DNA from: an uncultured SAR116 cluster alpha proteobacterium
GTDB lineage: Bacteria; Pseudomonadota; Alphaproteobacteria; Puniceispirillales; Marisalimonadaceae
Length of the DNA stretch: 64,000 nt
Direction of reading: 5' to 3'
Assembly: GCA_902618195.1 (NCBI GenBank)
Contig: CACMZO010000002.1
Coordinates: 1-64,000, forward strand
In this document: piece after piece, positions 1 through 64,000 of the stretch
How the letters are laid out: the number at the start of each line of letters is the position of its first letter
Position numbering within the stretch: the first letter of the stretch is position 1
Program-made: the position numbers and the translations under genes
Notes under the pieces: generated by a model
Told to the model about the DNA's origin: nothing
The model's database searches: none
Seen by the model: only the letters and a program-made list of their open reading frames with translations

Positions 1-1
1 A

Positions 2-3000
2 AAATTTAAAACTACCTCAAGCGAGATTAAGAACCCTGATGGTACAATAGTATTTAGCGCACCAGAAATAGAAGTTCCAGGAAACTACTCTCAAGTTGCT
101 GCAGACGTAATTGCTCAAAAATATTTTAGAAAAGCGGGTGTTCCTGCCTATCTTAAAAAAGTTAAAGAAAATAATGTGCCTGAGTGGCTATCAAGATCTG
201 AGCCAGACGAAGATAAATTAGAAACTATTCCTGAAGATAAAAGATATGGTGCAGAAATATCCGCAAAACAGGTTTTTAATAGATTAGCTGGAACATGGAC
301 TTATTGGGGATGGAAAGGCGGATATTTCAGTTCTGAAAAAGATGCAAAGGTATATTATGATGAAATGAGGTATATGCTCGCATCTCAAATGGGAGCGCCT
401 AATTCTCCACAATGGTTTAACACTGGACTCCATTGGGCTTATGGAATAGACGGCCCCAGTCAAGGACATTATTATGTAGATTACAAAACTGAAAAATTAG
501 TTAAGTCAAAATCTTCATATATTCACCCACAGCCTCATGCATGTTTTATTCAATCTATTAAAGATGATCTTGTTAATGAAGGTGGAATAATGGATTTGTG
601 GGTAAGAGAAGCGAGATTATTCAAGTATGGATCTGGAACTGGAACAAACTTCTCAAATCTAAGAGGAAACAATGAAGAACTTTCTGGTGGCGGAAAATCA
701 TCTGGGATGATGAGCTTTTTAAAAATTGGTGATAGGGCTGCTGGTGCAATTAAATCAGGTGGTACAACAAGAAGAGCTGCTAAAATGGTTACTGTTGATG
801 TTGATCATCCGGACATTGAAGAATTTATTGATTGGAAAGTTGTAGAAGAACAAAAAGTTGCAGCTTTAGTTGCAGGATCTAAATCAACTGCAAAACATCT
901 TGGGGCGGTTATGGAAGCCTGCAATATTGATGAATATGAAAAAGATGACTTATACGACACAAAAATAAATAAAAAACTTAAAGAGGCTGTTCTAAACGCA
1001 AGATCAGTTATGATACCAGAAAATTATATTCAAAGAGTTATTCAATTTGCAAAACAAGGATTTAAAAAAATTGAATTTAAAACTTATGATACTGACTGGG
1101 ATAGCGAAGCTTATTTAACAGTATCAGGACAAAATTCTAATAATTCAATAAGAGTTACAAATGACTTTCTAAAAAAAGTTGAGGATAATAGTGACTGGGA
1201 ACTTATAAAAAGAACTGATGGAAAAGTATTTAAAAAAGTTAAAGCTAGACAACTTTGGGATAAAATAACAGAAGCCGCATGGGCATGTGCAGATCCTGGT
1301 CTACAATATGATTCTACCATCAATGAATGGCATACATGTCCTCAAGAAGAAAAAATAAATGCTTCTAACCCATGTTCAGAGTATATGTTTATTGATGATA
1401 CTGCCTGTAACCTTGCTTCATTAAACTTAATTAAATTTAGTAAAAAGAATAAAAAACTAGATATTAATGCTTTTGAACACGCCTGCAGATTATGGACATT
1501 AACACTTGAAATTTCTGTAATGATGGCACAATTTCCTTCAAAAGAAATTGCTCAAAAATCTTTTGATTATAGAACACTTGGCCTTGGTTACGCAAATATT
1601 GGAGGCCTCCTCATGTCATGGGGTGTGCCTTATGACAGTGATGAAGGTAGAGCAATATGTTCATCAATTTCAGCAATAATGACAGGAATTTCATATGCTA
1701 CATCAGCAGAAATAGCAAAAGAATTAGGTCCTTTTTCAAAATATAAACTGAACTCGAAAGATATGTTAAGAGTGATTAGAAACCATAAAAAAGCAGCTGA
1801 TGGTTTTAAAGATGGATACGATAGCTTAACTATTAATCCAGTGCCTCTTATCAAAGAAGATTGTCCTTCTGACGATCTACCTAATGCAGCATCAAAAGCC
1901 TGGGAAAAAGCTCTCAAAGGTGGAGAAAAATTTGGATACAGAAATGCTCAAACTACTGTAATAGCTCCGACCGGTACAATTGGACTTGTGATGGATTGTG
2001 ATACAACAGGTATTGAGCCAGACTTTGCAATGGTTAAATTCAAAAAGTTAGCTGGAGGAGGTTACTTTAAAATTATTAATCAAGTTGTACCAGAAGCACT
2101 TAAAAATCTAGGTTATGACAACAAACAAATTTCAGATATTAAAAATTATGTGTTGGGTACTGGTAGTTTAAAAAACTGTCAATCAATTAGTCATTCAGCA
2201 CTTAAAGAAAAAGGCTTTAAAGACGAGCAAATTAATTTAATTGAAAACTCATTAGAGAGTGCTTTTGATATTAAGTTTGTTTTTAATCAATTTACTTTAG
2301 GTAAAGAATTCTGCAAAAATGTTTTAAAGATTTCAGAAGATCAACTTAACGATTTTTCATTTGATATGCTTAACTTTTTGTCATTTACAAAAGAAGAAAT
2401 CGATGCCGCTAATATTCATGTTTGCGGATCTATGACATTAGAAGGGGCGCCTCATCTAAATGAAGAGCATCTTAACGTTTTTGACTGTGCAAATGTATGT
2501 GGAAGAATTGGTAAAAGATTTTTATCAGTTGATAGCCATATAAGGATGATGGCAGCAGCACAACCTTTTATTTCAGGTGCTATTTCTAAAACAATTAACA
2601 TGCCAAACAACTCATCAATAGAAGACTGCAGTGATGCTTACATGTTATCTTGGAAGTTATGCCTTAAAGCTAATGCTCTTTACAGAGATGGTTCAAAATT
2701 AAGTCAGCCTCTTAATTCAAGTTTGATTGAAGATGAAGATATTAATGATGAAGAAGTAATTACTGAAAAAACAACAAAAGTTGTTGAAAAAATAGTTGAA
2801 AGAGTATTAAGGGCAGAAAGAGAAAAATTGCCACATAGAAGGAAAGGTTATACTCAAAAAGCCATAGTAGGAGGCCATAAGGTCTATCTCAGAACTGGTG
2901 AATATGAAGATGGTAAGTTAGGTGAAATTTTCATTGATATGCATAAAGAAGGTGCTGCCTTTAGATCTTTAATGAATAACTTTGCGATTGCCGTTTCAAT

Positions 3001-3550
3001 TGGATTGCAATATGGAGTTCCTTTAGAAGAATTTGTTGAGGCGTTTACATTTACTAGATTTGAACCACAAGGTGTAGTTACTGGAAACGATACTATCAAA
3101 ATGTCCACATCTATTTTGGATTATATTTTTAGGGAACTAGCAATTTCTTATCTAGATAGAAATGATCTAGGGCATGTTGATGTTAATAATATTGATACAA
3201 GTCCAACAGGTGTTGGTGTAAGAGGAGATGAAACAACTCATAAAGTTGCATCAAGAGGGTTTGTAAGAAGAGAACTTAAAGTTGTGTCTAGTGGTGGAGC
3301 AGATAATGTGTCAGTTTTACAAACTAAAAATTATTTAGATACCTATGAGAATGAGATAACAGATATTAATGATGAAAATGAAACTAACGAAGTACTAGTA
3401 AAACAAAACTCTACTATCTCAAAAGAAATCGAAGCTAAAATTAAAGGTTTTGAAGGTGAAGCTTGTGGAGAATGTGGTAACTTTACTCTAGTTAGGAATG
3501 GCACCTGTATGAAATGTAATACATGTGGTGCTACTTCTGGATGTTCTTAA
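2..3550 (+). CDS. nrdJ: Vitamin B12-dependent (class II) ribonucleoside-diphosphate reductase, 5'-truncated by the window edge
   Basis: Frame is open from base 2 upstream of the listed ORF start; RNR core motifs ([30 protein letters not shown]) and C-terminal Cys-rich tail [28 protein letters not shown]. Confidence 0.95.
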
Positions 3551-3570
3551 TTAGTGAAAGTATATGATTT

Positions 3571-4032
3571 ATGAATATTGAAGAAAATTTAAAAAACCAT
3601 CAGATAGAATTAGAAGATGCTTCAACGCCAGCTGGGAACTATGTACCTTACATAATTACTAACAAACTTGTTTTTATATCTGGTCAATTACCATTTAAAC
3701 AAGGAAAGTTACCAATAACAGGTATTGTTGGTGAAACAGTTAGCTCAGAAGATGCAATTGAGATGGCAAAGTTATGCGCTCTAGCACTAATCAGCCAATT
3801 AAAATCAGCTTGTGATGGAGACCTTAATAAAGTTTCAAGAGTAGTGAAATTAGGTGGATTTGTAGCTTCAGCCTCATCTTTTACATCACAACCTACAATA
3901 ATTAATGGTGCTTCAAATATTATGGTTAAAGTGTTTGGAGAACAAGGAAAGCATTCTCGATTTGCAGTAGGCGTCTCCAGTCTTCCACTCAATGCCCCAG
4001 TTGAAATTGAAGGAATTTTTGAGCTTAAATAA
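3571..4032 (+). CDS. RidA/YjgF/UK114 family protein
   Basis: 153 aa; GNYVPYIITNKLVFISGQLP and SRFAVGVSSLPLNAPVEIEGIFE are typical of the family. Confidence 0.88.
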   Translation: MNIEENLKNHQIELEDASTPAGNYVPYIITNKLVFISGQLPFKQGKLPITGIVGETVSSEDAIEMAKLCALALISQLKSACDGDLNKVSRVVKLGGFVASASSFTSQPTIINGASNIMVKVFGEQGKHSRFAVGVSSLPLNAPVEIEGIFELK

Positions 4033-4038
4033 AATAAA

Positions 4039-5178
4039 ATGAATTTGGATATAATTTCAAATATATCTAAGATAGGTTCAAAAGCTTGGAATAACTTGAA
4101 TGTTAATGATCATCCATTTACAAATTATGATTTTTTATACGCTTTAGAAGAATCTAAATCTGTTTGTGCAGAGACAGGTTGGCTTCCACAACATATAATT
4201 GTAAAAGATATTGATAACAAAATTATAGGAATTTTACCTAATTACCTTAAAAGCCATTCTTATGGAGAATATGTATTTGATCATAGCTGGGCAAACGCTT
4301 ATCAAAAAGCAGGAGGTTCATACTACCCTAAATTAATTTCAGCTATACCTTTTACACCTGTAAAAGGACCACGTTTTTTATATAAAGAAAGTGAAAAAGA
4401 AATCATAATTGAAAATATTAGTCAATTTATGATGAATCTTACGGATAAAAATAATTTAAGTTCTGCTCATATAAATTTTTTAGATGAAAACACTGATCAT
4501 ATTTTAGAAAAAAAAGGATGGTTAAAAAGAGTTGGTTTACAATTTCATTGGAAAAACAAAGGTTATTCTAGTTTCGAAGATTTTTTAGATGAGCTAAAAA
4601 GTTCGAAAAGAAAAATGATTAAAAAAGAAAGAGATTATATAAAAAAAACGGGTATTGTCATAAATAGGATCAGTGGTAATGATTTAAATTCGACAATTTG
4701 GGATCAATTTTATAAATTTTATTTAGATACAATAGATAAGAAATGGGGAAGTGCTTATTTAACGAGAGATTTTTTCTCATCTATATCAGATAAGTTAAAT
4801 AAAAAAATTGTTCTTATTATAGCGGAAAAAGACAATCAAATAGTTGCTGGTGCCCTAAATTTTACTGATAAAAATTGTTTATATGGTAGAAATTGGGGAT
4901 CTAAAATTGATGTCCCTTTTCTGCATTTTGAAATGTGTTATTATCAGGCTATAGATTATGCAATTGATCAAAAATTAAAGGTTGTTGAAGCTGGTGCTCA
5001 AGGGCATCATAAAATTAAAAGAGGATATTTAGCTAAACCGACTTTTAGTTATCATTATCTTCCAAACTCCTCATTTAGAAATGCTGTTTCAGCTTTTATA
5101 AATGATGAAAAAAGACATGTTCAAGAAAACATTGATTATGTTAATAATCATGATAATCCTTTTAAATTTAAAAATTAA
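4039..5178 (+). CDS. FemAB/GNAT-like N-acyltransferase (COG3146/DUF482 family)
   Basis: 379 aa; HSWANAYQKAGGSYYPKLISAIPFTPVKGPRFL and EAGAQGHHKIKRGYLAKPTFSYHY typical of the family. Confidence 0.85.
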   Translation: MNLDIISNISKIGSKAWNNLNVNDHPFTNYDFLYALEESKSVCAETGWLPQHIIVKDIDNKIIGILPNYLKSHSYGEYVFDHSWANAYQKAGGSYYPKLISAIPFTPVKGPRFLYKESEKEIIIENISQFMMNLTDKNNLSSAHINFLDENTDHILEKKGWLKRVGLQFHWKNKGYSSFEDFLDELKSSKRKMIKKERDYIKKTGIVINRISGNDLNSTIWDQFYKFYLDTIDKKWGSAYLTRDFFSSISDKLNKKIVLIIAEKDNQIVAGALNFTDKNCLYGRNWGSKIDVPFLHFEMCYYQAIDYAIDQKLKVVEAGAQGHHKIKRGYLAKPTFSYHYLPNSSFRNAVSAFINDEKRHVQENIDYVNNHDNPFKFKN

Positions 5179-7463
5179 ATCTTAATTTTTGTATTTCTTT
5201 TATCTGATGTTTTAGTAGAAGACTCAGATTTAATAATTAATTCATCTTTTTTGTTATCTACAAAAACGTTACCCCCTTTAACTAGTTTTCCAAACAAAAG
5301 TTCTTCAGCTAGTGGTTTTTTAATTTTTTCTTGAATTAATCTATTTAAAGGTCTTGCTCCAAAAATCTTATCATATCCTTTTTTAGCTAACCAATTTCTT
5401 GCTTCATCAGAAAGCATTATAGAAACACCTTTATCGGATAATTGTGCCTCTAATTGCATAATAAATTTATCTACAACCATTTTAATTACTTCTATATCTA
5501 AATAATCAAATGGTATAACAGCATCTAACCTATTGCGAAATTCTGGGGTAAATAATTTTTCTATTGCTTGTGTATCAGCGTCATTTTTTGTGTCATTTAA
5601 AAATCCAATAGATGATTTAGATAACTCTGAAGCCCCTGCATTAGTAGTCATAATTAAAATAACATTTCTAAAATCTACTGACTTGCCATTATTGTCAGTT
5701 AATTTACCATGATCCATTACTTGAAGTAATAAATTAAACAAATCAGGATGTGCTTTTTCAATTTCATCTAAAAGTAATACCGAATGAGGATTTTGATCAA
5801 TTGCATCAGTTAATAATCCTCCTTGATCAAAACCAACATAACCCGGAGGTGCACCTATCAATCTAGAAACCGTATGTCTTTCCATATATTCTGACATATC
5901 GAATCTAGTAAGTTTAATACCATATGACTCAGACAACTGTCTTGCCACTTCAGTTTTCCCAACTCCAGTAGGGCCAGAAAATAAATAACAACCTATTGGT
6001 TTTTCACCTTCTCTGAGACCAGCCCTTGACAATTTTACACTTGAAACCAAAGCAGATATAGCTTTATCTTGACCATAAACCATTCTTTTCAGATCACTCT
6101 CTAAATTTAAAAGTGCCTTTTTATCGTCTTTAGAAACATGTTTTGGAGGTATTCTAGCAATTAAAGCAACTGTTTCTTCTATTTCTGGTTTATCAATTGT
6201 TTTCTTTCTTTTATTTTGAGGTAATAGCATTTGTGCGGCTGCTGTTTCGTCAATTACATCAATAGCCTTATCAGGAAGCTTTCTTTCATTTATATATCTA
6301 AAAGATAATTCAACTGCAGTTTTAATTGCATCATTAGTAAACTTAATTTTATGGTGATCTTCATATCTTGATTTAAGCCCCATCAAAATTTTGACTGCAT
6401 CATCAACATTAGGTTCTTTTACATCTATTTTTTGAAATCTTCTTACTAAAGCTCTGTCTTTATCAAAATAGCCTCTATATTCTTTATAAGTGGTTGAACC
6501 AATGCATCTAAGTGTCCCTGTTTGAAGAACAGGCTTTAATAAATTTGAAGCATCCATTGCACCACCACTCGTAGCGCCAGCACCAATTATTGTATGAATT
6601 TCATCAATAAATAATATTGCATTTTCATTCTTTTCAATTTCTTTAATCACAGCTTTTAAACGTTCTTCAAAATCTCCTCTATATCTTGTTCCTGCTAGAA
6701 GTGCCCCCATATCCAAAGCATAAATCTCGGATTTCAACAACACTTCTGGCACCTCGCCTTTAACAATTTTGTCCGCAAGTCCTTCTGCTATGGCTGTTTT
6801 TCCTACACCTGGATCGCCAACTAATAGAGGGTTATTCTTTGTTCTTCTGCATAAAACTTGTATGGTTCTATCAAGTTCTTTCTTCCTTCCTATAACCGGA
6901 TCAATTTTTCCAGATGCAGATTTTTCATTCAAATCAACAGCATATTTTTTTAATGCACTTTCTTTTTTTGGATTTGTTTCGGTCTCCGCATTTGTATCTT
7001 CATCAGTTGTAGATTGAGAATAGTTTGGATCTTTTGCAAGACCATGACTAATAAAACTAACAGCATCTAGTCTTTTCATATTCTGCTTTTGGAGCAGATA
7101 TACTGCATAACAATCTCTTTCAGAGAACATAGCAACTAAAACATTTGCCCCACTTGCTTCATTTTTTCCTGAAGATTGAGTATGAATAACAGCTCTTTGT
7201 ACAACACGTTGAAACCCTGATGTTGGCTGAGTATCTATTTCATCATTTGAACTAACAATTGATTTCAAATCTTTATCTAAATAACCGTTAAGATCATCTT
7301 CTAAAAGTTTTATATCTACACCACATGCTTTAAATACTTCAATTGCATCTTTATCTTCTAACAATGAGAATAATAAATGCTCTAAAGTTGCAAACTCATG
7401 CTTTTTGGAGGATGCTAAATTCATTGCACGTCTTAATGTTTCCTCTAGTGATCTTGATAACAT
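5175..7463 (-). CDS. clpA: ATP-dependent Clp protease ATP-binding subunit ClpA
   Basis: 762 aa; two AAA+ domains (GDPGVGKTAIAEGLA, GPTGVGKTEVARQLS), Clp N domain, located after clpS. Confidence 0.96.
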   Translation of the reverse strand: MLSRSLEETLRRAMNLASSKKHEFATLEHLLFSLLEDKDAIEVFKACGVDIKLLEDDLNGYLDKDLKSIVSSNDEIDTQPTSGFQRVVQRAVIHTQSSGKNEASGANVLVAMFSERDCYAVYLLQKQNMKRLDAVSFISHGLAKDPNYSQSTTDEDTNAETETNPKKESALKKYAVDLNEKSASGKIDPVIGRKKELDRTIQVLCRRTKNNPLLVGDPGVGKTAIAEGLADKIVKGEVPEVLLKSEIYALDMGALLAGTRYRGDFEERLKAVIKEIEKNENAILFIDEIHTIIGAGATSGGAMDASNLLKPVLQTGTLRCIGSTTYKEYRGYFDKDRALVRRFQKIDVKEPNVDDAVKILMGLKSRYEDHHKIKFTNDAIKTAVELSFRYINERKLPDKAIDVIDETAAAQMLLPQNKRKKTIDKPEIEETVALIARIPPKHVSKDDKKALLNLESDLKRMVYGQDKAISALVSSVKLSRAGLREGEKPIGCYLFSGPTGVGKTEVARQLSESYGIKLTRFDMSEYMERHTVSRLIGAPPGYVGFDQGGLLTDAIDQNPHSVLLLDEIEKAHPDLFNLLLQVMDHGKLTDNNGKSVDFRNVILIMTTNAGASELSKSSIGFLNDTKNDADTQAIEKLFTPEFRNRLDAVIPFDYLDIEVIKMVVDKFIMQLEAQLSDKGVSIMLSDEARNWLAKKGYDKIFGARPLNRLIQEKIKKPLAEELLFGKLVKGGNVFVDNKKDELIIKSESSTKTSDKRNTKIKI

Positions 7464-7466
7464 TAT

Positions 7467-7814
7467 TTATTCCTTTTCTAATTGCATTTGAAGTGGATGT
7501 TCGTATTTACGAGCATAATTTGTAACTTGTACTGCTTTAGTTTCTGCAATTTCATATGTGTAAATACCACAAACACCAATACCTTTTTGATGAACATGAA
7601 GCATAATTTGTGTGGCTTCATCTTGTCTTTTTCCAAAAAATTTTTCTAAAACCTCAATAACAAATTCCATTGGTGTGTAATCATCATTTAACATTAAAAC
7701 TTTATACAAAGATGGTTTTTTAGTTTTAGGCTTTACCTTTGTTAATACACTTCCATCAGTTTGATTGTTATTATCCTCTGATTCAGATCGGATGTTGAAA
7801 TATTTTCTTTTCAT
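7467..7814 (-). CDS. clpS: ATP-dependent Clp protease adaptor ClpS
   Basis: 115 aa; [24 protein letters not shown] and [18 protein letters not shown]; directly upstream of clpA. Confidence 0.95.
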
Positions 7815-7832
7815 ATATTTAATTTAATAATT

Positions 7833-7883
7833 AAAGACTTTGGTATCAATACTTTTAGAAAATATTTTATAAATTAAGTCTTT
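7833..7883. repeat. Perfect 8-bp inverted repeat AAAGACTT...AAGTCTTT with 35-nt spacer between divergent clpS and the DD-carboxypeptidase gene
   Basis: Arms at 7833-7840 and 7876-7883 read directly. Confidence 0.5.
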
Positions 7884-7901
7884 TTAAACATCTAAATATT
7901 G

Positions 7902-7922
7902 TATATACATATATATATATAT
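7902..7922. repeat. TA/AT dinucleotide tract (tatatacatatatatatatat)
   Basis: Read directly from the sequence. Confidence 0.7.
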
Positions 7923-7962
7923 CAACATAATGTATTATAATTTATTATACTCAAAATTTTAA

Positions 7963-9165
7963 ATGAATATTATTATCCCATTTAAAGCATCATATATAAA
8001 AATTTTGATGTTTTTCCTTTTTTTTATAAGTTCATTTTATTTTGATAAACCTTCTTACGGAAAGTACGCATCAATTATTATAAATGAAAAATCAGGAAAA
8101 GTTTATCATTCAATTAATGCTGATACGATGAATTACCCTGCTTCACTTACTAAAATAATGACAATTTACATGATTTTTGAAAAATTAAAAAACAAAAAAA
8201 TTAAAATGAATACTAAACTTAAGGTATCTAAACGAGCTTCAGGGCAACCTCCATCAAAACTAGGGTTATACCCAGGTCAAAAAATCACTGTTAAACAAGC
8301 AATTCTTGCACTCGTTACCAAATCAGCAAATGATGTTGCAACTGTAGTTGCTGAAAATTTTGAAAAAACTGAAAGAAGGTTTGCTTATAAAATGACTAAA
8401 AAAGCTAAAAACATTGGTCTTACTCGTACTATTTTTAAAAATGCATCCGGACTTCCAAACAGAGGTCAACTTTCTACAGCAAGAGACATGGCAAAACTAG
8501 CAGTAGCTATTAGAAAAAACTTCCCTGAATTTTTTTATTTTTTTAATAAAAAATCATTTGTGTTTAATGGTATTGAGTATCGTAATCATAATAATTTACT
8601 TGGCTCTTACTTTGGTGCAGATGGTATTAAAACAGGCTACACCAACGCATCAGGATTTAATTTAGTTGCTTCTGTTGAAAGAAATGGCCAAAGAATAATC
8701 GGAGTTGTTTTTGGTGGAAAAACAGCAAGAACCAGAGATAAGCATATGGTCAAGTTATTAAATAAATTTATAAAAACTCCTGTTGTACGAACTGCTAAAC
8801 TCTCTGAAATACCTTCCCAAAGACCTGATTTTATTTCATATCCTGTTGTAAAAAAACCAAAAAACTTCTCTGTTCATACCGTTAGTGAATCAGAAGATTG
8901 GTTTATACAAATAGGAGCTTTTAAAAACAAACTTAATGCACATATTGCTGCAAAAAAAGCTCGTAATGCAGCCCCTGAACAACTTGGTAATTTACCTGCT
9001 TCTTTACAAAAAATTAATAAGCCTCTAGAAAACTTAAAAGTGAAGAGGTCTCTTTGGAGAGTTAGGTTTATTGAATTAGCTGAAAATCAAGCAAGATCTG
9101 TTTGTGCTGAACTATGGTCATCAGGACTTAGTTGTATCCCTTTACCTCAAAAAAGCCTAAATTAA
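7963..9165 (+). CDS. D-alanyl-D-alanine carboxypeptidase (serine-type, S11) with C-terminal SPOR domain
   Basis: PASLTKIMT (SxxK), SAN, KTGYTNASGFNL (KTG) motifs; signal peptide; SPOR-like tail WFIQIGAFKNKLNAHIAAKKA. Confidence 0.92.
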   Translation: MNIIIPFKASYIKILMFFLFFISSFYFDKPSYGKYASIIINEKSGKVYHSINADTMNYPASLTKIMTIYMIFEKLKNKKIKMNTKLKVSKRASGQPPSKLGLYPGQKITVKQAILALVTKSANDVATVVAENFEKTERRFAYKMTKKAKNIGLTRTIFKNASGLPNRGQLSTARDMAKLAVAIRKNFPEFFYFFNKKSFVFNGIEYRNHNNLLGSYFGADGIKTGYTNASGFNLVASVERNGQRIIGVVFGGKTARTRDKHMVKLLNKFIKTPVVRTAKLSEIPSQRPDFISYPVVKKPKNFSVHTVSESEDWFIQIGAFKNKLNAHIAAKKARNAAPEQLGNLPASLQKINKPLENLKVKRSLWRVRFIELAENQARSVCAELWSSGLSCIPLPQKSLN

Positions 9166-9169
9166 TATT

Positions 9170-10498
9170 TTATTTAACAATCAAAAGTTGATTCCAATTA
9201 GTCGTGTATGATTTGGATTTGAAATGAGATTTCATATTCCATTTACTTTTGTTCTTTTTTGATTTTAATAATCCTTGAGATCCATAAAATAAAGTTTTTG
9301 AACCCATTTTATTATTAATATAATCTAGCATTATCATTCGTTTGTTTGATAATATATCATCTTTTTTATTTTTATTAAATAAACTACCCTGAATAGTATA
9401 ATCCTCTGATTTATAAAAAGAGCTAGTTTCATTTAAATTGATTTCTAGACTTTTAATGTTTAAGTCAAGTAGCGTAACCCCAATTTTTTTATAACTAAAT
9501 CCCAACCGATAAATTTTTTCTAATATTCCAAATCCACCTTGGATCAAATCAGGTGTGTTATTTGTGGGCTCATCAAAGTTTATTACTCCAGAGTTACTGT
9601 ATTGTGATTCACTTTTTTTAAACTTGTTTGTATTAATAAAAACACATAAAGAACTGCATAAACCTCTTTGTAATCGAAGTTTTTCAGCTGCTCTAAAAAT
9701 ATGGTTTGATAATGCTTCTTTTAAACTTTGTAAATCAGTTACTGTTTCTCCAAATGAACGCGAAACCGTGATAGATTTTTTAGAATGAACTTGTTCTAAA
9801 TCTAAAGCTGAAATACCTCTTAATTCATACACTATTCTTTTCCCGACAACAGAAATATGTCGTTTTATGTGATTGGGATTAGCTCTCTGCAATTGCAAGG
9901 CATTATTTATACCAATTTTTTTCAATCTATTTGCCCAACCTTTTGATATTCCCCAGATTGTTTCAAGTTCTAAATCATTTAATACTTGAGTAATTTGATT
10001 TGAATCTTGAAGGTTATAAACTCCTTCATTTACATATTTTTTTGCTATTCTGTTAGCTAATTTTGCTAACGTTTTAGTTGGTCCTATTCCCACAGAAACG
10101 GGTATACCTGTCCATTGATATATTTTTTTTTTCATAAAAATCATTTTTTTATAAATATTATTTTTATTAAATCCATCTAGACCTAAAAAAGCTTCATCTA
10201 TAGAGTAGACCTCAACGTCTGGTGTGAAGTGATAAAAAGAGTTCATTACTCTAGAAGACATATCTCCATACAAAGTGTAATTAGATGAATAAACTATTAC
10301 CCTATTTTTTTTGATTAAATCTTTCCATAAATGCAGTGGTGCACCCATAGGAATACCCAGAGCTTTAGCTTCATTTGATCTGGCTATGATACATCCATCA
10401 TTATTTGATAAAACAACAACAGGTTTATTATTAATAAGTGGATTAAAAACCCTTTCACAGGATACATAGAAATTATTACAATCAACTAATGCATACAA
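9170..10498 (-). CDS. umuC: Y-family DNA polymerase V catalytic subunit UmuC
   Basis: 442 aa; ALVDCNNFYVSCERVFNP, VEVYSIDEAFL, putative beta-clamp-binding motif QGSLF, UmuC C-terminal domain; follows umuD. Confidence 0.95.
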   Translation of the reverse strand: MYALVDCNNFYVSCERVFNPLINNKPVVVLSNNDGCIIARSNEAKALGIPMGAPLHLWKDLIKKNRVIVYSSNYTLYGDMSSRVMNSFYHFTPDVEVYSIDEAFLGLDGFNKNNIYKKMIFMKKKIYQWTGIPVSVGIGPTKTLAKLANRIAKKYVNEGVYNLQDSNQITQVLNDLELETIWGISKGWANRLKKIGINNALQLQRANPNHIKRHISVVGKRIVYELRGISALDLEQVHSKKSITVSRSFGETVTDLQSLKEALSNHIFRAAEKLRLQRGLCSSLCVFINTNKFKKSESQYSNSGVINFDEPTNNTPDLIQGGFGILEKIYRLGFSYKKIGVTLLDLNIKSLEINLNETSSFYKSEDYTIQGSLFNKNKKDDILSNKRMIMLDYINNKMGSKTLFYGSQGLLKSKKNKSKWNMKSHFKSKSYTTNWNQLLIVK

Positions 10499-10512
10499 TT
10501 TTGTTTACCTTT

Positions 10513-11022
10513 TTAGTAAACAGAATGAATAGCTGTAACAACTACTCCCCAAATTTCAATGTTCATATCTTCTTTTATCTCAATTGGTTTATATAAAGTA
10601 TTCTCTGGCATTAAAATTAATTTTCCAGATTCCTTATATAGCCTTTTAACGGTCATGTGACCATCAACTACAGCAATAACTATTTTGCCATGTGAAGGTT
10701 TTAAACTTCTATCTACTATCAATATATCATTATCATTAATTCCAGCGCCGATCATAGAATCTCCAGTAACACGAACAAAAAAAGTTGCGGCTGGATGTTT
10801 AACTAAATGGCTATTTAAATCTAAATTTCTTTCTAAATGATCATCTGCAGGTGAAGGAAACCCCGCAGATATTTTACAACTATACAAGGGTAATTCTGAA
10901 TCTAAATGAACTACTTCATCTTTCAAAAAATTAGGTAAATCAAATATTTTAACACTATCTTGAGGTGAATAATGTCCATTTAAAATTAATATCTCTTTTG
11001 TTTTTTCTATACTTTCAATCAT
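10513..11022 (-). CDS. umuD: UmuD-like LexA-family autoprotease
   Basis: 169 aa; AGFPSPADD cleavage region, VTGDSM (Ser), DGHMTVKRL (Lys). Confidence 0.93.
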   Translation of the reverse strand: MIESIEKTKEILILNGHYSPQDSVKIFDLPNFLKDEVVHLDSELPLYSCKISAGFPSPADDHLERNLDLNSHLVKHPAATFFVRVTGDSMIGAGINDNDILIVDRSLKPSHGKIVIAVVDGHMTVKRLYKESGKLILMPENTLYKPIEIKEDMNIEIWGVVVTAIHSVY

Positions 11023-11035
11023 TTAATTCCTCTTT

Positions 11036-11050
11036 GTTCATGTTTTGTTC
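11036..11050 (-). promoter_or_regulatory. Putative LexA (SOS) box, direct-repeat type GTTC-N7-GTTC
   Basis: Plus strand GTTCATGTTTTGTTC, 13 nt upstream of the umuD start codon; matches the alphaproteobacterial LexA consensus. Confidence 0.75.
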
Positions 11051-11109
11051 TATTTATACATAAAAAAAGATGATTGAAAAGTTTTTTCAACAGTAATTAA
11101 AAAAAAATA

Positions 11110-11376
11110 TTAAGATTTTTTATATTTATCTATTAATGACTCTAGATCATGGTCAACATTTTCGTCATAACCATGTTTTGATGAAAAAAATGCTAAGGCC
11201 ATTAGACCTGAGCCAATAATAAAAGACATAACAATGCAAATTATAATAGCGAAAAATCCGTGATTGCTAATACTTATAAAATCCCAATTAAACCATAGTT
11301 TAATAGCAAAATATAATACAAGAAATAATACTGCTAAAAAAATAGATATAATTATCTTATTTTTGGTAAAAAACAT
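11110..11376 (-). CDS. Small two-TM membrane protein of unknown function
   Basis: 88 aa; two hydrophobic segments and a charged C-terminus; fills the gap between two same-strand genes. Confidence 0.7.
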   Translation of the reverse strand: MFFTKNKIIISIFLAVLFLVLYFAIKLWFNWDFISISNHGFFAIIICIVMSFIIGSGLMALAFFSSKHGYDENVDHDLESLIDKYKKS

Positions 11377-11386
11377 AAGTATAAAA

Positions 11387-12574
11387 TCAACTTTCTACCG
11401 ACAACTGATTTTCAACAAGATTATACCAGTAAGAGATACCTAATGGAATAATTTCATCGTTAAAATCATATTTTGAATTATGTAGCATACAACCACTTTT
11501 CCCTTCACCTGCTCCTAACCATATATAAGCTCCTGGCTTTTTTTCAAGCATATAAGCAAAATCTTCAGCGCCCATAGATGGTGCAAGATTATCTTTAACA
11601 GCTTTATTTTTCACTACTTTTTTTGCAACTTCAATAGCAACATCACTTTCCATCGAAGTATTAATAGTAACAGGATAACCCTCATTAATTTCAACCTTTG
11701 CAGCACAACCGTAAGCATTTGCAGTTGAATTGCAAATATCAATAAATTGTTCTTTAACTAAGGATCTTGTTTTAGGATTCAATGTTCTTATCGTTCCAAT
11801 AAAATTAGCATCTTGTGGGATAATATTAAAAGCTGTACCAGATTCTATTTTAGTAACGGAAACAACAACTGGATCAAGAGGGTTTTGTTTTCTAGAAACT
11901 ATCTGCTGTAAAGATTGTATCACGCCAGAAGTAGCAATTATTGGATCAGATGCATGATGCGGAGAAGCAGCATGACCTCCAACACCATTAATTAATACTC
12001 TGAATTGATCAAATGATGCCATTACGGGACCTTTATGAACAGCTATTTCTCCAACATCTAAACCTGGCCAGTTATGTAACCCCCAAACACTTTCCATTGG
12101 AAAATTATCAAAAAGACCATCATTGATCATTTTTAAACCACCACCGCCTCCTTCTTCAGCTGGTTGAAAAATAAAATATACTGTACCACTGAATTTTTTT
12201 TCTTTTGAAAGAATTTTTGCTGCACCAAGAAGCATAGCAACATGTCCGTCATGACCACAAGCATGCATTTTTCCTAAAAACTTTGACTTATAGTCAAAAT
12301 CATTTTCTTCTTCAATAGGGAGTGCATCCATATCAGCTCTTAAACCTATTGAACGATTACTTTTATGTTCTTGAGAGTTAGAACCTTTTAAAACTCCTAT
12401 AACACCTGTTTTTCCAATCTTATTATGAACTTCTATCCCAAATGATTTTAATTTTTCAGCAATAAACTCTGCAGTCCAATTTTCTTCATAACAAAGTTCT
12501 GGATTAGCATGAAGTTCATGTCTCCAGGTGGTAACCTCTTCATGGATCTTTTTAATGTTTTCTGAAATATTCAT
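11387..12574 (-). CDS. M20 family amidohydrolase/aminoacylase (hippurate hydrolase-like)
   Basis: GLRADMDALPIEEEN, MHACGHDGHVAMLLGAA, FQPAEEGGGGG, PSMGAEDFAYML. Confidence 0.92.
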   Translation of the reverse strand: MNISENIKKIHEEVTTWRHELHANPELCYEENWTAEFIAEKLKSFGIEVHNKIGKTGVIGVLKGSNSQEHKSNRSIGLRADMDALPIEEENDFDYKSKFLGKMHACGHDGHVAMLLGAAKILSKEKKFSGTVYFIFQPAEEGGGGGLKMINDGLFDNFPMESVWGLHNWPGLDVGEIAVHKGPVMASFDQFRVLINGVGGHAASPHHASDPIIATSGVIQSLQQIVSRKQNPLDPVVVSVTKIESGTAFNIIPQDANFIGTIRTLNPKTRSLVKEQFIDICNSTANAYGCAAKVEINEGYPVTINTSMESDVAIEVAKKVVKNKAVKDNLAPSMGAEDFAYMLEKKPGAYIWLGAGEGKSGCMLHNSKYDFNDEIIPLGISYWYNLVENQLSVES

Positions 12575-12644
12575 TGTTTAATAATGTGTTTGAGTATAAT
12601 GATTAAAAGCTAAAAAACAAATGTTTCTATAGATAAATATTAAA

Positions 12645-13901
12645 ATGAAAAATCCAAGCACATTAACTCAAAAAATGTTATTTGTCTTTTTGCCATTTTC
12701 AGCTGGTTACTTTTTGTCATATGTTTACAGATCTACTAATGCAATTTTAGCTCCATATCTTAACCAAGACTTAGGAATTAATGCGGAACAACTTGGCCTA
12801 ATTACTTCAGTTTATTTTTTAACATTTGCTTTATTTCAATTACCATTAGGAATTCTACTTGATAAATTTGGAGCAAGAAAAGTACAAACCGTTTTGTTTG
12901 TTATAGCATCATTAGGTGCATCATTATTTGCATTAGGTGATTCTGTATTTTCTTTAACGGTAGGAAGAGGTTTAATAGGCTTAGGCGTTTCTGGTGCTCT
13001 AATGGGTGCTTTTAAAGCGATGTCTATTTGGTTTCCAAAAGAACGACTAAGTTTATTAGTTGCACTATTTTTAGCTGTAGGAGGATTAGGTGCAATCTCA
13101 GCGTCATCACCTTTAGAATATCTACTTCAAATAACCGATTGGAGAACTATTTATTTTGCTTTATCTTTAATAACCTTAATAGTTGGTTTTTTAATTTTTA
13201 TAATTGTGCCAGAAAAAAAAATCACATATGAAAAAGAAGAACCAGTATTAAAAGTTCTTAAAATAATTTACACTAACTATCATTTTTGGAGAGCTGGCCC
13301 TTTAGCAGGTTTGGTAGGTGGAACAACAATGGCAATTCAAGGCTTATGGGCAGGGCCTTGGCTTGCTGATGTTGGAAAATTTAGTCAAACAGAAATAGCT
13401 GAAATCCTTTTTTTATTTACAATATTTATGACAATTGGAATAATACTTATGGGTATCATATCAGACAATTTAAGACGAAAAAATATTTCAACAATTACTG
13501 TCATGGTTGGAATGATAATTATATTAATTATCCCAACTGCGGTTATAACTTTTGGGCTACTTCCAAAAGCAATATGGCCTTGGGTTTTATTTAGCTTAAC
13601 CTCTTTTTGTGCAACATTATCATATTCAGGATTAAGTGACTACTTTCCATTGAATTACGCAGGAAGAGTCTCAACAGCTGTGAATTTAATAACATTTATG
13701 GTTGCCTTTATTGCTCAATATGCGATGGGAGCGATAATGCAATTTATTGAGCCAGGAAAAATGACTGGCTACTCATTATTCTCTTACCAGGTAAGCTTTG
13801 GTGTTTTTCTTGGGTTAATAATAATTTTACTAATCAATTATTTTATAATGACTTATTTTAAAAATACTATGGATAATATCTCTGGCATTCCCAAAGAGTA
13901 G
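12645..13901 (+). CDS. Major facilitator superfamily transporter
   Basis: 418 aa, about 12 hydrophobic segments, LLDKFGARKV loop 2-3 motif. Confidence 0.88.
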   Translation: MKNPSTLTQKMLFVFLPFSAGYFLSYVYRSTNAILAPYLNQDLGINAEQLGLITSVYFLTFALFQLPLGILLDKFGARKVQTVLFVIASLGASLFALGDSVFSLTVGRGLIGLGVSGALMGAFKAMSIWFPKERLSLLVALFLAVGGLGAISASSPLEYLLQITDWRTIYFALSLITLIVGFLIFIIVPEKKITYEKEEPVLKVLKIIYTNYHFWRAGPLAGLVGGTTMAIQGLWAGPWLADVGKFSQTEIAEILFLFTIFMTIGIILMGIISDNLRRKNISTITVMVGMIIILIIPTAVITFGLLPKAIWPWVLFSLTSFCATLSYSGLSDYFPLNYAGRVSTAVNLITFMVAFIAQYAMGAIMQFIEPGKMTGYSLFSYQVSFGVFLGLIIILLINYFIMTYFKNTMDNISGIPKE

Positions 13902-14460
13902 GGTGATCTGATGGTTTTAAAATAAACCTATCATGTAATCTAAAATCTCCATCTTGCCAAAATTCAAACTCATTTGGTGTAATTTTGAATCCACCCCAAT
14001 GCTTTGGTCGTGGTACATTCTCATCAAATTTATTTTTGAATTCTTCAACTCTTTTTAATAAAGTCTCTCTATTTTTTAACGGTTGTGATTGAATAGAAGC
14101 CCAAGCACCTATTCTACTACCTAATGACCGACTTTCAAAATATTTATCTGATACTTTTTCGGGAATTTTATCAATTTCACCGACAACCCTTACTTGACGA
14201 TTTAAAGACTTCCAATAGAAACATATTGCAACTTTACCTGTTTCAAAAATTTCTTTAGATTTTCTACTTTCATAATTTGTATAAAAAACAAAGTTTCTAT
14301 TAATAATATCTTTCAATAAAACTGTTCTTACAGATGGAAATCCGTTTTTGGACACAGTAGCTATTTGCATAGCGTTAGGATCTCTAATTTCTTTATCCTG
14401 TGCCTGTTTAAACCATTTTTGAAATAATTCGATTGGGTCTATTTTTTTATCTAATTCCAT
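13867..14460 (-). CDS. pdxH: Pyridoxamine 5'-phosphate oxidase
   Basis: MQIATVSKNGFPSVRTVLLKDI, FYWKSLNRQVRVVGEI, PRPKHWGGFKITPNEFEFWQDGDFRLHDRF. Confidence 0.95.
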   Translation of the reverse strand: MELDKKIDPIELFQKWFKQAQDKEIRDPNAMQIATVSKNGFPSVRTVLLKDIINRNFVFYTNYESRKSKEIFETGKVAICFYWKSLNRQVRVVGEIDKIPEKVSDKYFESRSLGSRIGAWASIQSQPLKNRETLLKRVEEFKNKFDENVPRPKHWGGFKITPNEFEFWQDGDFRLHDRFILKPSDHPTLWECQRYYP

Positions 14461-14530
14461 AATTTATTATGTTCAAATTTTTGCCATATTTGTGAATATT
14501 ATATAGTCTAAATTAAAAGGAATTAAAGTA

Positions 14531-15058
14531 ATGAAATTTATATTTAGTATTTTATTTATATTTTTATCTTCTGTTAGCTTCTCAAAAACTATAACTACGT
14601 TAACAAACGGATATGTAGAAACTGTAGAAGTTTTAAAAAAATATGTAACTCAGAATATACCTAAAAGAGAAAAAGTGTGCGAGATTAAAAGAGTTCCTGC
14701 ACAAAAAGCTTCTCAAGGATTTGGCGCTGATAATTTAATTGGAGCTTTAATTGGAGGTGCAATTGGAAATAAAATTGGTGAAGGTGGTGGAAAACAGGGA
14801 TCTACTGCTATAGGCGCCTTGATCGGTTCAGAAATAGTAAGAAATGATAAACAGGCTAGAGCAAGCAACAATGAATTTGTTGAAAAAGAAGTCTGTAGAA
14901 TTCAAAATATTACATATACAGAGACATCCGAGCAAATAACGGGTTACAAATTGAATATTGATATTGACGGTCAAGTTTTAGAATTCATAAGCAATAAGTC
15001 TTACAATCCTGGTGATATAATAGGGATTAGAAAAAAAATTATTTATTCTATAGATTAA
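14531..15058 (+). CDS. Secreted glycine-zipper 2TM-domain protein (17 kDa surface antigen-like)
   Basis: Signal peptide, then LIGALIGGAIGNKIGEGGGKQGSTAIGALIGSEI. Confidence 0.75.
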   Translation: MKFIFSILFIFLSSVSFSKTITTLTNGYVETVEVLKKYVTQNIPKREKVCEIKRVPAQKASQGFGADNLIGALIGGAIGNKIGEGGGKQGSTAIGALIGSEIVRNDKQARASNNEFVEKEVCRIQNITYTETSEQITGYKLNIDIDGQVLEFISNKSYNPGDIIGIRKKIIYSID

Positions 15059-15130
15059 TTTAAATAATTTTATCTGTTTAAATTAATAATAATCTATTAT
15101 AGTAAATAAACTTATACAAAGTGTATCTAT

Positions 15131-15943
15131 ATGAATAATTTAATGAAAGATAAACGTGGCTTAGTCATGGGAGTTGCTAATGACAAGTCCATTGGTTGGG
15201 GAATTGCTAAAGCTATTGCCAATCAAGGAGGGGAGCTTGCATTCACTTATCAAGGTGAGGCACTAAAAAAAAGAGTTATTCCATTAGCAGATAGCGTAAA
15301 TTCTGATATAGTTCTTCCCTGCGATGTCTCAAACGATGAAGATATAGATGATACTTTTAATGAGCTAAAAAAAAAATGGCCTAAAATTGATTTCCTAGTT
15401 CATGCTATTGCTTTTTCAGATAAAGATGAGCTCAAAGGTGAATATATCGATACATCAAGGGAAAATTTTTTAAATACTATGGATATTTCAGTATATTCAT
15501 TTACAGCAATTGCTCGACGAGCATCTATAATGATGCCTGATGGTGGATCATTATTAACTTTAAGTTATTATGGTGCTGAAAAAGTTATGCCACATTACAA
15601 CGTTATGGGGTTAGCTAAATCTGCTCTTGAAGCTTCTGTTAGATACTTAGCTACGGATTTAGGTAAAGATAAAATTAGAGTTAATAGTATATCTGCAGGG
15701 CCAATTAAAACTCTTGCAGCAAGTGGAATTGGAGATTTTAGATATATTTTAAAATGGAATGAATATAATTCACCAATGAAAAGAAATGTTACATTAGACG
15801 ATGTAGGTGGAAGTGCTGTATACCTGCTTTCCGACATGTCAACAGGTGTATCTGGTGAAACTCATCATGTAGATTGCGGTTATCATGTTGTAGGAATGAA
15901 AGCAATTGATGCTCCAGATATGACAGCTCCTAAGAATAATTGA
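15131..15943 (+). CDS. fabI: Enoyl-[acyl-carrier-protein] reductase (NADH)
   Basis: [61 protein letters not shown] (Y-x6-K). Confidence 0.95.
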
Positions 15944-15947
15944 TATA

Positions 15948-17042
15948 ATGTCATATAACTCATTTGGTAATTTATTTAGATTTACAAGCTATGGTGAAAG
16001 CCATGGACCTGCTATTGGATGCATAGTAGATGGAGTTCCACCAAACATTAGCCTCAATGAAAAAGATATCCAAAAACTTCTTGATAGGAGGAAACCTGGG
16101 CAATCAAAATTTGTAAGCCAAAGGAAAGAAAGTGATAAAGTCGAAATTCTTTCAGGTGTTTTTGAAAGTAAAACAACTGGTCATCCTATTGCATTAAATA
16201 TAAAAAATGAAGATCAAAGAAGTAAAGATTATAACGAAATTGCTAATAAATTTAGACCAAGTCATGCTGATATAACATACCACGAAAAATACAAAATTCG
16301 AGATTATAGAGGTGGTGGAAGATCAAGTGCAAGAGAAACAGCAGTAAGAGTTGCAGCTGGAGCAATTGCTTTTAAAATACTAGAAGAACGTTTTCCAAAA
16401 CTATTCATTAAAGCTAGTGTAATTCAAATAGGAGAACATAAAATTAACAAAGACAATTTTTCATGGAATGAAGTAGATAATAACCCATTTTTTTGTGCAG
16501 ATAAAGAGACTGTATCAATTTGGGAAAAAAGTTTAAATTCATTAAGAAAAAGTGGAAATAGTACTGGTGCAATTATAGAAATTATAGCTGAAAATGTTCC
16601 AAAGGGTATTGGAAGTCCTATTTATAAAAAACTTGATTCTCAAATTGCAGAAGGATTAATGTCTATAAATGCTGTAAAAGGGGTAGAAATAGGATCTGGC
16701 TTCAAGTCAGCTTCATCTACTGGGAGTCAAAATAATGATGAAATATTTCCAGATAATGATGGTGGATATATTTTTAATTCAAATAACGCAGGTGGAATTT
16801 TAGGTGGAATTTCAACAGGTCAACCAATAGTCGCTAACTTCGCTGTAAAGCCAACAAGTTCTATATTAATAGAAAAAAATTCGGTTGATGTTGAAAATCA
16901 AAAAACAAAAATTATTACTAAAGGCAGACATGATCCTTGTGTCGGAATTAGGGCTGTACCAATAGCAGAAGCTATGATGGCTATTATATTAGTAGATCAA
17001 ATTATGATGCATGATGCACAAATTGGTTCTTTAGCTAAATAA
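15948..17042 (+). CDS. aroC: Chorismate synthase
   Basis: [61 protein letters not shown]. Confidence 0.97.
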
Positions 17043-17051
17043 ATTTTCAAA

Positions 17052-17741
17052 TTACTTTTGACCATAAATTAGAAATTCTTTGTTGCCTTTTGGCCCAAGT
17101 ATAGGACTGTCAATAATACCTTTTATACTTAATTCAATTTCATTTTCAAAAAAAGCTGTTATATCATCCACAACCATCTGATGGTGTTCAGCATTGTTTA
17201 CAACACCTCCTTTTCCTAAAAGGTCTTTTCCAATTTCAAATTGTGGCTTAATTAAACTTATGATCCAGCCATTTTTTTTTAAGAATTTAATATTTGGTTT
17301 AATGACTTTTTTCAATGATATAAATGACACATCACAAACAATAGCATCTAACTCATTCCTAATAATATCACTATCTAAATACCTTGCATTTGTTTTTTCT
17401 AGCACCTCTACACGAGCGTTATTTCTTAAATTCCAATCTAATTGTCCATAACCAACGTCCACACTATAAACTTTTCTTGCTCCTTTTTTAATTAACACAT
17501 CTGTAAAACCTCCTGTACTAGAACCTATATCCATTGCTATTATGCCAGTACAATCAACTTCAAAATCATTTATAGCTTTATCTAATTTGTAGCCTCCACG
17601 TGAAACCCACATTTTATCTTTTTGTTTTAAAATTAAATTGCAATTTATTTCGACTTTAGTCCCTGGTTTATCAATCCTTTGTGAATCAATAAATACATTA
17701 CCTGATAAAATTAGTCCGATTGCTTCTTGTCTGCTTTTCAC
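17052..17741 (-). CDS. tlyA: TlyA family S4-domain rRNA methyltransferase/hemolysin A-like; true start probably upstream (ATA at 17784-17786 or ATT at 17769-17771)
   Basis: WVSRGGYKLDKAINDFEVDCTGIIAMDIGSSTGGFTDVLIKKGA; in-frame upstream codons encode RVRIDKLLFDKSLVKSRQEA, the expected S4 start. Confidence 0.93.
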   Translation of the reverse strand: MKSRQEAIGLILSGNVFIDSQRIDKPGTKVEINCNLILKQKDKMWVSRGGYKLDKAINDFEVDCTGIIAMDIGSSTGGFTDVLIKKGARKVYSVDVGYGQLDWNLRNNARVEVLEKTNARYLDSDIIRNELDAIVCDVSFISLKKVIKPNIKFLKKNGWIISLIKPQFEIGKDLLGKGGVVNNAEHHQMVVDDITAFFENEIELSIKGIIDSPILGPKGNKEFLIYGQK

Positions 17742-17778
17742 AAGACTTTTATCAAAGAGTAATTTATCAATACGAACT

Positions 17779-19731
17779 CTAGTTATTTTTATAACCTTTT
17801 TTGATCTCTAAATTTAATTTAATTTTTTGAGATTCTACATCTAATTTAATTTTATTATATATACCATTTATATCTAAGTTAGCTTCTATCAATTGTTCAT
17901 TTTGAGAGGCATGTTCTTGAAATAAATCTGGTAAATTTAAAGTTCTGATTGTTTTAGAATTTGTATTTAATAAATTACTTGAAGTAATAATATTTAAGCA
18001 ATGAGAGGAAAATCCACCTCGTGATCCCTCTTCAACTATAAATAAAATTTTATGATTTTTATAAAGATTTAATAAAAGATCTTCATCAATTGGCTTTGCA
18101 AATCTGGCATCCGCTACAGTTATATCATATCCTTCAGATTCAAGTTTTTTTGAAACTTCTAATGCTGTTTCTAATAAAGTTCCAATAGATAAAATAGCTA
18201 TATCTGTTCCTTCTTTTATTATTCTTCCTTTTCCAATTGGAAGTTTTAAGAGCTTTTTTGAAATTTCCATTCCTGTAGCTTCGCCTCTTGGATATCTACA
18301 AAATATTGGTCCAGAATTATATAAAGATGATGTATAAACCATGTCTTTTAATTCGTTTTCATCGCTTGGAGCCATAACAACAACATTTGGCAAACATAGT
18401 AAATAAGCTAGGTCAAAAGCCCCAGCATGAGTAGATCCATCTGCACCAACTAAGCCTGCTCTATCTAACATAAATTTTACAGGTAATTTTTGTATTACTA
18501 CATCATGAATAACTTGATCATAAGCTCTTTGAAGAAAAGTAGAGTAAATTGCAACAAAAGGTTGTATGCCTTGGGAAGCAAGTCCAGCTGCAAATGTAAC
18601 AGCATGTTGCTCAGCTATACCAACATCAAAAAATCTATTTTCAAATTTTTCTTTAAATTTATTAAGACCTGTGCCTGATGGCATGGCAGCTGTAATTGCT
18701 GTTATTTTTTCATTGTTTTCTGCGATATTACATAGTGTATCTGCAAAAACTTCAGTATAAGTTGGTACATTTGAAGATGATTTAATAGAATTTCCAGTTA
18801 CAACATTAAATTTTGAAACAGCATGATATTTTTCATCCGAAACTTTTGAAAAAGGATGACCTTTCCCTTTTTCAGTGACAACGTGAAGTAGAATAGGTCC
18901 ATGTCTAGATCCATCATTTAAATTTTTTAAAACTTTAACTAAAGTCTCAACATCATGACCATCTATAGGGCCTAAATAAAACATCCCCATTTGGCTAAAG
19001 AATGTATTGTCCTGTGTTAAAATATTTCTAGCTATATCCTCAGCTTTTTTTGCTGTTTGACTAATCTGCTGAGGAAAAATTTCGACCATTTTTTTTGCGA
19101 TTTCTCTAACAGAATTAAAGGGTTCACTAGACACTATTTTAGACAAATAATTACTTAAAGCACCAACTGCAGGAGCTATTGACATCCTATTATCATTTAA
19201 AATGATAATCATATCGCTATCTAATATACCTGCATTATTCATACCTTCATATGCCAATCCAGCACTCATAGCTCCATCACCAATTACAGCAATAACTTTA
19301 TTTTTTTCTTTTTTAATATCTCTAGCTACAGCCATTCCTAATCCAGCAGAAATAGATGTTGAGGAGTGCCCAGCACCAAAATGATCATGTATTGATTCAC
19401 TTCTTTTAAGAAAACCAGAGATACCATCTTTTTGTCTTAAAGTATGAAGATCTTTTCTTCTACCAGTTAAAATTTTATGTGGATAAGCTTGATGTCCTAC
19501 ATCCCAAATCAATTTATCTTTTGGAGAATTAAATACAAAATGAAGCGCTACAGTTAACTCAACCACACCCAAACCAGCTCCTAAATGGCCACCAGTTTTT
19601 GATACAATCTCTATTAATTCCTCTCTCAACTCTGTAGATAAAATTTTTAAATCCTCAATATTAAGACTTTTTAAATCTTCAGGAGAGTTTATTCTTTCTA
19701 AGAATAATTTTTTCTTTTTTTTGTCTAACAT
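17779..19731 (-). CDS. dxs: 1-deoxy-D-xylulose-5-phosphate synthase
   Basis: 650 aa; TGGHLGAGLGVVELTVALHFVF, AVIGDGAMSAGLAYEGMNNAG, FDVGIAEQHAVTFAAGLA. Confidence 0.97.
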   Translation of the reverse strand: MLDKKKKKLFLERINSPEDLKSLNIEDLKILSTELREELIEIVSKTGGHLGAGLGVVELTVALHFVFNSPKDKLIWDVGHQAYPHKILTGRRKDLHTLRQKDGISGFLKRSESIHDHFGAGHSSTSISAGLGMAVARDIKKEKNKVIAVIGDGAMSAGLAYEGMNNAGILDSDMIIILNDNRMSIAPAVGALSNYLSKIVSSEPFNSVREIAKKMVEIFPQQISQTAKKAEDIARNILTQDNTFFSQMGMFYLGPIDGHDVETLVKVLKNLNDGSRHGPILLHVVTEKGKGHPFSKVSDEKYHAVSKFNVVTGNSIKSSSNVPTYTEVFADTLCNIAENNEKITAITAAMPSGTGLNKFKEKFENRFFDVGIAEQHAVTFAAGLASQGIQPFVAIYSTFLQRAYDQVIHDVVIQKLPVKFMLDRAGLVGADGSTHAGAFDLAYLLCLPNVVVMAPSDENELKDMVYTSSLYNSGPIFCRYPRGEATGMEISKKLLKLPIGKGRIIKEGTDIAILSIGTLLETALEVSKKLESEGYDITVADARFAKPIDEDLLLNLYKNHKILFIVEEGSRGGFSSHCLNIITSSNLLNTNSKTIRTLNLPDLFQEHASQNEQLIEANLDINGIYNKIKLDVESQKIKLNLEIKKGYKNN

Positions 19732-19735
19732 TATT

Positions 19736-20662
19736 TTAATGGCTTCTTTTAACTATGTAATCTGCTAGTAATACAAGATTTTTTGCGTGATTACCAAAAA
19801 TATTTAAAGATTCTATTGATTTTTCTAGACTATCATTCATTTTTTGTATCGATTTTTCTTCACCATAGTAATTTACAAAGTTTGGCGTTTCGTTAGATTG
19901 ATCTTGATGAATAGGCTTACCAAGCTCTTTTGAATTACTATTGAGATCTAGTAAATCATCTTTAATTTGAAAAGCCAATCCCAAGTTTCTGGAGAAATTT
20001 TGTAGTTTTATTATTTGATCATCTTTTGCATTACAGATTATTGAACTTAGGGTCGCACAGCATTCTAAAAGAGATCCTGTTTTCTTTTGTTGAATCCAAA
20101 GTATATTATTCTCACTTAAATCATTGTGTGTAAAATCTATATCTGCTTGTTGTCCTCCAACCATACCACAAAAACCAATAGATTTTGATAACTCAAAAAC
20201 TAATTGTGACATTTTATCTCTATTTTTAAAGTTTCTTGGATTTGAAATTAATTCAAAACCCCAACTTTGAAGTGCATCTCCGGCTAATATTGCAGTAGCC
20301 TCATCAAACTTTTTATGTGTTGATTTTTTCCCTCGTCTATAATCAGAATTATCCATGGCTGGCAAATCATCATGAATTAATGAATATGTGTGTATGGCTT
20401 CTATAGCTGAGGCTATAACAATTAGTTCATCCTTTTTTTTTTTATTAAAAGTTAAATTATTAATGTTTGAAACAACTTTACCAACTTCAATTACAAGAAA
20501 ACTTCTAATTTTTTTTCCACTTCCTAATACAGAATACTTTATAGCTTGTATAAGTTTCTTGTTTAAACCTTCATTTCTAGGTAAATTTTTTTTTATAAAA
20601 GAATCTACTTCTTCACTATTTTTTAACAATGTATTTTGGAAGTTTTTAATTTTTAAGTTCAC
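19736..20662 (-). CDS. ispA: Polyprenyl (farnesyl/geranylgeranyl) diphosphate synthase
   Basis: [45 protein letters not shown] and [12 protein letters not shown] start overlapping the xseB stop. Confidence 0.92.
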
Positions 20663-20886
20663 TCATCTAAACTTTGTTTAAGATTGTTCTTTTTATTTTC
20701 TTTTTCTTCTATCTCTTCAACTTTAAGTTTGGCTTCATTTAATCTTTTTTCACATTGATCTTTTAAAATTGATCCTTTCTCATAAGCTTTGATGGCATCA
20801 TCAAGAGAAATATCTCCTTTTTCAAGATTAACTACAATTTCTTCTAGCTCCTTTAAAGCCTCTTCAAATGATAATTCTTTATTCAT
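20659..20886 (-). CDS. xseB: Exodeoxyribonuclease VII small subunit
   Basis: [52 protein letters not shown]; the longer ORF to 20931 is probably over-extended. Confidence 0.92.
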
Positions 20887-20914
20887 TTTGTACCTTAAAT
20901 TACGATAAATAATT

Positions 20915-21829
20915 TTATCTAGAGGTGTCAATTATTATATGATTTAAACTTTCTTGAATTTGTTTAAACATGCAATCTTCAAACCCTGAATGAGACCCCT
21001 CTTCTACAAGTCTTAAATTTGATGCCAACCAATTTTTTGATAATTTATAAGCATTGATAGGCGGACAAATTATATCATGCCTTCCTTGTATAATGTCACA
21101 TGGAATTTTACTAACTTTATTTATATTTTTTAAAATAAAACCATCCTTTATAAAACAATTATTTATAAAGTAATGTGCTTCAATTCTTGCGATTGCTAAT
21201 GATTGTTCTCCAGACATATTTCTTTCAACATATTTTAATGTAGAACATGAACTTTCATAGGAATTCCATTTTGATGCTAAATCATGAACAATTTTTAAAT
21301 TAGATTGATTAAGATTTTTGTAATACCATTTCAAAATATCATTCTGTTCTTTTAAAGATATTTTTCTAGTAAAGTTATTATGTGCTTCAGGAAAAAAACT
21401 TTTCATTCCATATAAAAACCAATCAATCTCCTTCTTTGTTCCTAAAAATATACCTCGTAATATAAAACCTAAACAACAATTTGGGTTTTCTATCCCATAT
21501 AAGATAGCTAGTGTACTTCCCCAGGACCCTCCAAAAATAAACCATTTATCAATTTCTAAATATTTTCTTAATTTTTCAATATCTTTAATTAATTCGTTAG
21601 TATTGTTGTCTCTTAATTCAGCTAAAGGTAAACTTTTACCAGCACCTCTTTGATCAAAAAAAATAACTCTATGAGTTTTTATACTAAATAACTTTCTATG
21701 AAAAGATGAAAAACCAGCGCCTGGGCCTCCATGTAAAAACAAAATAGGAATGCCATTTGGATTACCGAATTCTTCATAATATATTTTATGAATATTACTG
21801 ACTTTTAAGTGACCTTTGTTAAAAGTCAA
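20915..21829 (-). CDS. pip: Proline iminopeptidase (alpha/beta hydrolase)
   Basis: [49 protein letters not shown]. Confidence 0.93.
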
Positions 21830-21851
21830 AACGAGACCTTACTTAATTCAC

Positions 21852-22370
21852 TTAAGCAGCTTCTTCAGCGCTATCATCTATAATTTTTTCTAATTTTGTT
21901 GCAGCGTCAGATTTATCAACATTTTGAACTGCTGCGAACTCACCTGCGAGTCTTTCTAATGCAGCTTGATACATTTGTCTTTCAGAATAGGATTGTTCGC
22001 CTTGATCTTCTTTTTTATACAAATCTCTTACAACTTCAGCAAGCGAAACTAAACTTCCAGAATTAATTTTAGTTTCATATTCTTGAGCTCTTCTTGACCA
22101 CATTAGCTTTTTTACTTTTGCTTTTCCTTGGAGTGTCGTAATAGCTTCGTCCATTTGAGCCTTGCTAGAAAGTGTTCTTAAACCAGAAACTTTGGCTTTA
22201 TCTAATGGAACCCTAAGTGTCATCCTATCTTGCTCAAATCTAATAGCTAATAACTCAAGCTTTGTATTTTCTATTTCTCTTGTTTCAGTTCCAATGATCT
22301 TGCCAACACCATGACTAGGATAAACAACAAAATCCCCAGGAATAAATATATTATCATTAAATTTGGACAC
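21852..22370 (-). CDS. carD: CarD family transcriptional regulator
   Basis: FIPGDFVVYPSHGVGKIIGTETREIENTKLELLAIRFEQDRMTLRVP. Confidence 0.93.
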   Translation of the reverse strand: MSKFNDNIFIPGDFVVYPSHGVGKIIGTETREIENTKLELLAIRFEQDRMTLRVPLDKAKVSGLRTLSSKAQMDEAITTLQGKAKVKKLMWSRRAQEYETKINSGSLVSLAEVVRDLYKKEDQGEQSYSERQMYQAALERLAGEFAAVQNVDKSDAATKLEKIIDDSAEEAA

Positions 22371-22464
22371 TTAAAACACCTATGAAATTAAAATTAGTAT
22401 ATAATTTTGATTAAAAAATAAGCTTATATCACAAAACAAGAGAGAAGTCTATTGAAATTATATA

Positions 22465-22785
22465 TTATTCTTTAAAGAATTTTTTAAATTTATCTTTAAT
22501 GTCTACAAAATCATCAGCATCGGGTGGGGCATCTTTTTTTTCTGTAATATTTGGCCATTTTTCAGACATGTCTCTATTAAGAACCAGCCATTTTTCAGCT
22601 CCATCTTCTGTATCAGACTGTATAGCGTCTACAGGGCACTCAGGTTCACATACACCACAATCAATACATTCATCTGGATGTATAACTAGCATGTTTTCAC
22701 CCTCGTAAAAACAATCCACTGGGCAAACTTCTACACAATCAGTAAATTTACACTTGATACAATTTTCATTAACTATATATGTCAT
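22465..22785 (-). CDS. fdxA: FdxA-type 7Fe ferredoxin
   Basis: 106 aa; [47 protein letters not shown]. Confidence 0.95.
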
Positions 22786-22809
22786 GCGATGGTATATATA
22801 ACACTTTTT

Positions 22810-23202
22810 TTAAAAGTTTCTACCCATAAATTTTTCTAATTTTCTTCTACTAGATTTAGTAGGTCTTCTTCCATAACTTATCTTTTTAGTAAATTTATTT
22901 TCATTATTGTTTCTTATAAAAATCGGGGTTATATCTTTATAATGAATGATAGCTTCTTTGAATGGACCTCTTCGAAGTGGAATTTTTAAAATCTTTATTT
23001 GTTTAATTAATTTTTCATTTTTAATGTTAATGATATCCCCAGTTTCAATAATTTTATTTTTCTTTTTAATTAAAAAATTATTTACTTTGCATGAACCTTT
23101 TTCAATTGCTTTTGTTGCAATTCCTCTAGTTTTAAAAATCCTTAAATAGTAAAGTAGTTGATCAAGCCTAATATTTAAATCTAATGGATCTTTAGATGTC
23201 AT
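22810..23202 (-). CDS. S4-domain RNA-binding protein (HslR/Hsp15-like)
   Basis: RLDQLLYYLRIFKTRGIATKAIEKGSCKVNNFLIKK; basic C-terminus; ATGA overlap with the upstream helicase gene. Confidence 0.85.
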   Translation of the reverse strand: MTSKDPLDLNIRLDQLLYYLRIFKTRGIATKAIEKGSCKVNNFLIKKKNKIIETGDIINIKNEKLIKQIKILKIPLRRGPFKEAIIHYKDITPIFIRNNNENKFTKKISYGRRPTKSSRRKLEKFMGRNF

Positions 23203-25757
23203 GATTTTAATGATTTTAAAATATAAAAAGGTGAATCTTTATTTAAATCAACTTTACCAACTTTATTTTTTTTTATTTTAGATTTCCTGGTATTTTTGAG
23301 CTTATTATTGTTCGTTTTTTTAAAATAATATTCGTCATCACTTTCAGAAGCATCTTTTTTTAAAAACTGATACTTTAAAGTTTCTGTAATAAAATTTTTT
23401 AAATTATCCTTAGTCGAGCCTGCAATAGATAGCATTTCCTCTGTGATTTTGAACTTTGTTTTTTTTGCTTCATTTCTAACCAATGCTGATAATCTCTCAT
23501 AAATATCTATCCTCAAACAAATATCACCACAAGGTATATATCCAATAAAAAAATAAAAGTCTGCTTTAATTTTTTTATTAAACTTACAATTTACACGACC
23601 TTCATCAGGTAAGTAATTAACATAAAATTCATTATTATATAATGACCATAGAATTGCTTTTAATTTTATTGTTTTTGGTTTTAAAACTATAGGCAAATAT
23701 ATAAGATTCACTCCTAAACGAATTCCTAATTTTGCAATTGCTAATCGGTCATTTTCACTAATTTTTTGAATTTGAAATGGAATATTTTTAACTAATGTAT
23801 GTCCTAAACCTTCAAAAACATGGAAGTTAACTGCTTTAACTTTTGAGGATAACTCAATAACTTTATTATCATGATCACTATAAATTTTATCTAAGTTCTT
23901 TAATTTAAGACAACTGGCTAAAGTTTTATTTATTAATTCTGAAATTGATTCTTCACATTTTTTTTGAATTTTAGTTTTTTGATCTAAAGAGAGCATATCA
24001 AAATTTTTTAAAATTATTTTAGGAGTATAAATATTATCTCCTTTAGCCAATCTTCCAATTGAACTTTCCATCCATAAAATATTACCATTATTATCTATTT
24101 TAAGAGCTTCTTCAGAAGAGTTTATAAATTCATTAACTTTTTTATCTAACTCTTTTGGCAAAGCTTTTCTTGCAGCTGTCAAAATCCTTGAAGAATAGTT
24201 ATCACTTGAAATTTCAGGGATGAAATCAAAATTTCTTAAATAACCAACTTCTTGCCCTTCAACTAACACTTTGCCATCAAATTTTATGACAGCTTCTAAA
24301 TTTATTTTCTCATTCATTTTTTTTGATAATATAGCTATTTTTTTATCAACAAACCGTTTTGTCAACCTTTCATGTAATTCATCTGAAAGTTTATTCTCAA
24401 TTTTTTTTGTCTCATGTTGCCATAAATTGGCATCTTTTATCCAATTTGTTTTATTAGTTATATATGTCCAAGTTCTAATATTTGAAATTCGATTAATCAG
24501 TGTATCTATTTCACCATCTAATCTTGAAAGAGACGATATTTGAGAATTAAGCCAGTCATCTTCAATTTTTCCATCTTTTAATATAGTATAAAGTTGTTCT
24601 AACAATTTAATGTGTCTATCTGAAAAAATATTTCCAAAATCAGGAATTTGACAAATATCCCATAATAATTCATTCAAAAATTTATTATTTTTATTTTTAT
24701 TTACATACTCTAATCTAGACAATTCTCCCAAACACAAAAAATCAAGCGCATTTCCTTTTTTTCTTAAAATATTCTTGCTTGGTTGTTCTTCAAGAGAGAT
24801 AAACAAATTTTTAATTGAAGAAAAGTCAAGATTAGAACTTCTCCACCAGATATGTGATAAAGAGTTGAACTCATGATTTTCAACCATTTGCACCACATCT
24901 TTATCAAACTTAAGTTCATCGCTAATAACGCCAAATGTACCATTTTTTGTTGATCTTCCTGCTCTCCCTGCGATTTGTGAAATTTCTGTTGCAAATAGTT
25001 TTCTAGAACTATTTCCATCAAATTTCATATCTGATGCAAATGCAACATGATCAATATCTAAATTTAATCCCATACCGATGGCATCAGTAGCAACTAAATA
25101 ATTCACATCGCCACTTTGATACATTTCAACTTGATGATTTCTAGTTCTAGGCGATAATGCTCCCATAACAACTGCTGCACCACCTTTTTGAGTTCTAACC
25201 AGTTCAGCAATCCTGTAAATTTCTGGTATCGAAAAAGTTACAATTGCTGACCTTTCTTTTAATCTAGTGATTTTTTTTACACCTGCATAACTAAGTGTTG
25301 AAAGTCTTGGCCTGGTTTCAATTTTACAATCTGGTAATAATTTTTGGATTATTTTTTTTATAATTTCTGAGCCTAGAAATAGTGTTTCTTCTTCACCCCT
25401 TGCATTTAATAATCTATCCGTAAATACGTATCCTCTCTCTAAATCTGAAGCAAGTTGAATTTCATCAACACTTAAAAAAGCAACTTTTTTTTCAACTGGC
25501 ATCGCTTCAACTGTACAACAAAAATACTTTGCGTTTTTTGGAATAATTTTTTCTTCACCAGTAATCAGAGCAACCTTGTTTAATCCAACAACATTTACTG
25601 CCTTATCATAATTTTCTCGAGCTAAAAGTCTGAGTGGAAACCCTATCATTCCTGATGCATGTGAAAGCATTCGTTCCATGGCATAAAAAGTTTTACCAGT
25701 ATTTGTAGGTCCAAGGATAGCCTTTAAATTATTGTCTTTAAAATCAGAGTTGTTCAT
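23199..25757 (-). CDS. SUV3-like DEAD/DExH superfamily RNA helicase
   Basis: GPTNTGKTFYAMERMLSHASGMIGFPLRLLARE, VDEIQLASDLERGYVFTDRLL, TDAIGMGLNLDIDHVAF, QIAGRAGR. Confidence 0.92.
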   Translation of the reverse strand: MNNSDFKDNNLKAILGPTNTGKTFYAMERMLSHASGMIGFPLRLLARENYDKAVNVVGLNKVALITGEEKIIPKNAKYFCCTVEAMPVEKKVAFLSVDEIQLASDLERGYVFTDRLLNARGEEETLFLGSEIIKKIIQKLLPDCKIETRPRLSTLSYAGVKKITRLKERSAIVTFSIPEIYRIAELVRTQKGGAAVVMGALSPRTRNHQVEMYQSGDVNYLVATDAIGMGLNLDIDHVAFASDMKFDGNSSRKLFATEISQIAGRAGRSTKNGTFGVISDELKFDKDVVQMVENHEFNSLSHIWWRSSNLDFSSIKNLFISLEEQPSKNILRKKGNALDFLCLGELSRLEYVNKNKNNKFLNELLWDICQIPDFGNIFSDRHIKLLEQLYTILKDGKIEDDWLNSQISSLSRLDGEIDTLINRISNIRTWTYITNKTNWIKDANLWQHETKKIENKLSDELHERLTKRFVDKKIAILSKKMNEKINLEAVIKFDGKVLVEGQEVGYLRNFDFIPEISSDNYSSRILTAARKALPKELDKKVNEFINSSEEALKIDNNGNILWMESSIGRLAKGDNIYTPKIILKNFDMLSLDQKTKIQKKCEESISELINKTLASCLKLKNLDKIYSDHDNKVIELSSKVKAVNFHVFEGLGHTLVKNIPFQIQKISENDRLAIAKLGIRLGVNLIYLPIVLKPKTIKLKAILWSLYNNEFYVNYLPDEGRVNCKFNKKIKADFYFFIGYIPCGDICLRIDIYERLSALVRNEAKKTKFKITEEMLSIAGSTKDNLKNFITETLKYQFLKKDASESDDEYYFKKTNNNKLKNTRKSKIKKNKVGKVDLNKDSPFYILKSLKS

Positions 25758-25836
25758 TACATTAATTTTATGTTTTGTTGTATTAATTAATATTTATAAT
25801 AAAGTTAGAATATTATCAAATTGATGGAACAATAAT

Positions 25837-26610
25837 ATGAAAAATAGAAAAATAGTCATTACTGGTGCTAGTAAAGGTATTGGAAAAGCTATTGCAAAAA
25901 AATTTGCACTTGATGACTGTGAAATATACCTAATTTCTTCTAATGAAAAAACACTTCAATATACTTCTAAAGAAATTAACAAAGGTAACAACTCTAAAAT
26001 ACATTATTATGCTACTAATCTTAAAACTGAACAAGGGTGCAATAATGTACTTTCAGATATACAAAATAACTTTAAAGATTTAGATACTATTATTTTTTCA
26101 GCAGGTGATACAAAGAGTGGTGATTTCCTATCACAACCTATTGATGATTTTTTTGATGGATTTGATTTAAAGTTTTATAGTGTTGTTAGATTGCTAAAAG
26201 GTTTATGGACAAATTTAAAACAAAACAAAGGATGGGTTGTTGCAATAAACGGTCAAATGGCTAACACACCAAATCCTAATTTCACAGTTGGTGGAGCTGT
26301 TAATTCAGCCCTAGAAAATTTATGTAAGGCTCTTTCTAAAAGAGGGATTCAAGATAATGTCAATATAAATGTTATACATCCTGGAATGACTTCAACAGAA
26401 AGATTGATTTCGATTATTCAAGCTAATGCAAATCGAGAAAATATATCATTTGATCAAGCTAAAGAAAATGCTTTAAAAGCCTCTGGACTTGATAGATTTT
26501 CTACGCCGGAAGAAGTGGCAGAATTAACCTATTTTTTATGTAAAGAAAATGTCAGACATATCAATGGAACATCTATAACATTGGATGGTGGAATTAAACC
26601 TACAATATAA
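25837..26610 (+). CDS. SDR-fold protein lacking the canonical catalytic triad
   Basis: TGASKGIGKAIAKKF cofactor motif, IHPGMTSTER, but NGQMANTPNPNFTVGGAVNSALE where S-x12-YxxxK is expected. Confidence 0.85.
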   Translation: MKNRKIVITGASKGIGKAIAKKFALDDCEIYLISSNEKTLQYTSKEINKGNNSKIHYYATNLKTEQGCNNVLSDIQNNFKDLDTIIFSAGDTKSGDFLSQPIDDFFDGFDLKFYSVVRLLKGLWTNLKQNKGWVVAINGQMANTPNPNFTVGGAVNSALENLCKALSKRGIQDNVNINVIHPGMTSTERLISIIQANANRENISFDQAKENALKASGLDRFSTPEEVAELTYFLCKENVRHINGTSITLDGGIKPTI

Positions 26611-26625
26611 AAATATAGGAAAAAA

Positions 26626-28272
26626 ATGCCAAAAGTATCTTCAGTATTTATTGAAACTCTAAAAAACCATAAAGTTGATAGATTTTTTTGCGTGCCAGGA
26701 GAATCTTATTTACCTGTCATGAATGAATTAGTTTCTAATCCAATTATTGATATTGTCACTTGTAGACATGAAGGTGGTGCTGGATTTATGGCAGTTGCAG
26801 ACGCAAAGTGTACTGGAGAACCAGGTATAGCTTATGTTAGCAGAGGCCCAGGAGCGACAAACATTTCAATTGCCGTTCACTCAGCACACCAGGGCGGTAT
26901 TCCAATGATAGTATTTGTAGGTCAAGTAAGTAGAAAAAACTTAGGAAAAATGCATCTTCAAGAAATGGATTTTACTAAAACATTTGCTGATATGACAAAA
27001 TTAGTTGAAGAAATTAAAGATCCTGAAGATTTACCAAAAATAATCTCTAACGCATTTAAAGTTGCTAAAGAAGGAATTCCTGGACCTGTGGTTATATCAA
27101 TTCCAACAGATGTACTTGAGGCAGAAATTTCAAACAAACCAGGACATCCAATAAATTTGATTTATGCTGAACCTAATAATCAAGAAATTGAAGAGACACT
27201 TGGTCATATCAAAAAGGCTCAAAAACCAATATTAGTTGTTGGAGGTGAATTGCAATTCTCAAAGAAATCCAAGGTTCTAATAAAAGAAATAGCCAAAAAA
27301 TTTTCGTTGCCTGTTTTATGTACTTATGAACATCAGGATTTAATTGATAATGATAGTATTTACTATGCTGGAGAATTAGGATTAAGACCTCCTGAGCCTA
27401 TTAAACAAAATGCTCTTCAAGCCGATTTAGTTATTTGTATTGGCCACCAAATGAATGGTGTTCCAAATATGGGTTATACTTTTCCAAGTGATACACAAAA
27501 ATTTATTCATGTATTACCTGAAAAGAATTTTTTTAATAAATTATTTAAAACTGATGTTTCTATAATATCTAAAGGAGAAAATTTTTTAAATAAACTAAAC
27601 AACACTGATTATATATCTAATAAAAACACGGATTGGGTAAATGAATGTCACAATAGATATATGAATAATAAAGCAACCTTAGACATTCGAGAAGCAGAAG
27701 ATGGTTTAGATTTTGGAGCCTTAATTGATGAATTAGGAAAACAAGTTCCTGAAGATAGCATAATTACAAACGATGCGGGAAACTTTACGAGCTGGATGCA
27801 TCATAGATTTCCATTTAAATCTAAAATGAAATTAATAGGATCTGAAATTGGTGCAATGGGAATGGGTATACCTGCTGGCATTGCCGCATCATTAAGAAAC
27901 CATGACAAAAAAGTCTTTGTGATTGTTGGAGATGGAGGTGCTTTAATGACAGGGTCAGAATTAGCTACAGCAACATTAAAAAAGGCAAAAATTATTGTGA
28001 TTGTTGCTAATAACAATCACTATGGAACTATAAGATATCACCAAGAGGTTCATTACCCTAAAAGAGAACATTACGCTACAACACTTATAAATCCAAATTT
28101 TAAAGAATATGCAAAAAGTTTTGGACTTAAAGGTTTTACAATTAATTCAATTGATCAGATTCAACCTACTTTAAAAAAAGCAATTGATCTTAATGAATCA
28201 GTTTTGATTGAGTATAATATGAGTTTAGAAATTAATACTAGTACTACAACCATAGAAGAACTTCAAAATTAG
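26626..28272 (+). CDS. Thiamine-pyrophosphate-dependent enzyme, acetolactate synthase-like
   Basis: CVPGESYLPVMNEL, CRHEGGAGFMAVADAKCTGEPGIAYVSRGPGATN, VGDGGALMTGSELATATLKKAKIIVIVANNNHYG. Confidence 0.92.
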   Translation: MPKVSSVFIETLKNHKVDRFFCVPGESYLPVMNELVSNPIIDIVTCRHEGGAGFMAVADAKCTGEPGIAYVSRGPGATNISIAVHSAHQGGIPMIVFVGQVSRKNLGKMHLQEMDFTKTFADMTKLVEEIKDPEDLPKIISNAFKVAKEGIPGPVVISIPTDVLEAEISNKPGHPINLIYAEPNNQEIEETLGHIKKAQKPILVVGGELQFSKKSKVLIKEIAKKFSLPVLCTYEHQDLIDNDSIYYAGELGLRPPEPIKQNALQADLVICIGHQMNGVPNMGYTFPSDTQKFIHVLPEKNFFNKLFKTDVSIISKGENFLNKLNNTDYISNKNTDWVNECHNRYMNNKATLDIREAEDGLDFGALIDELGKQVPEDSIITNDAGNFTSWMHHRFPFKSKMKLIGSEIGAMGMGIPAGIAASLRNHDKKVFVIVGDGGALMTGSELATATLKKAKIIVIVANNNHYGTIRYHQEVHYPKREHYATTLINPNFKEYAKSFGLKGFTINSIDQIQPTLKKAIDLNESVLIEYNMSLEINTSTTTIEELQN

Positions 28273-28275
28273 AAA

Positions 28276-29112
28276 CTAATTCTTTAAGACTTTGAAAACC
28301 TCAGTATGATCAGAATTTTTTCCAAGTATTTTATAAGAGTTTTCTAAGTATGCTAGCACTTGTTTTGATAATGGATTATCAGAGCTCATTTTTTGAATTA
28401 ATTGATGAGCAATCGAAACATCTTTAATCATCAAATCTAGTGCGAAACCAGCATTATATTTTTCAGATACTACAAATTTTTCCAACTTAACTTCTGTTGT
28501 ATTATTTTTTCCAGTCGCACCATTAATTATTTCTATAAAATTTCTTGCTTCAATTCCATATTTTTTAGCAGTATTTAAGGCTTCAAAACTAGCAATTAAT
28601 CCTGCAGCAGAAACGTAATTGTTTAGGGATTTCATAGCATGACCAGCACCCAGAGGTCCGGCCCTTTTTACACTACCCATTACATTTAATATTTTATCAA
28701 CTTTACTTATAGTAACTTCTTTGCCACCAACCATTATAATTAATTTCCCAGTTATTGCTCTTGCAACTCCTCCAGAAACAGGTGCATCAATAAACTCAAT
28801 ATTTTTTTTAATTAATTCATTTCCTAAATTTAGAGTGTCGTTAGGGTCACTTGATGACATGTCTATCATAATTGATTTAGTTCCAAAATTTATAAGTTCT
28901 TGAACTACTTTATTTACAATTTTACCATCAGGTAACATGAAGATTATCACTTCTTTATCTGAAAGCTCTTTTATAGATGTAACAATATTAATTTCATTAC
29001 TATCCTTAGGATTTTTTATGTCATATCCATAAACATTAAAATCTGCTTTAGATAATAAAGGAGCCATTGCTGATCCCATTGCACCCAAACCTACAAAACC
29101 TATTTCTTTCAT
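28276..29112 (-). CDS. NAD(P)-dependent beta-hydroxyacid dehydrogenase (3-hydroxyisobutyrate dehydrogenase family)
   Basis: IGFVGLGAMGSAMAPLLSKA, FIDAPVSGGVARAITGKLIIMVGG, GAGHAMKSLNNYV. Confidence 0.92.
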   Translation of the reverse strand: MKEIGFVGLGAMGSAMAPLLSKADFNVYGYDIKNPKDSNEINIVTSIKELSDKEVIIFMLPDGKIVNKVVQELINFGTKSIMIDMSSSDPNDTLNLGNELIKKNIEFIDAPVSGGVARAITGKLIIMVGGKEVTISKVDKILNVMGSVKRAGPLGAGHAMKSLNNYVSAAGLIASFEALNTAKKYGIEARNFIEIINGATGKNNTTEVKLEKFVVSEKYNAGFALDLMIKDVSIAHQLIQKMSSDNPLSKQVLAYLENSYKILGKNSDHTEVFKVLKN

Positions 29113-29128
29113 CTGTTAGTCTCCATCA

Positions 29129-30325
29129 TTATTCAAAAAAAATAACTTTTTCTTTTCTCAAATTTTCAATTTCATTTTTATCATATCCCAAATCAATCAA
29201 TATTTCTTTAGTCTTATTACCAAGATTTGGCGCTTCAAATTTACTTTCATTATCCCTTTCGTTATTAAAATACATTGGTAGCCGAGGATACATCAAATCA
29301 CCCTCAGTTGAATGCTTATAGGTTTTAAAAAAATTTGTCTTTTTAAGATGTTCATCAATAAATAGATCTTTAGGTTTATTTATTTTCATTGAAGGAATAT
29401 CGATTTCTCTAAGATTTTTTATCCAAAAATTTGTTTTTTCTTTTTTAAGTTCTTTTACTAGCAAAGAATAAAGCTCATCAACATTCTTATTTCTATTTTC
29501 TAAAGTTGAAAATTTTTTGGTTTTAATTAGATGTTCTTTTTTAATAAATTTTAAAAACCTTAACCATTGTTCGTCATTATATGGCAATACTGCAATAAAA
29601 CCGTCTTTAGTTTCGTAAGGTTTTCTATTTGGAGAGGATTGTCGTGGATAAACTGGCTCATCTTTTGGAGGCAAAAAATTGTAGCCATATAAATGTTCTA
29701 CTAAGGTAAAATCTACCATTGTCTCAAACATAGGTACTTCTACCTCTAAATCTTTGTTATCTTTATTTCTTTTAAATAAACTTGAAACCACACTTAACGC
29801 TAACATAAGACCTGTTGCTTTATCTGCAGTGGCTCCTGATGTATAAGATGGTTGATCAGAATAAGCTTCTTGATAACTAGCCATACCACTTGCAGCTTGT
29901 ATTATATCATCATACGCAGGCAAGTCTCTATAAGGTCCATCGCTAGAAAAGCCAACAGCAAAGGCAGTAATAATTTTATCGTTATATTTTACAAATGTTT
30001 TATGATCAAAACCAAGTCTTGAAAGAGCAGACTTTCTAATATTAGATATAAAAACATCAGATTTTTCTATAAGTTTAAATATAATTTCCTTTCCTTTTAG
30101 AGTTTTAAGATCAACTGATACACTTTTCTTATTTCTATTTAAATTTAAAAAAACAGCCCCCATAGATTTATTTTCATATGGACCAATATATCTTGTATTA
30201 TCACCTACAAGAGATTCAATCTTGATAACGTCAGCCCCTAAATCAGCAAGTATCCTAGTACAATAAGGAACCATGAGAATTGAAGATAAATCTAAAATCG
30301 TTATACCTTCTAATGGTCGTATCAT
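29129..30325 (-). CDS. CaiB/BaiF family CoA-transferase (class III)
   Basis: PLEGITILDLSSILMVPYCTRILADLGADVIKIESLVGDNTR, AAFLNLNRNKKSVSVDLK-type core, PAYDDIIQAASGMA. Confidence 0.92.
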   Translation of the reverse strand: MIRPLEGITILDLSSILMVPYCTRILADLGADVIKIESLVGDNTRYIGPYENKSMGAVFLNLNRNKKSVSVDLKTLKGKEIIFKLIEKSDVFISNIRKSALSRLGFDHKTFVKYNDKIITAFAVGFSSDGPYRDLPAYDDIIQAASGMASYQEAYSDQPSYTSGATADKATGLMLALSVVSSLFKRNKDNKDLEVEVPMFETMVDFTLVEHLYGYNFLPPKDEPVYPRQSSPNRKPYETKDGFIAVLPYNDEQWLRFLKFIKKEHLIKTKKFSTLENRNKNVDELYSLLVKELKKEKTNFWIKNLREIDIPSMKINKPKDLFIDEHLKKTNFFKTYKHSTEGDLMYPRLPMYFNNERDNESKFEAPNLGNKTKEILIDLGYDKNEIENLRKEKVIFFE

Positions 30326-30342
30326 TGTGTATCAATCATCAA

Positions 30343-33135
30343 TTAAAAATGGACAGATAACGTGTCTTTAGGTGTCATTTTTGGAGGTGAAAATTTTGTG
30401 AGATTTATTCCCTCAACTGCAGTAGTGTATTCCTCAAGTGATGGTGTTCTTCCAAGTATAGCAGATAAAACTACTACTGGCGTTGAAGCGAGCAATGACT
30501 CACCTTTCTTTTCACTTGAGTCTTCAACAACTCTACCTTTAAAAAGCCTAGTTGAAGTTGCTAAAACTGTATCTCCTTTAGATGCTTTTTCTTGATTGCC
30601 CATACAAAGATTACATCCAGGCCTCTCAAGATATAAAATGTTATCATATTTTTGACGTGCATTTTCTTTTGGTTTTTCATCATTAAACTCAAAACCTGAA
30701 TATTTTTGAAGAATGTTCCAGTCACCCTCTTGTTTTAGCTCATCCACAATGTTATAGGTTGGTGCTGCTACAACTAGTGGTGCATTAAATTCAACATTAC
30801 CCTTATCTTTTTCTAGATTTTTTAACATTTGAGCCACAATCTTGATATCTCCTTTATGAACCATACAGGAGCCTACAAAACCTAAATCAACCTTTTTTTC
30901 AGCCTTGTAATAAGAAATTGGCCTTATTGTATCATGAGTGTACCGTTTCGAAACATCAATATTATTAACATCTGGATCAGCTATCATTGGTTCGTTAATT
31001 TCATCTAGATTAATAATTACTTCATTAGAATATTTTGCATTATCATCAGGAGCTAATGCTGGCTTAGTACCATTTTGGATTTCGTTAATCCTCTTATCAG
31101 CAATTTTAATAAGGTTTTCTAACATTTTGTTATCATTATCCATGCCTTTATCGATCATCACTTTAATTCTATTCTTAGCAATTTTTAATGATTCTATTAG
31201 AGTATTGTCATTGGAAATACAGATTGAAGCTTTTGCTTTCATTTCAGCAGTCCAATCAGTAAAAGTAAACGCTTGGTCTGCTAATAAAGTACCAAGATGA
31301 ACTTCAATTATTTTTCCTTGAAAAATATTATCTCCAAACTGTTGAAGCATTTGAGATTGTGTTGCATGTACAATATCACGAAAATCCATGTGATCAGCCA
31401 TTTTTCCGACAAAGGTGACTTTTACACTTTCAGGTATTGGCATTGACACTTCGCCAGTTGCTAAAGCTAAAGCAACTGTTCCAGAATCTGCTCCAAAAGC
31501 AACACCTTTGGACATTCTGGTATGAGAATCTCCTCCAATGATTATTGACCAATCATCAACTGTTATATCATTTAAAACTTTATGTATAACGTCAGTCATG
31601 GAATGATAAACTCCTTTTGGATCTCTTCCTGTAATAAGTCCAAAATCATTCATAAATTTCATAAGCTTAGGAGTATTTTCTTGTGCTTTAAAATCCCAAA
31701 CTGAAGCAGTATGACATCCTGACTGATAGGCACCATCAACTGAAGGTGAAATTATAGTTGCAGCCATTGCTTCCAATTCTTGTGATGTCATTAATCCTGT
31801 TGTATCTTGAGACCCAACAATATTTACTTTTACTCTTACATCAGAGCCTGCGTGTAAAACAGAACCTTCTTTAATACCTAAAGCATTAGCATTAAATATT
31901 TTTTCTACAGCAGTTAGACCCTGATTTTTGTGAAAAATTTCTTTGGACGGTGCAAAAGCAGAATTAAGTTCTATATCCAAGACCTTACAGGCAAAATTTT
32001 GAAGCTTTTTTCCAAACACTATTGCATAGGAACCCCCTGCTTTCATAAATTCTAATTTTTGTGGAGTAAAAGAAGATGTTAAATCCGCAAGCTCTTCATC
32101 TCCATTTGCATTAAACAGCTTTTTTTGTTTAGAATTAATTTTTAAAATTGTTCCTGTTTCTACTGAGTACTTTTCTTCTAAAACAGGATTATTATCATTA
32201 TTAAGTATAGGTTTGCCATCTGAACCAATTTTTTTAACCCAATTTTTAAGGTCAACTCCAATTCCACCTGTTACCCCAACTGTTGTAAGAAATATAGGTG
32301 AAATACCATTAGTTCCTGCTACAATTGGCGCAATATTAACAAATGGAATGTATGGGCTTGCTTGAATACCAGTCCATAATGCAACATTATTAACTCCAGA
32401 CATTCTAGATGATCCAACTCCCATTGTTCCTTTTTCTGCAACAAGCATTACTCTTTTATTTGGATGCTTTTCTTGTAATTTTTTAATTTCAGCTTGAGCT
32501 TCTTCAGAAATCATACATTTGCCATGTAATTCTCTATCAGCTCTGGAATGGGCTTGGTTTCCAGGAGAAAGCAAATCGGTCGAAATATCGCCTTCAGCGG
32601 CAACATAGGTAACAACTTCAATTTCTTCTTCTATTTCAGGTACATTTGTAAAAAATTCTGCTTTAGCATAACTTTCTAAAAGTTGCTTTGCTATATTATT
32701 CCCTTTTTTAAAAGCTTCTTCTATTCTTGAGGTATCTGCATCATATAAAAAAACTTGTGTTTTGAGAATATCTAGAGCTTTTGTAGCTAAAACAATATCT
32801 TCACCTAATGCAAAATCTAGTAAAACTTTTACAGAAGGTCCACCTTTCATATGTGATAATAGCTCAAATGCAAAATCAATTGATATTTCATGTACAGATA
32901 TTTTATTACTGATAATTTCTTTTAAAAATATAGCCTTTTCTTCTGCCGCACTAGTTGTGCCTGGTAAGGTGTTGTATATAAAATAATTAAGACAATCTTT
33001 TCTATATTTACTCGTATTATCTTTTATATGAAAAATAATTTCTTTTAGTAATAATCCATCATCGATTGGCTTTGGTTTTAAAGATTGATTTTTTCTACTC
33101 TCAATTTCGTCAAGATAATTTTTGTATAATTCCAT
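30343..33135 (-). CDS. acnB: Bifunctional aconitate hydratase 2 / 2-methylisocitrate dehydratase
   Basis: 930 aa; VAEKGTMGVGSSRMSGVNNVALWTG, IIGGDSHTRMSKGVAFGADSGTVALALATGE, ERPGCNLCMGNQ. Confidence 0.96.
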   Translation of the reverse strand: MELYKNYLDEIESRKNQSLKPKPIDDGLLLKEIIFHIKDNTSKYRKDCLNYFIYNTLPGTTSAAEEKAIFLKEIISNKISVHEISIDFAFELLSHMKGGPSVKVLLDFALGEDIVLATKALDILKTQVFLYDADTSRIEEAFKKGNNIAKQLLESYAKAEFFTNVPEIEEEIEVVTYVAAEGDISTDLLSPGNQAHSRADRELHGKCMISEEAQAEIKKLQEKHPNKRVMLVAEKGTMGVGSSRMSGVNNVALWTGIQASPYIPFVNIAPIVAGTNGISPIFLTTVGVTGGIGVDLKNWVKKIGSDGKPILNNDNNPVLEEKYSVETGTILKINSKQKKLFNANGDEELADLTSSFTPQKLEFMKAGGSYAIVFGKKLQNFACKVLDIELNSAFAPSKEIFHKNQGLTAVEKIFNANALGIKEGSVLHAGSDVRVKVNIVGSQDTTGLMTSQELEAMAATIISPSVDGAYQSGCHTASVWDFKAQENTPKLMKFMNDFGLITGRDPKGVYHSMTDVIHKVLNDITVDDWSIIIGGDSHTRMSKGVAFGADSGTVALALATGEVSMPIPESVKVTFVGKMADHMDFRDIVHATQSQMLQQFGDNIFQGKIIEVHLGTLLADQAFTFTDWTAEMKAKASICISNDNTLIESLKIAKNRIKVMIDKGMDNDNKMLENLIKIADKRINEIQNGTKPALAPDDNAKYSNEVIINLDEINEPMIADPDVNNIDVSKRYTHDTIRPISYYKAEKKVDLGFVGSCMVHKGDIKIVAQMLKNLEKDKGNVEFNAPLVVAAPTYNIVDELKQEGDWNILQKYSGFEFNDEKPKENARQKYDNILYLERPGCNLCMGNQEKASKGDTVLATSTRLFKGRVVEDSSEKKGESLLASTPVVVLSAILGRTPSLEEYTTAVEGINLTKFSPPKMTPKDTLSVHF

Positions 33136-33212
33136 TACAATTCCGTATTTTAATTTTTTTGGTTATGAAAATATTATTAAAAAATGTTTATATCAATATA
33201 ACTTTTTACTAA

Positions 33213-33237
33213 CAGTAACGTCAAGTTTACTGAACTT
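33213..33237. repeat. Overlapping inverted repeats CAGTAA-N8-TTACTG and AAGTT-N5-AACTT in the acnB/ccmA divergent intergenic region
   Basis: Read directly; mutually exclusive pairings. Confidence 0.45.
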
Positions 33238-33369
33238 TAAAAAGTAACTTAATCATGTATCTGAAAAAGAGTTCTTAGTAGATTGAAAGATATTTTATTT
33301 TAAATTAAAAAAATTAGTTAAAATAGTATCAAATAATTATATATGCTTTAAGAATAATTTAACTGTAAC

Positions 33370-33999
33370 ATGAAAACTACATTGAAAAATAATATGATTT
33401 TAAAAGATATATTTTTGACTAGAGGATTAAAAACTATTTTTTCTAGTCTTAACATAGAGTTTTTGTGTCCAGGATTAAACATCATAAAAGGTGAAAACGG
33501 ATCAGGGAAAACTAGTCTTTTAATGATGATCTCCACTCTATTGCAAGAAGATAGAGGAACAATTATTAGATTTGGTAAATTAAAAAAAAATGATTGGCTA
33601 AATGAACATATCTTAATAAAGCAAAATAGTTCTTTAAGTGATGAGCTTACCATTGAAGAAAATCTGAAAATTTGGTGCGGCCTCAAAGGATGGGATCTTA
33701 ACACTGATAAAATTGAAAAAAGTTTAAAAAATTTCGGTATACTTAAATATAAAAACTTTCTTGTCTCCGAATGTTCTTCAGGAATTAAAAAAAAAGCTGA
33801 ATTGTCTAAATTAAATTTTGACGAAAGTTTTAAATTGAAGTGTTGGTTGCTTGACGAACCTTTAAATCATTTAGATCAAAATGGTAAGCTTTTTTTAAAA
33901 AAAATTATGGACAAGTTCATAAACATGAATGGAACAATTTTACAAACATCTCATGAAAAAAAAATTAATCATAAAAATTTTAAAATAATCAAACTATAA
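33370..33999 (+). CDS. ccmA: Heme exporter ATP-binding protein CcmA
   Basis: IIKGENGSGKTSLLMMISTLL (Walker A), WLLDEPLNHLD; followed by ccmB. Confidence 0.92.
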   Translation: MKTTLKNNMILKDIFLTRGLKTIFSSLNIEFLCPGLNIIKGENGSGKTSLLMMISTLLQEDRGTIIRFGKLKKNDWLNEHILIKQNSSLSDELTIEENLKIWCGLKGWDLNTDKIEKSLKNFGILKYKNFLVSECSSGIKKKAELSKLNFDESFKLKCWLLDEPLNHLDQNGKLFLKKIMDKFINMNGTILQTSHEKKINHKNFKIIKL

Positions 34000-34005
34000 A
34001 AATCT

Positions 34006-34689
34006 ATGAAAATTAATTTTAAAAATATTTTAATAGCATTAGTGGAAAAAGAATTTAAATCTTATTTACGATCAATAAATAATTTTATTAATATGATCGT
34101 TTTTATGATAGCAATCATAATTTTATTTCCATTAACAGTGGGGCCATCAGAAGAAAAACTTACTCTTGTTTCTAATGCAATTGTTTGGATAGCCTTAATA
34201 GTATCAATTATTCCAACATTAGATAAAATTTATATTAGTGATTATAAAAATGGTTGGCTAGAACAATATTATTACTCCCCATTACTATTAGAAATTATAA
34301 TCTTAATAAAATGTTTTGTATTTTGGTTTTTTTTAATAATTCCTTTAACAATTTTTATTCCAATCTTTTCTATTCTTTTAAACATCCCCTTACTAATAAT
34401 TTTTTGGAACATTATTATATTTGCGATTGGCAGTTTAGGATTTTGTTTAATTGGTTCAATATGTTCTTCTTTAACACTTGGTACTAAATCAAATAATCTA
34501 ATATCCCCTTTGTTGATATTACCTCTTGCAATTCCTATATTTATATTTGGAAATGGAGTTGTCGAAGCAGTGAAGTCTAATTATGACCCGTTACCAAACT
34601 TGTATTTATTAATTACAGTTTGTTTAATTTTGCTAATTATTTCACCTTTAATTTCAGCTTATTCAATAAAAATAGCACTAACAAAGTAA
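34006..34689 (+). CDS. ccmB: Heme exporter membrane protein CcmB
   Basis: LVEKEFKSYLRS N-terminus, 6-TM pattern, position between ccmA and ccmC. Confidence 0.92.
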   Translation: MKINFKNILIALVEKEFKSYLRSINNFINMIVFMIAIIILFPLTVGPSEEKLTLVSNAIVWIALIVSIIPTLDKIYISDYKNGWLEQYYYSPLLLEIIILIKCFVFWFFLIIPLTIFIPIFSILLNIPLLIIFWNIIIFAIGSLGFCLIGSICSSLTLGTKSNNLISPLLILPLAIPIFIFGNGVVEAVKSNYDPLPNLYLLITVCLILLIISPLISAYSIKIALTK

Positions 34690-34695
34690 AGATAA

Positions 34696-35412
34696 ATGAT
34701 TAACTATTTAGCCAATCCAAATCGATTTTTAAATTTTATAAAACCTATAGAATTTAGTATAGGAGTTTTTAGTTTCTTATTTATTTTTATTGGTTTATAT
34801 CTTTCATTGTTTAATAGCCCAGAAGATTATCAACAAGGTGATACTGTTAGGATAATGTATATTCACGTTCCCTTTGCATGGTTTGCATCTTTTCTTTATT
34901 TAAGCATAAGTATTGCAAGTATATTTTTTCTAATCTGGAGGCATCCTTTTGCTGATATTATAGCTAGGTCCGTTGCACCTTTGGGCCTTATTTTTTCAAT
35001 TTTAACAATCTTAACAGGCTCACTTTGGGGCAAACCAATGTGGGGCACATGGTGGGTTTGGGATGCCAGATTAACATCTATGTTAATTTTATGTATATTC
35101 TATTTTGCTTACATTGGTATTTCAAATGCATTTCCAAGAAAAATTGATGGCTCAAAACCTGCAGCAATCCTTGCAATAGTAGGAATGATTAATCTTCCAA
35201 TTATAAAATTTTCAGTTGATTGGTGGAATACATTACATCAACCAGCAAGTATTATTAGATTTGATGGTCCTTCAATCAATCAAGAGATGTTGCTTCCACT
35301 AGTTATTATGTTGTTAGGATTTTTATTTATGTCAATTTTTATAATTTTAATAAATATTAAAACAAACTTGATATACAAAAAATATCAATCTGAAATACTT
35401 AAATTAGGATGA
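34696..35412 (+). CDS. ccmC: Heme exporter protein CcmC
   Basis: VRIMYIHVPFAWFAS, GSLWGKPMWGTWWVWDARLTSMLIL. Confidence 0.96.
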   Translation: MINYLANPNRFLNFIKPIEFSIGVFSFLFIFIGLYLSLFNSPEDYQQGDTVRIMYIHVPFAWFASFLYLSISIASIFFLIWRHPFADIIARSVAPLGLIFSILTILTGSLWGKPMWGTWWVWDARLTSMLILCIFYFAYIGISNAFPRKIDGSKPAAILAIVGMINLPIIKFSVDWWNTLHQPASIIRFDGPSINQEMLLPLVIMLLGFLFMSIFIILINIKTNLIYKKYQSEILKLG

Positions 35413-35416
35413 TTAG

Positions 35417-35575
35417 ATGTTTGATGTTTTAGATTTTGGAAAGTATAATTTATATATTTGGTTGAGTTATTCTATAAGTTTTACGTCAATATTAATTTAT
35501 TTTATAATTATTAATGCAAGATACAAAAAAGCTTCAAACTTGTTAAAAAGTTTAAAAAACAAAAATTCTAAGTAA
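35417..35575 (+). CDS. ccmD: Heme exporter protein CcmD (52 aa, not in the supplied ORF track)
   Basis: Translated here as MFDVLDFGKYNLYIWLSYSISFTSILIYFIIINARYKKASNLLKSLKNKNSK; single TM, located between ccmC and ccmE. Confidence 0.85.
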   Translation: MFDVLDFGKYNLYIWLSYSISFTSILIYFIIINARYKKASNLLKSLKNKNSK

Positions 35576-35576
35576 A

Positions 35577-36023
35577 ATGAAACCAAAATCTCAAAGATTA
35601 ATTATTTTATTTTTTTTCTTAACTCTTCTGGGTTTATCAACATTTTTAGTTTTAAAATCTTTAGAAGATAATATTGTCTATTTTTATTCTCCAACTGACA
35701 TAAATAAAAAAATTTTATCTAATGAAATTGATTTATCAAAAAGAATTAGAATTGGTGGCTTAGTAAAGGAAAATAGTATTTTAAAAAAAGGTAAAAAAAT
35801 ATCTTTTAAAATACATGATGGAATAGATGAAATATTAGTAATCTATAATGGAATATTGCCTGATTTATTTCGTGAAGAACAAGGTATTGTTGCATTAGGT
35901 AAAATAGAAAATAAGAAGTTTAGTGCGATTGAAATTTTAGCGAAACATGATGAAAATTATATGCCAAAAGAAGTTTCAGATATGTTGAAGAAAAATGGAA
36001 AGTGGAAGGGGAAATTGAATTGA
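35577..36023 (+). CDS. ccmE: Cytochrome c maturation protein CcmE
   Basis: RIRIGGLVKENSIL, VIYNGILPDLFREEQGIVALG, LAKHDENYMPKEV (His/Tyr heme-binding motif). Confidence 0.96.
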   Translation: MKPKSQRLIILFFFLTLLGLSTFLVLKSLEDNIVYFYSPTDINKKILSNEIDLSKRIRIGGLVKENSILKKGKKISFKIHDGIDEILVIYNGILPDLFREEQGIVALGKIENKKFSAIEILAKHDENYMPKEVSDMLKKNGKWKGKLN

Positions 36024-37921
36024 TTTATGAAATTGGTCATATCAGCATCATAATAGCTAGTTTTTTATCTTTATTATCAACTGGAGTTTTTGCTTTTAAT
36101 TTGATCGGAAAATATTCCTTTTTTTCTACATTGATTAAAAATTTTTCTAAAATTGGTTTTTTCTTTGTTCTAATTTCGTTTTTAATTCTTGAATATGCTT
36201 TTATTAATTCTGAGTTTTCATTAGATCTGGTTGTCAATAATTCACATACTACAAAACCTTTAATTTATAAGATTTCAGGATTATGGGGTAATCACGAAGG
36301 TTCAATTTTGTTATGGATATTAATTTTATCTTTCTTCACATATTTAATTGCAAAAAGTAAATCTATAAAATCTACTGAATTTCATATAACTGTATTAGGT
36401 ATTCAAAATATTATTCTTTTTTTATTCTGTATTTTTTTATTATTCACTTCAAATCCTTTTTCAAGGAATATAGACCCACCATTAGAAGGATTTGGCTTAA
36501 ACCCTTTATTGCAAGATCCTGGATTAGCATTTCACCCACCTATGCTATATATTGGGTATGTAGGTTTGTCGGTATCATTTTCATTCGCTATTGCAATTCT
36601 TTTAAACAAAAAAGTTGAATTTGATTGGTTTAATTATCTTAAACCTTGGACACTTCTAACATGGGCTTTTTTGACTAGTGGCATTGCTTTAGGTAGTTGG
36701 TGGGCTTACTACGAATTAGGATGGGGAGGATGGTGGTTTTGGGATCCAGTTGAAAACGCTTCCCTAATGCCGTGGTTGATATCTACTGCATTGATTCATT
36801 CAATTACTGTAACACAAAAAAATAACCAATTTTATAATTGGACAATTTTGTTGGCAATTTTTGGCTTTTCTTTCTCTTTGTTAGGAACGTTTATTGTAAG
36901 GTCAGGACTATTAACTTCTGTTCATGCTTTTGCTTCAGATCCAACAAGAGGAGTATTTATCCTGATCATATTAGCTTTATCTACTCTAGTACCATTACTA
37001 ATATATGGATTTAAGAATACTCATCGAATTGATACAAAGTATTTCTTATTTTCAAAAGAAACAGGACTTCTTTTAAATAATATATTTTTAATAACTTCAA
37101 CAATAACAATTCTAATTGGAACATTATACCCTCTCATTTTAGAAACAATAACAGGTTCAAAAATCTCTGTAGGAGCAGCATATTACAATGCAACATTCTC
37201 TCCAATAATGATCCCATTTATAATTATTATGGCTTTCGCTCCATTTCTTGGATGGAAAAAGACTCCAAAAAAATCTTTGTTCAGAAATATGTTAATAATA
37301 TTTACTTTAGCTTTTATTTCTAGCTTCATCATTTTTAAATTTAACACTACCTCTGTTTTTGGAATAATATGTGGTTATTTATCAATTCTTTTATTTTTTT
37401 CAGTTGGATTTACATTTTTTAAAAAATTACAAAATCTTAAATCATTACCTTTAAATTATTATGGTATGTTAGTTGCTCATTTAGGCTTAGCAATTTTTCT
37501 ATTTGGAGTAACAGGAGAACAATTCTTCAAAAAAGAAAGTTCAAGCCAAATTAAAATAAATGAAGTTATTGCTGTTGGAGATTATAGTGTAAAACTTGAA
37601 AATGTTAAAAATTTTAAAATAGATAATTACTTATCTGAAACTGGTTTATTTAAAATCACAAAGGCTGAAAATTTTGTTGGAAAGATAAAATCAGAACAAA
37701 GATTTTATCCTGTAGAAAAAACTAAAACAACTGAAGCAGGCATTTTTAATTTTATGTTAAGTGATATTTATGTAACTATGGGAGAAGGCAATCTAAATGA
37801 GGGTTGGGTAGTAAAAGCATACTTTAACCCTCTTGTAAAATGTCTTTGGTTTGGTGCTTTTATAATGGCTATAGGTGGAATTTTATCTTTATTTTCTAGT
37901 GCGAACAGAAAGTACATATAA
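36020..37921 (+). CDS. ccmF: Heme lyase CcmF/NrfE family; TTG start likely (listed ORF begins at 36002)
   Basis: IYEIGHISIIIASF N-terminus, GLWGNHEGSILLW, WAYYELGWGGWWFWDPVENASLMPWL. Confidence 0.95.
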   Translation: MIYEIGHISIIIASFLSLLSTGVFAFNLIGKYSFFSTLIKNFSKIGFFFVLISFLILEYAFINSEFSLDLVVNNSHTTKPLIYKISGLWGNHEGSILLWILILSFFTYLIAKSKSIKSTEFHITVLGIQNIILFLFCIFLLFTSNPFSRNIDPPLEGFGLNPLLQDPGLAFHPPMLYIGYVGLSVSFSFAIAILLNKKVEFDWFNYLKPWTLLTWAFLTSGIALGSWWAYYELGWGGWWFWDPVENASLMPWLISTALIHSITVTQKNNQFYNWTILLAIFGFSFSLLGTFIVRSGLLTSVHAFASDPTRGVFILIILALSTLVPLLIYGFKNTHRIDTKYFLFSKETGLLLNNIFLITSTITILIGTLYPLILETITGSKISVGAAYYNATFSPIMIPFIIIMAFAPFLGWKKTPKKSLFRNMLIIFTLAFISSFIIFKFNTTSVFGIICGYLSILLFFSVGFTFFKKLQNLKSLPLNYYGMLVAHLGLAIFLFGVTGEQFFKKESSSQIKINEVIAVGDYSVKLENVKNFKIDNYLSETGLFKITKAENFVGKIKSEQRFYPVEKTKTTEAGIFNFMLSDIYVTMGEGNLNEGWVVKAYFNPLVKCLWFGAFIMAIGGILSLFSSANRKYI

Positions 37922-37922
37922 G

Positions 37923-38459
37923 TTGAAGATAAACCTTTCTAAATTTTTACCTTTATTAATTGTAACTTTTTTTATGTTAATTTTCGCAATTAACTTAAAC
38001 ATAAGTAAAGAAAATAAAAAAATAGATCAACTTAAATCACCATTATTAAATCAAAATATCCCAAAGAAACCTATAAGACTTTTTCAAAAAAATGAAATTA
38101 TTGAACTTAAAAATATTTATAGTAATCTGTATGCCGTAAATTTTTTTGCTTCATGGTGTCTACCATGCAAAATAGAAGCTCCATCTATAAAATTGTTATC
38201 AAAAAAAATACCTGTTTTTGGAGTTGCTTTTAAAGATAGGGAAAAAAATATTTTAGATTTCTTAGAATCTTACGGTAACCCATATGATAAAATTGGTATT
38301 GATAAAGATGGATTATTAGGAATTGAATGGGGTGTCTATGGAATTCCTGAAACTTTTATAATTAATAAAAAAGGTCAAATAATTTATAAATATACTGGAC
38401 CCTTGGACATTCATGAATTAGAAAAAAATATCTACGGTTTAATAAAAAATGAAAGATAA
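37923..38459 (+). CDS. ccmG: Thiol:disulfide interchange protein DsbE/CcmG; TTG start likely (listed ORF begins at 37875)
   Basis: NFFASWCLPCKIEAPSIKLL, GVYGIPETFIINKKGQIIYKYTGP. Confidence 0.93.
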   Translation: MKINLSKFLPLLIVTFFMLIFAINLNISKENKKIDQLKSPLLNQNIPKKPIRLFQKNEIIELKNIYSNLYAVNFFASWCLPCKIEAPSIKLLSKKIPVFGVAFKDREKNILDFLESYGNPYDKIGIDKDGLLGIEWGVYGIPETFIINKKGQIIYKYTGPLDIHELEKNIYGLIKNER

Positions 38460-38853
38460 AAAAATTTTTAAATTATTGATTTTATTTTGTTTAGTTTTTT
38501 CTACTAGTTTCACCTACCCAAAAATTTCTCAAAGTAATGAACAAACTATAGAAAAGAGATTAAATGAAATTTCAAATAATGTAAGATGTTTGGTTTGTAG
38601 AAATCAAAGCATTTATGATTCAAATTCTGATTTTGCAAATGATATAAAAAAAATAATCCAGATACATCTAAAAGACAACAAATCAGATCAATTTATTTAT
38701 AAATTTTTGAAATCAAAATATGGTGAATATATACTTTTCAAGCCACCCTTACAAATAAATACCCTAGTATTATGGATTCTTCCTTTTTTACTAATTATTA
38801 GTGGACTTATATTTTTTACTTTTAAATTTTTAAAATTAAAAAAAAATGATTAA
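38449..38853 (+). CDS. ccmH: Cytochrome c-type biogenesis protein CcmH (CcmL-type)
   Basis: RLNEISNNVRCLVCRNQSIYDSNSDFANDIK (LRCxxC), KYGEYILFKPP. Confidence 0.94.
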   Translation: MKDKKIFKLLILFCLVFSTSFTYPKISQSNEQTIEKRLNEISNNVRCLVCRNQSIYDSNSDFANDIKKIIQIHLKDNKSDQFIYKFLKSKYGEYILFKPPLQINTLVLWILPFLLIISGLIFFTFKFLKLKKND

Positions 38854-39520
38854 TTATCTTTTTATTTTAATTTTTGTAGGATTAATTTTTTTCATTATTT
38901 TACCAAAATTAATAAAAGGAAATGAAATTAAAAAGTTTAAAAAAATAAATTTTCTTTCAGTTTATTTATGCTTATTTATACTTTCATATATTTCAATTTC
39001 AATCACTTACTATTTTTTAGGCTCTCCAAATATATCAAAATCTATGCTCTTAGAAATTAAAGAAAAAAAACAACTTGTTAAAAAAGAGCAAAAGCAAAGG
39101 ATAGAAAAAACTAAAAATGACTTAAAGATAATAAATAAACTGTTACAAACTGATCCACAGAACTTAAATCTGTTATTAGCAAAAGCATCAATGGCAGCCA
39201 TCATTCAAGACATTGAAACAGAGATAGAAACTTTAAAGAAAATTATTAAAATTAATCCTATAAAGAATGTTAAATCTTTACTAGCACAAGCATATTTAAG
39301 AAAGAATGATGGAATTGTAAACGAATTTGTAAAAAAAATGATTGATGAAGTTTTATTAGAGAACCCTAATGATCCAGGTGCAAATTTTATTTTAGCTAAA
39401 TATTTCAATCAAAATGGAAACCAAAATAAGTCTAAAAATTTACTTTTAAAAATACTTGAAAATCTTGATGATAAAGGCCCATGGTATCAAATCTATAAAG
39501 ATGAATTAAGTATTAAATAA
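38846..39520 (+). CDS. CcmI/CycH-like TPR protein of cytochrome c biogenesis
   Basis: Two N-terminal TMs then TPR-like repeats; overlaps ccmH by 8 bp. Confidence 0.75.
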   Translation: MINYLFILIFVGLIFFIILPKLIKGNEIKKFKKINFLSVYLCLFILSYISISITYYFLGSPNISKSMLLEIKEKKQLVKKEQKQRIEKTKNDLKIINKLLQTDPQNLNLLLAKASMAAIIQDIETEIETLKKIIKINPIKNVKSLLAQAYLRKNDGIVNEFVKKMIDEVLLENPNDPGANFILAKYFNQNGNQNKSKNLLLKILENLDDKGPWYQIYKDELSIK

Positions 39521-39521
39521 T

Positions 39522-40064
39522 TTATTCTTGTTGATATTTTTTTATTATTGGAATTGAAAATAATCCAAATACTACTGACAAAACAGGTATACCAAAAGCC
39601 TTAAAAGAAACCCAATCATCTGTACTTAAATTTCTCCATGCGATTTCATTTGCTATTGCCATTACAATAAACATTCCGATCCATAACCAAGTCAGTTTAT
39701 TCCAACCTATCGTATCCAGTTTAATTGAAGACCTCATTACAACAGATAAAAAGTTTTTTCCTAAAAATTGTCCAAATAATAATATTAAAGCAATAATTAA
39801 GGAAACTACGGTTGGTTTAATTTTAATAAAAAAATCATTATCAAAAAATAATGTAAGGCCACCAAACAAAACAACTGCCAAACAGCCAAATGCTGCTAAC
39901 ATCGGAATATTTTTAAAAAAATACCAAGATATAATTAATGCTATTATAGTACTTAAAACAAGAACAGCTGTTCCAGCGAAAATACCATAAAAATAGTTAA
40001 CGCCAAAAAATAAAAGCAATGGTCCCATTTCCAATAAGGATCTATATGACTCTTTTTTTTCCAT
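39522..40064 (-). CDS. yciB: Inner membrane septation protein A (YciB/IspZ)
   Basis: LLEMGPLLLFFGVNYFYGIFAGTAVLV, KPTVVSLIIALILLFGQFLGKNFL, NEIAWRNLSTDDWVSFKAFG. Confidence 0.92.
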   Translation of the reverse strand: MEKKESYRSLLEMGPLLLFFGVNYFYGIFAGTAVLVLSTIIALIISWYFFKNIPMLAAFGCLAVVLFGGLTLFFDNDFFIKIKPTVVSLIIALILLFGQFLGKNFLSVVMRSSIKLDTIGWNKLTWLWIGMFIVMAIANEIAWRNLSTDDWVSFKAFGIPVLSVVFGLFSIPIIKKYQQE

Positions 40065-40084
40065 TTATTTCTCCATTAATTTTA

Positions 40085-41065
40085 TTATGCAGCTTGTCTA
40101 AGAGAGATCATTTTTTCTATCTTATCCGTAGCAAATCTTAATTTATCGCCTTTTAATTTAAAAGAACTTTTGTCTAAAATATTATTTCTCCATTCGCGAG
40201 AACAGTACATATTATTATATAGACCCAAAATATGTCTTGTTATTAAATGATCATTATTGTCGAACAAAAATTGATCTATATAATCAGCAACTTTAAATGC
40301 AACCATTCGTCTAGATATATTTTCTCCATTTGAAGCTCCATATATTAATTTATCAGCAAAACTTAAAATATAAGGATTTTTGTAAGCTTCTCTTCCCATC
40401 ATAAAGCCATCTAAATTTAAATCACGAGTATATTTAATTCCAGCCTCTAACGAAACAATTCCACCATTCAAGATAAAAATTAAATCATTGTTTTCTTTTT
40501 TTAATATTTCAACTCTTTGATAATCTAAAGGTGGTATTTCTCTATTTTGTTTTGGACTTAAACCTCCTAATATAGCTTTCCTAGCATGTATTATAAATTT
40601 TTTTACCCCCGCGTTGGAAGTAATTGACACAAACCTATCAAGATCCAGAGATGACATGTCATCAATTCCAATTCTACACTTAATTGATACCTTAAGGTTT
40701 GAATTATTTTTTATTGATTTCACACAATCTGATACTATTTGTGGACTTGCCATCAAACAGGCTCCAAAATTACCTGACTTCACTCTGTTTGAAGGACAAC
40801 CTATATTCAAGTTGATCTCAGTATATCCATATTTTTCTACAATCTTAGCAACTTTACCCAATTTTTTAGGATCATTCCCCCCAACTTGAATTACAGTTGA
40901 GTTATCAAAGCAGTTTGAAGACAAAAGTTTGTGTTGAGGTCCATATAATATTGCATCAACAGAAATCATTTCAGTAAATAGAATTGCTTTTTTAGTTAAA
41001 ATTCTATGGAAATATCTACAATGTTGATCAGTCCATTTCATCATTGGGGCAATAGAGAATGTCAT
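40085..41065 (-). CDS. dusA: tRNA-dihydrouridine synthase A
   Basis: SIAPMMKWTDQHCRYFHRILT, EINLNIGCPSNRVKSGNFGACLM, IHARKAILGGLSPKQNREIPPL. Confidence 0.96.
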   Translation of the reverse strand: MTFSIAPMMKWTDQHCRYFHRILTKKAILFTEMISVDAILYGPQHKLLSSNCFDNSTVIQVGGNDPKKLGKVAKIVEKYGYTEINLNIGCPSNRVKSGNFGACLMASPQIVSDCVKSIKNNSNLKVSIKCRIGIDDMSSLDLDRFVSITSNAGVKKFIIHARKAILGGLSPKQNREIPPLDYQRVEILKKENNDLIFILNGGIVSLEAGIKYTRDLNLDGFMMGREAYKNPYILSFADKLIYGASNGENISRRMVAFKVADYIDQFLFDNNDHLITRHILGLYNNMYCSREWRNNILDKSSFKLKGDKLRFATDKIEKMISLRQAA

Positions 41066-41078
41066 TTTATTAAATAAC

Positions 41079-42218
41079 CTAATTTATTTTTTTACCAAAT
41101 TTATTAACAGCATCTGAAGATAACTTTAATCCCAAGCCTGGTTCTTTATTCATATATAAAATACCATTTTCAATTTTTGGAGGATTTTCAAAAAGTTCAG
41201 CTTGAAGAGGATCTCTTTCTGGGTCTGTAAAAGATTCAACTATCAAACCAGATGGACTAGCTGCAACAATATGAGCATGAATAAAACAATCATGGTGTGG
41301 TGCTATATCTACGTGATTTAATTCACATAAGGCCGACAATTTTTTTCCACCACTAAACCCACCAAACATAGTACAGTCAAATTGCAAAATCTGAATTGCT
41401 TGCTCTTCCAAAATTGATCTACATCCATAAATTGTTATTTCACTCTCACCACCAGATAGTGGAATATCTGTTTGTTGAGATAATAGTTTTAATTCACGTC
41501 TATCATCTGACCATCTGACAGGTTCTTCGAGCCATCTCGGATTTAATGATTTTAATTCCTTTGCACCTTGAATTGCTGTTTTTAGATCCCAAGCTCTATT
41601 AACATCGACCATCAGATCATTATCTTCTCCAATGATTTCCCTAACAATCGCCATTCTTTTCATATCTTCTTTTAAAGATAAACCTCCTATTTTACCTTTG
41701 AAACCTTTATGCCCTTGTTCAACTAGCATCTTTATTTCATCTCTTAACTCTATATTATCTTTTCCATCTCTATAATAGGCACAGGTTACGTAGCAAGGTA
41801 CTTGATCTCTATATCCACCAAACAATTTATAAAGAGGAAGATTTGAAAATTTTCCTATTATGTCCCAACATGCTATATCTATAGCAGCAGATATTCTTAT
41901 TAAAGTCTCTTTACTCCATTTTTTTTCAAAAGATAATTTTTTTGCTGTCATACTAAAAATTTTATCGTAAATTTTCTCCGGTGAAGTTGCATCCATTCCA
42001 ATAATTTGTTCTAAAAACCCTGATTTTATTGTATTTATAATTGGATTTATATCAGCATAAACAGTGCATATACCAAAGCCTTCAATGCCTTCCTTCGTTT
42101 TGACTTTAACCAACAACTCATTTGCTGTTGGAACGATAAAATAACTTACCCAGTGCGGTCTTGATTCATCTGGACCTGTTAAAACAAATGCTTCTATATT
42201 ATCAATTATCTGTTTCAT
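41079..42218 (-). CDS. Enolase-superfamily (mandelate racemase/muconate lactonizing enzyme) sugar-acid dehydratase-like
   Basis: KGFKGKIGG, LMVDVNRAW, LEEPVRW, GGESE, APHHDCFIHAH active-site motifs. Confidence 0.9.
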   Translation of the reverse strand: MKQIIDNIEAFVLTGPDESRPHWVSYFIVPTANELLVKVKTKEGIEGFGICTVYADINPIINTIKSGFLEQIIGMDATSPEKIYDKIFSMTAKKLSFEKKWSKETLIRISAAIDIACWDIIGKFSNLPLYKLFGGYRDQVPCYVTCAYYRDGKDNIELRDEIKMLVEQGHKGFKGKIGGLSLKEDMKRMAIVREIIGEDNDLMVDVNRAWDLKTAIQGAKELKSLNPRWLEEPVRWSDDRRELKLLSQQTDIPLSGGESEITIYGCRSILEEQAIQILQFDCTMFGGFSGGKKLSALCELNHVDIAPHHDCFIHAHIVAASPSGLIVESFTDPERDPLQAELFENPPKIENGILYMNKEPGLGLKLSSDAVNKFGKKIN

Positions 42219-42308
42219 AAAATCACTTTCTAAATATAATAATTATTAAAAGTTTTTATTTGTAAAATGTATATAGACTTCGTCATTTTTAATTTGTAAG
42301 AGAGAATT

Positions 42309-43811
42309 ATGGAAAAAACAATTAGAAATATGATTAATCAACAAAATGATGATCTAATTTTTCTTACATCTGAAAAAAATGAAAATCTCTCTTATGGAGA
42401 ATTTAAAACTTTTAACGAAAAAATATCGCGTCAATTAGCTGCTACAAATATAATAAATAGTGACAGGGCTGCAATTGTTTTGCCAAATGGACCTCTGATG
42501 GCAAGTTCTTTTTTGAGTATCTCAAGCTATATGTCTGCAGCACCTTTAAACCCTTCATATAAACAGGAAGAATTTGAATTTTATCTTGACGACCTCAAGC
42601 CTAAATTTCTCTTGGTTGAACCAAATTCAAAAAGTTTAGCTGTAATTGCCGCCAAAAATTTAAATATACCTGTTTTTGAAATGAAAATGTCTGATAATCA
42701 ACCCTTTGGAACGTTTGAATTATTTGATAAAGAAACTGATTATAAAAATCCAAACGATTATGATGAGGCATTGGTTCTACACACATCAGGAACCACCTCA
42801 AGACCTAAAATAGTTCCGTTATCAAATTTAAATATTTTTACATCTGCAGTAAATATTTCAAAAAGTTTAAAATTAACAGCTGATGATCACTGTCTAAATA
42901 TAATGCCCTTGTTTCATATACATGGATTAATTGCTGTTTTAAGTGCTTCGGCAAAAGTTGGTGCATCTGTTTGTGCAAGTAATGGTTTTAATGCTCTTAA
43001 ATTTTTAGACTTAGCTGAAACCCAAAACATTACTTGGTATTCCGGAGTACCCACAATGCATCAAGCAATTTTACTTAGGGCTCAAAAAAATTTAGATAAA
43101 GCAAAAAAACTTAATTTACGCTTTATTAGATCATCATCTGCATCACTACCACCTGCTATCTTTGAACAATTAAATGATATATTTCAAACACCAGTAATAG
43201 AAGCTTATGGTATGACTGAAGCAACTCATCAAATGGCATCAAATCCACTACCTCCTGCTATTCAAAAACCTGGCTTAGTTGGAATGCCAGCAGGTCCAGA
43301 AATTTGTATTATGAATGATAAAAATGAAAAATTACCCCAAGGTGGAATTGGTGAAATATGTATTAAAGGGGATAATGTTACTAATGGATATGAAAATAAT
43401 CGTGAAGCTAACAAAAAATCATTTGTAAATGATTGGTTTAGAACTGGTGACGAAGGTTTTTTTGACGAAGATGGTTATCTTAAAATTTCTGGCAGATTAA
43501 AAGAGATAATCAACAAAGGTGGTGAAAAAATATCTCCTTTAGAGGTTGATAATATCTTAATGGATTTTCCACCAATTGATCAAGCGTTATGCTTTGGATA
43601 TAAAGATAAAATGCTTGGAGAAGATATTGCTGTAGCAATAAAACTTAAAGAAGATAAAAGTTGTACGGAAGATGATATTAAATCCTATGCAAATGAAAAA
43701 TTAGCCAAATTTAAAATTCCAAAAAAAATATTTATTGTTGAAGATATTCCAAAAGGTGCAACAGGAAAATTACAAAGAATTGGATTAGCCAAAAAATTTG
43801 GACTAGAATAA
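42309..43811 (+). CDS. AMP-dependent acyl-CoA synthetase, AAE3/Pcs60 (oxalate-CoA ligase)-like
   Basis: LHTSGTTSRPKIVPLS, FIRSSSASLPPAIFEQL, VIEAYGMTEATHQMASNPLPP, WFRTGDEGFFDEDGYLKISGRLKEIINKGGEKISPLEVD. Confidence 0.88.
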   Translation: MEKTIRNMINQQNDDLIFLTSEKNENLSYGEFKTFNEKISRQLAATNIINSDRAAIVLPNGPLMASSFLSISSYMSAAPLNPSYKQEEFEFYLDDLKPKFLLVEPNSKSLAVIAAKNLNIPVFEMKMSDNQPFGTFELFDKETDYKNPNDYDEALVLHTSGTTSRPKIVPLSNLNIFTSAVNISKSLKLTADDHCLNIMPLFHIHGLIAVLSASAKVGASVCASNGFNALKFLDLAETQNITWYSGVPTMHQAILLRAQKNLDKAKKLNLRFIRSSSASLPPAIFEQLNDIFQTPVIEAYGMTEATHQMASNPLPPAIQKPGLVGMPAGPEICIMNDKNEKLPQGGIGEICIKGDNVTNGYENNREANKKSFVNDWFRTGDEGFFDEDGYLKISGRLKEIINKGGEKISPLEVDNILMDFPPIDQALCFGYKDKMLGEDIAVAIKLKEDKSCTEDDIKSYANEKLAKFKIPKKIFIVEDIPKGATGKLQRIGLAKKFGLE

Positions 43812-43814
43812 TTT

Positions 43815-44831
43815 ATGAAAAAAATATGTATATTTGGAGCTGGAGCTATCGGTGGTTATTTAGCTTGCTCATTAAAAAACACAAATAATAAAATTTCAAT
43901 AGTTGCCAGAGGTCAACATAAAGAAATCATTGAAAAAAAGGGGTTAACTTTAATTAAAAATGAAATCAAAAGATCATTTCATTTTGATATATCTGAAAAT
44001 GCAAGTGACCTAGGGAAACAAGATTATATTTTTATAGGTGTTAAAGCTCAATCTATACCACTGATATTAGATAATTTGTCTCCTATACTTGATGAAAATA
44101 CAACTATTATATCCGCAGTCAATGGACTTCCTTGGTGGTATTTTCACGAAGCAAAAACTCAAACTAAATTGGATAATACACATTTAGAAAGTGTAGACCC
44201 AAAAGGAAAAATTTGGAAAACCTTGAATCCAAACAGTGCCGTTGGTTGTGTAGTTTACCCAGCTTGTGAAATTTTAGAACCTGGTATTATTAAACATACT
44301 GAAGGCGATAGATTTTCACTTGGTGAACCTAACAGAATGATTTCTGAAAGGTTAAGAGAAATATCAAGTATTTTAATTGATAGTGGATTAAAAGCACCAC
44401 AAAAGAAAAACTTAAGAGATGAAATTTGGATTAAGTTATGGGGTAATTGTTCATTTAATATTTTAAGTGCATTGACAGGATCTACACTCGATGAGATTGG
44501 GAAAAATCCAGCAATATTAAATTTAATAAAAAAAATGATGGAAGAATGTAAACTTGTTGGCGAAGAAATTGGGATAAAGTTTAGAGTTTCAATTGAAGAT
44601 AGAATTAAAGGTGCAACTTCAATTAAAGGCCACAAACCTTCAACGGCACAAGATTTAGAGGCACGAAAACCATTGGAAATTGACCCTATAATTGGCTCAA
44701 TAATTGAAATTGGTAAGAAGTTAAATATAAATACTTACAATTTAGAGCAAATGTATAATCTTCTTAAATTTAAAGGAGAATTGTTAGGAATTTATGAAAA
44801 AAATGAAGAATTAGAAAAAATATTACATTAA
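43815..44831 (+). CDS. 2-dehydropantoate 2-reductase family (PanE/ApbA-like)
   Basis: KKICIFGAGAIGGYLACSL, KAQSIPLILDNLSP, EIWIKLWGNCSFNILSALTG. Confidence 0.92.
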   Translation: MKKICIFGAGAIGGYLACSLKNTNNKISIVARGQHKEIIEKKGLTLIKNEIKRSFHFDISENASDLGKQDYIFIGVKAQSIPLILDNLSPILDENTTIISAVNGLPWWYFHEAKTQTKLDNTHLESVDPKGKIWKTLNPNSAVGCVVYPACEILEPGIIKHTEGDRFSLGEPNRMISERLREISSILIDSGLKAPQKKNLRDEIWIKLWGNCSFNILSALTGSTLDEIGKNPAILNLIKKMMEECKLVGEEIGIKFRVSIEDRIKGATSIKGHKPSTAQDLEARKPLEIDPIIGSIIEIGKKLNINTYNLEQMYNLLKFKGELLGIYEKNEELEKILH

Positions 44832-45172
44832 ATGTTTTCAAAAAAATTTCTTCCTTTTTTATCCTCTATCTCCACTAACCAAGCATCAGTGTCAATTTTA
44901 ATTTCTTTTTCAATTAATTTTTGAAGCTTTGGATATTCTAATTCTATTTCTTTATGTAACTTGATGTATTCAATTACTGATTTATTTTTTTTTAGAGAAT
45001 AGGAATAATTTCTTCTTATAAGTTGACCTTTGCCGTTCAACAAATCAATTTTTATTAGAATAATCCCTGAATCTGGATCACCCTTTTTTAATACAAAAAC
45101 TGGAATTCCTTCCTGTTGTGCAATTTTAGATACAGATTTAATTATTATCTCTGTTTTTAAACTATCTTCCAT
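44828..45172 (-). CDS. DUF1491 family protein
   Basis: 114 aa; VFVLKKGDPDSGIILIKID and IDTDAWLVEIEDKKGRNFF resemble the family. Confidence 0.7.
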   Translation of the reverse strand: MEDSLKTEIIIKSVSKIAQQEGIPVFVLKKGDPDSGIILIKIDLLNGKGQLIRRNYSYSLKKNKSVIEYIKLHKEIELEYPKLQKLIEKEIKIDTDAWLVEIEDKKGRNFFENI

Positions 45173-45177
45173 TTTAA

Positions 45178-45348
45178 TTAAAAATCACTACATCTTCCAT
45201 TCTTTTCCCAATCACCGTATCTAGTAGGTTCTTTACCTTTAGGCCCCCCAATTTCCTTATAAGAAGTAATTTTAATTTTTTCTGAGTTATTAATTTTTTT
45301 ATTTTTACTTGAAATTATTTTTTTTTCATTTTTTTTTTCATGTTTCAT
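45178..45348 (-). CDS. DUF1674 / SDHAF4-like small protein (56 aa, not in the supplied ORF track)
   Basis: C-terminal motif [26 protein letters not shown] read from the minus strand is the diagnostic family motif. Confidence 0.88.
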
Positions 45349-45395
45349 AAAAACCCTTTCGGTTTTATTTTAAATAGAGCTATATAATTATATAT

Positions 45396-46757
45396 ATGAA
45401 TTCTGATGTAAAACACAAAAAAAATATAAGATTTGTTGCTTTAAAAATATGGGAATTGCTTTTTATTAAAAAAAATAAACTGAGTGATATTTTTAGAAAT
45501 GATAAATCTTTTAATAGCTTAAATTCCAAAGATAGATCATTTATCTACTTTTTAATCCATTTGGCATTGAGAAATCATAATCAAATAAAATTCTTTCTTA
45601 GAAAGTTTGTAAAAAAACAAGTTAGTAAAAATTTATACTTTTTAAATGGAATACTCTTATTAGGTACGGCAGAAATTATTTGGTCAAGAACACCACACTA
45701 TGCAGTTTTAAACTCGTACGTGGATTTATCGAAAATTCTTTGTGGGGTAAAATATTCAGGCTTCATTAATGCTGTTCTACAAAACATAGTTAGACAAAAA
45801 GACAAACTATCTTCAAGTAATTGGGATATAAAAAACAATTATCCAAAATGGATGTTAAATAGTTGGGAAAAACAATATGGAAAAATAAAAACTACAAAAA
45901 TGTTAAAAGTTTTAAATAAGGAACCATACTTAGACATAATTTGTTCTAAAAAAATGAATATTGAATTGAAAAATAATTTAATAAAATTTTTAGATGGGCA
46001 TGAAATTCATCCAAATGTAATTAGGAGTAATTATAAAGGAAAAATAAATGATATTTTATATTTCAATAGAGGGATTTGGTGGGTTCAAGATTTAAGCTCG
46101 TATTTACACATAGAATACCTATTAAAATTTTTAAAAAAAATAAATAAAAATGATGAGTTTTTAAAAATCTTTGATATTTGTGCCGCTCCTGGGGGTAAAA
46201 CATTTCAACTTTTAGATAATGGTTACGAAATAGTAAGTAATGATATAAATAAAAAAAGATTAAATATAATGTCAGACAACTTGAAACGTCTAAATTTTAA
46301 ATCAAAATTAATTTCGGAAGATGGAAGAACTTTCAAATTCCCAGAAAAACAAGATATAATAATAATTGATGCTCCTTGTTCATCAACAGGAACAATTAGA
46401 AAAAACCCTGATATTTTAATTCGAAATAATATTATTGACTTAACGAAGCTTCAAAGAATACAACAAGAATTACTAAAAAATGCAGCATCAAATATTAAAG
46501 TAGGTGGATACTTAATGTATATTGTTTGCTCTTTGGAAGAAGAAGAGGGGGAAGATATTGTAAATAAATTTTTGAAAACAAACACTAATTTTCAAATTTT
46601 AAATCTCAATCAATATATTCAAGACTTAAAAACAACTTTAAAATTAAATACTATAGGTTATTTAAGATTTCTTCCTATTGATTTTAAAGTACACCAAAAT
46701 GATCATCTAAATGGTACTAATGGTTTTTTTTCTGCAATAATTGAAAGAAAATTTTAG
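45396..46757 (+). CDS. rsmB: 16S rRNA (cytosine-C5)-methyltransferase RsmB/Sun family
   Basis: NusB-like N-domain; DICAAPGGKTFQLLDNG, IIDAPCSSTGTIRKNPDI, YIVCSLEEEEGEDIV. Confidence 0.93.
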   Translation: MNSDVKHKKNIRFVALKIWELLFIKKNKLSDIFRNDKSFNSLNSKDRSFIYFLIHLALRNHNQIKFFLRKFVKKQVSKNLYFLNGILLLGTAEIIWSRTPHYAVLNSYVDLSKILCGVKYSGFINAVLQNIVRQKDKLSSSNWDIKNNYPKWMLNSWEKQYGKIKTTKMLKVLNKEPYLDIICSKKMNIELKNNLIKFLDGHEIHPNVIRSNYKGKINDILYFNRGIWWVQDLSSYLHIEYLLKFLKKINKNDEFLKIFDICAAPGGKTFQLLDNGYEIVSNDINKKRLNIMSDNLKRLNFKSKLISEDGRTFKFPEKQDIIIIDAPCSSTGTIRKNPDILIRNNIIDLTKLQRIQQELLKNAASNIKVGGYLMYIVCSLEEEEGEDIVNKFLKTNTNFQILNLNQYIQDLKTTLKLNTIGYLRFLPIDFKVHQNDHLNGTNGFFSAIIERKF

Positions 46758-48317
46758 ATGATAAATTTAATCTCAAATAAGATAAAAAATTATCTATTTA
46801 AAAAAAAATTAAAATTTATAGATGCAGACGACCCACATATTATTTTCTCTGATATTTGGAGTGGCAATTCTCAAAATGGAGAATTAATTACAAACGCAAA
46901 ATACCCTATCAATGAGATACAGAAAATAGATAACTTTGACTTTTTAAGAGATCTTAAATCATGTGGAATTTTGAAAACCCGGTCGATAGCTAGAAAAATT
47001 GTCAATCATTGGATTGATAATAATAAAAATTTATTTTCTAAATCCTTTAAGCCCAATTTAATAGCCGAAAGAATTACAATTATGTGTATGACTTATTCAT
47101 GGTACGCAAAAAGTGGTGACATAAAATTTCAAAAAAAAAATTTAAATTCAATTTATATTCAATTTGAATTGTTAGATTATTTATTAAAAAAAAATACAAA
47201 TTTATATAATTTCAAAACAATAAAAGGCCTTATAATAGGAAATATATTTTTATTTAATGATTTAAATAAAATAAATTTTTTCTTGAATCGGCTGAAAACT
47301 TTATCTGAAAATTTTATTTTAAAGGATGGAGGACATTTATCTAGATGCCCTATGGTCCAATTGGATGTTTTAAGAGATTTATTAGAAATTAGATCGGCAA
47401 TTGCAACGAATAGAAAATTAAACTCGCCTATTATTCAAACCTTAGTGAAGGTTATGGGAGATTATTTTAAAATTTTTTGTGTAACTAAGGATTCATTTTG
47501 TAGCTTTAACTCAGGTTCATTAATAAAAAAAGAAAAAATTTCTGAAACTTTAAAACGATTAAGTGGAACCAAACATAGTTTTTCATTTGCTAGACACTCA
47601 GGTTATATTTCCATTTCTTCAAATAATTTAAATATGATCCTTGATACTGGAAACAAAGACCTTTTTTTTAATAATAAAATTTTAAATAACAAGGCTAGTC
47701 TATGTGCTTTTGAACTTTTTTATCAAAAAGCTAAAATTATAACAAATGTTGGTAGCTTTTATTTTAAATCAAACAATAATAATGATTTGAGAGCTATATC
47801 TTCAACAGCTGCACATAGCTCTCTATCAATTGATGATAGAAATAACCTTGATTTATCAGGTCTAAGAAAAATCAATCACCTTGAAGTAAAAAAGAATGAA
47901 GATGAAAATGGATATTTAGTTCAAGTATCACACGACGCTTATAAATCTCTTTTTGGAATTGGTCATAAAAGAAGACTTTTTATTTCAAAAAAATCTTCAG
48001 ATTTAATTGGAGAGGACGAAATATTTTCTATAGGTAATTATGGAGTCAAATCAAAATTTGCTACAATAAGATTTCATTTACATCATGAAATTAATCCTAT
48101 TAAATTACAAAATCAAAATTTATTGCTTCAAAATTCAAAAAATAAAATTATTGGTAAATTTTTTTCATCCTCAGATAATATTGAAATAGAGAAAACTATA
48201 ATATATCAGAATTCTGAAAGATATGTTAGTAAGCAAATATTGATTTTAGTTGAACTAAACAAAATTAGAGAATTAAATAAGCTAATAACAAAATGGTCTT
48301 TAAAATTCGAGAAATAA
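46758..48317 (+). CDS. Heparinase II/III family protein
   Basis: LKDGGHLSRCPMVQLDVLRDLLEI, FARHSGYISISSNNLNMILDTG, AAHSSLSIDDRN; between rsmB and purH as in many alphaproteobacteria. Confidence 0.9.
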   Translation: MINLISNKIKNYLFKKKLKFIDADDPHIIFSDIWSGNSQNGELITNAKYPINEIQKIDNFDFLRDLKSCGILKTRSIARKIVNHWIDNNKNLFSKSFKPNLIAERITIMCMTYSWYAKSGDIKFQKKNLNSIYIQFELLDYLLKKNTNLYNFKTIKGLIIGNIFLFNDLNKINFFLNRLKTLSENFILKDGGHLSRCPMVQLDVLRDLLEIRSAIATNRKLNSPIIQTLVKVMGDYFKIFCVTKDSFCSFNSGSLIKKEKISETLKRLSGTKHSFSFARHSGYISISSNNLNMILDTGNKDLFFNNKILNNKASLCAFELFYQKAKIITNVGSFYFKSNNNNDLRAISSTAAHSSLSIDDRNNLDLSGLRKINHLEVKKNEDENGYLVQVSHDAYKSLFGIGHKRRLFISKKSSDLIGEDEIFSIGNYGVKSKFATIRFHLHHEINPIKLQNQNLLLQNSKNKIIGKFFSSSDNIEIEKTIIYQNSERYVSKQILILVELNKIRELNKLITKWSLKFEK

Positions 48318-48318
48318 A

Positions 48319-49902
48319 ATGACAAAATTAAAAATAAAAAATGCACTAATTTCTTTAACGGACAAAAACAAAATTGAAATTGTTGCCAAAAAATTAAAAG
48401 GACTTGATATAAATATAATATCTACTGGAGGTACTGCAAAATATTTAAAATCTCATTCAATAGATGTAATTGACATTACTGAGATAACAAATTTTCCTGA
48501 AATTTTAGATGGTAGAGTAAAATCGCTTCATCCTAAAATATTTGGTGGAATACTTTATAGAAGAAATAATGAAAATGATCTCAAAACAATAGATTCACTT
48601 AAAATTGAAAGTATTGATTTAGTTATAGTTAATTTATATAAATTTGATGAGACTAGAAAAGAATTAAGTTCTCATGACAAAATAATTGAGAACATTGATA
48701 TCGGAGGTCCTTCATTAATTCGATCAGCTGCTAAAAACTTTGCTTTTACAACGGTTATAGTTGATATAAATGATTACGATTTATTAATTGAAAAATTAAG
48801 TTCAAATGAGGGGATAGATTTAGAATATAGAGAGTCTTTAGCCGCAAAAGCTTTTAACATTACTGCAGAATATGACAGATCAATATCAAATTGGTTTAAT
48901 AGTAGTAATGATCAACCTACATTACCAGAGACAATAAATCTAAATTTGACCAAAAAAATTGGAATGAGGTATGGAGAAAACCCACATCAAAAAGCAGGAT
49001 TATTCACTAATATCAATCAACAAAGTAAATCGGGAATAGCTCATTTTAATCAAATTCAAGGTAAAGAACTGTCATATAATAATTTTAATGATGCTGATGC
49101 AGCTTTTGAATTAGTAAACGAATTCAATGAACCAGCTGTAGCCATAATTAAACATGCCAACCCATGCGGGGTTTCACAAAATCAGAATATTACAAAAGCC
49201 TGGGAAAACGCATTTAATACAGATAAAACAAGTGCATTTGGTGGAATAGTTGCTTTAAATAGAACTCTTACTGAGGAAGTGGCTAAACAAATGTCTAATA
49301 TTTTTTTAGAAGTCATAATTGCTCCAGACATAACTGAAACTGCAAAAGAGATTTTATTTAAAAAGAAAAACTTAAGAGTATTGCTTTGCAAAAAAAATAA
49401 AAATGAAATTGAAAATGATCTCTTAATTAAAACAATATCAGGAGGATTCTTGATTCAAGATAAAGATATTGGGTCTCTCGAAAAAATTAATTTTAAAATT
49501 GTTACAGACAAAAAGCCAACTGATGATGAAATTAAAGATCTTAAGTTTGCTTGGATTGTTTCAAAACATACTAAATCAAATGCTATAATTTTTGCAAAGA
49601 ATGCTCAAACTTTAGGAATTGGAGCTGGACAAATGAGTAGAATAGACTCTGTTATGATAGCAAAAGATAAATTTATTAGATGTCAGGTAAATTCTGAAAA
49701 AAAAGATGTTTCTTTAAAAGGAAGTGTTCTTTCAAGTGACGCGTTTTTTCCATTTTCTGATACTGTTATTTCTGCTGCAGAAGCTGGAGTTTCTGCCATA
49801 ATTCAGCCTGGGGGTTCCATTCGTGATAATGAAGTAATAGCCGAGGCTAACAAAAGAAATATCTCTATGATTTTTACATCAATGAGACATTTTAGACACT
49901 AG
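48319..49902 (+). CDS. purH: Bifunctional AICAR transformylase/IMP cyclohydrolase
   Basis: ISTGGTAKYLKSHSIDVIDITEITNFPEILDGRVKSLHPKIFGGIL, MRYGENPHQKAGLF, IKHANPCGV. Confidence 0.97.
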   Translation: MTKLKIKNALISLTDKNKIEIVAKKLKGLDINIISTGGTAKYLKSHSIDVIDITEITNFPEILDGRVKSLHPKIFGGILYRRNNENDLKTIDSLKIESIDLVIVNLYKFDETRKELSSHDKIIENIDIGGPSLIRSAAKNFAFTTVIVDINDYDLLIEKLSSNEGIDLEYRESLAAKAFNITAEYDRSISNWFNSSNDQPTLPETINLNLTKKIGMRYGENPHQKAGLFTNINQQSKSGIAHFNQIQGKELSYNNFNDADAAFELVNEFNEPAVAIIKHANPCGVSQNQNITKAWENAFNTDKTSAFGGIVALNRTLTEEVAKQMSNIFLEVIIAPDITETAKEILFKKKNLRVLLCKKNKNEIENDLLIKTISGGFLIQDKDIGSLEKINFKIVTDKKPTDDEIKDLKFAWIVSKHTKSNAIIFAKNAQTLGIGAGQMSRIDSVMIAKDKFIRCQVNSEKKDVSLKGSVLSSDAFFPFSDTVISAAEAGVSAIIQPGGSIRDNEVIAEANKRNISMIFTSMRHFRH

Positions 49903-50948
49903 ATATTTTTTAAAACTAATTTAATTATTTTATGATATAGAGTCGGTATACTAAACATATCTAAATTTTCAGGTTTAATGAATATAAAATTATCTTTTAA
50001 CTTAATTTGATTATCATCTACTTGTAATAATATTACTTTACTATCAAGGTCAAAATGAGTGAAACTATGTTTTATGACACCGCAATCAAATCTTTCTTTT
50101 ATTGAAAATATATTAAAATCTACATTATGATTGTCTTTAAGCCATCCATCAGAAGGTAAAACAAGCATGTTTTCAAACAAACCTAGATTAATGTTTTTTA
50201 AAAATAAAATTTCCTTTTTAGAATTTATTAAACAATAAAAATTTCCTGTACGTTTAATTTTTTTTTCTTTAATTATTTTAAAGGGATAATTGATTGCTAA
50301 ATTTTTAAATGCAACTCTACAATTTTCTGACAAAGGACACCTTTCACAATTTATAACTTTGGGCTTGCAAATAGTTGCACCAATATCCATTAAACCCTGT
50401 GTAAATAGAGAATTCTCTTTACCAGGTATATGTAAAAACAGAATTTCTCTGACTTTTTTCTTTAGATCATTCCCTCTTAAATCTAATTCAAATAATCTAG
50501 ATATTACTCTTTCAATATTACCATCAATTACAACTACTTTTTTATCATATGCAATTGCACAAATTGCAGCTGCAGTATAATCTCCTATGCCTGGTAATTT
50601 AATTAAATCTTCATAATTATTTGGAATTACACCATTTAATTCATTAGTGATAATTTTAGAACTTTTATATAAATTATTTGCTCTCCTGTAATAGCCTAAT
50701 CCAGACCAAATTGCTAAAACATCATCTAATTTAGCTTTTGCCAAAATCTCAATAGTTGGATATTTTTTCAAGAAATTTGTAAAATAAGGTACAACAGTTT
50801 TTACTGTTGTCTGTTGTAACATAAACTCTGAGATAAAGACTATATATGGGTCTATTTTTTGATTAAAATTTTTAGGCCTCCATGGTAGTTTTCTTAAATT
50901 TTTTTTATACCAATTTATTACTATTTCTGATAGTTTTAATGATTGCAT
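49899..50948 (-). CDS. mutY: A/G-specific adenine glycosylase
   Basis: WYKKNLRKLPWR, SEFMLQQTTVKTVVPYF, LPGIGDYTAAAICAIAYDKKVVVIDGNIERVISRLF, Cys cluster CKPKVINCERCPLSENC. Confidence 0.95.
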   Translation of the reverse strand: MQSLKLSEIVINWYKKNLRKLPWRPKNFNQKIDPYIVFISEFMLQQTTVKTVVPYFTNFLKKYPTIEILAKAKLDDVLAIWSGLGYYRRANNLYKSSKIITNELNGVIPNNYEDLIKLPGIGDYTAAAICAIAYDKKVVVIDGNIERVISRLFELDLRGNDLKKKVREILFLHIPGKENSLFTQGLMDIGATICKPKVINCERCPLSENCRVAFKNLAINYPFKIIKEKKIKRTGNFYCLINSKKEILFLKNINLGLFENMLVLPSDGWLKDNHNVDFNIFSIKERFDCGVIKHSFTHFDLDSKVILLQVDDNQIKLKDNFIFIKPENLDMFSIPTLYHKIIKLVLKNI

Positions 50949-50984
50949 ACTTTATTTTTAATACATAAAAGTTTTAAATCAATT

Positions 50985-51290
50985 ATGAAAAAATTAGATA
51001 CTCTAACATATTCATTGGCTGAGAATTGTCTAAGTAAAAATAACTTATTTGAGGCTAAATTAATTTTAAATTGGGATAAAATTTTCTCTAAATATTCTCA
51101 TGTTGTGAAACCTATTAAAGTCCAATTTACGAAAAAGAATAATAAAAATGGTACTTTAGTTTTAGAAGTTAAAAGAGGGTTCGAACTAGAAATTCAAATG
51201 GAACAAATCAAAATTTTAAGTTTAGCAAATAATTTTTTTGGATTTAAAGTTATTGATAAAATAAAGATTATTAAAAATGGCTATAATTAA
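50985..51290 (+). CDS. DUF721/DciA-like protein
   Basis: About 100 aa; AKLILNWDKIFSKYSHVVKPIKVQF; conserved position between mutY and dsbA-smc. Confidence 0.72.
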   Translation: MKKLDTLTYSLAENCLSKNNLFEAKLILNWDKIFSKYSHVVKPIKVQFTKKNNKNGTLVLEVKRGFELEIQMEQIKILSLANNFFGFKVIDKIKIIKNGYN

Positions 51291-51333
51291 GTTAAAGATA
51301 TACATACAAAAAGGTTTCATATATACATAAATT

Positions 51334-51942
51334 ATGAATTTTAAAATATTAAATACATTTTTTTTAGTCTTGGCAAAGTTATTAATTGGACTTAATTTGT
51401 CATTTGCTAATGATATTAAATTACCTTCAATTGTTGTTGGAGAAAAAAATGCACCTATAGTCATCAAAGAGTATTTCTCGCTTACATGTATTCATTGTGC
51501 AAGCTTTCATAAAAATACATACCCAAAGGTTAAAAAAGAACTTATTGATACAGGAAAAGTTAAATTTGAATTTATTGATTACCCACTTGATAGACTTGCT
51601 ATGTTCGCAGCTTCTATAACTAGATCAATTCCAAGTGAAAGTTATGTCGAAACAACAAGTTTGTTATTATCAAATCAAAAAAAATGGGCATATTCAAAGG
51701 ATCCTGTTACAGAACTTTTAAAATTGTCAAAGCTATTTGGCATATCAGAAAAAAAATTTAATGAAATATTAAATAATAAAGATTTAATGGAAAAAATTTT
51801 AAATAAGATGGAGAAGGAAAACTCTCGATTTAACATATCCTCAACTCCAACATTTGTGATAAATGATAAACATGTTATCGCCGGGTCCTTAAAATATAAC
51901 GAGTTTGTAAAAAAACTAAAAGATTTTGAGTTGTTAAATTAA
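51334..51942 (+). CDS. DsbA/Com1-like periplasmic thioredoxin-fold oxidoreductase
   Basis: Signal peptide; EYFSLTCIHCASFHKNTYP (CxxC), NISSTPTFVINDKHVIAGS. Confidence 0.92.
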   Translation: MNFKILNTFFLVLAKLLIGLNLSFANDIKLPSIVVGEKNAPIVIKEYFSLTCIHCASFHKNTYPKVKKELIDTGKVKFEFIDYPLDRLAMFAASITRSIPSESYVETTSLLLSNQKKWAYSKDPVTELLKLSKLFGISEKKFNEILNNKDLMEKILNKMEKENSRFNISSTPTFVINDKHVIAGSLKYNEFVKKLKDFELLN

Positions 51943-51954
51943 AAGGTAAATTTC

Positions 51955-54900
51955 TTGAAAATTATATCTATTAAAATGATTGGCTTTAAATCCTTTCTAG
52001 ATCCCACTGAGGTTAATTTAACTTCTGGATTAACTGGAGTAGTCGGACCAAACGGCTGTGGCAAATCTAATATAGTTGAAGCTATTAAATGGGTGATGGG
52101 AGAAAATTCTCCAAAACAAATGAGAAGTCCAGAAATGAATAGTATTATTTTTTCAGGAACTAATGACCGTCCATCAAGAAATTTTGCTGAAGTAATAATA
52201 AAAATAGACAATTCAGAAAAAAAATTACCTTACCCATACACAAATATCAATGAAATAGAAATTTCTAGAAAATTAGAAAGAGACAAAGGTTCAACATATA
52301 AAATTAATGGGAAAAATGCTAGAGCAAGAGATGTACAATTAATTTTTGCTGATAGTGGCACTGGTTCAAAATCATCAGGAATAGTAGGGCAAGGAAAAAT
52401 CACAGAGATAATTGAATCAAAGCCAGAAGTAAGAAGAAATATTTTAGAAGAAGCAGCTAATATTACTGGTCTTCATAACAGAAAACATGAATCTCAATTA
52501 AAATTAAATTCTGCAGCCAATAACTTAGATCGTCTTTCAGATATTGAATTGACAATTCAAGGCCAAATAAATGATTTATCTAAACAAGCTAGACAAGCTG
52601 CTAGGTATAGATCTGTTGGTGAAAGATTAAGAAAAGCTGAAACTTCTTTATTTATTACCAAATTTATGGAGCTAGATTATTCACAAGGCAAAATTAAAAA
52701 CAAAATTACTGAAAATTCAAAAGTTATTGAAGATTATCAAAGAAGAATTAGTAATCTAGAAACTAAAAAATTAAATTTTTTTAATGAACTACCATCTTTA
52801 AAAAAAATTGATAACTCAAAAACTGAAATTGTTCAAAATTTAAAAATAGGAAAGATTAAATTAGAACAAGAAATTAATTCTCATAATCAAAGAAAAATAT
52901 CCCTTGAAAACCAAATAACGCAGATTGATGAAGAATATAATAGAGAAGATATATTTATTACTGATGCAAAAAACAAAATAAAATATCTTTCAAATGAAAT
53001 CCAATCTTTAAATGAAAAGGGCTTTAATTTTTCTAAGAATATTGAAGAGGCACAAAAAAATACGTCACAAATTAGAAAAAAATTAGAAGATTCAACAATA
53101 AAATTAACAGATATAAATTCTAAAATTATTTCACTTTCATCAAATAAAAAGGAAATAAAGGAACAACTCGAAATCGCAATTCAAAATAAGAGAAAAAATA
53201 GTGAAAAACTCTTATCTCTTGAAACACAGGATGAATCTCTGAGATTAAAAGAATTTAAGGGAAAGATTAAAGCAATTCAAAATGAATACAAACAAGTTAT
53301 TATGACCAACAGAGTAACTGAAAAAAACCTTAAAAATTTAGAAAATAATTTTAATTCTCTTAAAGGAGAAAAAATCACTTTAGAATCCGATGTCAGTAAT
53401 TTTAAAACTGAGATTGAAACGATTAAGAATTTTATAACATTAGATGACAAAAATAGTTTAGAGAGTTCAATTGAAAAAATTAATAATCTTGAAGGTCCGA
53501 TCGCATATGTTTTAGGAGAATCACTCTCAGCATCTATAGTAAGTGACAAAGATCAAAATAATAAAAATTTTTGGTTGAGAAATTTTGAAAATAACGAAAA
53601 TATTAAACTGCCAAATTCTTGTAAACCCTTAACTGAAGATATTAATGATCATAAAATATTAAAAAACTCACTAAAAGGTGTCGGTTTAGTAAAAAATTCT
53701 GAAAAAGCTTTTGAAATTCAAAAAGAATTAACTTATGGGCAAGTCTTAACAACCCCAAAAGGTGGTCTTTGGAGGTGGGATGGATATGTTGAACTTCCTA
53801 ATGGCAGGAATAGCTTCGCTAATAGATTAGTTCAAAAAAAAAGATATAAAAGTTTATTAGAAAATTTAAATAAAAGTGAAATAAAACTTAATGAAATAAA
53901 TAATAAAATTATAAAAATTGAAGAAGATTTTGAGAATACAAAGTTTAAAAAATTAGATGAAATCAGTAAAATAGATCATCTGGAAAAAGAGATCAACAAA
54001 ACAAAGTTTGAAATCACAATTTCTGAAAACAAAATCAATCAATCTAAAGATTTCATCAAAGAATTTAAAAGTTCTTCTGCAGAAAATGATAAACGAATTA
54101 ATGAATTAGAAATTCAATTAGATAAATTTGATAATCTTAGTGAATTACAAACACATGAACTAAAAGTCAGAAGCGAAAATGATAATCTTAAATCAGATTT
54201 TGAAGTTGCATTATCAAATGAAAAAAAAATAAATTCTGATGAAGAATATAGAAATAAAAACCTTGACCAATTATTGATTGAGCAAAAAGAATGGGAATTA
54301 CGAAAAAAACAATCTTTAGAGAGATGTAAAAGTTTATCTCAAAAAAAAGAAAATCTATCTAGAGAAATAAATGATTTAGTACAACTACCTGATCAAATGT
54401 TAGAAAATATAAAAAAATTTGATGAACAACTTATTAAAGCAATTAAAGATCAAAAAAATAGTGAAGATGACGTCGTTAGAAAAGAAACAGAAATTAGAGA
54501 TATAGAAAAAGAACAAAAAGATGAAAGTCTTAATCTTGAAATTTATAAGACTGAAAATATCAAAATGGAAAGTGAACTTAATATAATTAAATCTAAAGTT
54601 GATAGTCTTAACGATAAAGTTGCTGATAAATTATCCACTAGTCTCAAGGACTTACTCGACGCTAATGAAGACAAAATAAAATTAAGAAGTGTTGATCAAA
54701 ACGAAATTCAATCATTAGAAGCAAGTGTTGAGAGACTTGTTCGTGAAAGAGAAAATTTAGGTGCAGTAAATTTAAGAGCAGAAATTGAAATTAATGAACT
54801 GAAATCTAAACTTTTAGAAATGCAAAATGAAAAAGAAGACTTATCTCTTGCAATTAAAAAATTAGAAGATGGAATAACAGAACTTAATAAAGAAGGTAGA

Positions 54901-55383
54901 AATAGGTTACGTAGTAGTTTTGATGAAGTTAATGAAAATTTTAAAAAGATTTTTACAAAATTATTTAATGGTGGCAATTCAGAATTAAAACTCATTGGTT
55001 CTGATGATCCCTTGCAATCTGGATTAGAAATATTTGCCAGTCCACCAGAGAAGAAAATGCAATCCCTTTCTCTTTTATCTGGTGGAGAACAAGCCTTAAC
55101 ATCCATATCATTAATATTTGCAGTTTATCTATCAAATCCCTCACCATTATGTATATTAGATGAAGTAGATGCTTCACTAGACGATACTAATGTTGGTAGA
55201 TTTTGTGATATGCTTAAGTACTTATCTGATGAACAAGATATTAGTTTTTTAATTGTTACTCACCACAGATTAACAATGGCAAAAATGAATAAGTTACTTG
55301 GTGTGACAATGGAAGAAAAAGGTATAAGTAAGTTATTATCAGTAGATTTAGAAAAAGCAGTTGAAATTAAAGAAGCCAGTTAA
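51955..55383 (+). CDS. smc: Chromosome segregation protein SMC
   Basis: 1142 aa; KIISIKMIGFKSFLDPTEV, GPNGCGKSNIVEAIKWVMGE, coiled coils, LLSGGEQALTSISLIFAVYLSNPSPLCILDEVDASLDDTNVGRF. Confidence 0.97.
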   Translation: MKIISIKMIGFKSFLDPTEVNLTSGLTGVVGPNGCGKSNIVEAIKWVMGENSPKQMRSPEMNSIIFSGTNDRPSRNFAEVIIKIDNSEKKLPYPYTNINEIEISRKLERDKGSTYKINGKNARARDVQLIFADSGTGSKSSGIVGQGKITEIIESKPEVRRNILEEAANITGLHNRKHESQLKLNSAANNLDRLSDIELTIQGQINDLSKQARQAARYRSVGERLRKAETSLFITKFMELDYSQGKIKNKITENSKVIEDYQRRISNLETKKLNFFNELPSLKKIDNSKTEIVQNLKIGKIKLEQEINSHNQRKISLENQITQIDEEYNREDIFITDAKNKIKYLSNEIQSLNEKGFNFSKNIEEAQKNTSQIRKKLEDSTIKLTDINSKIISLSSNKKEIKEQLEIAIQNKRKNSEKLLSLETQDESLRLKEFKGKIKAIQNEYKQVIMTNRVTEKNLKNLENNFNSLKGEKITLESDVSNFKTEIETIKNFITLDDKNSLESSIEKINNLEGPIAYVLGESLSASIVSDKDQNNKNFWLRNFENNENIKLPNSCKPLTEDINDHKILKNSLKGVGLVKNSEKAFEIQKELTYGQVLTTPKGGLWRWDGYVELPNGRNSFANRLVQKKRYKSLLENLNKSEIKLNEINNKIIKIEEDFENTKFKKLDEISKIDHLEKEINKTKFEITISENKINQSKDFIKEFKSSSAENDKRINELEIQLDKFDNLSELQTHELKVRSENDNLKSDFEVALSNEKKINSDEEYRNKNLDQLLIEQKEWELRKKQSLERCKSLSQKKENLSREINDLVQLPDQMLENIKKFDEQLIKAIKDQKNSEDDVVRKETEIRDIEKEQKDESLNLEIYKTENIKMESELNIIKSKVDSLNDKVADKLSTSLKDLLDANEDKIKLRSVDQNEIQSLEASVERLVRERENLGAVNLRAEIEINELKSKLLEMQNEKEDLSLAIKKLEDGITELNKEGRNRLRSSFDEVNENFKKIFTKLFNGGNSELKLIGSDDPLQSGLEIFASPPEKKMQSLSLLSGGEQALTSISLIFAVYLSNPSPLCILDEVDASLDDTNVGRFCDMLKYLSDEQDISFLIVTHHRLTMAKMNKLLGVTMEEKGISKLLSVDLEKAVEIKEAS

Positions 55384-55390
55384 ATTAATA

Positions 55391-55693
55391 ATGAACAAAG
55401 AATTAGATAAAAAAATTGATTTGGCCCTCTCAAAAAAAAATGTATCAATAAATAAAAAATCTGTTGATAAAAGTTTTTTGAGTACATTATCAAGAGTTGC
55501 TACAGAACTTGTTGCAGGGTTAATAATTGGAACAGGATTAGGATTACTTATTGATAATTGGCTAGAAACAAAACCATTATTTTTAATTATTTTCTTTTTT
55601 TTAGGAGCGTTTGCAGGTATATATAACCTCTGGAGACAGTTGTCAGGAAATGGTTTAAAAATAGGTTATTTTGATAAAGGTAAAAAAAATTAA
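55391..55693 (+). CDS. atpI: ATP synthase protein I (AtpI)
   Basis: LVAGLIIGTGLGLLIDNWLETKPLFLIIFFFLGAFAGIYNLWR; upstream of atpB. Confidence 0.88.
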   Translation: MNKELDKKIDLALSKKNVSINKKSVDKSFLSTLSRVATELVAGLIIGTGLGLLIDNWLETKPLFLIIFFFLGAFAGIYNLWRQLSGNGLKIGYFDKGKKN

Positions 55694-55695
55694 TT

Positions 55696-56439
55696 ATGAA
55701 GTCACCAGTTGAACAATTTACAATAAAAACACTTGTACCTCTTGAGGCCTTTGGGTACGATATTTCATTTACAAACGCATCATTATTTATGGTTTTGTCA
55801 GTAATAGTATCCTCTTTATTTTTATATTTGGGAATTAAGAAAAGTTCTTTAATTCCGAACCGTTATCAAAGTAGTGTAGAATTATTATATGAATTTGTGT
55901 CTAATATGGTTAAAGAAAATGTTGGTACTGGTGGCAAGAAATATTTTCCATTTATTTTTAGCCTTTTTATGTTCATCTTATTTGGAAATCTTCTAGGAAT
56001 GATCCCTTACAGCTATACCTTTACATCACAGATCATAGTAACTATAACATTAGCCTTAATAATTTTTATCGGGGTTACATTAATAGCTTTAATAAAACAT
56101 AAACTTAAATTTTTTACTTTTTTCTTTCCATCTGGAGTGCCAATAGCTCTTGCACCTTTGCTAATACCTATCGAAATAATATCCTATTTAATGAGACCGG
56201 TAAGTTTGTCTGTTAGATTATTTGCAAATATGTTAGCTGGCCATACTATGATGAAAGTTTTCGCAGGTTTGATTATAATGATGACATCTGCTTCAGGCGT
56301 GTTAAAAGTAGGCGCCGTATTACCATTATTGGCTGTAATTGGCTTAACAGGTTTAGAGTTTTTAGTTGCAGCATTGCAAGCTTATGTTTTTAGTATTTTA
56401 ACTTGTATGTATCTTCATGATGCGTTACATCTACATTAA
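55696..56439 (+). CDS. atpB: F0F1 ATP synthase subunit a
   Basis: LFGNLLGMIPYSYTFTSQI, RPVSLSVRLFANMLAGHTMMKVF, EFLVAALQAYVFSILTCMYLHDALH. Confidence 0.97.
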   Translation: MKSPVEQFTIKTLVPLEAFGYDISFTNASLFMVLSVIVSSLFLYLGIKKSSLIPNRYQSSVELLYEFVSNMVKENVGTGGKKYFPFIFSLFMFILFGNLLGMIPYSYTFTSQIIVTITLALIIFIGVTLIALIKHKLKFFTFFFPSGVPIALAPLLIPIEIISYLMRPVSLSVRLFANMLAGHTMMKVFAGLIIMMTSASGVLKVGAVLPLLAVIGLTGLEFLVAALQAYVFSILTCMYLHDALHLH

Positions 56440-56461
56440 CTTTTAAAGAAAGGAAATTAAA

Positions 56462-56689
56462 ATGGAAATGGAAGCCGCGAAACTCATTGGTGCTGGATTA
56501 GCTGTAATAGCTCTTGCAGGTGTTGGCGTAGGTATTGGTAATATCTTTGCAGCATTAGTAAATGCTATTGGCAGAAATCCAAGCGCTAAAAATGAAGTAT
56601 TTGGAATTGGTATTTTAGGATTTGCACTTACTGAAGCTGTTGCCTTATTTGCATTAGTTATAGCATTATTATTACTTTATACTTTTTAA
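56462..56689 (+). CDS. atpE: F0F1 ATP synthase subunit c
   Basis: 75 aa; [65 protein letters not shown]. Confidence 0.97.
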
Positions 56690-56709
56690 ATTAATAACTA
56701 AGCGTATTA

Positions 56710-57273
56710 ATGATTAAATATTCTAATTTAGCTTTATCAACATTTCTAATAGTAAGCCCTGCATATTCAGCAGGAAAAGGCTTGCCTCAACTAGATTTTA
56801 CAACTTATCCTTCGTTAATTTTTTGGAGTATTCTTAGCTTACTAATTTTGTATTTTGTGATGTCTTATATAATAACTCCAAAGATATCAGATGTAATTAA
56901 TGATAGAGAACAGCATTTACAAAATGAATTGATAAAAGCTAAAGCCCTTAAGAAAGAATCAGATGATACTTTAGAAAAGGTCAATGCTCAATTAGATCAA
57001 ACAAAAATTGACGCCAAGTCTATTATTGAAAAAGCTATTTCTGAAAGTCACATAAATTCTGAAAAAACAATTAAGGATATAAATTTTAAGTTAAATGAAA
57101 AAATTGAAAGATCTTTAAAAGATATTGACAAAGAAAAGTCTGTAGTTCTAAAAGATATTTTTAATGAAGCATTTGAACTTTCTGATCTTATTATATCTAA
57201 AACTACAAATATAAAATCAAATAAAAGTAAACTAACAAATATTCTTAAACAAGAAGTAAAAATTTTAATATAG
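56710..57273 (+). CDS. F0F1 ATP synthase subunit b'
   Basis: GLPQLDFTTYPSLIFWSILSLLILYFVM then a charged helix; position between atpE and atpF. Confidence 0.9.
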   Translation: MIKYSNLALSTFLIVSPAYSAGKGLPQLDFTTYPSLIFWSILSLLILYFVMSYIITPKISDVINDREQHLQNELIKAKALKKESDDTLEKVNAQLDQTKIDAKSIIEKAISESHINSEKTIKDINFKLNEKIERSLKDIDKEKSVVLKDIFNEAFELSDLIISKTTNIKSNKSKLTNILKQEVKILI

Positions 57274-57281
57274 GTTTTTCA

Positions 57282-57761
57282 ATGGGATTAAGTCAAACAG
57301 CGTGGGTTTTAATAGCTTTCATTTTGTTTTTTGTTTTAGTTGGCAAAAAATTATGGTCAGCTTTAACCACTAATCTAGATCAAAGAAAAAAAATGATTGA
57401 AAATGAGCTAAATGAAGCAAAAAAGCTTCGAGAAGAAGCACAAGCTGAGTTAAATGCAAGCTTAAAAAAACAAAAAGAAATCAACAAACAAGTTTTAGAT
57501 ATTATTAATGATGCTAAATCTAATGCTAAAAAAATTGAAACTGATGCGCTTAAAAAAGCTGATATTTTAATTAAAAGAAAAGAAGAACAAGCTAAACAAA
57601 AAATAAATAATGCTCAAACAGAGGCAATAAATTATATTAAAAATATAAGTGCTGAATTATCTGTAAAATCTGCAAAAGTATATATTCAAAACGAGTTAGA
57701 TAGCAAAATTCAAAAAGCCTTATATTCAGATTCTAAACAAAAACTTAAAGAAAAACTGTAG
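57282..57761 (+). CDS. atpF: F0F1 ATP synthase subunit b
   Basis: TAWVLIAFILFFVLVGKKLWSALTTNLDQRKKMIENELNEAKKLREEAQ. Confidence 0.93.
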   Translation: MGLSQTAWVLIAFILFFVLVGKKLWSALTTNLDQRKKMIENELNEAKKLREEAQAELNASLKKQKEINKQVLDIINDAKSNAKKIETDALKKADILIKRKEEQAKQKINNAQTEAINYIKNISAELSVKSAKVYIQNELDSKIQKALYSDSKQKLKEKL

Positions 57762-58256
57762 TTAATTTTGAAATAATCCAATATATACTTTACCATTTTT
57801 AGGTATGATAACACTCATATTTGATTCTCTTTCAACGATTTCACTACCTGATTTAAGAAAAAAACCAAGTTCAAAATCGTCTCTATCAAATTCTTCTAAA
57901 TTATTGTTTGTTGAAACTAAAGAAATTTTTAATTTAATTAAATCGTTATTTTGAAAATTTTTTCTTACTGACCTAAGGTTTACAGTAAGATTCATTTTAA
58001 TTTTATCGCCACTTAGTGAACAATTTTTCTTTATTCCCCTAAACCCAATATAAGACGTATTATTATTTTTTTGAGAAATAGCAATTAGTTCTTCTGACCC
58101 CTTAGGTGAATTAATTAAGGGACATTTAACTTCTTTTGAAACAAAAATATCATCATATATATTTAAATTATTAGTATTAATATTTGAACAGCCGGTTATA
58201 ATAAAGACAAGTAACAATACGTTTATTTTTCTATTCAAATATCCTAGTATCATAAT
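57762..58256 (-). CDS. Hypothetical lipoprotein (start shortened from 58292)
   Basis: MILGYLNRKINVLLLVFIITGCSN: signal peptide with lipobox ITGC; no family recognised. Confidence 0.65.
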   Translation of the reverse strand: MMILGYLNRKINVLLLVFIITGCSNINTNNLNIYDDIFVSKEVKCPLINSPKGSEELIAISQKNNNTSYIGFRGIKKNCSLSGDKIKMNLTVNLRSVRKNFQNNDLIKLKISLVSTNNNLEEFDRDDFELGFFLKSGSEIVERESNMSVIIPKNGKVYIGLFQN

Positions 58257-58280
58257 TAAGTAATATAACAAATTTGACGC

Positions 58281-59234
58281 ATGGTAAAACAAAATATAAA
58301 TCTTTATCTAGCTTCACCAAGAGGTTTTTGTGCAGGTGTAGATAGAGCTGTTAAAATAGTAGAACAAGCCATTAAAAAATTTGGATCACCCATTTATGTT
58401 CGTCATGAAATCGTTCATAATAAAGATGTAGTTAAGTCTTTAGAAAATTTAGGTGCTATATTTGTTGATGAAATAACTGATGCTCCTGAAAATTCAACAA
58501 TAATTTTTTCAGCTCATGGAGTTCCAAAATCCGTTTTCATTAATGCAAAAAAAAGAAAAATGTTATCAATTGATGCTACTTGTCCATTGGTAACAAAAGT
58601 TCATAATGAAACAATTAAACATTTCAATAGTCACAGAAAAATTCTATTAATTGGTCATAAAAATCATCCTGAAGTTGTTGGGACTATGGGACAAGTTCCA
58701 GATGGAAATGTAATTTTAATTGAAAATTTAAATGAAGCAAAAAATATATATATTGATGGTACAAATAATCTAGCATATGCAACACAGACAACATTATCAG
58801 TTGATGACACAAAAGAAATTATTGAAGTTTTGAAACAAAGATTTCCTGGAATAAAAGGGCCTTCAACTGAAGATATTTGTTATGCTACAACCAATAGGCA
58901 ATTAGCAGTGAAATCTATGGCAAATGTATGTGATTATGTTTTAGTGATTGGTGCACAAAATTCTTCTAATTCCCAAAGACTAGTAGAGGTGGCAAAAAAG
59001 AATGGAGTTTCAAATTCGTATTTAATTTCTGAAGAATATGATCTAAATGTTTTTTTAAATAAATTAAATTTTAAGAACTCAATAAATATTGGTCTTACAG
59101 CTGGTGCATCTGCTCCAGAGACATTAGTTCAAGTTTTAATTTCAAAATTAAAGAAAAAATTCGATGTAAACTTAATTGATCATGAAGTTGTTAAAGAGGA
59201 TATTATTTTTAATTTACCAAAAGTATTAAGATAG
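58281..59234 (+). CDS. ispH: 4-hydroxy-3-methylbut-2-enyl diphosphate reductase
   Basis: LASPRGFCAGVDRAVKIVEQAI, DATCPLVTKVHNE, LTAGASAPE. Confidence 0.97.
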   Translation: MVKQNINLYLASPRGFCAGVDRAVKIVEQAIKKFGSPIYVRHEIVHNKDVVKSLENLGAIFVDEITDAPENSTIIFSAHGVPKSVFINAKKRKMLSIDATCPLVTKVHNETIKHFNSHRKILLIGHKNHPEVVGTMGQVPDGNVILIENLNEAKNIYIDGTNNLAYATQTTLSVDDTKEIIEVLKQRFPGIKGPSTEDICYATTNRQLAVKSMANVCDYVLVIGAQNSSNSQRLVEVAKKNGVSNSYLISEEYDLNVFLNKLNFKNSINIGLTAGASAPETLVQVLISKLKKKFDVNLIDHEVVKEDIIFNLPKVLR

Positions 59235-59242
59235 TTTTTAAA

Positions 59243-60214
59243 TTGGCTGTTTACACAAAATTAAGTAAAGAAGATATTATATTCATATTAAGTGATTATC
59301 AAATTGGTAATTTGATTGAATTCCAAGGAATTCAAGATGGTATAGAAAATACAAATTATTTTATTAAAACAAAAAAAGGTAAATTTATATTAACTATCTT
59401 TGAAAATAGAGTTAATTCAAAAGATATACCTTTTTTTATCAATTTGATGAAATTTCTAAATCAAAATAATTTTATTTCACCTGAACCTTTAAAGAATAAA
59501 GAAGGAAAAATTTTAAATAAATTTAAGACAAAAATATTTATTTTAGTTAATTTTTTAGAAGGCAAACCAAAAGTTAAAATTACTCCTAATGATTGTTATT
59601 TAATTGGAGATTTAATTGGTAATCTTCAAAACAAAAGTAAATATTGTGATTTGATTAGAAAAAATAGTTTATCTCTTGAAGACTGTAAAAAAATCTTCCA
59701 AGACTGTAAAAAATCTATATCAGAAAAAGAAATTAATATTTTAAGAGATGGATTATACGATTTGATTGAAGATAGTTTAAAAGATTGTCTAGAAAAATGG
59801 CCAACTCACTTACCAAAAGGGATTATACATGGTGACTTATTTCCAGATAATATATTTTTTTTGAATAATAAAGTTTCTGGTGTAATTGATTTTTATTTTT
59901 CTTGCGTAGATATAAAGATTTATGAAATAGCTATTGTCATAAATGCATGGTGTTTTGAGCAACATAACACTTTAAATATTGAAAAAGTTAAAAATTTGAT
60001 AAAAGGTTTTACACTACATGATAATTTAACAAAAGATGAACTTTTTTCCTTAAATATACTTGCAAAAGGTGCATCTTTGAGATTTCTTATTACTAGATTA
60101 TTTGATTGGTACAATACACCAGAAAATAGTTATGTAAAGAAGAAGGATCCACAAGAGTATATTGATAAATTATTATACTTTAATTCAAATAAACTAGATT
60201 TTTTGTATGATTAA
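59243..60214 (+). CDS. thrB: Homoserine kinase (ThrB, aminoglycoside-phosphotransferase fold)
   Basis: TTG start; MAVYTKLSKEDI, GIENTNYFIKTKKGKFILTIFE, HGDLFPDNIFF. Confidence 0.94.
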   Translation: MAVYTKLSKEDIIFILSDYQIGNLIEFQGIQDGIENTNYFIKTKKGKFILTIFENRVNSKDIPFFINLMKFLNQNNFISPEPLKNKEGKILNKFKTKIFILVNFLEGKPKVKITPNDCYLIGDLIGNLQNKSKYCDLIRKNSLSLEDCKKIFQDCKKSISEKEINILRDGLYDLIEDSLKDCLEKWPTHLPKGIIHGDLFPDNIFFLNNKVSGVIDFYFSCVDIKIYEIAIVINAWCFEQHNTLNIEKVKNLIKGFTLHDNLTKDELFSLNILAKGASLRFLITRLFDWYNTPENSYVKKKDPQEYIDKLLYFNSNKLDFLYD

Positions 60215-60695
60215 ATTAGATATTTCAAAAGAAGAAATTGATATTTTTACCGACGGGTCATGTTCTGGAAATCCTGGCCCTGGTGGTTGGGCAGGCGTTA
60301 TCATTCATGATTTAATTTCAATATTAACCGGGTATGAGACTAATACTACTAATAATAGAATGGAACTAATGGCAACAATCAATGTTATTAAATCAATTGA
60401 TCATAGAATAAATATTAACTTATATACAGATTCCAATTATGTAAAAAATGGAATTACAGTCTGGATTCATAATTGGATAAAAAATAACTGGCAAACCTCA
60501 CAAAAAAAAGAAGTTGCTAATAAAGATTTGTGGTTACAGCTTAATGATTTGAATAACACGTATAAAATTAATTGGAACTGGGTAAAAGCTCATGAAAATA
60601 ATACATTTAATAATCTTGCTGATGAATACGCAGTTTTGTCAATGAAAAATCAAAAAAGTTATAATATAGAAAATTATACAACTACAAATATTTGA
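60207..60695 (+). CDS. rnhA: Ribonuclease HI
   Basis: IFTDGSCSGNPGPGGWAGVI, NNRMELMATINVI, YTDSNYVKNGI, VKAHENNTFNNLADEYA. Confidence 0.96.
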   Translation: MIKLDISKEEIDIFTDGSCSGNPGPGGWAGVIIHDLISILTGYETNTTNNRMELMATINVIKSIDHRININLYTDSNYVKNGITVWIHNWIKNNWQTSQKKEVANKDLWLQLNDLNNTYKINWNWVKAHENNTFNNLADEYAVLSMKNQKSYNIENYTTTNI

Positions 60696-61152
60696 TAATA
60701 TTTTCTGCACTTGATACATCAAAAACACCAGGCTCTTCTACAAACAAATGATTAATCACTTTATTATCAATAATCATAGCAAATCTAACTGATCGAATAC
60801 CCATATGAGGGGTATAAAAATCTAAACCTATCTCCTTTGTATAAGAAGCATCAGGGTCAGAAATCATTTCAATTTTACCAAATACTTCATTTTGTTCTGC
60901 CCAAGCCTTCATCACATGTGGATCATTAACAGCAAAACACATTATTTTGTCTACACCTTTATCTATAATATCTTGATATAAATTTTTAAACCCAGGTAAA
61001 TGCTTTGCTGAACAAGTTGGTGTAAAAGCACCTGGAAGTGAAAAAAGAACAACTTTTTTACCATAGAACAATTCGTCTGTTTTCAATTCATGTATAGTCG
61101 CTGTTTTAGTTCTTAAAATACCTTGAGGTAATTCATCTCCAACCTTAATCAT
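60682..61152 (-). CDS. Peroxiredoxin (Prx5/redoxin type)
   Basis: VVLFSLPGAFTPTCSAKHLPGF, VNDPHVMKAWAEQ, GIRSVRFAMIIDNKVI. Confidence 0.95.
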   Translation of the reverse strand: MIKVGDELPQGILRTKTATIHELKTDELFYGKKVVLFSLPGAFTPTCSAKHLPGFKNLYQDIIDKGVDKIMCFAVNDPHVMKAWAEQNEVFGKIEMISDPDASYTKEIGLDFYTPHMGIRSVRFAMIIDNKVINHLFVEEPGVFDVSSAENIIKYL

Positions 61153-61173
61153 TCTTATCTCCTGAATTATAAA

Positions 61174-63066
61174 TTATTGATTTAATATATTAATTAACTG
61201 TTTTTTATTTAAAAGCTCTGGCAATAAGAGCCCTTCTTTAAACTTAAAATTATAAATTTCATTGAAAGGGATACCATATCTATCCTTCGAAATTAAGAAA
61301 TTTTTTATATTTAAATCTTTTTTTGTCCAATCTAGTTGTAAAAGAATAACATCATTTTTTTTTATAACTTCTTTAATATCTTTATCATTTAAAACATTTA
61401 ATTTGTTATATTGGCACGTGATACACCAGTCAGCAGTGATGTCTAGTAAAACTGTTTTATTTTCTGAAACTAAGTCTTTAATCAAATTAGGGTTTTTTTC
61501 TAAATTCCAAGTTTTCCAATTAATTTGACTATCATAATTAAAATCAAATATATTATTAAAATTATTATTAAGAAAAATAGAAAAAAACCAGAAACCCGAT
61601 AACATAAATATTACAGCCATTGATTTTTTAAAATAAACTAACCACTTCCCACTCTTAGGGAAAAAATTAAATATATTAGGATTTAAGAGGACTAGAAAGA
61701 GTGGAATAGACATCCCTATTGACATAAAAAAGAAAATTAAAAAAGACTCAAAATAACTTCCTGACAAAGCAAAAATTACAGCTGTTCCAACAAACGGAGC
61801 AGTACATGGTGTTGCAAGTATTGTTAATAAACAACCTGAAAAAAAATCTTCATACCTTTTGTAATTAAGTCTAGACAAAGTTTGGTTAAGTTTAAAAGGT
61901 AACCTTAATTCATAAAAACCAAAAAGGTTTAAACTTAATAGAAATATAATTAATGAAATAATAAGTAAAAAATAATCATTTTGAAATTGAAACCCCCAAG
62001 TAATTGAATTTCCCAAATTTCTAAAAAAGCTAATAGTTAAAAATAATATAAAAAAAGAAGTAATAATACCAAAGATTTGATTTATAATTCTCCATTTCAG
62101 TGTATAAATATTGTTACTCGTAGTTGATATAAAATTAGCAATTTTTAATGACAATACAGGCAAAACACACGGCATAAAATTTAGAATGAATCCTGCCAAC
62201 AAAGCTATTGAAATAAAATATAAATAAGTTTTTTTAGTTGACCAAAAATCATTTACAGGAAAATTAAAATAAAAATTCATTTCATTTGAAAAAAAATTTA
62301 TTTTTAATTGATCATTTTTAATTTCATTTTTTAATTCTGCAGGTATTTTTAATTTTATAAAATTACTTTTAATATTCTGATGAGTTTGATAACTTTGTGG
62401 AAAAATAAAATTATCTTTATTTTCTACAATCATTCGAAAATTTGATGTAGGTCTTGTAAAGTAAAATGTGGCAAAACTATTATTAATTTCAATTTTTTTA
62501 AAAAAACTACTTTGTGAATTATAAAATTTAGGCACTTTATTTAGAGCTTCATTTATTTTTATAGAACTATTTGAAAGTGGTGATTTTTTTGGGAAATAAT
62601 TTAATTTAAAATTTTCTTCGATAGGAACGCAAATTTGGTTACAAATTTGTGCATTAAATTTTAAATTTCCAACAGTTATTTTTTTAGGATTTTTAACATA
62701 AATTTTTAGTGGAAAAATTATTTCTTTATCATAACCAAATGTATCTAAATTAAAAAATTTAAAACTTTTAGGTTCTGGAAATAAAAGATCAACATTTGAC
62801 ACATTACTGATTTCATCAAATACAATTTTGGGAGGTAAACCTGCTTCACCTGGGTTTTTCCAATAAATTTTCCAATTATTATCTAACTTAACTTTAATAC
62901 CAGCAAGTAAATAATTTTGTTTGTCGTTAAAGTTGCCAAACAGCAAGTCTGCTTTATAATTAAGTTTATTTTCATTTAATAAATTTGCTTGCAATGATGA
63001 TGACAAGATTAAAATTAAAATAATCCATAGTTTTGTTAAATTTAATAATTTTATAAAAATGTTCAT
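61174..63066 (-). CDS. DsbD/ScsB-like thiol:disulfide interchange protein
   Basis: N-domain NWKIYWKNPGEAGLPPKI and CNQICVPIEENF; TM core FMPCVLPVLSLKI, TPCTAPFVGTA; C-terminal thioredoxin TADWCITCQYN. Confidence 0.9.
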   Translation of the reverse strand: MNIFIKLLNLTKLWIILILILSSSLQANLLNENKLNYKADLLFGNFNDKQNYLLAGIKVKLDNNWKIYWKNPGEAGLPPKIVFDEISNVSNVDLLFPEPKSFKFFNLDTFGYDKEIIFPLKIYVKNPKKITVGNLKFNAQICNQICVPIEENFKLNYFPKKSPLSNSSIKINEALNKVPKFYNSQSSFFKKIEINNSFATFYFTRPTSNFRMIVENKDNFIFPQSYQTHQNIKSNFIKLKIPAELKNEIKNDQLKINFFSNEMNFYFNFPVNDFWSTKKTYLYFISIALLAGFILNFMPCVLPVLSLKIANFISTTSNNIYTLKWRIINQIFGIITSFFILFLTISFFRNLGNSITWGFQFQNDYFLLIISLIIFLLSLNLFGFYELRLPFKLNQTLSRLNYKRYEDFFSGCLLTILATPCTAPFVGTAVIFALSGSYFESFLIFFFMSIGMSIPLFLVLLNPNIFNFFPKSGKWLVYFKKSMAVIFMLSGFWFFSIFLNNNFNNIFDFNYDSQINWKTWNLEKNPNLIKDLVSENKTVLLDITADWCITCQYNKLNVLNDKDIKEVIKKNDVILLQLDWTKKDLNIKNFLISKDRYGIPFNEIYNFKFKEGLLLPELLNKKQLINILNQ

Positions 63067-63115
63067 ATTTATATATTTTTATTTTTTCATTTAATGTTAT
63101 GTGTAAAATATATAT

Positions 63116-63676
63116 ATGAATGATACTTATTTTGGTCAACTTTTAATCTCTATGCCTAATTTAATTGACCCATTTTTTCAAAAAACAGTAATCTTAATTT
63201 GTGAGTTTTCAGAAAAAGCTATCATGGGGCTTATAATCAATAAGCCTGTGCAAAACATAAAAATTAGTAATATTTTAAAAAATATCAAACTTGACGTAAA
63301 TGATAAATTAGTTAATCAAGATGTGTTTATAGGTGGGCCAGTTCATACCGGTCAAGGATTTATATTACATTCAAGTGAATGCAAATATGAAGGTAGTGCA
63401 ACAATAAATAAAAATCTCAGATTAACAACCTCTTTAAAAATTTTAGAAGACATATCAAATAATAAACCTCCTAAATTTTATAAAGTTTTTCTTGGATGTT
63501 CAGTTTGGGGATATAAACAATTTAACAATGAGATGTTAGAAAATTCATGGCATTTAATGACAAATTCAAATGAAATTATTTTTCAAAATAATGACATTAA
63601 CAAAATATGGGAAATTTGCATAGAAAAATCAGGTATCATTAAGCAAAAGTTAAACCCACATCATGGAAATGCTTGA
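63116..63676 (+). CDS. UPF0301/YqgE (AlgH) family protein
   Basis: FGQLLISMPNLIDPFFQKTVILICE, GLIINKP, VFIGGPVHTGQGFILHS, FLGCSVWG. Confidence 0.93.
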   Translation: MNDTYFGQLLISMPNLIDPFFQKTVILICEFSEKAIMGLIINKPVQNIKISNILKNIKLDVNDKLVNQDVFIGGPVHTGQGFILHSSECKYEGSATINKNLRLTTSLKILEDISNNKPPKFYKVFLGCSVWGYKQFNNEMLENSWHLMTNSNEIIFQNNDINKIWEICIEKSGIIKQKLNPHHGNA

Positions 63677-63684
63677 TTTAAAAA

Positions 63685-64000
63685 TTATAAATTTAAGTTT
63701 GAAAAATCTTTTTGATCTGGTCCAATTATAGATAAAACAGTTTTGGGTTTTTGGAATATTCTATCATATAAATCTAAAAGATTTGAAATTTTCAGTTCGC
63801 TAATTTTATTTAGAATATAATCCTCAGAGTACATTTTAGAATGAGTAAAAAGACTCCTAACATTTCTTTCTAAGCGACTTAATGTAAAGTCCTGTGCTCT
63901 AATAAAACCTGAGCTTAATTGAGCTTTAGCTCTATCTAAATCATTAATAGTAATATTTTTACTTAAATTTTTAATTTCATTTAAAGAGGTTTCTAATAAG
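63685..64000 (-). CDS. M16 family zinc peptidase, C-terminal part (runs off the window)
   Basis: Minus-strand frame open from 64000 to the stop at 63685, ending ...KPKTVLSIIGPDQKDFSNLNL; helical ERNVRSLFTHSKMYSEDYI region typical of M16 C-termini. Confidence 0.7.
   Translation of the reverse strand, partial: LLETSLNEIKNLSKNITINDLDRAKAQLSSGFIRAQDFTLSRLERNVRSLFTHSKMYSEDYILNKISELKISNLLDLYDRIFQKPKTVLSIIGPDQKDFSNLNL

Follow-up and report, generated by a model that had tools for sequence, protein, structure and literature searches.

A umuDC operon of a SAR116 alphaproteobacterium, probably LexA-repressed at a GAAC-N7-GAAC site near the umuD start

The umuDC locus and its products

The window, by which we mean the whole 64,000-nucleotide stretch of DNA that was analysed, belongs to a SAR116 assembly of 1.24 Mb that is 60.7% complete, implying a full genome of about 2.0 Mb. 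The original prediction for this DNA had spoken of a compact genome, a description that needs softening, as a genome of the implied size is not extremely compact. Four features make up the locus, all read on the minus strand.

9170..10498, minus strand: umuC, 442 aa, with a TTG start 14 nt past the umuD stop (NCBIfam NF002955, Pfam, alignment to E. coli)
10513..11022, minus strand: umuD, 169 aa, with its ATG at 11022 (NCBIfam NF007621, Peptidase_S24, alignment to E. coli UmuD)
11036..11050, minus strand: predicted LexA operator (SOS box), GAACAAAACATGAAC in gene direction, a GAAC-N7-GAAC direct repeat
11051..11058, minus strand: A+T-rich TATAAATA, immediately upstream of the box and conserved in the genus, possibly a -10 region

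The range originally singled out, 10513-11050, spans only the box and umuD, with umuC (9170-10498) outside it. Within that range, the GTTC-N7-GTTC repeat and its stated position upstream of umuD were confirmed in the sequence: the plus strand reads GTTCATGTTTTGTTC at 11036-11050, which becomes GAACAAAACATGAAC in the umuD direction, and the gap between box and ATG is exactly 13 nt. A sigma-70 scan of the umuD upstream DNA in the window returned no convincing hexamer pair. Directly upstream of umuDC (window 11110-11376) lies a gene for a membrane protein of 88 aa that matches no Pfam family, a homologue of which occupies the equivalent place in many sister-genus genomes.

UmuD scored 168.4 bits against NF007621, the NCBIfam model of the autoproteolytic subunit of DNA polymerase V (cut-off 110), carries a Pfam Peptidase_S24 domain, and has E. 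coli UmuD and UmuD' as its closest solved structures. The cleavage-region, serine and lysine motifs that had been read from the sequence alone are all present (SAGFPSP, GDSM and TVKRL), and they hold residue by residue, with A53-G54, S89 and K126 aligning with C24-G25, S60 and K97 of E. coli UmuD. The N-terminal arm (window 10864-11022) is 53 aa long, compared with 24 in E. coli, and contains an NGHY motif that is conserved family-wide. In an AlphaFold model built on a shallow alignment of 28 sequences, the arm is predicted as one low-confidence helix (residues 2-14), with the remainder disordered. This long, lineage-specific arm is mildly new.

For UmuC, the best model was NF002955 (UmuC, NCBIfam) at 371.7 bits, below that model's cut-off of 431, with DNA polymerase IV models far behind, at 147 bits or less. 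The Pfam domains IMS, IMS_C and DUF4113 were all above cut-off, and D6 and the acids of SIDEAF align with E. coli UmuC, the catalytic acids being kept. Further, QGSLF, earlier put forward as a plausible beta-clamp motif, falls exactly opposite the E. coli clamp motif QLNLF in the alignment.

UmuDC is patchily distributed among bacteria and often mobile, and the nearest UmuD outside SAR116 shows about 58-68% identity in the part that matched, as might be expected had the operon been acquired horizontally in recent times and brought its own SOS box with it. We regard such an acquisition as very improbable. In a UmuC phylogeny, an analysis that the original prediction had proposed, the genus and its sister genus form a fully supported clade (100/99), adjoined at weak support (93/63) by a third SAR116 lineage (L042). 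The 88-aa membrane protein gene is the neighbour of umuD in two genera, and recA and lexA of this lineage carry the box as a native feature. Vertical inheritance of umuDC within SAR116 is favoured by these comparisons. One contig labelled Verrucomicrobiales (L025, NYVP01000149.1) carries a SAR116 umuD locus, with a UmuD 99% identical and an identical box; it is probably mis-binned.

lexA and its genomic neighbourhood

A search for lexA in the 60.7%-complete source assembly did not find it, the sole match to a LexA model being UmuD. The absence of lexA from the genome had been named at the outset as a result that would speak against SOS control; literally, this is what the assembly shows, but the entire moaC-moeA-lexA-gltX stretch is missing with it, and congeners have that stretch. 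Specifically, lexA is present in 7 of the 13 genus genomes, in the gene order moaC-moeA-lexA-gltX, and lacking in the source assembly and 5 of its 12 congeners. The congener LexA has DNA-binding and protease domains above the Pfam cut-offs and keeps the AAG cleavage site, the serine (GDSM or GESM) and the lysine (TLKRFRK).

One explanation for this distribution is that lexA has been lost in the species and that another factor binds the boxes, for example the long-armed UmuD itself, in the manner of Acinetobacter UmuDAb, a relative of UmuD whose N-terminus is extended and which serves as a repressor where LexA is absent (PMC11332147). That precedent, the 53-aa arm (24 in E. coli) and the six genomes without lexA speak for such a loss, which we nonetheless consider very improbable. 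Completeness in the six genomes is 54-74%, and what they miss extends beyond lexA to moaC, moeA, gltX and about 9 kb of flanking DNA; summed completeness alone predicts about 4 absences among 13, with 6 seen. The UmuC tree mixes genomes that have lexA with genomes that do not (L027, L028 and L029 without it among L023, L024, L026 and L033 with it), and congeners with near-identical umuDC (UmuD 99% identical) have an intact lexA as well. In addition, the box agrees with the class-wide LexA motif, and no helix-turn-helix was predicted in the UmuD N-terminus in the AlphaFold model from the 28-sequence alignment, where the arm appears as a low-confidence helix followed by disorder. A UmuDAb-like repressor role for UmuD is thus unsupported by the predicted fold, and loss of lexA was rejected, as its whole neighbourhood is missing alongside it. 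Because the moaC-moeA-lexA-gltX stretch is absent as a unit and congeners have it, an assembly gap is most likely the reason for the missing lexA, and is far likelier than loss.

The operator at umuD, recA and lexA

The original prediction rested in part on an exact match to the eight defined bases of the motif. By chance, 0.81 bare GTTC-N7-GTTC matches are expected in a shuffled window, and 57 of 100 shuffles contained one or more; genome-wide the pattern occurs 8 times compared with 23 for the reversed control, so that a match to the bare motif proves nothing alone. Of these 8 sites, the promoter regions of umuD and recA account for two; the other 6 are inside open reading frames, and none of them, when checked for position, precedes a repair gene.

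The extended site behaves differently from the bare motif. The 15-mer GAACAAAAYRTGAAC (gene direction) has 54 exact matches in 58 family genomes, with 0 for the reversed control. Where the surroundings of its matches in other genera were read, umuD was directly downstream in 30 of 30 cases, and within the genus, the remaining matches sit where umuD or recA is located. Two further matches (G025 and G019) were fetched, and both precede umuD, such that every site traced stands in front of umuD or recA. At umuD, the exact 15-mer is found in 11 close SAR116 loci and in the distant SAR116 genome AG-899-J15 (L042), with one substitution in L034. Judged by this conservation, the umuD LexA box is clearly real: the extended site is kept, and it is kept in position. 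A chance match, which would leave umuDC constitutive or otherwise regulated and which the 0.81 bare matches expected per window might seem to invite, is scarcely credible given that the box is identical to the letter and in the same position across genera, that its extended form has no reversed-control match in 58 genomes and that recA and lexA carry the same boxes. In one umuD upstream region (L202, G024), the box recurs with a period of 11 bp (GAACAAAATATGAACAAAATATGAACAAAATATG), so that two exact sites overlap.

Boxes upstream of recA and lexA, which the original prediction had suggested looking for, were found at both genes. In the source assembly, recA is present with two boxes, GAACAAAATGTGAAC and GAACAAAACATGAAT, 29 bp apart. 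The pair (G000:C10:19594-19637; L005 1472-1515) flanks the recA -35 element, with the second box located between TTGACT and TATTAT, which are separated by a 17-bp spacer. All 30 SAR116 recA loci read have the double operator at a spacing of 28-29 bp, and this fixed arrangement is mildly new. For lexA, the evidence comes from congeners only, where a single box, GAACAAAAGGTGAAT, abuts the lexA ATG in 7 of 7; an exact GAAC-N7-GAAC is also found at lexA in three sister genera.

The extent of the regulon was assessed by pattern searches, with matches to GAACAAAANNNGAAY assigned by gene positions. Across 13 genomes there were 59 such matches, 45 of them at lexA, recA or umuD, and the other 14 did not exceed the 21 of the reversed control. 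Strong boxes therefore appear to be confined to three transcription units, lexA, recA and umuDC, a pattern that is mildly new, and weaker sites may exist elsewhere. A near-match upstream of a cold-shock gene (L127) has two mismatches and was judged to be chance.

The DNA upstream of these boxes has a regularity of its own. At lexA (L103-L108, L119) and umuD (L200-L231), TTGACT almost always stands exactly 25 bp before the box. A TATA-like element at these two genes follows only about 12 nt downstream of TTGACT, a distance shorter than the standard sigma-70 spacer.

The SAR116 circuit relative to known SOS systems

Our results, comprising the two genes with their catalytic and cleavage residues and clamp motif, the conserved box, its counterparts at recA and lexA and the intact LexA of congeners, support reading the locus as the umuDC (DNA polymerase V) operon of a SAR116 alphaproteobacterium, repressed by LexA at a GAAC-N7-GAAC operator near the umuD start (probability roughly 0.94). 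Counting against it are the lack of lexA in the assembly, the unenriched bare motif and the UmuC score below the NF002955 cut-off. The proposal of an SOS-controlled polymerase V under an alphaproteobacterial LexA box thus gains support from the recA and lexA boxes and from conservation, and what it describes is the canonical alphaproteobacterial LexA/RecA/polymerase V circuit, a sound but ordinary result.

By analogy with the known families, from which we infer LexA binding, induction, cleavage and mutagenesis, a class-typical LexA would repress umuDC at the direct-repeat operator. DNA damage would lead to RecA filaments and these to LexA self-cleavage, lifting repression of lexA, recA and umuDC. 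The same filaments would also trigger self-cleavage of UmuD at A53-G54, yielding UmuD'2C, which would perform translesion synthesis through a beta-clamp contact at QGSLF.

More tentatively, and with the odds rather against it, the SAR116 SOS response could be a stripped-down one. Under this proposal, the only strong operators would be those of umuDC, of lexA and, always as a pair, of recA; damage would raise recombination and mutagenesis, with excision repair outside LexA control, and the lineage-specific UmuD arm would tune cleavage or partner choice.

The LexA/polymerase V circuit agrees in its main features with the LexA/RecA regulon of Alphaproteobacteria such as Caulobacter crescentus. 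GTTC-N7-GTTC is the LexA motif of the class in the literature (PMC3323433; PMC12700426), and the two systems share this direct repeat, the boxes at recA and lexA, and an error-prone polymerase within the SOS regulon (PMC12700426; PMC3323433). They differ in that the SOS mutagenesis operon of Caulobacter is imuABC, whereas that of SAR116 is umuDC, and in that the Caulobacter regulon comprises 47 genes (PMC12700426), whereas strong SAR116 boxes were seen only at lexA, recA and umuDC. Relative to E. coli umuDC, the order umuD-umuC, the self-cleavage site, the Ser/Lys dyad, the Y-family catalytic acids and the clamp motif at its homologous position are all alike, but the SAR116 UmuD arm is longer (53 aa, compared with 24), umuC starts with TTG, and the operator is the direct repeat GAAC-N7-GAAC rather than the palindrome CTGT-N8-ACAG. 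Acinetobacter UmuDAb is likewise a UmuD relative and has an extended N-terminus (PMC11332147), but no helix-turn-helix is predicted in the SAR116 protein, and congeners of the SAR116 bacterium have the class LexA with its own box.

A search of the literature on LexA together with SAR116 found nothing relevant. The comparison shows an intact mutagenesis circuit, probably an inducible one, in a largely uncultured marine group, and supplies an exact, testable operator sequence for SAR116; the general understanding of the SOS response is unchanged by the umuDC finding.

Long arms of another kind occur in other UmuD proteins, from Legionella and further Alpha- and Gammaproteobacteria, where the motif is GG(K/A)RxGAGRPxGxxxYGExTKxxRVP (loci L035-L039, L044, L050, L051, L056, L059, L060, L070-L072, L074, L078 and L083). 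This arm resembles a small DNA-binding element joined to UmuD.
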